DNA of 37,730 bases from a virus. This document shows, one piece after another, positions 1 to 37,730 of this stretch. The stretch lies in IMG/VR virus record IMGVR_UViG_3300028794_000182, positions 1 through 37,730 of that record; one strand, 5' to 3'. Below the pieces are notes generated by a model. It was not told where the DNA came from and did not search any database. It was given only the letters and a program-made list of their open reading frames with translations. The position numbers were made by a program, and so were the translations under genes. Each line of letters starts with the position of its first letter. The stretch's first letter is position 1.

Positions 1-567
1 TTACGCGTAGCAATGCTCCTCGCGCTGGGTAAGTTTACCAATCATTTCTTTTAAGGCAGCACGCGCACGGTGTAATGTTGTGCGCGACAGCAGTTCGCTC
101 ATGCCCAATGATGTACCAATTTCCTGGTGCGAGTAGCCTTCAATAGCATACATATTAAATACCGAGCGATAAGTTTTTGGCAGTTTTTGGATCAGCTTCA
201 TCAGGTCTTTTGCTTCAAGGCCATTGTCGTTGTAGCTTTTGCTCATTGGCATTTCGTTATCGGTTGCAAAATCCTCAACCAACACAATGGGTTTTAATTT
301 GCGGTACCGCGATATAGCGGCGTGCACCATAATACGGCGTACCCAACCTTCCAGGCTGCCATCGCCCCGGTAATTATTCATGTTCCTGAATATTTTGATA
401 AACCCCTCTTGTAATATATCCTGGGCCTCATCTTTATCTGTTGCATAGCGCATGCAAACTGCAAGCATGCGTGGTGCTAATAATTTATAAAACTGTTCCT
501 GGCATTTACGTTCGTTGCGTAAGCATCCTTCCCAAATTGTCTGTAAACGGTTATCGGCGGTGGTCAT
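1..567 (-). CDS. ECF-type RNA polymerase sigma factor (host)
   Basis: A 188-residue sigma-70 family factor, complete, with its stop codon at the window edge. It would direct core RNA polymerase to a dedicated set of promoters. The region 2 core is visible at about residues 45-90 (DEAQDILQEGFIKIF, then GSLEGWVRRIMVHAAISRYR), and region 4 at about 135-175 (LPKTYRSVFNMYAIEGYSHQEIG, a helix-turn-helix). The spacing and the lack of regions 1 and 3 are typical of ECF factors of Bacteroidota. No anti-sigma gene is visible because the window ends just downstream. It is the only clear host gene, and the prophage lies upstream of its start, so the insertion may have separated it from upstream control sequences. 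That last point is inference. Confidence 0.9.
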   Translation of the reverse strand: MTTADNRLQTIWEGCLRNERKCQEQFYKLLAPRMLAVCMRYATDKDEAQDILQEGFIKIFRNMNNYRGDGSLEGWVRRIMVHAAISRYRKLKPIVLVEDFATDNEMPMSKSYNDNGLEAKDLMKLIQKLPKTYRSVFNMYAIEGYSHQEIGTSLGMSELLSRTTLHRARAALKEMIGKLTQREEHCYA

Positions 568-673
568 TGTATTGTGTATTTATTTGTTATGCCTATGCCA
601 ATACCAGTGCCATTTTATAATCAATTGGTTTTTAAGTAGATATAAAACATGGCCTTAAATAAACTGTTCGATA

Positions 674-719
674 CCGGACGGTTGATGTGCACATGCGGAC
701 AGAAATGTGACCCGTCCGG
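674..719. repeat. 8-bp inverted repeat upstream of the sigma gene
   Basis: CCGGACGG at 674-681 and its exact reverse complement CCGTCCGG at 712-719 are separated by 30 bases. They lie 107 bases upstream of the sigma factor start, in presumed host DNA. It may be an operator or a weak hairpin; its function is unknown. Confidence 0.4.
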
Positions 720-809
720 AAATAGCTATACAGATTTGTGAGTAAATCCTGCTATACCTATACATTGATTTCTGTTAGTCCTGAAATGAACTATACAGTT
801 ATTGTTTTT

Positions 810-847
810 TGTGTAAAAAGTGAATGTTTTTTGAACTTTTTTGAAAC
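810..847. other. Candidate phage end (TG terminus with tandem repeats)
   Basis: Mu-like phage ends start 5'-TG and carry several transposase-binding sites. Here TGTGTAAAAAG starts at 810, followed by two adjacent copies of TTTTTTGAA (827-835 and 837-845, period 10). The 13-mer TTTGAACTTTTTT at 830-842 recurs exactly at 1094-1106. This is a plausible end with transposase sites, but the reciprocal end and the target duplication are outside the window, so the position is only a guess. Confidence 0.3.
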
Positions 848-1010
848 TAATTAAAATAACATGCCCCTAACTTATGTGTTTCTGAAGGATAAATCGAGGA
901 GAATTTTAGAAAAACTAACATGTTGATTATCAGTACAAATAGTGTTCCATGACGTGTTTTGATAAAATATAAAGTGCTGATATTCAATAACAATGCGTTC
1001 CAGAGCGTTC

Positions 1011-1042
1011 CGGGTGCTCCGGGCGTTCCGGTGGAGCACCCG
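1011..1042. repeat. GC-rich 10-bp perfect hairpin
   Basis: CGGGTGCTCC (1011-1020) pairs perfectly with GGAGCACCCG (1033-1042) around a 12-base loop. Three copies of GCGTTCC (995-1001, 1005-1011, 1023-1029) overlap it. The GC richness stands out in an AT-rich spacer. Its role is unknown; it lies between the late terminator and the presumed phage end. Confidence 0.55.
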
Positions 1043-1116
1043 GGTATAATCGCAAAAACCAAAAGTACAAAAGCATAAAACCAAAAATGCAAATTTGAAC
1101 TTTTTTTATGTACAAT

Positions 1117-1149
1117 AAAGCCCCTTTAAATCGAATTTAAAGGGGCTTT
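1117..1149 (-). terminator. Terminator of the leftward late operon
   Basis: A perfect 15-bp inverted repeat (AAAGCCCCTTTAAAT, loop CGA, then its complement) begins 16 bases beyond the stop codon of the tail-spike gene. On the minus strand the stem ends in CTTTA and is followed by AT-rich sequence, consistent with an intrinsic terminator. Being symmetrical, it could also stop transcription entering from the host side. Confidence 0.75.
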
Positions 1150-1165
1150 AACAATGTTATAAAGG

Positions 1166-4100
1166 CTATTTAAGTACCACAACCTTAAACGATGCACTGG
1201 CCGGATCAACAGCAGCAGTGGAATAGTTATTGAACCGAACACTTACCGTATTAGCCGCAGATACGCGGGCTGTGTAGCAAGTGTTTGCGTTTACGGCTGT
1301 ATTAGGCACGCCCAGGATCACCATGTCGCCATCAGCTGCCCCTGTTACAGTAATTGTCAACTCACTGCTTGTTTGGGCGGCCGTGCTGGTAAAATTGAGC
1401 GTTGCCGTTACCGGGGCGCTGATACTACCATCGGGGTACAAAATGCCCGAGGCTGTGTTATAGCCTTTATTTAAAAAAATGTAATTAGCGGCAGCGCTGG
1501 CGCTGTTTAAGTTAATTGCATTGGTTGAGTTACCGGTAAGTACATTATAGCTAATGGTAGTACCCGACATCGACGAATTTAGTTTAACCCCGTCAGCAAA
1601 GCCCGAGAACACATTACCGTTAATTCGCGCCGGGCTGCCCGAAGTGACCTGCATCCCCACGCTACTGGCCGCACTTAAACCGGTGGCAGTGTTATTGCTA
1701 TATTCATCGTCTGACGCCGAATTTGCAAATACCATAAATGACCCGGAGAAATTTATAAAGCGGCCTTTATTATTAATCACTTTCCACCCAGTTCCTTTAT
1801 TTGTAATAACAAATCTGGTGTCTAAAAAATCGTTATTATCCCAAATCCAGCCTGATGCATTTGTGTCATTAAATGAGATCGCATCCCTTGCAGGAGTGTT
1901 GAATGAGCAGTTTTTTATTGTGAAATTAGTTTCCGGGTGTGAAAACGCTTCCGTGGTTTCAGAAAAAATGTTGTAGCCACCATTAAACACAATTCCGTCA
2001 AACATGACTTTGTCATGTTTGCTTGTTGCGTGATTCGTTGTGCTGGCAAGATGCATTATAGCCGATCCGCTTACATTTTTTCGCAGAGCGGTGTAGGTTA
2101 TATTCCTAAATGTAACATTCGAAGTAGTAGAGTTCCCGATTGGCTCTTCGCCCATATTGATCGCAGTCGATACATACTCGGTGGCTCCGTCATGTATCGA
2201 GATGTTTTGACAGCCCTGTCCAACCTGGTCGCCTGCATAGGTTCGGAGGAATTTATAATTACCAACCTCGTAATCATAGCAGTGGTAAAGCAAGTGAAAG
2301 GAACCGCCGTTTGATCCTATAGCGGTATTCGTTGTAAAAATTGCCGTATTATCGCCCCAAATACCTAAAGCCTTCCCGGATGTAGCCATCATCTCAAAGT
2401 TTTGATTGTAGCAATCGAAGAAGGTGCTGTTTAATAGGTTGTTGTTTTGGTGATATGTAGTGCTATATGCCTGACAGCGCACTGTATAGCCTACCCAGCA
2501 ATCGCGTATTGAAGAGTTAATTAATTCAACATTCCTGAAGCCGAAAATTGTGCTTGGAAACAAGCTTTGATTTTGATAAATACCAAGCCCGTATATCCTA
2601 ATGCCTTGCTCATTTGTTTGGCCGTTGAGGCCAATGCTTATCTTAATATTATATAGCCCGTTATCGTAGCTTTTATTGACGATAACCGGCCAAATGGATG
2701 TGCCTGAAGCCCCTACAATAGGCTTGTCAAAACTTCCGGTGCCTGATCCGTTCCATTTGATAATATCTGTTTTTGGGTTGTTAGCTATCAAATTTAAATT
2801 TGATCTCAAAAATATCTGCCTGTTGATCAATGTAATTCCTTTAGGAATTACAACAACGCCGCCCCCTGTATAATAATTAAAAGTGTAGCTACTACCGGAA
2901 GTTAACGACCCTGTCGGGTTCATTCTTATTTTGCCATGCTCCGGGTCGACAATATAATTATTGCCCATTACCGTATCGCCCGCAAGGCTAAAGCCATAGG
3001 TATCAATATTATCGTACGTTAAATTTGCCCAGGTTGAGGCCGTGAAGTTTTTTATATAAGCTGTCCATGATGGCTGATTAACTTGAAAAATCAATTCGGC
3101 AGCCGCGACCTGTGTCCAATCGAAACCAGTTATGGTCCCCCCGGATGCAAGGTCAATTTCCGAACGATCATAATTCATCGTTATATACAAACTCGGAAAC
3201 CGGGTCGGAGTTTTTTGACGCATACTGATGATTGTACCATCTGCATCGGTGAATTTCAAAATGCTGACTATGTCTTTTTGATCGACTGAGGCAAGACGCA
3301 TCTGAAAGTCAAAAACGCTATAAGCCGAATAATTGACAGCTGATGAATAGGTTATTTTAATTCCTGAATAACCCTGATCTGTGGGAGAACTGGCAGCGCG
3401 GGTCAATTTGGCAACCGTATCTATGGCAATGGCGTCACTTGCAAAATCGCTCGTGATTGTGGCCCCCGATGGCGCCAGGCTTGTCATGTCATAAATAACA
3501 GAACCGTTGAGCGTGACTGCCTGGCTTCGGGCTGTGTATAGGCCATTAATTGCATCATTGATTGACGGGTAGTTTGCCGCGTAAACAGGCAGATTAGGGA
3601 TTAACCGGGCGCTGTCTACTTTGGTCAATAGTTTGGTATCAACCTCCGTTTTAGAGTATGCTAAGCCTATACCACCGCCCGGTAATTGACTACCAACAAT
3701 TAAATTACCATCAGCGTTAGGCATCTGCACCTGCACGACACCAGTAGCGTTATCCGCTTTTAATATCGTTGTGTGGGAGCCATCAAAAAATCGCAGTGAT
3801 CCGTCACCCGACTGCATGGTGATATATTTGCCGCTTACGCTGTCAATGGCCGTTACACCGCCGCCCTGCGCCTGCACCTGCCGCCCGCCTGTGCCGTGAA
3901 ATGTTACATTATCAAAGGTACTGACCGGCCCCTTTAACTGGGCTATCCCTAATATTGTGACAACGTTAAACGTGTCGATACCAGTATATCTATGATTGCC
4001 GTTAAGTAATTCATTTTTTAAGCTATCGGCATATTTTTTAACCATAGTGCTGCTATACATTTTTATCCACTTTACACTAACGCAATTATATTCGTACAGG

Positions 4101-4327
4101 GCTGTATCAGTGGTTCTATAGAAAAGTGCCCCGCATTTCAAACTATCAGGCACATAAGCCGGAAACCCCGGCGTAGGCCCTTTAGGTATTGCCATAAAAT
4201 ACCTCGACCAGGTAGCCCGATCGGCCATCACCTGGTTAGTCGTCGTACGGTCGTACGGCGGCTTTTGCTGCGCCAGCGCTGTCGATGCCAGGCACAGGAT
4301 TAATAAAAAATTGAATATATATTTCAT
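1166..4327 (-). CDS. Beta-helix tail spike/fibre protein with signal peptide
   Basis: A 1053-residue protein, last gene of the leftward late operon. It starts with a clear Sec-type signal (MKYIFNFLLILCLASTALAQ), odd for a virion protein. The middle (about residues 450-950) is rich in short Asn/Ser/Gly-punctuated strands such as NVTFRNITYTALR and FTIKNCSFN, the look of a right-handed parallel beta-helix as in pectate-lyase-like spikes. About the last 75 residues form a compact beta domain ending DPASASFKVVVLK, which I remember as a recurrent C-terminus of Bacteroidota phage and surface proteins. The position after the baseplate genes fits a receptor-binding or polysaccharide-acting spike. The alternative is a lysogenic surface protein carried as a passenger. 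No catalytic motif is identified. Confidence 0.7.
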   Translation of the reverse strand: MKYIFNFLLILCLASTALAQQKPPYDRTTTNQVMADRATWSRYFMAIPKGPTPGFPAYVPDSLKCGALFYRTTDTALYEYNCVSVKWIKMYSSTMVKKYADSLKNELLNGNHRYTGIDTFNVVTILGIAQLKGPVSTFDNVTFHGTGGRQVQAQGGGVTAIDSVSGKYITMQSGDGSLRFFDGSHTTILKADNATGVVQVQMPNADGNLIVGSQLPGGGIGLAYSKTEVDTKLLTKVDSARLIPNLPVYAANYPSINDAINGLYTARSQAVTLNGSVIYDMTSLAPSGATITSDFASDAIAIDTVAKLTRAASSPTDQGYSGIKITYSSAVNYSAYSVFDFQMRLASVDQKDIVSILKFTDADGTIISMRQKTPTRFPSLYITMNYDRSEIDLASGGTITGFDWTQVAAAELIFQVNQPSWTAYIKNFTASTWANLTYDNIDTYGFSLAGDTVMGNNYIVDPEHGKIRMNPTGSLTSGSSYTFNYYTGGGVVVIPKGITLINRQIFLRSNLNLIANNPKTDIIKWNGSGTGSFDKPIVGASGTSIWPVIVNKSYDNGLYNIKISIGLNGQTNEQGIRIYGLGIYQNQSLFPSTIFGFRNVELINSSIRDCWVGYTVRCQAYSTTYHQNNNLLNSTFFDCYNQNFEMMATSGKALGIWGDNTAIFTTNTAIGSNGGSFHLLYHCYDYEVGNYKFLRTYAGDQVGQGCQNISIHDGATEYVSTAINMGEEPIGNSTTSNVTFRNITYTALRKNVSGSAIMHLASTTNHATSKHDKVMFDGIVFNGGYNIFSETTEAFSHPETNFTIKNCSFNTPARDAISFNDTNASGWIWDNNDFLDTRFVITNKGTGWKVINNKGRFINFSGSFMVFANSASDDEYSNNTATGLSAASSVGMQVTSGSPARINGNVFSGFADGVKLNSSMSGTTISYNVLTGNSTNAINLNSASAAANYIFLNKGYNTASGILYPDGSISAPVTATLNFTSTAAQTSSELTITVTGAADGDMVILGVPNTAVNANTCYTARVSAANTVSVRFNNYSTAAVDPASASFKVVVLK

Positions 4328-4348
4328 TTTAATAAGGGTTTTGCTATT

Positions 4349-5254
4349 TTAAATTCCTACAAACTCAATCCATTGACCAATTGCGTGAGGGTTAATTATA
4401 TTCACACGTTGCATATCATCATCGGGCGTTCCGACTTTGGCCGTCTCAATATCATCGAGGCTCCATTGGCTACCGCCGCCGCCACGGTCAACATCGGGTA
4501 TCTTCTTTGGGCGTTCAATATCCAATTCAGGAATATTTTCTTTCACCAGTTTTACATCCTTTGCGCCACCAGTCGTGCCAATAACACCGTTAAATGCTGC
4601 ATCGTCCGGGTCTTGTGCCATTGGGAACAAACCGCGCATGGCTTCGCATTCCTGCCAACCGGCCGGAATAGTATCGGCCGGGCCAATCCACCATACCTTG
4701 CCACCATTGGCACCGGTAGCCGTTTTCTTAAAGGGAGCCATCATTTGTTTTAACAGGGCAACATCTGCCTGTAATGCTGCGTAGCTGGTATCTGAACTGC
4801 TGCCGCTACCCGCTACAACAATGGTAATATGATGTTCGGGGTCTAACTGAAACCCGGCTATCTGTAACAGGCCTTTAGTGCCGCTTTCGTCGTCGGGGTC
4901 AATCGGGTTATAGCTAATCATACCGGGTTGAAACTCACCGCCGCCATATTGCGTGGTAAACACCGGGTATAGGGTGCGGTTGCGTAACCTCGTATCGCTT
5001 ATCTTAACCGTGTTTGTATCTTCATCCCAGGCATAGTTACCGCTCGTGGAAAAAACCATAAACGGCGATGCCTCGCTTACAACCGGCTCGCCACCGCCGC
5101 CGCCGGTGCCGAACGGCAGATCAGACAACGGGGCCTGCCTCAGCACGCCAGCCGAGACATCCCATATCCAAACCAGGTCTTCGGTTGCCGGTGTTGTACC
5201 ACCCGCGTAGGGCGGCGATTCGGGCATTTTAACTTTTACAACAGTAGGGGGCAT
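4349..5254 (-). CDS. Tail-collar-like tail fibre protein
   Basis: A 301-residue protein between the baseplate hub-like gene and the tail spike. The N-terminal third is low complexity, with a Gly run (FGTGGGGGEP) acting as a hinge at about 48-56. The C-terminal third (about 185-301) resembles phage tail-collar domains: WWIGPADTIPAGWQECE, then GLFPMAQDP, a Gly-rich loop and the ending NIINPHAIGQWIEFVGI. Such domains cap fibres and bind receptors. The gene starts one base past the stop codon of its upstream neighbour, so co-translation is likely. Assignment is by motif and position only. Confidence 0.65.
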   Translation of the reverse strand: MPPTVVKVKMPESPPYAGGTTPATEDLVWIWDVSAGVLRQAPLSDLPFGTGGGGGEPVVSEASPFMVFSTSGNYAWDEDTNTVKISDTRLRNRTLYPVFTTQYGGGEFQPGMISYNPIDPDDESGTKGLLQIAGFQLDPEHHITIVVAGSGSSSDTSYAALQADVALLKQMMAPFKKTATGANGGKVWWIGPADTIPAGWQECEAMRGLFPMAQDPDDAAFNGVIGTTGGAKDVKLVKENIPELDIERPKKIPDVDRGGGGSQWSLDDIETAKVGTPDDDMQRVNIINPHAIGQWIEFVGI

Positions 5255-5255
5255 A

Positions 5256-6632
5256 TTATATGAGGTTAAAAAGTTTAATAATAGTTGATTGTGCCGCCAC
5301 CGCGTCGGCCAGTTCAGTGGTGTACATAAATGGCCTGCGGATGTTGCGGGTGTAGCTTACAAGCCTTATCTGGCGGTCTATGGCAAAGTCGGCGCTCAAC
5401 AGCCTATACGTTTTTCCCAGTTGCAGTTCAATCCCTGTTTTTTGAAAGTACAGGTTATTACAATCAACTGGGTAGGCCACATTACCGGGGCCATTTTCCT
5501 TTAAATAGGTTATTGCACGTTGCTTCAGTTCCGCCTCAGCATGCTCAATGTAGCTGAGCGGCATAACAATGTTTATCAATACATATTTATCGCCTATGGC
5601 CGGTTTAAGCACGTCGGTAGGCAGTGCAACAGTTTCGCTGGTCAGAGTATTTATTGTAAACGTCTTGGTATCGTTGTCAAATTCGTGAACGTCAAATGTG
5701 TAGCCGGTAAGCAGGCCGGTATTAAAGGTAACCTGGGCGGTAACGCCCGCTATCAGGTAATCATTCACATTAAACTCAATGACATCATCAGTAAATACCA
5801 GGTTAGTACCAACGGCGCTGATGGTGCCTTCCCGGCGCGGGTATATGTCATCAAAGTAAATAAAGGCCTCAAATACGCCCAGTACGTCTGCATTACGCTC
5901 GATATACAGGCTATCGGCCATGCGCAGGTATTTAGCGCCGTCGCGGTAATTTGCGCCGATGTTCCTTTCGCTGCCATAAGCATACAGGCGGGTAATGATC
6001 CCCGAATTACTGTTCGAATCTTGGTTTTGCATGGCAATACTGGTAAGCGCCTTCCCCTGTCCATATTCCAGCGTAATGCCGCTTACCAGCTGCTTTTTTG
6101 TAAGCGATACGGTTTTACCTTCAACCAGGTATTCTGTTTTAAACTGGCTGGCCAGTGTCGATAATACTTCAATACATTTTTGACTGTCAAAATCAAGTGT
6201 TACATAATCGCCAGTAACCACGTCCCCGAGCGTCCAGCCTTCACCCGGATACATCCTGTTCATGTTGTGAATAACCAGGTTCATAAAATCAAGCGGACGG
6301 CCCCGCAGGCTGAATTTACCCTCGGTAAAATGGTTATTGGCATCTAAAAACAGGTATGCCGTTTTGTTAAGCTGGTATTGCAGGCCTTCAAGCGTAAGGG
6401 TATAGCTAATATTACGAGTGGCAATCTTTTTAAAGGGCACAGGCCGGTTAACCTGGTAAAGGGCACCGAATATGGTGGCATAATCGCCAATGGCAAAGGC
6501 AATAGGCGCAACGCTTTTAAATGTAAGCGTAACAATATCGCTGCCCATTAGGGCGCGTTCCTGCTTGCTGCTATCGTCGGGATCAACAACAGCCCTAACT
6601 TCGTTGGTGCCCTTTTTATAAATCGTTATCAT
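5256..6632 (-). CDS. Baseplate hub / tail-associated protein
   Basis: A 458-residue protein in the position of the siphovirus tail hub (Tal or gp44-like), after the tape measure and a distal-tail-like gene. The N-terminus has repeated beta segments (DIVTLTFKSVAPIAFAIGDY, YTLTLEGLQYQL), and about residues 130-200 resemble the hub core where a Cys/Leu-rich helix precedes strands (KCIEVLSTLASQF). The gene overlaps the preceding one by 4 bases (ATGA). It probably forms the tail tip ring on which the fibres sit. No peptidase motif is seen. Confidence 0.6.
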   Translation of the reverse strand: MITIYKKGTNEVRAVVDPDDSSKQERALMGSDIVTLTFKSVAPIAFAIGDYATIFGALYQVNRPVPFKKIATRNISYTLTLEGLQYQLNKTAYLFLDANNHFTEGKFSLRGRPLDFMNLVIHNMNRMYPGEGWTLGDVVTGDYVTLDFDSQKCIEVLSTLASQFKTEYLVEGKTVSLTKKQLVSGITLEYGQGKALTSIAMQNQDSNSNSGIITRLYAYGSERNIGANYRDGAKYLRMADSLYIERNADVLGVFEAFIYFDDIYPRREGTISAVGTNLVFTDDVIEFNVNDYLIAGVTAQVTFNTGLLTGYTFDVHEFDNDTKTFTINTLTSETVALPTDVLKPAIGDKYVLINIVMPLSYIEHAEAELKQRAITYLKENGPGNVAYPVDCNNLYFQKTGIELQLGKTYRLLSADFAIDRQIRLVSYTRNIRRPFMYTTELADAVAAQSTIIKLFNLI

Positions 6633-7090
6633 GCCGTTAAATACCTGTCCTGGTCATCTATCAGGTAAATGATTGTAATATTCGATAGCGGGTCTGTCTC
6701 GCTAAAAATGATGGTGAATTTTATGCCTACATGCTCACGGTCAATCTGGGTAAGCTTAGTTACCGGCTGCTGATCTTCATAATACAGGTAATATGTCCTG
6801 TCCAAATCTTCCAGGTATAGTTCCTGTAAGCCGCCTTTAGTCAGTTCTGTAAAAAGGCCGTCGTATTTGGTATGGAAATCATCCCGGCTTGTGGCTATCA
6901 GCGCGCAGGGCAGTTCAAAAGTCCTTGAAGCAAGCTTACGGGCCGATAAATCCTTATCCAACCCGTCCTGATCCTGAAAATCATTCTCCAGGCTGTCTTT
7001 CGGTTTAGGCCTGTTCAAAAAATCATCTGTTTTAATAACCTGTACGCCAAACAACGCCTTCAGGTCTTTCCCATTCAATGCATTTGCCAT
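6629..7090 (-). CDS. Distal tail-like protein
   Basis: A 153-residue protein directly after the tape measure, which is the usual position of the distal tail protein that joins tube to baseplate. Visible features are a charged N-terminal linker (residues 20-50), then a beta-rich core (ASRTFELPCALIA, LQELYLEDLDRTYYLYYED) and a C-terminus with FTIIFSETDPLSN. It overlaps the next gene by 4 bases. I do not recognise a specific family; the name rests on gene order. Confidence 0.5.
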   Translation of the reverse strand: MANALNGKDLKALFGVQVIKTDDFLNRPKPKDSLENDFQDQDGLDKDLSARKLASRTFELPCALIATSRDDFHTKYDGLFTELTKGGLQELYLEDLDRTYYLYYEDQQPVTKLTQIDREHVGIKFTIIFSETDPLSNITIIYLIDDQDRYLTA

Positions 7091-7093
7091 ATG

Positions 7094-10000
7094 TTATAAT
7101 TTACCTGCTGCCCGCAGTACGTTGGTTAAACTGGTTGATGATGTATTATTATCGATGCTTTTCAGGCTGTCTTTCATCTCGTCGGTATTATCCGCAGTCC
7201 GTTTGGTATTCCTGGATATTTCCATTTGTATCAAAGTTTGGCTGCGCATTTCGGCAAGCTGATCCTGCATTGTTTTTCCCATCGGCGCCAGGATGGCCGT
7301 TTGGCCTACAACGGCCAGCTGCATTCCATGTATCGAACCTTCCAGTACATTCGCCTGATCGGACGTTATGCCCTTGATCTGCCCGCTAAGCGTTGATGAT
7401 GATCCCGAGGCGCTTTTATCCGGGTTGGCAAACACATCTAATCCCTGCGCTTTGGCTGCGTCCCTTACCGCCTGCAATGCATCCTGGTATTGTTTAACCA
7501 GCGGCCCGGCGTCCTTATAAAAGTTAGTCAGGTCATCCGTTGCGTTCTGGTCACCGTCGATGCCGAACGAAGCTTTCAAATTAGTTTCCAGCTGGTCAAA
7601 CTGGCTACCAAAAATGTCGTTGAAAAGGAATTGAGACACGATGTTTCCAATTACATCGCTTACCTTTTTGCCAAAGGCATCGGCGGCGCTCTGTCCCCGC
7701 TCAAAGGCATCTACCAGGGCATTACGCAGGTCATCGCCTAATCCACCGGCCAAATCCTTAATATCGCTGTTGATCTGTTCTACTGCCGCTTTGCGGGCCT
7801 CGTTTAAGTCGAGGGTGTTTTGCAGGTCTATTTTTGCCTGTGCGGTAAGCAATCCAGATTGAATCAGCGATTTTGCACGGGCCTCATTCAATTGGTTAAT
7901 GCCGTCTTTGTCTTTTTGGATCAAGTCGGGATATACGCCGAGTAGTGGGCCAAAAACGTCTACCCGTTTTTTAGAAGCAAACAAACCAATGATGGCACCG
8001 GCAGCAGCGCCTATTACAGCCCCCACAACCGCGGCAGGGGCGGAAAGCACACCAACCCCCACAGCGGCGCCAATTACAGCCCCAGCGGCCGCGCCAGAAG
8101 TTGCACCCTTACCTACAGCGTTTCCGTCAACTGCTTTCCTTGTACCAGTTTTAATTTGGGCAGATTGCAGCTTTACAAATGATTCTTCAAGTTTCTTATT
8201 AGTTTCAACAACAGCCAGTGAGGCGTTTAATATATCAGCCCGATAGTCTTTATAAAATATGTTGCTGTTTAATTGCTCCTTAAGCCTTAAGGTTTCAATT
8301 AACGTGAGGTTATAGCTGTTTTGGGCTAAAGTGGTAGCATCAATAAAAGCCTGCTCAGCCGCTTTACGTTGCTTTGCGGCACTCGTTATGCTGCCAATTA
8401 TTGTAATTATACTTTGTGCAACGGTGGCATACATCGATACTTCGTCCTGGAAGCTTGAAGCGCCGCTGGCCTGCTCTTCTTTTATTTTAGCCTGTAGCTT
8501 TTCAACGTTACCAATGGCAGTTAACGCGCTACCAGCTGCACCGACTAATGATGATAGCCCGGAATTTACCCCAGTGAGATCATTTGACATATTACTGAAA
8601 ACAGAGCCAATAGCTATCAGGTTACCCGGGTTGATATTTTTCAACTCGTTAGAAGTCTCGTTAAATAACTTTTTGTATTTAAGATAAGATTCCTCAGTTA
8701 TTAAATTTTGAGCACGTCTCCTTTCGAGATCGGCTTTAAGGAATTCGTTATCTTCCTGGGCTTTTTTAACGCTTAGCTTATGTAACCCATCGTACAACTC
8801 TTTGTATTGCGATAATTCAGCAATTTTGGTGTTGTCAAGGTCAGTAAGGGCTTTTTCGCCATTTAAAATAGCTTGATCTGCTTCCGCTTTGTAGCCGTCT
8901 TTCCGCAGTTGCGCAGCCTGGTCAAGATATTTCTGAATAATGTTATTGCGTTGTTGCCCATAGGTCATAGCCGATGCAAGCAGCTCCACATTCTTAGCTG
9001 CCTCGTCCCTTTGAATTTCTACACCATATTTGGCAAATAGCGCCTTACGCTCCTCCTGTGCCTGGGGTGTCAGTCCGGATGATAGCAACAGGTTTTCAAC
9101 GAAGTTTAAATAGGTTTTAAAATCACCTCCGCTGGCAATCAGTTCAGCATATTGTTTATCAGCCGCCTCTTTACCTAACTGCTCTTTATAATTCTCATAC
9201 TCGGCGTACAGGGCTTTCCTTTTTTCCAGGTCTTCGCCTATCCCTTTAGTTTCGTTGCTTTCAACCTGGGTGTTTATAGCGCCGGTTTCATTTGCCTGTA
9301 ACGTTCCCTTATTTATCTTGACCGTATTTTTAGGGTTGGCGTTATACTTATCAATATCAGCCCTCAGCTTATCGTATTCATCGCGCACGGCCTTTATTTT
9401 TTGGCTGTTATCGTCAAGCGTTTTGGCGTTGTACTTTTCGTTAAGCTGGTAAATTTTCTGCAACAGGTCGGCATGTCGCTGAGCGGCGTTTAACTCCGAA
9501 TTTTCGTCTGTAGCCGTCGCGCCACTGTCATATGAGCGCAGCAGCTTTTTAACCTGGGCAATGCGGGCCCTTAAAACATCCTGGTCTTTATCGCCGGGCA
9601 CCAAAGTATCCAACTTATCTTGCAGGCCTTTTTTAAGCGCGTCCAGGTCATCTTTTCCGCTTGCTTCTTTTACCAGTTTGTTAAACGCGTCAATAATGGG
9701 CTGTACGGTTTTGCCCGCCATAGCAGCCGCAAGATCAGTTCTGAACTTGCTGGCAATTGCCCCGGTTGCAGCGTCGGTACCAGCTATTGTTTTTTTAATC
9801 TGTTCGCCAAACAGCGCATCTATTTTATCATTTGCTTTTTTGTAGTTTTCAATCAGCTGGTTTACCGTCTCCTCATCGTCAGCGGTACCGCTAACCAAAC
9901 TCTTAGCGCTTGAATTGAAGGTAAAAAATCTTTTCAGGCTCATTCCTAACCTTTCCGATGAACTAATGGCATCAACACCTTTAGTTTTCAGTTCGGTTAT

Positions 10001-11398
10001 CTTTTTAATATTTTCCAGCTTTTGTCCATAAGCAGCTTCGCCTTGTAGCTTTTTGTCCAGGTTCGCCAGATAGTCTTTTATGGCCTGCGATGCCTGTTTG
10101 GTATTTGCAGTTTCCAGGGTGATATTGCCAAGGTATTCGGGCGAAATGGCGTTTAGTTTTTTTAATGCAGCCAGCCTGTCTTCCTGCTTGTTATTATGAT
10201 CGTTGATGATCTTAACCAGGTCATTGATCTTTGTCTTTTCAAGTTCAATCTTAACAACTGACTCTGCCGATATGGCGTTTGTCTGGGCGTTGATATTATT
10301 TTGCAGAGCGGCTGCATCATGCCATGATTTTAAAGCGATTACCAGGGCGGCAATAACTGCCGTATAAGCTGCTGTTGTTGCCACAGCTACCAATTTTTCA
10401 GTGTTCAGCACCGAAAGCCCATCGCGTAACAAGCGGTAGGCTACGGTCTCCAAGCCTATGGCCACGGCATTTGCAGCCGACGCGGCAGCTTGCAGCAACA
10501 ACGCGGCGCGGTATGCGCCATAGGTAACAATTAACACCTCAACTATGTCCAGTACCTTTTGGTAATTGCTCACCAGGCTTGCTGCCAGCTGAATACCGCC
10601 CGATAATAAACCCTGGTTACTTTCGCCAATACTGTTCAGCATCTGGGCAAAGGCATCCTGCAAGTTGCTCAGCTGGCCGGTTAGAGTATGGCTTTGCTTT
10701 TCCATCAGGTTGTAAAAAATACCTGTCGATCCTGTGAGGCTTTTAAATGCCTTTTCAACTTCCGGGAACCCAACCTTACCGGCCTCAACCAGTTTGTTTA
10801 CCTGGTCCTCGGTAACGCCAAATTGTTTAGCCAGTTCGGCAATTATCGGAATACCACGCCCGGTAAACTGCCGTATATCCTGCGCATAGGCGCGGCCCTG
10901 CGTTTTTAAAGTACCATACAAATAAACAATATCGCCTATCGGCTGCGATACGCCGGCCGCAATATTGCCCGTTGTGGTAAGCACATCATTAATGTCTTTA
11001 GCCGCAAACCCGTAGGCAAGCAGCTGCTTGGTGGCAGTTGCCACTTCCGTGAGGTTAAACGGCGTAGTAGCCGCAAACTTTACGGTTTCGGCAAAAAGGG
11101 CATCGCCTTTACTTTTGCTTTTTAAAATGGTATCATAAGCAACGTGCAATTGCTCAAACTGGCCGCGAACGGTTACCAATTCGGCTATAAAGTTTTTAGC
11201 TGCCGAAACCGAAAAGTACGATGCAGCAGCAACCGAGGCCTTTTTTGCCCAGTTATCCAACTCGTTACCGGTGGCGCGGGCCTGCTGGGTAATATTGCGG
11301 TTAGTGGCCTGAAAGCTGGCCTCGCCCTGCTGCAATGAACGCAGCAAGCCGGGGTTATCAATCAGTATCTGTATATCTATCGGCCCTAATAAATCCAT
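7094..11398 (-). CDS. Tail tape measure protein
   Basis: At 1434 residues the longest protein here. About residues 70-240 match the conserved tape-measure core (TATKQLLAYGFAAKDINDVL, DIRQFTGRGIPIIAELAKQF, ending HTLTGQLSNLQDAF). Hydrophobic stretches follow at about 280-355, then long charged helices, and a second Gly/Ala-rich membrane-like segment (about 1125-1170, AGAVIGAAVGVGVL and VVGAVIGAAAGAIIGLF). Tape measures set tail length and act in DNA passage; length is roughly proportional to tail length, suggesting a long non-contractile tail. It follows the two tail chaperone frames, the standard order. Confidence 0.95.
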   Translation of the reverse strand: MDLLGPIDIQILIDNPGLLRSLQQGEASFQATNRNITQQARATGNELDNWAKKASVAAASYFSVSAAKNFIAELVTVRGQFEQLHVAYDTILKSKSKGDALFAETVKFAATTPFNLTEVATATKQLLAYGFAAKDINDVLTTTGNIAAGVSQPIGDIVYLYGTLKTQGRAYAQDIRQFTGRGIPIIAELAKQFGVTEDQVNKLVEAGKVGFPEVEKAFKSLTGSTGIFYNLMEKQSHTLTGQLSNLQDAFAQMLNSIGESNQGLLSGGIQLAASLVSNYQKVLDIVEVLIVTYGAYRAALLLQAAASAANAVAIGLETVAYRLLRDGLSVLNTEKLVAVATTAAYTAVIAALVIALKSWHDAAALQNNINAQTNAISAESVVKIELEKTKINDLVKIINDHNNKQEDRLAALKKLNAISPEYLGNITLETANTKQASQAIKDYLANLDKKLQGEAAYGQKLENIKKITELKTKGVDAISSSERLGMSLKRFFTFNSSAKSLVSGTADDEETVNQLIENYKKANDKIDALFGEQIKKTIAGTDAATGAIASKFRTDLAAAMAGKTVQPIIDAFNKLVKEASGKDDLDALKKGLQDKLDTLVPGDKDQDVLRARIAQVKKLLRSYDSGATATDENSELNAAQRHADLLQKIYQLNEKYNAKTLDDNSQKIKAVRDEYDKLRADIDKYNANPKNTVKINKGTLQANETGAINTQVESNETKGIGEDLEKRKALYAEYENYKEQLGKEAADKQYAELIASGGDFKTYLNFVENLLLSSGLTPQAQEERKALFAKYGVEIQRDEAAKNVELLASAMTYGQQRNNIIQKYLDQAAQLRKDGYKAEADQAILNGEKALTDLDNTKIAELSQYKELYDGLHKLSVKKAQEDNEFLKADLERRRAQNLITEESYLKYKKLFNETSNELKNINPGNLIAIGSVFSNMSNDLTGVNSGLSSLVGAAGSALTAIGNVEKLQAKIKEEQASGASSFQDEVSMYATVAQSIITIIGSITSAAKQRKAAEQAFIDATTLAQNSYNLTLIETLRLKEQLNSNIFYKDYRADILNASLAVVETNKKLEESFVKLQSAQIKTGTRKAVDGNAVGKGATSGAAAGAVIGAAVGVGVLSAPAAVVGAVIGAAAGAIIGLFASKKRVDVFGPLLGVYPDLIQKDKDGINQLNEARAKSLIQSGLLTAQAKIDLQNTLDLNEARKAAVEQINSDIKDLAGGLGDDLRNALVDAFERGQSAADAFGKKVSDVIGNIVSQFLFNDIFGSQFDQLETNLKASFGIDGDQNATDDLTNFYKDAGPLVKQYQDALQAVRDAAKAQGLDVFANPDKSASGSSSTLSGQIKGITSDQANVLEGSIHGMQLAVVGQTAILAPMGKTMQDQLAEMRSQTLIQMEISRNTKRTADNTDEMKDSLKSIDNNTSSTSLTNVLRAAGKL

Positions 11399-11436
11399 AA
11401 TCAGTAATTCAATAAATCAGTAATTCAATAATTACC

Positions 11437-11631
11437 TCAGTCCATAAAAGCTTTAAAGTCCTCAAACGAGGTTGCCTCGGTTATTTCTTCGTCTTTAGCC
11501 TTGCTGCTGTACCGGGGTGCATCGCCCAGCATCAATTGTATATTTGTCCAGCTTATCTTCCACATTGCATAATGCCAGCTGAAACCCAGTTCTTTTATAA
11601 TATTAAAGTTTACACCCCAGGGGCTATGCAT
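11437..11631 (-). CDS. Second tail assembly chaperone frame (GT-like)
   Basis: A 64-residue frame between the first tail chaperone gene and the tape measure, where lambda-type phages encode a frameshift extension. It has its own ATG at 11631, but the same frame is open upstream past that ATG into the end of gene 11643-12122, through residues KKPGELTCSG, and lies in the -1 frame relative to it. The sequence SWHYAMWKISWTNIQLML and the acidic C-terminus look like a small helical chaperone extension. It may be translated alone, by frameshift, or both. Confidence 0.6.
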   Translation of the reverse strand: MHSPWGVNFNIIKELGFSWHYAMWKISWTNIQLMLGDAPRYSSKAKDEEITEATSFEDFKAFMD

Positions 11632-11642
11632 GCCTGAGCATG

Positions 11643-12122
11643 TTAACTCCCCTGGCTTTTTTGGCTCAGATTCGGCGCCGTCATCCTCGTCCCGGTCACC
11701 AATATGATAGTATTCGTAAAAGCCTCTTTGCTGCCCAAAGCTTCAACCACCTGGGCAATTTTTAAGAGTTGAAAATTGTCCATGTGCCAGTACAGGTACC
11801 ATGCAACTATTTTTGTGAACAGCTTGCCCCGCAGGTGGGCATTTAGCCAGGCTACAGCTACAACCTGCGAAAACGCCCATCCATAGCGTAAAAAAAGAAT
11901 GTTTGCATTAGCCTGTTTAAGCGTGCTGATATCATTAAAACTCATCCGGTGTTTTAATGACAGTTTCGCAATTCGATGTAGTGTGCCCTGGCTGGGCGGG
12001 GTTATTACCAGTTGGATCGTCTTCTTTTTAAAAATCCGAAATAGTAAAGGCGCCCTTACTGGCGCCTTTACTCCCTCTTCCAACAGGGTCAAAGCCGTCT
12101 GTCTTTCGATGGTGTTACTCAT
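11643..12122 (-). CDS. Tail assembly chaperone (G-like)
   Basis: A 159-residue protein after the tail tube gene and before the tape measure. It is helical, with segments such as LHRIAKLSLKHRMSFNDI and FTKIVAWYLYWHMDNFQLLKIAQVV. Gene order and size match tail assembly chaperones, which coat the tape measure during tail building. The last codons contain a run of six adenines (coding strand CCAAAAAAGCC), a candidate slip site. The start overlaps nothing and lies 2 bases after the tail tube stop. Confidence 0.55.
   Translation of the reverse strand: MSNTIERQTALTLLEEGVKAPVRAPLLFRIFKKKTIQLVITPPSQGTLHRIAKLSLKHRMSFNDISTLKQANANILFLRYGWAFSQVVAVAWLNAHLRGKLFTKIVAWYLYWHMDNFQLLKIAQVVEALGSKEAFTNTIILVTGTRMTAPNLSQKSQGS
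11656..11664 (-). promoter_or_regulatory. Candidate -1 ribosomal frameshift site
   Basis: On the coding strand the frame of gene 11643-12122 reads agc caa aaa agc cag. A -1 slip on the AAA codon lets the ribosome continue as AAG CCA GGG GAG into the frame of 11437-11631, which is open there. The heptamer AAAAAAG is present, but its phase relative to the zero frame is one base off the canonical X XXY YYZ, so P-site-only slippage would be needed. Confidence 0.45.
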
Positions 12123-12124
12123 GC

Positions 12125-12901
12125 TTATGGTATAGCTACGGTTACGGTTACGGTGTCTGTTCCAGTGTAGTCGTTACTGTCTACAGCTGTCAGCTTAAAA
12201 ATGTACACGCCGGTAACCAGGCCTGTAATATTGGTGGCTAAAGCTGCCGGTGTGGTAATACCAGGTGCAGCAGCGCCTACAGGCTTAGCGGTACAAGTCC
12301 AAAGCTTCGAGGTAATAGTTCCACGGAACGGAACTGCGGTACCAAGTAGCGCGGCATTGGCCAGTACAACACCCGGCTGATCGGCACCGGCGCTTACTAC
12401 GGGGTTGGCATATTTGCTTATCCGCAACGCCTTTACGCCCGCGCCTTTTGGTTTCAATACGGTAACCGTATTTTCAAGCAGTGCCACGCCATCCTGCTTC
12501 ATTTCGTAGTTAAACTTCGAACGAAGCTTACCGCGCGGAATTTCTATTAGCGTACCATCCTTACTGATAGCCTGCCAGCTACGTTCAATCTCCGGTGCGT
12601 TTTCGGGTTCTTCCCAGGCGCCGTCAGCAGCAACCTCGCCGCCTTTATACGCTACAAGCTGGTCGCTTGAGTAATCGTAAGTGCTGAATACCAGCGTACG
12701 CTTACCACGTGTGGTAAATGATTCGTCCGGATCGGCAAACTCCTCTGCCATCACATCAAATACGGTCGAATCATCTTCCTTCAGCGATGCGGTGCCTTTG
12801 TAAGTAGTTCCGCGCAATACCAGCATGTCGCTCATAGTACCCTCGTCGGGGATTTCGCCATCTTTCAGGCTTTTTAATGAATATGCAATTTGCTTTGACA
12901 T
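12125..12901 (-). CDS. Major tail tube protein with Ig/PKD-like C-terminal domain
   Basis: A 258-residue protein. Residues 1 to about 165 are beta-rich and acidic, as in tail tube proteins (TTYKGTASLKEDDSTVFDVM, then FEYEMKQDG-like strands read here as FNYEMKQDGVALLENTVTVL). Residues about 168-258 form a separate Ig/PKD-like domain (SAGADQPGVVLANAALLGTA, then GVYIFKLTAVDSNDYTGTDT and the final TVTVAI). Such domains are common decorations of tail tubes and may bind surface glycans. Its leader contains the CCCCTATTA motif seen before other structural genes. The position upstream of the tail chaperones supports the assignment. Confidence 0.65.
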   Translation of the reverse strand: MSKQIAYSLKSLKDGEIPDEGTMSDMLVLRGTTYKGTASLKEDDSTVFDVMAEEFADPDESFTTRGKRTLVFSTYDYSSDQLVAYKGGEVAADGAWEEPENAPEIERSWQAISKDGTLIEIPRGKLRSKFNYEMKQDGVALLENTVTVLKPKGAGVKALRISKYANPVVSAGADQPGVVLANAALLGTAVPFRGTITSKLWTCTAKPVGAAAPGITTPAALATNITGLVTGVYIFKLTAVDSNDYTGTDTVTVTVAIP

Positions 12902-12974
12902 AAAATTATTTTAATAGGGGTATCTTAATTGCCCCCGGATGGCAAACCATTCCGGTGGCGTTAATTGTGTTGGT

Positions 12975-13364
12975 TTAAGCAGCCGGGCCGGTTACACCAG
13001 GTTCGTCAGCGTCGGCAGTTTCCTTGCTTTCTGCTTTCGGGGTTTCATTAGCCTTTTCATCGGCCTTACCCTTTGCGCCTGCATTTTTAGCCGCTTTAGC
13101 TTCGCTTACCGACTGCGCTTTTTCTTTTGGAGTAAAGTCGTCATCGTCTTCAAAATCGTCCGGGCTATTCTTACCGGCATTACTGGGCATAACGTCCTCC
13201 CGCTTTACGGTTTGCGTTGCTTTGTCGGCTAACGCTTTGCTGTGGTTATTACGATCGCTCTCTAAAAAGAACGCCTGGCCATCACCGGCAAAGTATACCG
13301 CATCTTTGGCAGAGTGCTTAGCGAAAATATCTTTCGCCCGCTTGATGTTTTCTTCTTTATTCAT
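12975..13364 (-). CDS. Hypothetical protein with low-complexity acidic tail
   Basis: A 129-residue protein between the lysis cassette and the tail tube gene. The first 50 residues form a compact unit (EENIKRAKDIFAKHSAKDAV, then YFAGDGQAFFLESDRN). The rest is a disordered Asp/Lys/Ala-rich tail (DFEDDDDFTPKEKAQSVSEA). I do not recognise the family with certainty. Gene position is compatible with a small head- or neck-associated protein, but this is inference. Confidence 0.55.
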   Translation of the reverse strand: MNKEENIKRAKDIFAKHSAKDAVYFAGDGQAFFLESDRNNHSKALADKATQTVKREDVMPSNAGKNSPDDFEDDDDFTPKEKAQSVSEAKAAKNAGAKGKADEKANETPKAESKETADADEPGVTGPAA

Positions 13365-13385
13365 GGGTTTTAAAAATTTAAGTTT

Positions 13386-13466
13386 AAAAACAGCGGCGCT
13401 TAGTCCGTCTGGTATAATTTGCGGCCCGAAGGCTCTATAGGTTGTTGACCAGCCCGCTGTTTTAAA
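13386..13466. repeat. Long-loop inverted repeat in an intergenic gap
   Basis: The 118-base gap between two minus genes holds AAAACAGCGG (13387-13396) and its complement CCGCTGTTTT (13454-13463), extended to 12-13 bp if one bulged A is allowed, with a loop of about 57 bases. It could fold in the late mRNA; its role is unknown. Confidence 0.4.
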
Positions 13467-13483
13467 TGCTGTTTAAATGGCGT

Positions 13484-13975
13484 TTATATTGCCTTTCCAA
13501 ATAATTGTTTAAAATAAATTTCCAGCATGCCTACCGTTTCGCTCCAGGTTACTGTGCCGTCAGATACGATCATGATCAGCCTGGCAGTAAGCGCATGGTA
13601 AAGCGCATCCTTATCCGCATCATCAGCAAGCCTTACTTTCGACAGCAGGTCGTTAACGAGTACATTGTTGTCGCTGGCATTTGTGAGCGCATCCTTTTCA
13701 AAAGTCAGCCCGGCCAGTATCGCCGGTAAGGCTTCGGCTATTTTCAGCCGGATATTATTGTCAAGCTGTATGGGCGTCAGGTCGGTTATCAATATGGCTA
13801 CCGGGTTGTTGACAATGCGCTTGATAATGTTAACCGTATTGATGCAATGGTCAATTAACTCTGGCGTAATGGCCATACTGTCGGGCAGCTTCACAATTGT
13901 CGGATCGCCTCCCTTTACCACGGCCTGGTAAATACCTGCAAAAAAACCAGCGATAGATTTTAATATATTTTTCAT
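13484..13975 (-). CDS. Hypothetical protein in the lysis cassette
   Basis: A 163-residue protein whose start overlaps the lysozyme stop by 4 bases. A short hydrophobic N-terminus (KNILKSIAGFFAGIYQAVV) could be a membrane anchor. The rest is predicted helical (NTVNIIKRIVNNPVAILITD, LYHALTARLIMIVSDGTVTW). Translational coupling to the lysozyme suggests a role in lysis, such as a spanin-like or accessory factor, but there is no lipobox or other diagnostic motif. Family unknown to me. Confidence 0.55.
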   Translation of the reverse strand: MKNILKSIAGFFAGIYQAVVKGGDPTIVKLPDSMAITPELIDHCINTVNIIKRIVNNPVAILITDLTPIQLDNNIRLKIAEALPAILAGLTFEKDALTNASDNNVLVNDLLSKVRLADDADKDALYHALTARLIMIVSDGTVTWSETVGMLEIYFKQLFGKAI

Positions 13976-14478
13976 GCTGCTAAGAATAATTGTCTCTCTT
14001 TAAACCTCCGGGCAGTTAATACCGGGTTGACTTTTAACACACCGTTTTTGCGGCTCTTATTCCATTTCAGGAATTCATCTGCCGCGCCGGTATAATCACC
14101 GGCATTCAGCTTTTTAAGCAGTGTGCTACCGGCCAAGCCTCCTGTGTTATACTCGAAGCTGAGCAGCGCGGCCCCACGGTTATCAGTAATGGCGACTTTA
14201 ACCAGGCGCCGCACCTCAGCTTCAAATCCTTTCATGGTAGCCAGCAGCAATTTATCTGCCTGCGCCCTGGTTATCCTGTCGCCCATTTTTACACGGATAC
14301 CGTTCAGGTAGCGGGTATTCCCCCAGCCAATAGTTGGCACACCTGCGGTATCCAGGTAGGCGCTTAGCCTTAGGCCTTCAAACCCCTCAATCAGGCCGGT
14401 GTCGTTTTTATCAACCGCCCAGGCTTTCGCCGCGTCATTCTTTAAGGTTTTTACCAGGGATATTGCTGCGCTTAACAT
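13972..14478 (-). CDS. GH24 phage lysozyme (endolysin)
   Basis: A 168-residue muramidase that would cut the glycan backbone of peptidoglycan at lysis. The T4-lysozyme catalytic block is plain at residues 29-55: LIEGFEGLRLSAYLDTAGVP, then TIGWGNT, giving catalytic Glu34, Asp43 and Thr49. Further family signature is LLSFEYNTGGLAGSTLLKKL at about 115-134, with C-terminal LTARRFKERQLFL. The N-terminal 20 residues are moderately hydrophobic, but no clear signal sequence is visible, so export probably needs the holin encoded two genes upstream. Confidence 0.93.
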   Translation of the reverse strand: MLSAAISLVKTLKNDAAKAWAVDKNDTGLIEGFEGLRLSAYLDTAGVPTIGWGNTRYLNGIRVKMGDRITRAQADKLLLATMKGFEAEVRRLVKVAITDNRGAALLSFEYNTGGLAGSTLLKKLNAGDYTGAADEFLKWNKSRKNGVLKVNPVLTARRFKERQLFLAA

Positions 14479-14483
14479 ACCCT

Positions 14484-14930
14484 TTACTTAGCCCGCCACA
14501 TGGCTGTAGTTACTATGGTAGATGTTTGAGTACTTTGAGCGCTCTTATATACAGCTTTATAATACTGGAACTTCGATGGCGCTATCACCCACGTTTTAAC
14601 CTGTAGCGGTGTTACGTTGGTTACGGCAAGTGTATCGGTGCTGGTAGTGGCGTAATCATATTTTATATTATCGACCGAGCCGTAAAGCTTAACCGACCCG
14701 CCCGGCGTACCGGTAAGTTTGGTTACACCGGCCTGTATAGTTATGATGTCCTGGTATCCGCCTATTTGTAACACCTGGCTTACGCTCGCGGCATTAACAT
14801 TGGTATCCAACCCCAGTTTGTGAATGGTTAAATCCGATTGCAGGTTTTTAAGGTTAGCCTGGGCATGAGCAGCTACCGTCATTGATATTAATGCTGCAAA
14901 CAGCGCAGCTACGTAAATAAACTTTTTCAT
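14484..14930 (-). CDS. Secreted small beta-rich protein, function unknown
   Basis: A 148-residue protein with a clean Sec signal (KKFIYVAALFAALISMTVAA, cleavage after AHA). The mature part is Thr/Ser/Val-rich (LTGTPGGSVKLYGSVDNIKY) and ends TTAMWRAK. It lies 4 bases from the holin stop region and 5 bases before the lysozyme, so it is co-transcribed with the lysis genes. Export to the periplasm or surface suggests it modifies the envelope or decorates particles. I do not know the family. Confidence 0.65.
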   Translation of the reverse strand: MKKFIYVAALFAALISMTVAAHAQANLKNLQSDLTIHKLGLDTNVNAASVSQVLQIGGYQDIITIQAGVTKLTGTPGGSVKLYGSVDNIKYDYATTSTDTLAVTNVTPLQVKTWVIAPSKFQYYKAVYKSAQSTQTSTIVTTAMWRAK

Positions 14931-14934
14931 GTTG

Positions 14935-15444
14935 TTAATTAAATAATGAGTTAAACTTGTTAGTTATCCGTGTTACTATGGCATCTTTCTCTTTGCCGTT
15001 TATCGTGGCAATATTTTCCAGTATGCTGATGGTATTTTCAAATGCCACCTGCGTTACCAGTACAATATGCAGCCAGTTAAACGCCCATGCGGCAACGCCC
15101 TCATTGTGCCCTTTAAATGATTGGTATAGCGAATAGCTAACACCTATCATTACCAGGTAGCAGGCTACCTTAAGGCTAAACCGGCTCAGCTTAACGCTGC
15201 TTATTGTCTCCTGCCTCACCCTTGCCGCCCAGATGCCGCTCACCAATTCGGTTACGAAGATGGCCAGTAAGGCAAGGAAACCTCCCTGATCCAATCCAAA
15301 CACCTTATCAACCGCCGTCCAGGTGAACGTAATAAACAACAGCTGCGTGGTGAACCCGTACTTATTGCTCGGTGCCAGGCTATACACAAATTCTGTGGCA
15401 CTGTGATAATCAAAGGTTTTTAAAAGGCGTGTCAGGTGATCCAT
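14935..15444 (-). CDS. Holin-like membrane protein
   Basis: A 169-residue protein with about four hydrophobic helices: YGFTTQLLFITFTWTAV, FLALLAIFVTELVSGIWAA, VACYLVMIGVSYSLYQSF and WAFNWLHIVLVTQVAF. The pattern GGFLALL..VTELVSGIWAA followed by a basic loop and SLKVACYLVMIG, ending in ENTISILEN, resembles the toxin-secretion/phage-lysis holin family. It probably times lysis by making membrane lesions. It is placed with the lysozyme and preceded by a strong hairpin after the capsid gene. Confidence 0.8.
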   Translation of the reverse strand: MDHLTRLLKTFDYHSATEFVYSLAPSNKYGFTTQLLFITFTWTAVDKVFGLDQGGFLALLAIFVTELVSGIWAARVRQETISSVKLSRFSLKVACYLVMIGVSYSLYQSFKGHNEGVAAWAFNWLHIVLVTQVAFENTISILENIATINGKEKDAIVTRITNKFNSLFN

Positions 15445-15458
15445 TTAGCTTCAAGTTT

Positions 15459-15481
15459 CCGGGCCGCCTAACGCGGCCCGG
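15459..15481 (-). promoter_or_regulatory. Strong hairpin between capsid and lysis genes
   Basis: CCGGGCCGC and GCGGCCCGG form a perfect 9-bp GC stem around the loop CTAAC, in the 79-base gap after the major capsid gene. No T-run follows on the minus strand, so it is more likely an attenuator or a 3' mRNA stabiliser for the abundant capsid message than a full terminator. Confidence 0.6.
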
Positions 15482-15523
15482 TTGGTTTTGCATCTGTATT
15501 TTAATAGGGTGGTTTATCGGGTA

Positions 15524-16495
15524 TTAAGCAGCTTCTTCAAAAATACCTGAAGCTATTGCAGCTATATATTTCACGCGTTTGGGAACCACCATGAAGTAAT
15601 GCCTGTAGTTTAACAGGTTGGTTTGGGTGGTCGTGTCAATATTAGCCGGGCGGAAGTACTGCCGTGTTTTTCCGGTTTTCTTAGCAACATTGCCCTCATA
15701 AAAGGCAATAGAAGCTTTATACTGGGTTGAGGTTGGTATTGCGCCAAATGCAAGCTTGGTTGTCCCGTCGTAGTTAGGATTATAGGACGCGTTGTACATT
15801 TTGAACCCCGCAATAACAGGGGCCACATCGCCGGTTTTATAATTAACCAGCTGATCGCCAAAGTTGTCCCGATCAAGCAACAGGTCATTCCAATGGTCGT
15901 CGCACAATACCAGGCGAATACCACCACCATCAAAATCAAAACCTGCATCGGTACATTCCTGGCGGAAAGCAACTAAGTCAATATAGGTTAGCCTTATTCT
16001 GCCATCAGGCGCAACAAGTATAATTTCGGTGCCGTCGGCTTTAAATTTACCGGTGCGGCCGGTGGTCACCAATACGGGTGTGTTGGCCGTATCTGCGGCC
16101 GGGGCCATAGAATACAAGGCAACCCTATATTTCTTTTTCAGAATAGCCGTAGTATGGCCTTTAGTTGCGGAGTCTATCTTGTCGTAAGATGACCCGGTAA
16201 TAGCATCATCGCTGATTGAGGTAGCTACACTTTGGTACTTGCGCATACTTACAACAACCGCATCATCGGTATAGTCAACAATGGCAATCGGGTAAGCTGT
16301 ATTGTCTAACAATACTTCCGGTTCAAACTCGGTTGTAGGTATAGTGATCAGGTTTTTCTCACTCAACTCACCGGCACCTAACACTACGATAGGCGTGTCA
16401 AGTTCGGCGATGCCGTCAAGCCAGGGTGCTTTATCGCCTCTTTCAAGGTTTCTTTCTACTCGGCTAAGCCATAAGCCAGGATAATTAGCGGGCAT
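15524..16495 (-). CDS. Major capsid protein
   Basis: A 323-residue protein directly after the protease/scaffold gene, the standard position for the major head protein. It has the mixed alpha/beta composition expected of a HK97-fold shell protein of Mu gpT type: LDTPIVVLGAGELSEKNLIT near the start, DDHWNDLLLDRDNFGDQL at about 197-214, and YFMVVPKRVKYIAAIASGIF at the C-terminus. The leader carries the CCCCTATT motif 25 bases upstream of the ATG, shared with tail tube and portal genes. Identity rests on order, size and fold-like pattern. Confidence 0.75.
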   Translation of the reverse strand: MPANYPGLWLSRVERNLERGDKAPWLDGIAELDTPIVVLGAGELSEKNLITIPTTEFEPEVLLDNTAYPIAIVDYTDDAVVVSMRKYQSVATSISDDAITGSSYDKIDSATKGHTTAILKKKYRVALYSMAPAADTANTPVLVTTGRTGKFKADGTEIILVAPDGRIRLTYIDLVAFRQECTDAGFDFDGGGIRLVLCDDHWNDLLLDRDNFGDQLVNYKTGDVAPVIAGFKMYNASYNPNYDGTTKLAFGAIPTSTQYKASIAFYEGNVAKKTGKTRQYFRPANIDTTTQTNLLNYRHYFMVVPKRVKYIAAIASGIFEEAA

Positions 16496-16556
16496 AATTT
16501 TTTGATTTAATTGTTAAAAAATAGGGGTATTAAAATTTCAGTTTTTTTAAATCGGA

Positions 16557-17501
16557 TTAAGCGAAAAGCGCGTTATAGGCGTCCTTGTGATCTGTTTTAA
16601 AAGCCAGTTTCTTTTCTTCCGATAGCTTTTCAAAATCATCAATAGTTTTGATTTCGGTTTCGCCAGCCTTAAGCTTTACCTTGCCGGTAAGGCTTTCTTT
16701 GCCAGGCTTTGCCGCCAGCAGCTTTGATGCAAGTTGAAAGTTAGTTGTAGCCAACTCTATATAGGTGTCACGCTCTCCGGCGGTCAGCTTTTCCTCTAAT
16801 ATGGCTGCATCAACCAAACCCGTAGCCTGTAACTTCAGGTTGTCGTCAAGGTTCTTTTGCAAAAGCGTATTTTTGTTTTTTTCGCTGGTTAGCGCAACAT
16901 TCAGGCGCTCTATAGAAGCATTGATCTCCGATTCGCTTTCCGCATTTGTTAAGCCGTAGGCTACTAAAACCACCATGGCGGCGGCTGATAATTTAAATTT
17001 TTCCATGTTTGGAGTATTTGGTTTTATTTTTTCTACTGATAGGTTTACAACGGAAAGTTTGACCTGGTCTTCAGGGATTAATTCCATAGTGGCTTTGTCG
17101 TATAGGGCGAGCGCGCTTGACAGGCTGGGAATAGCACAAATAGACACTTCCATCAACTCCCACTTCACCAATTCCCAAACGCCGTCTGGGGCCTTCTGCC
17201 AGCTGTCATCATCCCAGCTAATTGCTATTCCCATTGAGCAGGCTTTAATAAAGCCGCGCTCAACCTGCCCTTCCACCTCCTTAACATCTTCACGAGCGCT
17301 GTCAAAAACAGTTTCCCCGCTTAACTCAAAGCCGTCAACTTTCCAATTCTTCCAACTGCCCAGGTTCATCTTGGTAGTGTTGTAATGACTGTTTTGCATT
17401 ACTGGATTGGCAGTAAACCGCGCAAAATCACCGCCTTTATTTAGTATCCTGAAGCCGTAGCTATTGGTAATAGTTTCGTTATTCCACTTGAATCTGGGCA
17501 T
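16557..17501 (-). CDS. Prohead protease fused to scaffold
   Basis: A 314-residue protein, first gene of the leftward late operon. Residues 1-140 look like a U35-type prohead protease: SYGFRIL, then catalytic His39 in MQNSHYN, and Ser120 in WELMEVSICAIPSLSSAL. Residues about 166-314 are a charged coiled-coil scaffold (NASIERLNVALTSEKNKNTL). This is the arrangement of Mu gpI and its internal-start product gpZ; Met166 (MEKFKLSAAAM) is a candidate internal start for a separate scaffold. It probably guides shell assembly and is then self-cleaved. Confidence 0.8.
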   Translation of the reverse strand: MPRFKWNNETITNSYGFRILNKGGDFARFTANPVMQNSHYNTTKMNLGSWKNWKVDGFELSGETVFDSAREDVKEVEGQVERGFIKACSMGIAISWDDDSWQKAPDGVWELVKWELMEVSICAIPSLSSALALYDKATMELIPEDQVKLSVVNLSVEKIKPNTPNMEKFKLSAAAMVVLVAYGLTNAESESEINASIERLNVALTSEKNKNTLLQKNLDDNLKLQATGLVDAAILEEKLTAGERDTYIELATTNFQLASKLLAAKPGKESLTGKVKLKAGETEIKTIDDFEKLSEEKKLAFKTDHKDAYNALFA

Positions 17502-17533
17502 GTGTTATTTTGATCTTTCGTTGTTGTTGAACC

Positions 17534-17551
17534 AAAGATGCAAGCATCTTT
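17534..17551. promoter_or_regulatory. Palindrome 1 in the divergent late promoter region
   Basis: AAAGATGC and GCATCTTT are perfect 8-bp arms around AA. The position between diverging operons suggests an operator or paired promoter elements. Confidence 0.6.
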
Positions 17552-17562
17552 AAGCCCGTCCG

Positions 17563-17591
17563 AATAGTTGTGCAAGCCTTGCGCAACTATT
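17563..17591. promoter_or_regulatory. Palindrome 2: 14-bp arms in the late promoter region
   Basis: AATAGTTGTGCAAG and CTTGCGCAACTATT are 14-bp arms around a single C, with one T/G mismatch. It is a good candidate for a dimeric regulator site acting on one or both late operons, or a leader hairpin of the rightward transcript. Confidence 0.6.
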
Positions 17592-17641
17592 TAAAAACCA
17601 GTGCAGTTAAGGTCATTTTTGCTTACGCAAAAACAACCTGC

Positions 17642-18067
17642 ATGAGCAAAAAGGATAGCATAAGAGTAAAGGCGGAGGAGTGGTTTATAGATCACCCCGA
17701 CTGTACACAGGCAGAAATTGCCGAATTATTTAAGGTTACTACCAACACGGTGAGCGCGTGGGCAGCTAAGCACAATTGGGACGATAAACGGCTTGATTAC
17801 AATTCATCGCCGGTAAAGACGAAGCAAATATTACAGGCTGAATTTATTTGGATAGCCGGGGGCAACAAACCTCGTATTGATACAGACGCATTGTCAAAGG
17901 TCAATGCCTCGCTCGAACGCGTGGACAGGAAAGCAGACCCCTATGTTGTAGCGCAGATACTGAAGGAACTCGACAATTTCATCAGCCAGCAAGACCCAAA
18001 ATTTGCAACCTTATGCACCCCTTTCCATAAGCTGTTTTTACAACACCGAATTAACCTGGAAGCATGA
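17642..18067 (+). CDS. Terminase small subunit-like HTH protein (Mu gp27-like)
   Basis: A 141-residue protein opening the rightward head operon. The ATG at 17642 (MSKKDSIRVKAEEWF) is preferred to an upstream in-frame start at 17570, which would cross the palindrome. A helix-turn-helix is clear at about residues 22-43 (TQAEIAELFKVTTNTVSAWA), as in small terminase subunits that recognise phage DNA. The C-terminal half is helical (VAQILKELDNFIS) and would bind the large subunit. It overlaps the terminase large subunit start by 4 bases. Confidence 0.7.
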   Translation: MSKKDSIRVKAEEWFIDHPDCTQAEIAELFKVTTNTVSAWAAKHNWDDKRLDYNSSPVKTKQILQAEFIWIAGGNKPRIDTDALSKVNASLERVDRKADPYVVAQILKELDNFISQQDPKFATLCTPFHKLFLQHRINLEA

Positions 18068-19662
18068 GCGAAAAGAGCAATAAGTATTTAAAGCTGATAG
18101 CTGATTACGACAAGCATTGCCTGCGCATTGCCAAAGCCACCACTGTAAACATTCACGAAACGGAGGAGGAAAAGCGCAAACGCATAAAATGGCTTGAAGA
18201 GGATTACGTGCGCTGGTTTGAATACTACTTCCCAAACTTCGCAAAAAAAAAGTGCGCCTGGTTTCACAAGGAGTTAGCAAAGATCATTGTAAACAGTAAA
18301 CGCCTGCGCCTGCTCGCCGAGATGTTCCGGTCGGCCGGTAAATCGGTACATATCTGTATGGGGATCCCCTTGTTTTTATACCTGGTTAAGCACGACCTTA
18401 AATTCATGCTCCTGATCGGCAAAACCGAAAAGAAAGCCATGCAGCTATTATCCGGCCTGCAAAGCCAGTTGCAATTTAACAACCGGCTTAAAAACGATTA
18501 TGGCGACAGGTTTCAGCAGGGAAGCTGGGCCGAGGGAGATTTTACAACTACCGATGGTGTTAAGTTTATGTCTTTAGGTTTCGCCCAGGATTGCCGCGGT
18601 GTACGTGAACAGGGCGAAAGGCCCGACTATATCGTTTGTGACGACGTCGACGGCAAAAAGCACCTGAACAATGATAACCTGATGGGCGAGTTCCTGGATT
18701 ACATTACCGAGGATGTTTGGGGCTGCTTTGACAGCGATGACGATGGCACGGAGCGCTTTGTATACGCTAATAACAACTTCAATAAAAAGTGCCTTACTAA
18801 TAGGTTAAAAACTTACTTCAGCGTCACCATATCCAAAAAGAAAAAAGGCGAAAAGGATAAGGTACGCACAAAAGCACGTGACGCAGTATCTACCAATTAC
18901 AAAATACTTTCTGTTAACGCAGTAAAGGATATCAAAACCTTTGAGCCCAACTGGCCCGAAAAGACATCATCTGACTACTGGCGGGAGAAATTTGAAAGCA
19001 TGCCCTATCGTTCATTCATGCGCGAGTACATGAACAAACATATCCAGGAGGGCAAAATTTTCAAGTACGAATATATCCAGTACAAATCAATGCTCCCGCT
19101 TAAGGAGTATGATGCGCTTTGCTTCTATGGTGACTTATCCTATAAAGACCAGGGTGATTATAAGTCAATGCTATTCGTGGGCAAAAAAGGCAAAGAGTTT
19201 CACATCATCCTGGTATACCTGCGCCAAAAGAGCCGCGCCAACTGTGCCAGATGGCTTTATGATGTTTACGAGGAGTACCGGCTGGAACGATACAATATCA
19301 GGTACCTGATCGAGGGCCTGTTTGCCCAAGACGAGTTTGTCAACGACTTTAATAACGAGGGCGAAAAGCGCGGATACTGGATTCCGGTGCGTGCAGATAA
19401 GCGGAGCAAAGAGGGCAAATACGACCGTATCGAAAGCCTGGAAAGCGACTTTGAAAGCCTGTGGGTATTCTTTAACGAATTATTCAAAGAGGATGACGAA
19501 GTACAGGAACTGGTAGACCAGTTTCTTGAATTTGAAAAGGGAAGCCCCAAAAACGATGACGGCCCGGATAGCTTCCACGGGGCCAAAACCGAACTAAACA
19601 GGCGCACTAAAAAACAAAAAGGAACATACGCGGCCGAGGAGCGCGAAAGTAGAAAATATTAA
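18064..19662 (+). CDS. Terminase large subunit (Mu gp28-like)
   Basis: A 532-residue packaging motor. The ATPase half has a divergent Walker A at about 88-95 (MFRSAGKSV) and a Walker B at 187-196 (PDYIVCDDVD). The C-terminal half looks like the RNase-H-fold nuclease that cuts packaged DNA, with an acidic strand at about 355-370 (YGDLSYKDQGDYKSMLFVG) and later acids near 490-520. Mu-like phages package by headful from integrated copies, so flanking host DNA should be carried in virions. The gene is coupled to the small subunit and followed 2 bases later by the next gene. Confidence 0.9.
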   Translation: MSEKSNKYLKLIADYDKHCLRIAKATTVNIHETEEEKRKRIKWLEEDYVRWFEYYFPNFAKKKCAWFHKELAKIIVNSKRLRLLAEMFRSAGKSVHICMGIPLFLYLVKHDLKFMLLIGKTEKKAMQLLSGLQSQLQFNNRLKNDYGDRFQQGSWAEGDFTTTDGVKFMSLGFAQDCRGVREQGERPDYIVCDDVDGKKHLNNDNLMGEFLDYITEDVWGCFDSDDDGTERFVYANNNFNKKCLTNRLKTYFSVTISKKKKGEKDKVRTKARDAVSTNYKILSVNAVKDIKTFEPNWPEKTSSDYWREKFESMPYRSFMREYMNKHIQEGKIFKYEYIQYKSMLPLKEYDALCFYGDLSYKDQGDYKSMLFVGKKGKEFHIILVYLRQKSRANCARWLYDVYEEYRLERYNIRYLIEGLFAQDEFVNDFNNEGEKRGYWIPVRADKRSKEGKYDRIESLESDFESLWVFFNELFKEDDEVQELVDQFLEFEKGSPKNDDGPDSFHGAKTELNRRTKKQKGTYAAEERESRKY

Positions 19663-19664
19663 TT

Positions 19665-20117
19665 ATGGCATACTTAGTAAAAGCAGAAATGAAAAGTGTC
19701 ATCCGCCAATATGAACTTGACGCGATCACCGATAACGACGACGAAATTGTAGACAACGCTATAGCAATGGCTGTTGAGAAAGCTGCTAACATCCTTACGC
19801 CAAACAACAAAAAGCAGTGGCTTGATGGTCGCATACTTTATGATGCACCAGCCGAATTTGCCCGCGTTGGCGCGGCACGCAACCTGCTGATGCTGGGTTA
19901 TGTAAAGTCTCTCACCCTTTATTTTATATGTGCGCTGAGCAACATAGGGGGCGACTATAAAGATGTACAGGACAGGTACGACAGGGCCGAGGCTGATATC
20001 ATGGATTTGGCTGGCGGTAAAACAACCAGCAGCACACTGCCACGGCTGACGACCAAGCCCGCCGATGACGACCTGCCTTTTGGAATGGGCAGCAGGAAAA
20101 AATTTAACCACGAATAA
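19665..20117 (+). CDS. Mu gp36-like head-tail connector protein
   Basis: A 150-residue protein between terminase and portal. The pattern of an N-terminal helix (VKAEMKSVIRQYELDAIT), a DxxxVxxAIxxA helix (EIVDNAIAMAVEKAANIL) and a mid-helix (ARVGAARNLLMLGYVKSL) resembles the gp36/DUF1320 group of adaptor proteins. The C-terminal 35 residues are polar and probably disordered. It would sit at the portal-tail interface. Only moderately sure of the family. Confidence 0.6.
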   Translation: MAYLVKAEMKSVIRQYELDAITDNDDEIVDNAIAMAVEKAANILTPNNKKQWLDGRILYDAPAEFARVGAARNLLMLGYVKSLTLYFICALSNIGGDYKDVQDRYDRAEADIMDLAGGKTTSSTLPRLTTKPADDDLPFGMGSRKKFNHE

Positions 20118-20133
20118 TAAATACCCCTATTAT

Positions 20134-21426
20134 ATGAACCTAATTCAAACAGGATATCAGGCGGTTAAGGGCTATGTAAGCTTAGCAGCCGAAAAGTACT
20201 CAACCGGCGCTACCAAGAAGGGCCAGTATTTACCGCACGATCTAAAGTCGGTATTTCAAACCCGAATGGACATTAAAGACTGGAAACGCGCCGAAGCTTT
20301 ATACTATTGCCAGGAGCCGAAAACCTTTGCGCTGCAATTGATCCTTAGTGATATCATGAAGGATGCTTTTTTAACCTCACAGGTTGAAAATCGCCTGCAA
20401 CAAATATTCACGCTTGATATCCGCCTTAAAAAGCCTAACGGAGATGTTGATACCGATCAAACCACAGCGTTAAAAACGTCGCCTATATACCGGTTTCTCA
20501 CGCGCAAATCACACGAGAAGATATTTTATGAAAACAGTCTGGTTGAACTAAGCATTTCGCAAACCATAGATGGCCGCAAGTTCCTGGTTGGCGATCTGGT
20601 TCCGCGAACTAACGTTGTCCCTCAAACCGGCTATTTCTACCCCGATTTTCAGGACGATGTTAATAAAATAGCTTACCGGGAAATGCCGGAGTACGGCACC
20701 TGGATATTGGAATTTTGGAGCAAGGAGATGCCATTATTAAACAAAGCGGTACCGCATGTGCTGTTTAAGCGATTTGCCCAAAGCTGCCATAGTGAGTTAT
20801 GCGAAATTTACGGAATCCCGCCGCGCTGGTTAAAAACCAACACACAGGATAAAAAGATGATGGATAGGGCCAAAAAGATGATGACTGACATGGGCGCGGC
20901 CAGTTGGTTCATCATCGACGAGGACGAAGAGTTTGGCTTTGCCGAGGCGGCTGTAAACACAAATGGCGATGTATACAACAGCCTCAATAACTATTGCCGC
21001 GCTGAAATTGGATTGCTGATCGTGGGGGCTATACTTGGTCAGGATACAAAAAACGGCAGCAGGTCAAAAGACCAGGTTGCGCAGGAAATGCTACAACTGC
21101 TGGTACAAAGCGATAGCGCTATGATAGCCGAGGACTGGAATAACATCATTATACCAGCCCTTAAAAAGCATGCCATGTTAACTGGTGACCTCGTATTTGA
21201 GTTTGTACCCACTGAAAACACGGAGCAGCTATTTGAGCGGGTTATAAAAACACTTGAATATTATGAGGTAGATGTAAAATGGTTTGAAGACAAGTTTGGC
21301 ATAAAGGTAACAGCCGCGCGGCAGCAGGTACAACCCGCAAAGGACAAAGCCGCTCAAAAACTCAAGGCCGATCTATTGGAGGGTTCCGATTTTTTTGGCC
21401 CGGCCCGTCAGCAATCAGCTGCCTGA
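20134..21426 (+). CDS. Portal protein (Mu gp29-like)
   Basis: A 430-residue portal, the ring through which DNA enters and leaves the head. The ATG at 20134 is chosen because it follows an ATACCCCTATT leader; the longer in-frame start at 20065 lies inside the previous gene. Portal-like features include IYRFLTRKSHEKIFYENSLV in the first third, FKRFAQSCHSELCEIYGIPP in the middle, and EIGLLIVGAILGQDTKNGSRS followed by VAQEMLQLLV, typical of the DUF935/gp29 group. The C-terminus is Gln/Lys-rich. Its TGA overlaps a CTG that probably starts the next gene. Confidence 0.8.
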   Translation: MNLIQTGYQAVKGYVSLAAEKYSTGATKKGQYLPHDLKSVFQTRMDIKDWKRAEALYYCQEPKTFALQLILSDIMKDAFLTSQVENRLQQIFTLDIRLKKPNGDVDTDQTTALKTSPIYRFLTRKSHEKIFYENSLVELSISQTIDGRKFLVGDLVPRTNVVPQTGYFYPDFQDDVNKIAYREMPEYGTWILEFWSKEMPLLNKAVPHVLFKRFAQSCHSELCEIYGIPPRWLKTNTQDKKMMDRAKKMMTDMGAASWFIIDEDEEFGFAEAAVNTNGDVYNSLNNYCRAEIGLLIVGAILGQDTKNGSRSKDQVAQEMLQLLVQSDSAMIAEDWNNIIIPALKKHAMLTGDLVFEFVPTENTEQLFERVIKTLEYYEVDVKWFEDKFGIKVTAARQQVQPAKDKAAQKLKADLLEGSDFFGPARQQSAA

Positions 21427-22754
21427 ACGGGCGTAACGGCTTAAATTTTATTGAACTGCAAAACAGGCTGAACGATCTGTATGCTGCCTGCTGCGATAAG
21501 CACGCGGTTAACCTAAGTATTGATGATGCACCTAAGCAGTACCAGGATTACATTGATGGGCTTATAGGCGCAATTTTTAAAGCTAAGGCCGCACCTGACG
21601 CCGATCCTAACCTGATCCGCGCGTATGGCAAAAAACTGGAAAGCGGCGTTATGGAAGGCTATGGTAAAAAACTTCCTGATATAGCCTGGGATTCGCCCGA
21701 TTATCGCACCATTACGGCACTTCAAAACAATGTTTGGCAATTCAGCGCAGCCAAAACACATACCCAGCTAAGGGATATGAGCAAAGCACTTGTTGATGCA
21801 GACGGCAAGGTTCGCAGCTTTAAAGAGTTCCAGGCAGAAGCAAGGGCTATTACAGGCCAGCAATTGAACTGGCTGGGAACCGAGTACCAAACCGCAATTG
21901 CCAGCGGCCAGATGGCCGGTAAATGGGTTACAATTCAGGAACAAAAAGAAACGTTCCCCCTTTTGGAGTTTGATGCTGTTATCGACGACCATAGTTCCAC
22001 CATCTGCCCGCCGCTGGATAAAGTGCGCTTACCGGTTGATGATCCCTTTTGGAAAAAGTACTACCCGCCAAACCACTTTAATTGCCGCAGCACCGTGCGC
22101 CAGGTACGCGACGGTAAAATAACACCAGCTAAGGATATCGTTTATCCTGAAAAAATGGGAGCCATGTTTGAAAACAACGTCGGCATTACCGGCACCATCT
22201 TCCCGCCGGGCCATGCTTATTATACCGATGTGCCGCCTCATGTTATCAATAACAGTACGCTTTACATGCCTAAAGCCGATCAGTACATTGTTAAATATAA
22301 AGCTGCCGACGGTACCGAACTGGCTGTACACCGCAAGACTGATATAGCTGGTGGCCCCGACCTGTCCAACCTGGTAAAGGCCGGCAAAGCACTGGCCGAT
22401 AAAGGCTATACGGTTGATATCCTGCCCGAAATTCATGCCAGCGAAGCCGAATTGCGCAAAGCACTGCTGCCAGGCGTAGAGCCGGGCAAAAACCCCGACA
22501 TGGTGTTTAAAAAGGACTATGCTGATCTAAAATCACCCGAAGACCCGGTAACCTTTAAAAAGCTGCAACGCAACATCGCAAACGGAGCGCAGCAGGCCGA
22601 TAGGGTAATTGTGATGCTAAAGGAAGATTACGCGGAGGCATTGTTGAAAAAAGCCGCCCAGGATCGTTTCGCCGCATTGAAAGATATTAAAGAGATCGGC
22701 TTTGTTACGCGCGATGGCGAGTATATCGAATTCACCAGGGGATTAAATGAGTGA
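21423..22754 (+). CDS. Head morphogenesis protein (Mu gp30/F-like) with nuclease-like C-terminus
   Basis: The frame is open from 21288 but has no ATG, GTG or TTG until 21651, which would remove about 76 conserved-looking residues (FIELQNRLNDLYAACCDKHA). I place the start at CTG 21423, overlapping the portal stop as CTGA and giving 443 residues. The middle has the gp7/F minor-head signature: HSSTICPPLDKVRLP and NHFNCRSTVRQV (about 190-227). From about residue 280 there is an extra domain with KNPD (356-359) and DLKSP (368-372), then AQQADRVIVML, resembling CdiA-type nuclease toxins with a PD-DxK-like core. Function of that domain is inference. Confidence 0.75.
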   Translation: MNGRNGLNFIELQNRLNDLYAACCDKHAVNLSIDDAPKQYQDYIDGLIGAIFKAKAAPDADPNLIRAYGKKLESGVMEGYGKKLPDIAWDSPDYRTITALQNNVWQFSAAKTHTQLRDMSKALVDADGKVRSFKEFQAEARAITGQQLNWLGTEYQTAIASGQMAGKWVTIQEQKETFPLLEFDAVIDDHSSTICPPLDKVRLPVDDPFWKKYYPPNHFNCRSTVRQVRDGKITPAKDIVYPEKMGAMFENNVGITGTIFPPGHAYYTDVPPHVINNSTLYMPKADQYIVKYKAADGTELAVHRKTDIAGGPDLSNLVKAGKALADKGYTVDILPEIHASEAELRKALLPGVEPGKNPDMVFKKDYADLKSPEDPVTFKKLQRNIANGAQQADRVIVMLKEDYAEALLKKAAQDRFAALKDIKEIGFVTRDGEYIEFTRGLNE

Positions 22755-22784
22755 GGCCATCAGAAGTAAATCTGACGGCCTCAC
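22751..22784 (+). promoter_or_regulatory. Long hairpin at the end of the head morphogenesis gene
   Basis: GTGAGGCCATCAGA pairs with TCTGACGGCCTCAC, a 14-bp stem with one A/C mismatch and loop AGTAAA. It begins at the stop codon of the upstream gene. There is no T-run after it; it may attenuate, process or protect the mRNA before the next gene at 22843. Confidence 0.6.
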
Positions 22785-22842
22785 TGCGGCGAGGTACGCA
22801 GCCCCGCCATTACAAATGTACAAGTAATTATCTAATAATCAA

Positions 22843-23370
22843 ATGGCCGGAAGCGAACAGCAAATTACAGAGGCATTTGCCAAAATAAGGGCATCGCTGG
22901 GAGCGGTTATAGAAACACTGCCGCTAATTATTGGCAACGAGGCGGTTAATTATAGCCTTGAAGCATTCCGATCACAGTCATGGGAAGGTACACCATGGGC
23001 AAAGCGCAAGAGTACTAAAGATACCGGCCGCGCGCTGCTGGTTAAATCGGGCAGGGGCAAAAGAGGTGTGCGCATCATTCAAACAACCCCGACGTCGGTA
23101 ACAATTGGCGACGATGTGCCCTATATGGCCGTGCACAATAACGGCGGCGAAATAAGCAAAGCTGCCCGGTCAGAAACCTTTGTGCGAAATAGGTTTGCCA
23201 GGGGGCCAAAGAAGGGCAAATTCAAAAAGGGTACGACAGAGGGTCAGGGCTTGAGTTTTAAAGCCCACACCTTTAACATGCCTCAGCGTAAATTCATCGG
23301 GCATACCATCGCCTTTGAAATAGCCATGCGCCAGCTGGTAAGGCGCGAAATACAAAAAGCACTAAAATAA
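22843..23370 (+). CDS. Phage virion morphogenesis protein (gpG/gp31-like)
   Basis: A 175-residue basic protein. The pattern YMAVHNNGGEISKAARSETF in the middle and FNMPQRKFIGHTIAF near the end is characteristic of Mu gpG / HK97 gp10-type virion morphogenesis proteins, which act in tail completion or head-tail joining. The Lys/Arg/Gly-rich segment at about 115-135 (FARGPKKGKFKKGTTEG) could contact nucleic acid. It follows the hairpin and a 58-base gap after the head morphogenesis gene. Confidence 0.75.
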   Translation: MAGSEQQITEAFAKIRASLGAVIETLPLIIGNEAVNYSLEAFRSQSWEGTPWAKRKSTKDTGRALLVKSGRGKRGVRIIQTTPTSVTIGDDVPYMAVHNNGGEISKAARSETFVRNRFARGPKKGKFKKGTTEGQGLSFKAHTFNMPQRKFIGHTIAFEIAMRQLVRREIQKALK

Positions 23371-23371
23371 T

Positions 23372-23500
23372 ATGAAAATATACATTTTAATAAGCAACCA
23401 TGAAGTTTGGGTAATATGCCAGGCCTGCGGCTGCGAATTTGATTACCGGGAGTATACCGGCACATGCCCGAATTGTAAAAATAAATACCAAATAAAATGA
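23372..23500 (+). CDS. 42-residue zinc-ribbon peptide
   Basis: This small frame is placed 1 base after the previous stop and overlaps the next ATG by 4 bases (ATGA at 23497-23500), which argues that it is real. The peptide has two CxxC pairs (ICQACGCEFDY and GTCPNCKN), spaced as in a minimal zinc ribbon, and an N-terminal strand MKIYILISNH. It is late-transcribed with the neck genes. I remember Com in Mu, a small zinc-finger translational activator of mom, as a comparable-size phage protein, but no sequence relationship is claimed. Confidence 0.7.
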   Translation: MKIYILISNHEVWVICQACGCEFDYREYTGTCPNCKNKYQIK

Positions 23501-23943
23501 GAATAGCATTTTTAGCCTCACAACAACAGCTTAGCGGCATTGCAGCCCTTACCTGGGTTGCTAAAGACAACGGCGAACTGGACAGGTACGAAGGTAAACC
23601 GGCCGTCCCGCCCAATTGCGTCCTGGTTAAGGTAAGCATTACTCGAACTGAAGACATCAGCGATAAACGGCAGAAATGTTGGGGAAACGTAATTGTTCGT
23701 TATTGGGCCGATGTAACAAAATCAGAAACCAGCAACAAGGCCCCCGAATCCGCCTTAGCCCGTAGCCTGGCTTACTATGACACGGTAGACGATATTTATA
23801 CCTGCTTGCAAGGATTTTACAATGTCGAACTCGACACCTTTAGCCGCACAAGCCAGGCAGAGGAGGAGCGGCGCGACGGGCTTGTGATAATGCGGTTTGT
23901 ATTTGCCACCAGCTGGATTGATTTAACAGCCGAAGAGGCTTAA
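23497..23943 (+). CDS. Head-tail joining / tail terminator-like protein
   Basis: A 148-residue protein, last of the rightward late block. The order beta strands (NCVLVKVSITRTEDI), helix, strands (VIVRYWADVTKS) and C-terminal DGLVIMRFVFATSWIDL fits gp37/gpJ-like neck or tail terminator proteins; the RRDGLVIM..FVF pattern is typical. It ends in TTAA, where its TAA is also the reversed TAA of the convergent gene. Family assignment by fold-like pattern and order. Confidence 0.6.
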   Translation: MRIAFLASQQQLSGIAALTWVAKDNGELDRYEGKPAVPPNCVLVKVSITRTEDISDKRQKCWGNVIVRYWADVTKSETSNKAPESALARSLAYYDTVDDIYTCLQGFYNVELDTFSRTSQAEEERRDGLVIMRFVFATSWIDLTAEEA

Positions 23944-24158
23944 CTGGCTTTTGCGAAAAGATTAAGTTGGTTAGTCACGAGTTCGGATGGCTTGATATTC
24001 TTATAGTTCATCAGCGTTCGGTAGCTGATATGTATGTCGTGTTCCGGCAGCTTTTTGGCTACAATACGCGTATCCGGTATATCAGCTTCTTTGATGCTGC
24101 TGTATACCGCTAAAATACGCGCTACCTTTTTTTTATGATTATTGCTATTGTAAGCCAT
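23940..24158 (-). CDS. Small HTH-like protein, candidate late regulator
   Basis: About 72 residues from the ATG at 24158 (an in-frame GTG at 24164 is the only longer start). The sequence KKVARILAVYSSIKEADIPD and then HISYRTLMNYKNIKPSE suggests a compact helical DNA-binding protein with a recognition-helix-like segment. I have seen similar small proteins in Bacteroidota Mu-like prophages. By position, after the early operon and beside the late block, it could be a counterpart of Mu Mor/C. It shares its stop with the convergent gene (TTAA). Function is inference. Confidence 0.5.
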   Translation of the reverse strand: MAYNSNNHKKKVARILAVYSSIKEADIPDTRIVAKKLPEHDIHISYRTLMNYKNIKPSELVTNQLNLFAKAS

Positions 24159-24202
24159 TAACACAAAGATAAAGCAGGCGCTTTACTTTATATGTCACAC
24201 TT

Positions 24203-24418
24203 TTAGGCGCTTTGTCGCTCTGTTTTTAGATTTTCAACCGATGGCAGCATTTCGGCCAGCAGGCGCATCATACCTGCAATTTCATCCGGCTTAAGGGGGT
24301 TAGCCGGGTTTTGGTTACCAATTATAAATAGTAATGTTTTCATGGTATCAACGTAATAATCTTCGTCGCCATTGATAGTAATAACAATTTTGGATTCTTC
24401 TCTTTTAAAAGCAATCAT
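24203..24418 (-). CDS. Hypothetical small acidic protein
   Basis: A 71-residue protein upstream of the HTH-like gene on the same strand, 44 bases apart. The N-terminal half looks like strands (KREESKIVITINGDEDYYVD) and the rest helical (TMKTLLFIIG, DEIAGMMRLLAEMLPSVENL). No family recognised. With the next gene it forms a short minus-strand pair beside the structured gap, possibly a middle operon. Confidence 0.5.
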   Translation of the reverse strand: MIAFKREESKIVITINGDEDYYVDTMKTLLFIIGNQNPANPLKPDEIAGMMRLLAEMLPSVENLKTERQSA

Positions 24419-24788
24419 ATAAAGCCCCTCACTTAATCGTTTATAAATATACTATGCTTTGCACAGGTAAATGCAATTGGTTTATTGGCGGTATTTAATT
24501 AGCGGGAATGTGGCTTTAAAAAGCAACGACGCAGCCGGTAATCTTAAGCCAATCAGGGGTACGAAGCCCTATCCACGCAAAAGACACAGCCACGCCGTTG
24601 TATCGGCGTACCGGTTATTGCGTTGCTGGTTTCTTATGCTTCGTACTTTAGATTGGCAACGTTTTTTGGTACAATATTTTAATTGTACAAACTTATAAAG
24701 TTTCTTTATTATGTCATTGTTGTTTCTGTAAATGCATTTGGCCTTTTACGGGACACAGTGCATTTGGGTTACTATATCACTTAAAATG
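24419..24788. ncRNA. Structured intergenic region, candidate non-coding RNA or control element
   Basis: 370 bases without a credible gene. A nested set of inverted repeats runs from 24548 to 24657: GCCAATC/GATTGGC and GTACGAAGC/GCTTCGTAC as concentric stems separated by 4 bases on each side, enclosing ACGCCG-TTGTAT-CGGCGT at 24592-24609. A further palindrome lies at 24669-24688. No tRNA or known riboswitch pattern is seen. A regulatory RNA or a complex operator are both possible. Confidence 0.45.
24669..24688. promoter_or_regulatory. Operator-like palindrome GTACAAT-N6-ATTGTAC
   Basis: Perfect 7-bp arms separated by ATTTTA in an AT-rich setting, about 100 bases from the end of the early operon and 250 bases upstream of the small minus genes. 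This is the shape of a dimeric repressor or activator site. Confidence 0.5.
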
Positions 24789-25382
24789 TTACTCAACGGC
24801 TTTAATCCAATCGGTAACCCTTTGTACCCTGTCCCTTACAGGCCTTAAGCCCAACCCGCGAAGGTGCGCCCAGTATTCAACCCGGCCTTCATCGTCCAGC
24901 TTGTCTTCATATGTTTTACTCCAATGGTCAGGATGCTTTGATATAGGCCCTGTGGCTATCTCGTCAAGCAGTTGGTTATAATACTTAATCAGGTTACCCA
25001 TGCCGTGTTTGCCTTTAAACAGGAAGTTTTCTGATAAGAAGTAAGCATCAAGTATTTCGGCGGTTATCTTAACCTTACTTTGCTTAAACTTTCCGCTTTC
25101 TGCCGGGGTAACCTGGTACTTGCGTTTTTTGTGAAACTCATACCTTGAGCAAAACAACGCAATCTTTTGATTTGCCGGCATTGCTGCTGTAATAATAAGC
25201 CCTAAGCCTTCCAGCTGCGGCAGGTCGGCTTCAAATTGTTTTACCGATGATACCAGCGCCTTGAATTGAATGGCATTTAAAGGCTGTTTAAACGCCATTG
25301 TAATACAGTTTAAAACGCCGTTGGTATACTGCAATTCTATCTCGCCATCAATCTTCGGGCTGGTTAAGGAGTATATTGTCAT
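24789..25382 (-). CDS. Hypothetical early protein
   Basis: A 197-residue protein, last of the early operon, overlapping its upstream neighbour by 4 bases. The N-terminus is beta-rich (EIELQYTNGVLNCITMAF); the middle is Lys-rich (KFKQSKVKITAEILDAYFLS) and the C-terminus helical with Arg/Trp (LRPVRDRVQRVTDWIKAVE). I do not recognise it. Position next to the GemA-like gene suggests a replication or regulation role, but nothing in the sequence proves it. Confidence 0.6.
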   Translation of the reverse strand: MTIYSLTSPKIDGEIELQYTNGVLNCITMAFKQPLNAIQFKALVSSVKQFEADLPQLEGLGLIITAAMPANQKIALFCSRYEFHKKRKYQVTPAESGKFKQSKVKITAEILDAYFLSENFLFKGKHGMGNLIKYYNQLLDEIATGPISKHPDHWSKTYEDKLDDEGRVEYWAHLRGLGLRPVRDRVQRVTDWIKAVE

Positions 25383-25759
25383 TTGTTCAATCCTTTCAAA
25401 TAATCCGGGTAAACCTTTTGTTCCAATACCGTTACCATAACTCCCAATTGCTGCAAGTCAAGCTGCATCAGCGGCTTTTGGTATTTCTGGTTAAGCAACC
25501 ATTTATCAATCTCTATTAAACTCTCGCGGGTGTTTTTCCCCCATCGCATGTTTTTAGCCAGGGCAATGATCTTGCGGCGCTGGTCGTTACCCAGCGGCGG
25601 GGTATTGAATTTTGCAAGCCGGGTCATCATCTCTTTAAATTCACCATCTGTTAAAGCGCTCAGGCTTTCGGTACGGCCTTCGGTAAACTCGTCGACAACA
25701 TCTTCCTTATCCCGCCCTATCTTCTTAAGTATGGCAAAGAACTGGCTGTAGTTTCTCAT
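25379..25759 (-). CDS. GemA-like protein (Mu gp16 / DUF1018)
   Basis: A 126-residue helical protein. The segment QRRKIIALAKNMRWGKNTRE, then WLLNQKYQKPLMQLDLQQLG and VMVTVLEQKVY matches the architecture of the GemA/gp16 family, which in Mu affects host gene expression and DNA supercoiling. The family is commonly found at the end of the early region in Mu-like phages, as here. Overlaps of 4 bases with both neighbours indicate co-translation. Assignment is from recalled motifs. Confidence 0.6.
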   Translation of the reverse strand: MRNYSQFFAILKKIGRDKEDVVDEFTEGRTESLSALTDGEFKEMMTRLAKFNTPPLGNDQRRKIIALAKNMRWGKNTRESLIEIDKWLLNQKYQKPLMQLDLQQLGVMVTVLEQKVYPDYLKGLNK

Positions 25760-26145
25760 TGGTACCTAAAATCTGTCCAGTGAATAACTTTACCTCTAAA
25801 TTCAAGCTTAGGGTTCTTACTTAACTCAGGTATCCACCAATCTTCGAATGCTTTAAGATTTAAAAATCCATCATTAACGGCAAACAATTCCCTTTCATGA
25901 TAGCCAAATAGTTCCTTATCCCCAACGCTTATCTGAAGTAATCCTTGATAATATGACATGAATACTCTTTGGTATGAAACACATGGAGTTTGTTTAAAGC
26001 AAGTGTAATATTTTGTTCTTGTGCCAGTAGCCATGTGCATTATTACACCAGGCTTCCACCGGTTCTTTTCATCTGATCTTACCGTATGTATCTTCGTTCC
26101 GGCCTCAATCGGCTCCCTGAACTGTTTTTTAAATCCTATTACCAT
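25756..26145 (-). CDS. ASCH-like domain protein
   Basis: A 129-residue protein. The start VIGFKKQFREPIEAGTKIHT, then VRSDEKNRWKPGVIMHMATG, and the Trp/Phe-rich end (FEDWWIPELSKNPKLEFRGK) fit the ASCH/PUA-like fold, where the G..K.HT.R pattern and the K.G..... step are typical. ASCH domains bind RNA or nucleotides; phages often carry them near nucleotide and DNA-modification genes. It overlaps the GemA-like gene by 4 bases. Confidence 0.6.
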   Translation of the reverse strand: MVIGFKKQFREPIEAGTKIHTVRSDEKNRWKPGVIMHMATGTRTKYYTCFKQTPCVSYQRVFMSYYQGLLQISVGDKELFGYHERELFAVNDGFLNLKAFEDWWIPELSKNPKLEFRGKVIHWTDFRYQ

Positions 26146-26158
26146 TACTTTATGTTTT

Positions 26159-26455
26159 TTATGTAAATCTGAACCAGTCGTTATCTCTTATAATTGTCGT
26201 TTCAAACGGAAACTTATCTTTAGGCACCATTGCAATGGCTTCCATAAGCCCCTTTGAACTGGTAAATAATATGTGATAGGTGCCGTTAATGGATATCTGC
26301 ATGTCAAGCCTGAGTGTTCCGGCCTGCTTGGTACTGTCAACTATCCAGTATTCATGAACCGTTATTTCACGGTTCAATATTCGTTCTGTTTTTATCTTAT
26401 CCCCTTTGTAGTTGTTTTTGTTGGTTTGTATGTTGAAATCGCTGAATTTGTTCAT
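26159..26455 (-). CDS. Hypothetical protein downstream of the reverse transcriptase
   Basis: A 98-residue protein whose start lies inside the end of the reverse transcriptase gene (59-base overlap in another frame). Features: KTERILNREITVHEYWIVD, then LRLDMQISINGTYHILFTSS, and FPFETTIIRDNDWFRF, a small mixed alpha/beta protein. I remember similar proteins in Bacteroidota phages as of unknown function, some looking like single-stranded DNA binders. The overlap with the reverse transcriptase makes it a candidate DGR accessory factor, but it does not look like the helical Avd protein. Confidence 0.55.
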   Translation of the reverse strand: MNKFSDFNIQTNKNNYKGDKIKTERILNREITVHEYWIVDSTKQAGTLRLDMQISINGTYHILFTSSKGLMEAIAMVPKDKFPFETTIIRDNDWFRFT

Positions 26456-27401
26456 TGGTAGATTGTAGTTTTTTTATAAGATTTCGGCAATTAGCGTACT
26501 TTGCCCAGCCGTTATAAGCGGCTATCTTAACCGGCAGGGGGTTCCGGGCCATCATCCGGGCAAAGCGTCTTTTGATAGAAGGCCTTAACAGGATATGGGT
26601 ATCATAAAATACATACCCTACAAAGTCAAGCCCTGTTTTTACCGGGCATACCCGGCTGTTATGTTTTACTTCAAGTTTTAAATTATCATGCAGGTAGCAT
26701 ATAATGAAGGCTAATAAACCGTGCAGGTATTCTTTGCAGTCAGCCAAAACAACAATGTCATCTGCATACCTGAAACAGTTGGCAACGCCCAGCTGCTCTT
26801 TCAGCCAATGGTCAAACGGTGTAAGGTACAGGTTGGCAAAATAGGCGCTCAGGTAGTTCCCTATAGGCAGGCCGGGAGCACTGTCAATAATACTGTCCAG
26901 CAGCCAAAGCAAATCTTTATCTTTTATCTTACGCCTGATGATCTGCTTTAGAATCGAATGGTTTACGCTGGGATAAAACTTCCTGATATCAAGTTTTAAG
27001 AAGTACTCAGTAGCCTGAACATCCCTCAACGCATATTTAACGTCATCAGCAGCACCGTGAATACCTTTTCCTTTGATAGAGCTGTAGGTAAACGCCGTGA
27101 AATAAGCATTAAAAGGCGCTTCCAGGTAATTCATAATGGCATGATGTACAATCCTGTCAACGTATGGCAGTATGGATATCTCGCGCACTTTAGGTTCATA
27201 TATGGTTCTGTGCTGATAAGTACCGGTTTGGTATGTTTTATCCTTTAATGCCTGGTGAAGGGCAATAATGTTGGCATCCCTGTTTTTGTCATGCTCTTTT
27301 ACACCCGATTGCTTTGATTTGCCTTTACGCGCAATTGCATCGGCTAATTGAAGGTTTTCAATGCTGATGATATCTGCGTAAAGGTTACCTATCCGTTTCA
27401 T
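26397..27401 (-). CDS. DGR reverse transcriptase
   Basis: The enzyme that copies the template repeat RNA with adenine-directed errors. I choose ATG 27401 (MKRIGNLYADIISIENL, 334 residues), the typical start of DGR enzymes; the longer frame begins at a TTG (27446). Group II-type polymerase motifs: FLKLDIRKFYPSV (about 134-146, first catalytic Asp138), GLPIGNYLSAYFAN (177-190), the active site FRYADDIVVL (YADD at 212-215) and LDFVGYVF (258-265). There is no maturase or endonuclease domain. DGR enzymes usually have SQ in the GxxxSQ motif; here it is SA. The template repeat lies 118 bases upstream of the ATG. Confidence 0.93.
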   Translation of the reverse strand: MKRIGNLYADIISIENLQLADAIARKGKSKQSGVKEHDKNRDANIIALHQALKDKTYQTGTYQHRTIYEPKVREISILPYVDRIVHHAIMNYLEAPFNAYFTAFTYSSIKGKGIHGAADDVKYALRDVQATEYFLKLDIRKFYPSVNHSILKQIIRRKIKDKDLLWLLDSIIDSAPGLPIGNYLSAYFANLYLTPFDHWLKEQLGVANCFRYADDIVVLADCKEYLHGLLAFIICYLHDNLKLEVKHNSRVCPVKTGLDFVGYVFYDTHILLRPSIKRRFARMMARNPLPVKIAAYNGWAKYANCRNLIKKLQSTNEQIQRFQHTNQQKQLQRG

Positions 27402-27495
27402 TAAGCCTTTGCTTTGTAGGTCGTTTTCGCGGATCACCGCTACCAACGCCCTTAAGTTTGTTAGTTATTTTTTGCACTGTGGCAGGGCCTGCGCC

Positions 27496-27513
27496 GCTTA
27501 AGTTCTGTTAAGC
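27496..27513. repeat. Inverted repeat just past the template repeat
   Basis: GCTTAA-GTTCTG-TTAAGC, perfect 6-bp arms, lies 5 bases beyond the 3' end (coding sense) of the template repeat. Comparable hairpins beside variable repeats are known to promote DGR retrohoming; beside a template its role is not established. Confidence 0.45.
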
Positions 27514-27518
27514 AATGT

Positions 27519-27588
27519 GGGCACCGAGGTTCGTGTTCGTGTTCGTGTAGTTCGTGTTCGTGTAAACGAAGGCAGACAACGAAGGAAC
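27519..27588 (-). repeat. DGR template repeat (TR)
   Basis: A 70-bp non-coding copy between the first target gene and the reverse transcriptase. Read on the minus strand it would encode VPSLSAFV, then YTNTNYTNTNTN, then LGA. The 34-base middle consists only of TAC, ACG and AAC codons and contains all 17 adenines of the element; the 25-base and 11-base flanks contain none. All three variable repeats differ from it only at those adenines. In no case can a single-adenine change in TAC, ACG or AAC create a stop codon. Confidence 0.95.
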
Positions 27589-27619
27589 TGCGGCATCGCG
27601 GCGCACAGCCGTATTATTG

Positions 27620-27979
27620 TTATGCTACCCGGTGCAGGTCGTTGATCAGGTCAATGTGCTGCTCACCAAAATAGCGGGCCGTTTCCCGGTTTTCGAAGTA
27701 AAAGCGGGCACCGAGGAACGTGTACGTGTGCGAGTAGTCCGTGCGCGTGTAAACGAAGGCAGACAACGAAGGAACCCATTCGAACCAGGGCGTATACTTC
27801 CAGGTATCGTCTCCAAAATCAGGCTTCCAGTAGCCATTTGTCGCATTTTGAATAATTTCCAGTTTGTAAGCAGCTATCTGGCGTTTAGCAATAACCTCTG
27901 GCAGGCCTTCAACACCTGGTAATAAATTCGGATCGATGCCCAATATTTCGCAGGCTTTTTCAAATGATGGTACGTTCAT
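27620..27979 (-). CDS. DGR target protein 1
   Basis: A 119-residue protein immediately upstream of the template repeat. The N-terminal half (SFEKACEILGIDPNLLPGVE, then AAYKLEIIQNAT) is shared with target 3; then comes a Trp-rich lead-in (WKYTPWFEWVPSLSAFV), the variable segment YTRTDYSHTYTF (about 77-88), the invariant LGARF and a helical C-terminus (TARYFGEQHIDLINDLH). The variable repeat covers residues about 69-92, so about 27 residues follow it, unlike classical targets where it is C-terminal. I recall relatives in Bacteroidota phages, function unknown. The design implies a ligand-binding surface. Confidence 0.9.
   Translation of the reverse strand: MNVPSFEKACEILGIDPNLLPGVEGLPEVIAKRQIAAYKLEIIQNATNGYWKPDFGDDTWKYTPWFEWVPSLSAFVYTRTDYSHTYTFLGARFYFENRETARYFGEQHIDLINDLHRVA
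27706..27775 (-). repeat. DGR variable repeat 1 (VR1)
   Basis: A 70-bp copy of the template inside target gene 1. Eight differences, all at coding-strand adenines of the template. The base after the core (coding sense) is G where the template has A (CGC instead of CAC), as in the other two variable repeats, which may mark the IMH versus IMH* distinction. Confidence 0.95.
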
Positions 27980-27986
27980 GATGATA

Positions 27987-28496
27987 TTATATTTGTGGGT
28001 TTAAAAATTCATTCCATTCAGCGGCAAACTGTTTACCGATATAGGTTGCGTAATCGTCGTTTTCCGTGCAAAGGCGGGCACCGAGGAACGTGTACGTGCC
28101 CGTGCAGTACGTGTACGCGTAAACGAAGGCAGACAACGAAGGAACCCATTCGAACCAGGGGTAATATTTGTATTGCCTGGCGTTGGCGTAATCAGGTTCC
28201 CATAGTTCGTTAAAGTCATCCCCTGTCCGTTTGTTGAAAGCTTCAAAGATCAAGGCCAGTTTAAAGGCCCCGTTACTGTGCACCTGGTTTGGCGTCATAG
28301 GATTACTGAATGGTAAAACTTCCGTTGCAATCCATCCTTCGGCATCGCAAACATCCTCAAATGTCTTAAACCGATCCATCGGGTTTTGAGAGATAACCTG
28401 TTTTCCGAATAAGGCCGCTAAAACCTCTTTTAGTTCGCCCGATGCCGAGTTGTAAGCCTTTAGGGCGTTGTCTTTGTTAATTGATACTGTTTCCAT
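27987..28496 (-). CDS. DGR target protein 2
   Basis: A 169-residue relative of target 1 with a longer N-terminus (about 50 extra residues, NKDNALKAYNSASGELKEVL and FGKQVI). The middle has RFKTFEDVCDAEGW, a helix with FKLALIFEAFNK, then YKYYPWFEWVPSLSAFV, the variable segment YAYTYCTGTYTF and LGARLCTEND, ending in YIGKQFAAEWNEFL. The variable repeat covers about residues 118-141. It is 7 bases upstream of target 1 and presumably a tandem duplicate that diverged outside the repeat. Function unknown; it appears to be made with the early genes. Confidence 0.9.
   Translation of the reverse strand: METVSINKDNALKAYNSASGELKEVLAALFGKQVISQNPMDRFKTFEDVCDAEGWIATEVLPFSNPMTPNQVHSNGAFKLALIFEAFNKRTGDDFNELWEPDYANARQYKYYPWFEWVPSLSAFVYAYTYCTGTYTFLGARLCTENDDYATYIGKQFAAEWNEFLNPQI
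28076..28145 (-). repeat. DGR variable repeat 2 (VR2)
   Basis: A 70-bp copy of the template inside target gene 2, with nine differences, all at template adenines. Three of them (the last variable codons, TAC ACG TTC) are identical to VR1, suggesting shared history of the two neighbouring genes. The identity with VR1 continues 16 bases beyond the template boundary (CATTCGAACCAGGG on the plus strand). Confidence 0.95.
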
Positions 28497-28513
28497 TACT
28501 ATTAATTATTTTG

Positions 28514-28861
28514 TTAATTGTGAATTACTGATAAACCTAAAGGCTGTGATAGTTCAAATTCAAGCCGGGCACCGGGGCTGTCTTCCCAATCCGGCAGCAT
28601 GACAATGGTGCCGGATACCGCAAGCAGGATAATGGCTATTTTCATTTCATCGCCCCAACTGTCCAAGCCGGGCGGAGCAATAAAATCGCAGGGGTTGAGC
28701 ACGAAATATCCTTCTGCCTCCAATTCCATTTGCTTCAGTTTGAATTTTGCATACACCTCATTGTATGGCAGTCCGGTGACTTTACCCGCTATGTAGGCAA
28801 CGGGCGCTTTGCCTTTGTTACCAGCCAGGTGCGTGGCTATTTGAATTAGGTTTTGTTTCAT
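28514..28861 (-). CDS. DUF4406-like protein (nucleoside deoxyribosyltransferase fold)
   Basis: A 115-residue protein. VAYIAGKVTGLPYNEVYAKF at about 21-40, then GYFVLNPCDFI, an acidic helix (WGDEMKIAIILLAVSGTIVM) and LPDWEDSPGARLEFELSQPL, where the Glu after SPGA is the catalytic-type glutamate of the family. The family resembles nucleoside 2-deoxyribosyltransferases and may act on modified or salvaged nucleosides. It sits next to the DNA methyltransferase, hinting at base modification, but that is inference. Confidence 0.75.
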   Translation of the reverse strand: MKQNLIQIATHLAGNKGKAPVAYIAGKVTGLPYNEVYAKFKLKQMELEAEGYFVLNPCDFIAPPGLDSWGDEMKIAIILLAVSGTIVMLPDWEDSPGARLEFELSQPLGLSVIHN

Positions 28862-28864
28862 GAT

Positions 28865-30457
28865 TTAGTTTAATGTTGCTGCTGTTTGCTCAATTAGCCA
28901 TGCCATAGGCGGAGGAGTCACGGCATTACCGCATTGTTTAACCTGGGCTTTACTATCGCCGAGGATGATATAATCTTTGTCGAATGCCATTCCTAATTTC
29001 ACTTCGTGGGCACGTAGCGTCCTATAGTAGCAGTCTTCATAGTTGGGTTCTTTAAAGTAACTTATCGCCGCGCGGTCTTTTGTAGTCACCGAACATAAAG
29101 CTTTACTTATATGGTTAACCTGATCAGAGCCGCCATAGTGATAAGTCAGGAAAGAGTTAAATGCTTCACTGCTTAATATTCCCTGATTTACACCACCGGC
29201 GGTGAAAGTTGAAAAGGCTTCGGTCATAGGCTTTAATTTACCGGTGCTGTTCAGTTCTATAATTGAAGGTGCCTGGGTAACAATTCCCATGCTCTGCCAT
29301 GTTGCCTGTGTTTGCAAAGCTTCGTTTGCTGTTTTAATGTAACCGGGTTGTGAGGTGTGTTCGCCTTTTATAATTAATGGCATGGGATGAACCAAGCCAA
29401 AATTTGCGTTCGTTGAACAAGCAGAGAGCGCCTGGTTAGCCAATCTTATGCGATTATCGTTATTGTCTGATTGTTGGTTATTTACGAGAAAAGATTGTAC
29501 TATCCCTTGTGTGTCCAAGGTCGTTTGCGTATAAAGCGGGTCTGATATCGCCCTTACTGTGCCTCTTGCAGTTTCGCCATATGCGGCAAGCATCAGAAAA
29601 GGATTCTGACTGTGTAGTGTTAACCCTTTCTTTACACGGCGCTCAGTATTCTCCTTTAGCGGTGTTTTACGATCACCTATACGCGTCCCCGGCAAACTCC
29701 AATCAATGCAATTAAAAGCAGCGTAGTAGAATGGCTCTACAATCATTGTGCAGACAGGGCAGCAGTAAACATATCCGCCACGGAATTTCCAGCTTTTTTG
29801 ATTCAGTTTCCAGCTTTGAACCGCGTTGATATTCTTTTCGCATTTTGGGCAATGTGCAAGCGGCATATAGTTCAGATCGGGGGCCTTGTTTCCTTTTTTC
29901 CAGAACACCACATACATTCTGTCCCTGCTTTGTGGTGTCGGCCAAAAATGCATGCTATTTAAAAAACAGGCTTTATGTTCATATCCTAAAGCACGCATAG
30001 CATATATCCAAGCATCAAACATGATCCACTTACGGGCATCAACTACATTTTCAGTAATGATTATTTCATATTTATGAACCTCTGCAAATCGTACCACATC
30101 CCACATTGTTGCGCGGCTTCTGTCAGCAGCTGCGTCAACTTTCCCGCTATTGAACATGTCCATCTGGTTTTTAAGTTGTTTCTTGCCATTCGCTACTGTA
30201 TGATTAGTACATTCAGGAGAAGTAATCAGAATGTTCGTGCTGGGATACCTTCGCGGATCGCAAGCGGATATGTCAGTACAATCGTGCTGTGTTTCCGGAA
30301 AGTTTGTGTTATGTGTTTCTATAGCCAGCTTCCAATGATTTAAAGCCATCTTTACTTCGATGCCGCCCCCTATTTTGCTTCCATAATTACGAACGCCTTG
30401 CGAACTTCCGCCAGCGCCGCAAAACTGATCTGTTACTGTGATGTAGCTGTTTTTCAT
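28865..30457 (-). CDS. DNA cytosine-5 methyltransferase
   Basis: A 530-residue C5-methyltransferase. Motif I at 12-17 (FCGAGG), motif IV SPECTNHT (80-87) with the catalytic Cys83 after Glu instead of the usual Pro-Pro, motif VI ENV (136-138), motif VIII QSRDR (176-180) and motif X GNAVTPPP (about 510-517). A zinc-knuckle-like insertion sits at CPKC (203-206) and CCPVC (232-236). A long target-recognition region (about 240-490) follows. It probably protects phage DNA from host restriction; no cognate nuclease is seen. The start overlaps the previous stop by 4 bases. Confidence 0.92.
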   Translation of the reverse strand: MKNSYITVTDQFCGAGGSSQGVRNYGSKIGGGIEVKMALNHWKLAIETHNTNFPETQHDCTDISACDPRRYPSTNILITSPECTNHTVANGKKQLKNQMDMFNSGKVDAAADRSRATMWDVVRFAEVHKYEIIITENVVDARKWIMFDAWIYAMRALGYEHKACFLNSMHFWPTPQSRDRMYVVFWKKGNKAPDLNYMPLAHCPKCEKNINAVQSWKLNQKSWKFRGGYVYCCPVCTMIVEPFYYAAFNCIDWSLPGTRIGDRKTPLKENTERRVKKGLTLHSQNPFLMLAAYGETARGTVRAISDPLYTQTTLDTQGIVQSFLVNNQQSDNNDNRIRLANQALSACSTNANFGLVHPMPLIIKGEHTSQPGYIKTANEALQTQATWQSMGIVTQAPSIIELNSTGKLKPMTEAFSTFTAGGVNQGILSSEAFNSFLTYHYGGSDQVNHISKALCSVTTKDRAAISYFKEPNYEDCYYRTLRAHEVKLGMAFDKDYIILGDSKAQVKQCGNAVTPPPMAWLIEQTAATLN

Positions 30458-30603
30458 TCTGAAGTATCTATACCCGTTATTTCCGAGTGATTTTCAATCC
30501 TGTTATACCTTGCCTGCTCCTGATCCATGTTGATAACCAGGTACGCCCATGTAGTTACCAGTGCGATAACTACCACAATGAGCCAAAACTGTATTGGCTT
30601 CAT
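30454..30603 (-). CDS. Small single-helix membrane protein
   Basis: About 49 residues from the ATG at 30603, which overlaps the preceding stop (ATGA); a longer frame from 30648 is less likely. One strong transmembrane helix (FWLIVVVIALVTTWAYLVI) is followed by a charged tail. No family recognised; membrane peptides like this in early operons often modify host functions. Confidence 0.55.
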   Translation of the reverse strand: MKPIQFWLIVVVIALVTTWAYLVINMDQEQARYNRIENHSEITGIDTSE

Positions 30604-30788
30604 TGTATCGTCCCTTCCATATCTTTTAAAGCTTTGATTATTATCCACACCATAGTAGATGCAAGTATTCCCATGCCAGCAGGGAACATTGTATCATCGT
30701 TAAGGGCTGTTCCCGAAAGGGCAACTATCGCCCCGATGATGGCCAAACAGATCACTGCTTTTTTAAAAGCCTTTTCACTTAGTTTCAT
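30600..30788 (-). CDS. Small two-helix membrane protein
   Basis: A 62-residue protein with two hydrophobic segments (AVICLAIIGAIVALSGTAL and PAGMGILASTMVWIIIKAL) and charged ends. It overlaps the next gene by 4 bases and is preceded by a GC-rich inverted repeat (GGCCGG/CCGGCC) in a 65-base gap. Function unknown. Confidence 0.55.
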   Translation of the reverse strand: MKLSEKAFKKAVICLAIIGAIVALSGTALNDDTMFPAGMGILASTMVWIIIKALKDMEGTIQ

Positions 30789-30853
30789 AATTGGTTTTTA
30801 TTTTTTGAAGCCGGCCGGAGAAACGATCCCCGGCCATGCTCCATAGCGGGTTA

Positions 30854-31117
30854 TTATTCGGTTTCCTGCTTTAGTGCAGCAGCTTCTTTGGCCAGGTACT
30901 TGCCAACCATGGCATGACCTATATCCTGCATTGGTTCGCTAAAGCCACGGTATTTAACCCTCGCGGGGTACACATCGGTTACCAATCCGTCTTTCATTTC
31001 AAATACGATGGCCCAGCCAAAGAAGTGTAGTACCGTATTGATGAAAAACAACATGCCCGATTCCCTGAATTCACTCCAATTCTTTTTGGTTTGTGTTTCC
31101 TGCTGTTGATCGTTCAT
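30854..31117 (-). CDS. Hypothetical early protein
   Basis: An 87-residue protein. The sequence NWSEFRESGMLFFINTVLHF, then FGWAIVFEM and VYPARVKYRGFSEPMQDIG, belongs to a group I remember as common in Bacteroidota phages, of unknown function. It ends acidic. It overlaps the preceding gene by 4 bases. Confidence 0.65.
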   Translation of the reverse strand: MNDQQQETQTKKNWSEFRESGMLFFINTVLHFFGWAIVFEMKDGLVTDVYPARVKYRGFSEPMQDIGHAMVGKYLAKEAAALKQETE

Positions 31118-31320
31118 ACCTCTTCACCTCCCTTCATGTAATGGTTAATACTGCCAAAAAATGAAAGCGTGGCCATTTCGGTACGCCTGTTGGCGTTCGT
31201 TTTTATTTTGCCGCCTTTAATTTTGTTAGAGCAATCCTCGGTCATCTCGCCGAGGGTTTGAACCAGGTTACTTTTGGTGCGGAGTTCTACCTCCACGCCG
31301 TTTACATTGATTGTCGCCAT
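31114..31320 (-). CDS. Hypothetical small early protein
   Basis: A 68-residue protein starting with a beta hairpin (TINVNGVEVELRTKSNL), followed by a basic stretch (NKIKGGKIKTNANRR). It overlaps the DUF3164 stop by one base and the next gene by 4 bases, so it is clearly part of the operon. No family recognised. Confidence 0.55.
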   Translation of the reverse strand: MATINVNGVEVELRTKSNLVQTLGEMTEDCSNKIKGGKIKTNANRRTEMATLSFFGSINHYMKGGEEV

Positions 31321-31964
31321 TATATTGCTGAAAAATTAAGTTGAACATTCTCAAACTGACCTTCCGGATTGCGCACCCATACCCGGTAATAAGCCTTACT
31401 GGTTGGGCGGTTAATGGCCTTGTCAATAAAGGCCATTGCTTTATCGTAGCGCTCTTTAAGGTGCGCAGGAACACGCGAAGCATGTTTTTTAAGACTTAGT
31501 ACCTTATCAGTATCCAATTCGCCACGGCTCTTTGAAAAGGCATCTATTATCAACCCTTTTATCCAGGCTGATGAACTATCCAGTTCGTCTTCAAAAATGG
31601 CATCCAGTTCGGCTTTGGCAAGCTTGATATACTCCTCGTTAAAGTGGATAGGCTCATTAATATTAACCTCCACTTTAATACTCATATCAAAATTGTATAG
31701 GGTAATATTCCCTTTGCCTTTACCCTGTATGCCCTTTTCACTGCTTACCAGTTCTTTATATAGTTCATCGGCAGTGGCGCGGATATTGTCTTTAAACGCG
31801 CTTAATTTTGCGTTTATAGCCATGGCTTCTTTTGCCAGTTTGGCAATGCCGTTTTCGCGTTTCTTTTCAAAGGGCGTTACCCGGTTAACCGGTATCTGCT
31901 GTCCCTGCTCGTCAATCCAGTGTTTATCGGCCGGTTTCTGTTGTTTGATCTGTAATGTGCTCAT
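31320..31964 (-). CDS. DUF3164 Mu-like early protein
   Basis: 214 residues from ATG 31964 (MSTLQIKQQKPADKHW); the longer frame starting at 32123 crosses the previous gene and is rejected. The pattern HWIDEQGQQIPVNRVTPFEK, a helical linker, GKGNITLYNFDMSIKVEV, EDELDSSSAWIKGLIIDAFS and KAYYRVWVRNPEGQFENVQL fits DUF3164, known from early regions of Mu-like phages. Biochemical role unknown. Confidence 0.8.
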   Translation of the reverse strand: MSTLQIKQQKPADKHWIDEQGQQIPVNRVTPFEKKRENGIAKLAKEAMAINAKLSAFKDNIRATADELYKELVSSEKGIQGKGKGNITLYNFDMSIKVEVNINEPIHFNEEYIKLAKAELDAIFEDELDSSSAWIKGLIIDAFSKSRGELDTDKVLSLKKHASRVPAHLKERYDKAMAFIDKAINRPTSKAYYRVWVRNPEGQFENVQLNFSAI

Positions 31965-31980
31965 ATCTTTTATTTTTGTT

Positions 31981-32289
31981 TTATGCGTAAGTTTTGTCAA
32001 GCAGTAATAGCTGCTGGCCAATAAAATTCTGTTCGTACTTCCAATCCTTGCCCAGGTATCTCTGGTGGAAGTACAGGTAGTAAGCCTTTGCCTCCGGGTC
32101 GCTGAGGGCCAGGCTGTAGCCATCGCCTTTCAATTTGCTTTCAATGCGGTTTCTAAGCTTTTTAAATACAGCTTTCATCAGGTCTTTAACCAGGCTTTCG
32201 GCAATATCTGCCGGTGTCTCCGGGATAATAACATGTTCAAAAAGCCGCATCAGCGCGTGCGCCTGGTCGTATGTTAGTTTTAAGGTCAT
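31981..32289 (-). CDS. Hypothetical early protein
   Basis: A 102-residue helical protein (YDQAHALMRLFEHVIIPETP, VFKKLRNRIESKLKGDGYSL). It overlaps the DnaA-like gene by 4 bases. No family recognised. Confidence 0.55.
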   Translation of the reverse strand: MTLKLTYDQAHALMRLFEHVIIPETPADIAESLVKDLMKAVFKKLRNRIESKLKGDGYSLALSDPEAKAYYLYFHQRYLGKDWKYEQNFIGQQLLLLDKTYA

Positions 32290-32663
32290 ATTGCTTGTTT
32301 GGCGGCTTTCCTTATAGCCCTTTGAATTCTTTTATATTTACTGCTGAACTCGTTATTGGTATCAAGCAGGTTTTGAGCAACTTTTACACTGTTAATAACC
32401 GTAGTTCTATCCCTGTTCACCAATAGCGCTACAGCGCTGTCAATCATCGTTGGGAATGTTTTACTTACTATGTATGATACCATGTGTCTGGCGTCAGACA
32501 ATTGGCGTTCTTTAGATTCACTCTTTAGCTGATCGCTGTTTATTTTGTAGGCCTGGCATACTTTGTACACTACCAATTGCGGGGTAGTTAAAGGCTTAGG
32601 GTGTATTTTAAAAGCGCATGATATGCTTTTGATATGAAACTGGGTTTGTGCACAGTATCTCAT
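32286..32663 (-). CDS. DnaA domain IV-like DNA-binding protein
   Basis: A 125-residue protein with a strong match in pattern to the C-terminal DNA-binding domain of DnaA: VCQAYKINSDQLKSESKERQ, then SDARHMVSYIVSKTF and VNRDRTTVINSVKVAQNLL, the DnaA-box contact helix. There is no AAA+ domain. It is probably a stand-alone origin or operator binder that recruits or competes with host DnaA. It lies beside a second such gene; both overlap their neighbours by 4 bases. Confidence 0.8.
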   Translation of the reverse strand: MRYCAQTQFHIKSISCAFKIHPKPLTTPQLVVYKVCQAYKINSDQLKSESKERQLSDARHMVSYIVSKTFPTMIDSAVALLVNRDRTTVINSVKVAQNLLDTNNEFSSKYKRIQRAIRKAAKQAI

Positions 32664-32968
32664 ATAGTCTCCTCCATTTTTGATAACCTTGCCACGCAGG
32701 CCAAGTATATTTTTTTAAAAACCATCCCTGCCGAATCGGCTTTTTCTGTTTCAAATAAATATTCAGCCTTTTTTAAGGCCCGGTGCGTGTGCTCTCTGGC
32801 GATATTGAGCGAAGCGGCTATAGCAGTGTTCTTGTATCCCTCCTCTTCCATCAGCACAATGGCTACGTAACGCGAATAGGTATAATAGGTAGGCATCTTA
32901 CGGCCCAGCTTATCAACCTTTACCCCGGTTACTTCGGTCACCACTGCTATAATCTCCGCTATTGTCAT
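32660..32968 (-). CDS. Second DnaA domain IV-like DNA-binding protein
   Basis: A 102-residue protein. TYYTYSRYVAIVLMEEEGYK, then NTAIAASLNIAREHTHRALK has the helix-turn-helix and basic loop of DnaA domain IV in more diverged form; YSRYVAIVLM corresponds to ARHMVSYIV of its neighbour. No ATPase domain. The tandem suggests duplication and division of labour, for example two binding specificities. Confidence 0.65.
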   Translation of the reverse strand: MTIAEIIAVVTEVTGVKVDKLGRKMPTYYTYSRYVAIVLMEEEGYKNTAIAASLNIAREHTHRALKKAEYLFETEKADSAGMVFKKIYLACVARLSKMEETI

Positions 32969-33360
32969 TATATCAATCCCCTTATCTGTTCGTATTTCAT
33001 CATAAAGCGCTCGTCATCCAACAGCGCTTTATAATCATGTATATCGCGGAACTCGCGCAGCAAAAACCAGCTGTCGTACTTCATTTCATAGGCAGTGGGC
33101 AAAAACTCATTTTCATTCCGCAAATTCCACTCATTATTAAAAAAGCCCCTGAATACCGGTGAGTATTCCACTTCGCGCCGCACCTCAGGCCATCCCGCAC
33201 ACAGTTCGGCAACAAATAGCTGGTACTCCCTGAACTGGTTCCAGCAATATTCATCTGTTGTCCATCCCAGTAACTGGCATATTTCGTCCATCTGGCTGCT
33301 GTTCTCCTCGCGTATCCTGGCAATCCGCGTTCTTGGCATTTTAAATTCTTTGGTTTTCAT
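32968..33360 (-). CDS. Hypothetical early protein
   Basis: A 130-residue protein rich in Trp, Phe and Arg (GWTTDEYCWNQFREYQLFVA, EVEYSPVFRGFFNNEWNLRN). It overlaps both neighbours, the upstream one by 4 bases. No family recognised; its place between ATPase and DnaA-like genes suggests replication. Confidence 0.55.
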   Translation of the reverse strand: MKTKEFKMPRTRIARIREENSSQMDEICQLLGWTTDEYCWNQFREYQLFVAELCAGWPEVRREVEYSPVFRGFFNNEWNLRNENEFLPTAYEMKYDSWFLLREFRDIHDYKALLDDERFMMKYEQIRGLI

Positions 33361-33989
33361 ACCGCCTGGTTTAATATTTGCTGCCCGTATATCAGGGCAG
33401 CGTTTTCTTCGTCAATAATTAGTTTCATTCCTTCTACACGTCCCTCAACAGATGCCGTAAGCCCCTCAATGTATACTATCCGCTTAGCAAGCCTTTTAAC
33501 CAGTTTTGCCGTTGCTGTAAATGGTTTCCCATCCTCTTCGTGAGCCAGGAAGATGAAAAGCACATCCGGGAAATCCAGTAGCAGCCTTTCAAACTTTCCC
33601 CTTTGCAGTTCCTTCAGGTACACGGTTACATTGTCAATGAATACCATCTTAGGCGCGCCCCTCTTTTTTAACCTGGCGTATAAATCATTAAGCGATTCAT
33701 ATTCCATCCACTTGATGTTAAAGTCAGCGGTGATCCCCGCCCGCTTTATCGACCTGATAAAGTCACTTCCCATTCCCTCTTCAGCGCTGATGTAATGCAC
33801 CTGCCCAAATAAGCTGAGCATTTTGGCAAGCAGCAGGGCGAACCATGTTTTTCCGTTTTTCTCTCTCCCCCAAATCATCCATGCTCCATGTGTTTCCGGC
33901 TCGCCCAGTGCTTTAAGCCAAATGCCTGTCAGCGTAAAAACAGAGTGCTTTATGTCGAAGAGGTTCTTTGTTGTTTTAGCCCTCCTCAT
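33357..33989 (-). CDS. RecA/DnaB-type ATPase
   Basis: A 210-residue single-domain ATPase. A P-loop is at about 40-48 (WGREKNGKTWFALLLA), an Asp/Glu-rich sensor (YISAEEGMGSDFIRS) follows, Walker B is KMVFIDNV (about 114-121) and a polar strand HEEDGKPFTATAKLVKRLA follows. This is the compact RecA-like fold of phage recombinases and helicase loaders. It sits next to MuB and the transposase, so a role in phage DNA replication by transposition is likely. Confidence 0.75.
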   Translation of the reverse strand: MRRAKTTKNLFDIKHSVFTLTGIWLKALGEPETHGAWMIWGREKNGKTWFALLLAKMLSLFGQVHYISAEEGMGSDFIRSIKRAGITADFNIKWMEYESLNDLYARLKKRGAPKMVFIDNVTVYLKELQRGKFERLLLDFPDVLFIFLAHEEDGKPFTATAKLVKRLAKRIVYIEGLTASVEGRVEGMKLIIDEENAALIYGQQILNQAV

Positions 33990-33994
33990 TGGCT

Positions 33995-34894
33995 TTAACT
34001 ATTTAGCAACAGGATACTTTCCGCACGCCTCAAACCGCCTATATTGCCCGTATCTTTCTCGCTGGTAATGCTGCTTCGTACGATACTTTCAAGCTTTGCT
34101 GTATCTTCCATATTGGCCGTCAAAACATCGCTTATCAATTTTTTATAAAAGAGCAGGCGCTGCTCTTTGCTTTGGGGCACTATTGACGAATAGCTTTCAT
34201 TAAATCTGTTGAATAACTCCCTATATCCTACCTTCTTGGCTTTTATTCCTTTTTCAATTAGGGCACGTAAACCATCAGCACCCATCATATACCAGCCGCA
34301 ATAGCCCTCGGTTGCGTTCCATAGTTCTTTAAGTTCAAGAAATGCGGTGTATTCCAGGTCTCCGGCCTCGTCAATAATTATTACCGGTTGCGGCAACATC
34401 TTAATCCAGTATTTTAGGTTTTCTTTAACATCTGCGTATTTACCAGCATGATCTACGCCTATTGACTTGCCAAGGGCCCGGATGAAGTCGTTTTTTGATT
34501 TACATTGACTTGCGTCTATGTAAAATATATTTTTGCCTGTACGCGCCAGGTATTTACCTGTGAATGTTTTGCCAATTCCACTTTCGTCGACAAAAATTCT
34601 CGCTTTTGAATATTGCTTGCAGAAGTTAACATCATCCTGTATAGTGATAAAAACATCCGTTTCGGCAGCGTGCCACTGCCGCTCGTCGGCCCTAACTTCA
34701 AGTTCCCGGCCAAGATTTATCCAGGCACCATCGGCCAGCACCCGCTCAACCTGTCCCTTTTTCATTTTATTGAAAATGGCAGGGTTAATGCCATACTTTT
34801 TGCTAAAACCACTGTCGTAGCCATCAAAGCGTTCGCGGGCTGATAAAAGTGCTGTAAGCACTTTACATTTAAATTCGTAGGATACAGTCATCAT
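33995..34894 (-). CDS. MuB-like transposition ATPase
   Basis: A 299-residue AAA+ ATPase directly downstream of the transposase. An N-terminal HTH-like region (FSKKYGINPAIFNKMKKG) is followed by Walker A ESGIGKTFTGK (104-114) and Walker B VIIIDEAGDL (171-180), then a sensor region (WYMMGADGLRALIEKGIK). MuB binds target DNA, activates the transposase and provides target immunity. The leader contains TTTTAATCCCTAATAATT before the ATG, a variant of the CCCTATTA motif. Confidence 0.9.
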   Translation of the reverse strand: MMTVSYEFKCKVLTALLSARERFDGYDSGFSKKYGINPAIFNKMKKGQVERVLADGAWINLGRELEVRADERQWHAAETDVFITIQDDVNFCKQYSKARIFVDESGIGKTFTGKYLARTGKNIFYIDASQCKSKNDFIRALGKSIGVDHAGKYADVKENLKYWIKMLPQPVIIIDEAGDLEYTAFLELKELWNATEGYCGWYMMGADGLRALIEKGIKAKKVGYRELFNRFNESYSSIVPQSKEQRLLFYKKLISDVLTANMEDTAKLESIVRSSITSEKDTGNIGGLRRAESILLLNS

Positions 34895-34906
34895 AATTAT
34901 TAGGGA

Positions 34907-36928
34907 TTAAAATCTGTCTTTAAGTGATTTTACAAAGCTTTCAGTCGGGATGGTGAAATCCTCTTCTGCAGGTGTCGGCAGGCGTTCGCCCGATCCTATG
35001 CTTTGTTGCTTTTTAAGTTTACCTGGCATGCTGAAGGTTCTTACTTCCGGTTCCATCTTGCTGATCAGGGTAACCTTTTCTATTTTTTGTTTCTGCCTGC
35101 GGCCAAAGCTTTCTATAGTGGCCGTATACGCGCTCATAATAACCTCTGAGTTCCTGTCGGCATCTGTCATTTCGATGGTTGCCCTGGTGTATCTTGGTTT
35201 GGCAATAGCCTCGCAGATGTATTGGGTGCCCATGAAAACCATGGCCTTTAAAACTTTACCCTCGTGATCATCCAGCCAGTATATATCAACTTCGTGGCCT
35301 TCTACCTGCTTCATCAGGTTAATAAGCTTTTCGCCCAGGCTTATCTTGCCATCATGGCCCAACAGGAATTCCCTTTTTTGCAGGCGTATGATGCCCACAT
35401 TACAGCTTGATGTGGTTTTGTAACCGATGTAAGGCAGTATGCCCATGTAATTGGTTGGCTTAATTTCCGGGTGCTGCATTTCGCAAAACACTTCCCACCT
35501 GGTCATATGGGTATGTACACTATGCTTACGCGAATTCCATAATTCTAAATCTGATATGCAACCTTCTATTATTTCTTCATAAGGGATGCGGGGCACCTTT
35601 TCAATATCAATGGCCGGTTGGTTGCTTTCGCTCAGGGCATGAGGGCGGGCCAGCCAGCCTTCCTTATCCTTTTCATATTCGTAACGCAGTGTTTTATAGT
35701 AACGCTCTATGCGCTTTGCACGCGGGTTATTAGGAAGCATTTTAACATGCTGAAACATTTCGCCTTCGCGCAAAAATGTATTAACAAATGAACTGTTTAA
35801 ACTCATTTCGCACTCTAACTCGGCAGGCAGGTTAAAGCCCCAGTGGGCATAGTTCCTTACCATCTCGCGGTAAAACTCTGTGATGATACCCTCTTTAGTT
35901 TCGCCGTGTACCGAAACGGTGAACACCTCGCTGCCCAGGTCAATGCCGTTGTAAAACCAAACCCTTTTACCGCTTAAATCTTTAAAAGGCGGCTGCCTGT
36001 CATCTATGGATATTATACTGCCTGCAAATTTTGGTTTATCAAAGCTATGGGCTGGTTTAAATTGTGTCATCAGCTTTTCTCGGTTGGTGCTGCGGTGCTG
36101 GTAGGTACCTATTTTGTTAACCCATTGGCTCATGTAGTTTTTTACAGTAGCATCACTTAGTTTTTTAAAGTCGGCAGGGTTATACAGTTCGCCGGTGTCG
36201 TTTATCACCACATCAAGGTAGCCGCCTATAAAGCTTTCATACCTCCGGTGAACATCGGTAGCCGTAGGCTTTATCTTTTCGCCTATGAACATGCTGTTAA
36301 GCAGTTCAAGGGTTTTGTCGGTAACCTTGCGGGTGTTTTGGTTTTTGTGTTTGCCGCTGATCAGGCTGGGGTAGCCATTGGCTTCATATTCTTTAAATAC
36401 ATTAATAAAACTGCGCTCAGCTTCGGGCAAGGTGTGCTGTACGCCGTTATATTTGGCTTTAAGAGTAGCCTGGAAGCTGTGCGCATCTTCCCACAACGTG
36501 GTATTGATGCCATGAAGGCTGATACCTTTGCTTTTGCGTTTGTCGGTCCGGTCGGCCTTTAGGAGTTTAAGGGCTTCCAGTACGCTGGCATTAATAATAT
36601 AACGCTCCTGGTACATTTGGTCCAGGTAGGTTTCGTCGCCGTCAAACCGAAAGGTTTTGAAAAAAGTAACAGCCTTGCCGTCTATCCTGTAAAACCTTTC
36701 AAGTATATGGTCGCATTTGCGGGGGTCGCCAAGGGCCGTTTGTATATCCTCACGCAAGCTATCATATGATATTAATAAAGGCATGCCATTATGTGCCCGT
36801 TGTACACGCTGTATCCCATACGGTTTATTTTTATAGCGTTGGATGGTTGTTTTCAGATTTGTTTCCGAATACCAGGGCTGCAATTCGTCCTTAGTTACAA
36901 CAAGAATGTTATTCCAAAACTGTGGCAT
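34907..36928 (-). CDS. Mu-like transposase (MuA family)
   Basis: A 673-residue transposase, the largest early gene. The DNA-binding N-terminus (to about 290) includes VQHTLPEAERSFINVFKEYE. The RNase-H catalytic core begins at SIISIDDRQPPFKDLSG (Asp309/310), continues YNGIDLGSEVFTVSVHG, AELECEMSLNSSFVNTFLRE (372-374 in the position of the second acid) and NPRAKRIERYYKTLRYEYEK (Glu408). The second acid appears to be Glu, not the Asp of Mu. After the core come a beta-barrel-like domain and a basic tail (RRQKQKIEKVTL) that should contact MuB. It drives integration and replicative transposition. Confidence 0.95.
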   Translation of the reverse strand: MPQFWNNILVVTKDELQPWYSETNLKTTIQRYKNKPYGIQRVQRAHNGMPLLISYDSLREDIQTALGDPRKCDHILERFYRIDGKAVTFFKTFRFDGDETYLDQMYQERYIINASVLEALKLLKADRTDKRKSKGISLHGINTTLWEDAHSFQATLKAKYNGVQHTLPEAERSFINVFKEYEANGYPSLISGKHKNQNTRKVTDKTLELLNSMFIGEKIKPTATDVHRRYESFIGGYLDVVINDTGELYNPADFKKLSDATVKNYMSQWVNKIGTYQHRSTNREKLMTQFKPAHSFDKPKFAGSIISIDDRQPPFKDLSGKRVWFYNGIDLGSEVFTVSVHGETKEGIITEFYREMVRNYAHWGFNLPAELECEMSLNSSFVNTFLREGEMFQHVKMLPNNPRAKRIERYYKTLRYEYEKDKEGWLARPHALSESNQPAIDIEKVPRIPYEEIIEGCISDLELWNSRKHSVHTHMTRWEVFCEMQHPEIKPTNYMGILPYIGYKTTSSCNVGIIRLQKREFLLGHDGKISLGEKLINLMKQVEGHEVDIYWLDDHEGKVLKAMVFMGTQYICEAIAKPRYTRATIEMTDADRNSEVIMSAYTATIESFGRRQKQKIEKVTLISKMEPEVRTFSMPGKLKKQQSIGSGERLPTPAEEDFTIPTESFVKSLKDRF

Positions 36929-36959
36929 AGTGTTATTTATAATTTGTTAATTGCTCCCG

Positions 36960-36978
36960 CCCGGCGGCGATGGCCGGG
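36960..36978. promoter_or_regulatory. Hairpin upstream of the transposase gene
   Basis: CCCGGC and GCCGGG form a 6-bp GC stem around a 7-base loop in the 70-base gap before the transposase start. No T-run follows. It may attenuate early transcription. Confidence 0.4.
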
Positions 36979-36998
36979 TTACGCTTTCGGGATGGGTG

Positions 36999-37112
36999 TT
37001 ATTTGCCGAATGTGGCTAATGCTATGCCTACGCTAAGGCAGATTACGGTAAGGATGATGAACTGGCCTGTGGTTAGTTTATCGTCCTGGATGTTTTTTAA
37101 AAGTGATTTCAT
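36999..37112 (-). CDS. 37-residue membrane peptide
   Basis: A short frame from ATG 37112: KSLLKNIQDDKLTTGQ followed by one transmembrane helix (FIILTVICLSVGIALATF). It lies between the third DGR target (11 bases after its stop) and the transposase. A longer frame through 37316 crosses the variable repeat and is rejected. Function unknown. Confidence 0.6.
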   Translation of the reverse strand: MKSLLKNIQDDKLTTGQFIILTVICLSVGIALATFGK

Positions 37113-37123
37113 GGTTTCGGTTA

Positions 37124-37498
37124 TTAATAAGTATGTAATTGGTTGATAAGCCCGATGTGCTGGGTGGCGAAATACTTGGCGTGGGCTTCGCCCGTGTTCG
37201 TGTCCGGGAAAACAAAGCGGGCACCGAGGCCCGCGATCGTGACCGCGTAGTACGCGTCCGTGAAAACGAAGGCAGACAACGAAGGAACCCAGTTTAACCA
37301 GGGTGTGCGCTTCCATTGGTTGCTTTTGCTGTAGTCTGGCTTCCAGTTGCCTACAGTAGCTTTGTAAATAATGCTCAGCTTGTAAAATGCGATAGTGGTT
37401 TTGGCTATATCTTCCGGCATGCCTTCTGTAGCCGGTGATACCTGGGGGTTAATGCCTAATATTTCGCAGGCATTTTCAAATGAAGTAACGTTTTGCAT
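37124..37498 (-). CDS. DGR target protein 3 (remote target)
   Basis: A 124-residue relative of target 1 (FENACEILGINPQVSPATEG, AFYKLSIIYKATVGNWKPDY), with the Trp-rich lead-in RTPWLNWVPSLSAFV, the variable segment FTDAYYAVTIAG, LGARF and the C-terminus YFATQHIGLINQLHTY. The repeat covers residues about 71-94. It is separated from the template and reverse transcriptase by about 9.6 kb and stands in the first genes of the early operon, next to the regulator and the transposase. A dozen extra residues (PDTNTGEAH) follow the repeat compared with target 1. Function unknown. Confidence 0.9.
   Translation of the reverse strand: MQNVTSFENACEILGINPQVSPATEGMPEDIAKTTIAFYKLSIIYKATVGNWKPDYSKSNQWKRTPWLNWVPSLSAFVFTDAYYAVTIAGLGARFVFPDTNTGEAHAKYFATQHIGLINQLHTY
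37219..37288 (-). repeat. DGR variable repeat 3 (VR3, remote)
   Basis: A 70-bp copy of the template with 11 differences, all at coding-strand adenines, the most diverged of the three. The A-free flanks are identical to the template. It is presumed to be diversified in trans by the reverse transcriptase at 26397-27401. Confidence 0.95.
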
Positions 37499-37502
37499 AT
37501 GA

Positions 37503-37730
37503 TTATTGATTAATAAGTGTTAGCAGTTTGGGAACGATATTGATGCCTTTGTAATGGCCGTTGATGGTGTTACTTACAATCACCCGGCTTACGGATAACT
37601 TTTTAGCATAGTAGCCAACCGATCTGCCCGATTCGGTTACCATCTCCTTTAGGTGTAGGTTTTCAGGGAATTTTACTTTTTTAGCTATTTTTCTCATTTT
37701 GTTTATATTTTTGTAAATACTAAAGCGCAT
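37503..37730 (-). CDS. HTH regulator-like protein (possibly cut at the window edge)
   Basis: A 75-residue frame beginning at the last base of the window, so the start is uncertain; an internal ATG at residue 12 (MRKIAKKVKFPE) is an alternative. The core SGRSVGYYAKKLSVSRVIVS, then NTINGHYKG is a Cro/CI-like helix-turn-helix. It is the first visible early gene, 4 bases before the third DGR target, and could be a Ner-like or repressor-type regulator. Function is inference from position and motif. Confidence 0.6.
   Translation of the reverse strand: MRFSIYKNINKMRKIAKKVKFPENLHLKEMVTESGRSVGYYAKKLSVSRVIVSNTINGHYKGINIVPKLLTLINQ

Follow-up and report, generated by a model that had tools for sequence, protein, structure and literature searches.

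A diversity-generating retroelement with three small, probably non-virion targets in a presumed Mu-like prophage of Bacteroidota

In a large survey of diversity-generating retroelements (DGRs), variable repeat (VR) regions were systematically associated with C-type lectin folds at the C-termini of proteins, a position attributed there to the need for cis elements without coding constraint (PMC8144416). The locus described here raises the question of what a DGR diversifies when its VRs lie in the middle of small genes outside the tail module. The window, that is, the whole stretch of 37,730 nucleotides that was analysed, is a viral contig (record of 37.7 kb) in which the original prediction had recognised a complete DGR with adenine-only variation. 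Mu-like markers are present, namely Portal_Mu (E 3.7e-59), Phage_Mu_F, DUF3164 and an AAA_22 protein in the MuB position, and the gene in the MuA position (34907-36928) has no Pfam match. The best explanation is a Mu-like prophage of a Bacteroidota host; the phage looks temperate and would move by transposition. Because an ECF sigma factor gene at 1-567 is probably the host's, an integrated prophage is suggested. The minus-strand DGR shares its block with the genes presumed to serve transposition, a gene for a C5 DNA methylase (28865-30457) and one for a DUF4406 protein. This block had been described as an early operon, a putative label taken from gene order and strand. The tail module occupies about 1.2-17.5 kb and contains no VR.

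We first consider the repeats themselves. Program alignment of the four 70-bp copies gave the same counts as the earlier hand alignment, 8, 9 and 11 substitutions (28 in all), and all 28 fall on adenines of the template repeat (TR). The TR core holds 17 adenines, as had been stated, and each of its other 53 positions carries the same base in TR, VR1, VR2 and VR3. Were substitutions placed at random over the 3 x 70 sites, this outcome would have P = 3.8e-21, which rules out chance repeats. When the whole record was searched with the TR plus its flanks, no copies beyond these four were found (Table 1). Read in the target frame, the 17 adenines all fall within a run of 12 codons, each of the type TAC, ACG or AAC, with a theoretical output of ~1.2e10 protein variants and no possibility of a stop codon. 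The first mismatch beyond the 3' end of the VR is TR-A/VR-G in all three VRs, as between IMH* and IMH. The remote VR3 lies 9.5 kb from the DGR cassette. Taken together with the YADD reverse transcriptase (RT), the adjacent TR, the spacer RNA and the variation in homologous loci described below, these results confirm, at the level of sequence, a DGR with TR, VRs, adenine specificity, homing signals and RT.

Table 1. Features of the DGR and its targets (positions in the window)
Feature	Position	Strand	Description	Basis
98-aa RT-linked protein	26159..26455	-	phrog_19665; OB-fold-like (predicted); overlaps RT 3' end	
DGR RT	26397..27401	-	334 aa; YADD; motif 4 PIGNYLSA in place of GxxxSQ	
TR-RT spacer RNA	27402..27512	-	conserved, covarying, two hairpins	
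IMH* of TR	27514..27525	-	GGTGCCCACATT	
TR core	27519..27588	-	70 bp, 17 adenines	program alignment and whole-record search
T1	27620..27979	-	119 aa; phrog_11581; VR internal, about 26 codons to stop	
IMH of VR1, coding	27701..27712	-	GGTGCCCGCTTT; codons G-A-R-F	
VR1	27706..27775	-	8 substitutions vs TR, all at TR adenines	program alignment
T2	27987..28496	-	169 aa; phrog_11581; VR = residues 118-140	
IMH of VR2, coding	28071..28082	-	GGTGCCCGCCTT; codons G-A-R-L	
VR2	28076..28145	-	9 substitutions vs TR, all at TR adenines	program alignment
T3 (remote)	37124..37498	-	124 aa; phrog_11581; T1 paralogue, upstream of MuA-position gene	
IMH of VR3, coding	37214..37225	-	GGTGCCCGCTTT; codons G-A-R-F	
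VR3 (remote)	37219..37288	-	11 substitutions vs TR, all at TR adenines	program alignment

The RT matches RVT_1 (E 1.6e-17) and phrog_1423 (E 1.2e-112), and is about 50-68% identical to the RTs of loci with TR/VR pairs. Its presence, as predicted, is not in doubt, but its start codon is very probably the ATG at 27401 and not the TTG of the 26397-27446 open reading frame, because the RTs of relatives all begin with MKR. Group II intron, retron and antiviral RTs were considered and rejected: NCBIfam matches to them were all below the curated cut-offs, PADLOC matches to antiviral RTs reflected generic RT similarity only, and the TR/VR evidence is decisive. The motif [IVL]GxxxSQ is typical of DGR RTs and not essential, a DGR with GxxxSP being known (PMC11054128). 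The window RT departs from it in another way, reading GxxxSA, with its frame and YADD intact. The GxxxSP element, CrAssE-Sib, is an epsilon crAss-like DGR that resembles ours in this departure and differs in its target, a tail receptor-binding protein.

All three targets match a PHROG of unknown function, and in all three about 26 codons separate the end of the VR from the stop codon, so that none of the VRs is C-terminal. By sequence the family has no Pfam match and no PDB match, and PF03781 is absent. Direct searches for relatives of T2 with single-protein patterns returned none; a profile of relatives (A1) proved too diverse and a closer one (A2) was adopted. In this way 258 loci were gathered, 207 of them with a related RT, which correspond to 171 distinct RTs. 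For 135 of the 171 the small-target family is the only kind of target (243 targets, median 143 aa, with a median of 25 aa after the VR), and 12 are associated with long targets, of median 535 aa, in which the VR lies close to the terminus. Judged by these sequences, at least 135 related Bacteroidota phage loci have the same design of small targets with a non-terminal VR, a widespread group that has received little description. The RT tree does not split small-target and lectin-target DGRs into two clades, which is partly due to long branches. Adenine-tolerant TR/VR pairs were detected at 179 of the 207 RT loci, G-tolerant pairs at 13, and C-tolerant, T-tolerant and antisense pairs at none; since the survey finder admits, by construction, zero non-adenine mismatches inside matched stretches, the unbiased tests are this base-tolerance control and the strain pairs considered below. 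A TM-like segment was predicted in only 1 of 111 family members, and 106 of the 111 match a PHROG of unknown function. Gene order, the lack of TM segments and the lack of tail domains point to an early, non-virion status, and T1-T3 are probably intracellular proteins.

The homing signal of this family lies within the target reading frame. The commonest sequence directly 3' of the variable codons, among 227 VRs, is GGC-TCT-CGC-CTT-TGC (G-S-R-L-C), its commonest TR counterpart is AGC-TCT-CAC-CTA-TGC, and the family IMH as a whole codes for G-S/A-R-L-C. At two positions of the IMH, every A of the TR is replaced by G in the VR (209/209 and 199/199); at the four-fold degenerate third base of the Leu codon, where any base would be synonymous, the VR carries T in 153/158. 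Adenines upstream of the IMH correspond to mixed bases in the VRs. Codon choice within the IMH is nearly uniform across loci, with CGC for Arg in 223/227 and CTT for Leu in 210/217, and counting a single VR for each locus leaves the bias in place (125/128 and 121/128, respectively). Synonymous entropy is 0.15 bits for Arg and 0.22 bits for Leu in the IMH, versus 2.34 and 2.40 bits in the tail of the same genes. These near-frozen synonymous codons indicate that conservation of the motif acts at the DNA level, which is what an IMH should show. The window contains the pattern three times, exactly at VR1, VR2 and VR3.

In order to describe the scaffold that carries the VR, T2 was modelled with AlphaFold2 using the 111 family members. 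The model has a mean pLDDT of 89.4 and consists of helices plus one hairpin, with strands at residues 110-118 and 123-132, of which the second carries the VR; over the block 131-140, within the VR, pLDDT is 60. Comparison of the model with PDB structures (Foldseek, VIA-align) gave no match, and its matches in BFVD are uncharacterised phage proteins only. In a profile comparison with nine lectin-type targets, only a 30-column stretch aligned, comprising the VR plus G-x-R-L (E 9e-6, probability 83%). Since nothing but this module aligns, the variable module looks portable between two scaffolds. We infer from the model that the target scaffold is helical with one hairpin and not recognisably a C-type lectin; a reduced derivative of the C-type lectin fold is possible.

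The spacer between TR and RT appears to be a structured RNA. In the window it matches Rfam RF03020 (RT-17) at 27408-27489 with 30.4 bits (E 0.00066), which falls short of the gathering score, 40.4, and the spacers of three relatives (L151, L041 and L036) match above the cut-off. Aligned with 39 relatives, the spacer folds as two hairpins in which 12/12 pairs have two-sided changes and 96.5% of cells are paired; 0/500 shuffles scored as high, and no slid version came near. Unlike the covariation, simple MFE z-scores gave no signal (mean -0.23). With a covariance model, the RNA was recovered immediately ahead of the RT in all 84 held-out loci of the small-target kind, and weak matches were obtained in 4/12 lectin-target loci. 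The spacer is likely to form the structured 3' portion of the RNA template used by the DGR, which would give RT-17 a likely role.

The gene overlapping the 3' end of the RT gene codes for a 98-aa protein and was found in 129 of the 132 small-target loci with enough downstream sequence. In the reverse search, which started from the 98-aa protein, an RT was adjacent in 80/80 loci. In Hankyphage p00 and in one gathered locus (L017), the RT carries a homologous domain as a C-terminal fusion. The model of the protein (pLDDT 92.7) is a small barrel, and VIA-align placed mostly OB-fold proteins (SSB, RuvB-like domain II) in its top rows with Z 5 to 6.4, which is below a safe fold level. Avd (PF05635) was absent from the window and from ten relatives, in records possibly incomplete at their ends, and HRDC was absent from the window. 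Its linkage and its fusion to RT make the 98-aa protein a likely DGR accessory, and it offers a concrete candidate for an RT partner where Avd is missing.

The departure from GxxxSQ raises the possibility that the RT was disabled by the change from SQ to SA, leaving the repeats as a fossil of past activity. SQ is indeed kept by 165 of the 171 distinct related RTs, SA being found only in the window and in L104, the closest relative, a syntenic locus of about 70% nucleotide identity; in L104 a fourth target copy carries an 8-nt deletion in its VR. The two RTs are joined at 100/100 in the tree, so that the SA change is probably ancestral to both. However, the TR of L104 departs from the window TR at 8 sites other than adenines, and at 8/8 of these each of the three window VRs agrees with its own TR. 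Homing therefore went on after the two loci had split, and so probably after the change to SA. No VR shows decay at any non-adenine position, and the RT frame and YADD are intact, so that we regard degeneration as very unlikely; concerted evolution of TR and VRs suggests that homing continues in the window phage today. The loci L151 and L212 differ at 11 positions in 4451 bp, all of them within VRs at TR adenines, and between L120 and L126 this is true of 12 of 13 differences. Similarly, 12/12 differences in the early-target VR between LoVEphage and BI-TP1 are at TR adenines. Natural variation among relatives thus argues that this DGR class is active in nature.

Two further explanations concern what the targets do. 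T1-T3 could be minor virion or adhesion proteins whose VR binds host surface receptors, as in Mtd of phage BPP-1, the element being an ordinary receptor-tropism DGR. The VR module does align with that of classical C-lectin tail-fibre targets. LoVEphage (PMC12629997) and Bacteroides phage Versailles each have a member of the small-target family in their early region, and there a single TR diversifies this protein as well as a lectin-type tail protein, at adenines; the Versailles homologue is annotated as a 'tail protein'. The alignment, however, is limited to the 30-residue module, through which the Versailles label probably arose, and the main target in those two phages is the C-lectin tail protein, whereas T1, T2 and T3 are all of the small early kind, with the RT beside two of them. 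The targets also lie outside the tail module, among Mu early genes and the genes for the DNA methylase and the DUF4406 protein, and both their size (119-169 aa) and the family counts given above speak against a virion role, which makes receptor tropism unlikely. Rather unlikely, too, is a role in the lysogen rather than the lytic cycle, in which the variable proteins would serve the prophage as a sensor against other phages or as a superinfection factor. Such a role would suit a phage that looks temperate, T3 adjoins the presumed repressor end, and DGR-diversified conflict proteins have been described in bacteria (PMC10907252); but the targets have no attached effector domain, and their genes stand in the block of presumed transposition genes. 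Our main reading is confined to the DGR and its architecture, by which three small, probably non-virion proteins are diversified in a Mu-like prophage, and we give it a probability of roughly 0.88. It goes beyond the original prediction in the small non-tail targets, the non-C-terminal VRs, the coding IMH, the RT-linked 98-aa protein and the GxxxSA motif.

For this architecture we propose a mechanism in which the template RNA would comprise the TR and the structured spacer of RT-17 type. The RT, probably assisted by the OB-like protein of 98 aa, would place random bases wherever this RNA has an adenine, and the cDNA would overwrite the central part of each target gene, directly upstream of the IMH in the codons for G-S/A-R-L-C. 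One event could then alter 12 consecutive codons on the beta-hairpin of a mostly helical protein. An intracellular binding protein in phage-host conflict would fit the small size of the targets, their early position, the absence of tail or membrane features, the nearby methylases and the continuing diversification. Tentatively, the targets may be diversifiable proteins that act early in infection, for instance by binding variable host defences or host factors. We put at slightly below even odds the broader view that the window represents a widespread class of Bacteroidota phage DGRs with intracellular, non-lectin helical targets, a coding IMH and an OB-fold protein replacing Avd, which would maintain an inheritable repertoire of binders against host defences or host factors. 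This large group of DGRs departs from the pattern of PMC8144416 twice, in its coding homing signal and in a predicted scaffold that is not recognisably a lectin, and variation would act inside the cell, not at the tail. A 30-residue variable module, carried by two scaffolds and ended by a short coding signal, would also be attractive for directed evolution.

Among known systems, Hankyphage p00, a Mu-like Bacteroides phage (PMC6199706, PMC12135933), is like the window a transposable Bacteroidota phage with a TR adjoining the RT. It shares an adenine-only VR, a spacer RNA of an Rfam RT family (RT-3, RF03068) and the domain homologous to the 98-aa protein, there fused to the RT. It differs in its target, a large, 1827-aa tail fibre that has a C-lectin domain and carries the VR close to its C-terminus; its RT is only 34% identical to that of the window, and an Avd-like ORF has been described in it (PMC6199706, PMC12135933). 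Tentaclins (PMC10743442) differ from our targets in that the gene for their C-lectin receptor-binding protein has the VR in its 5' part and Avd is present. Distal VRs near DNA methyltransferases have been reported in four gut prophage species (PMC12629997). The DGR of Bordetella phage BPP-1 (Mtd/Avd) has the accessory Avd, a C-terminal VR and a C-lectin receptor-binding protein, while the window has no match to the Avd family; the two elements have in common adenine mutagenesis, IMH/IMH* polarity and a YxDD RT.

The spacer between template repeat (TR) and reverse transcriptase (RT) in Hankyphage was found to be the Rfam RT-3 RNA, which suggests that several of Rfam's 'RT-n' RNAs are DGR template RNAs.

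Homologues of the targets occur at 68 loci from bacterial genomes (L036-L103), and a related RT was absent from the fetched stretch at 37 of these; some of the 37 may hold distal targets, and others DGR-free members of the target family. At L069, from a Mucilaginibacter MAG, a target family member was accompanied by the 98-aa candidate accessory gene, yet no recognisable RT was found in the locus, which is possibly a decayed or split DGR. A further target copy was observed in L104, the closest relative of the window. The TR itself is made up of near-tandem CACGAA units, a composition that may favour slippage.

As the ECF sigma factor gene of the window is probably host DNA, the record likely represents a prophage in its integrated state plus one flank. 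We also observed a domain match in the Mu F-like protein.

Positions of the features discussed
Locus	Positions	Feature	Observation
Hankyphage (L033)	5809-5958	TR-RT spacer	RT-3, 146.6 bits
L104	9421-9741	Target copy	8-nt deletion in variable repeat, frameshift
Window	1-567	ECF sigma factor gene	Adjoins tail end of phage
Window	21651-22754	Mu F-like protein	C-terminal CdiA_C match (E 3.5e-6)
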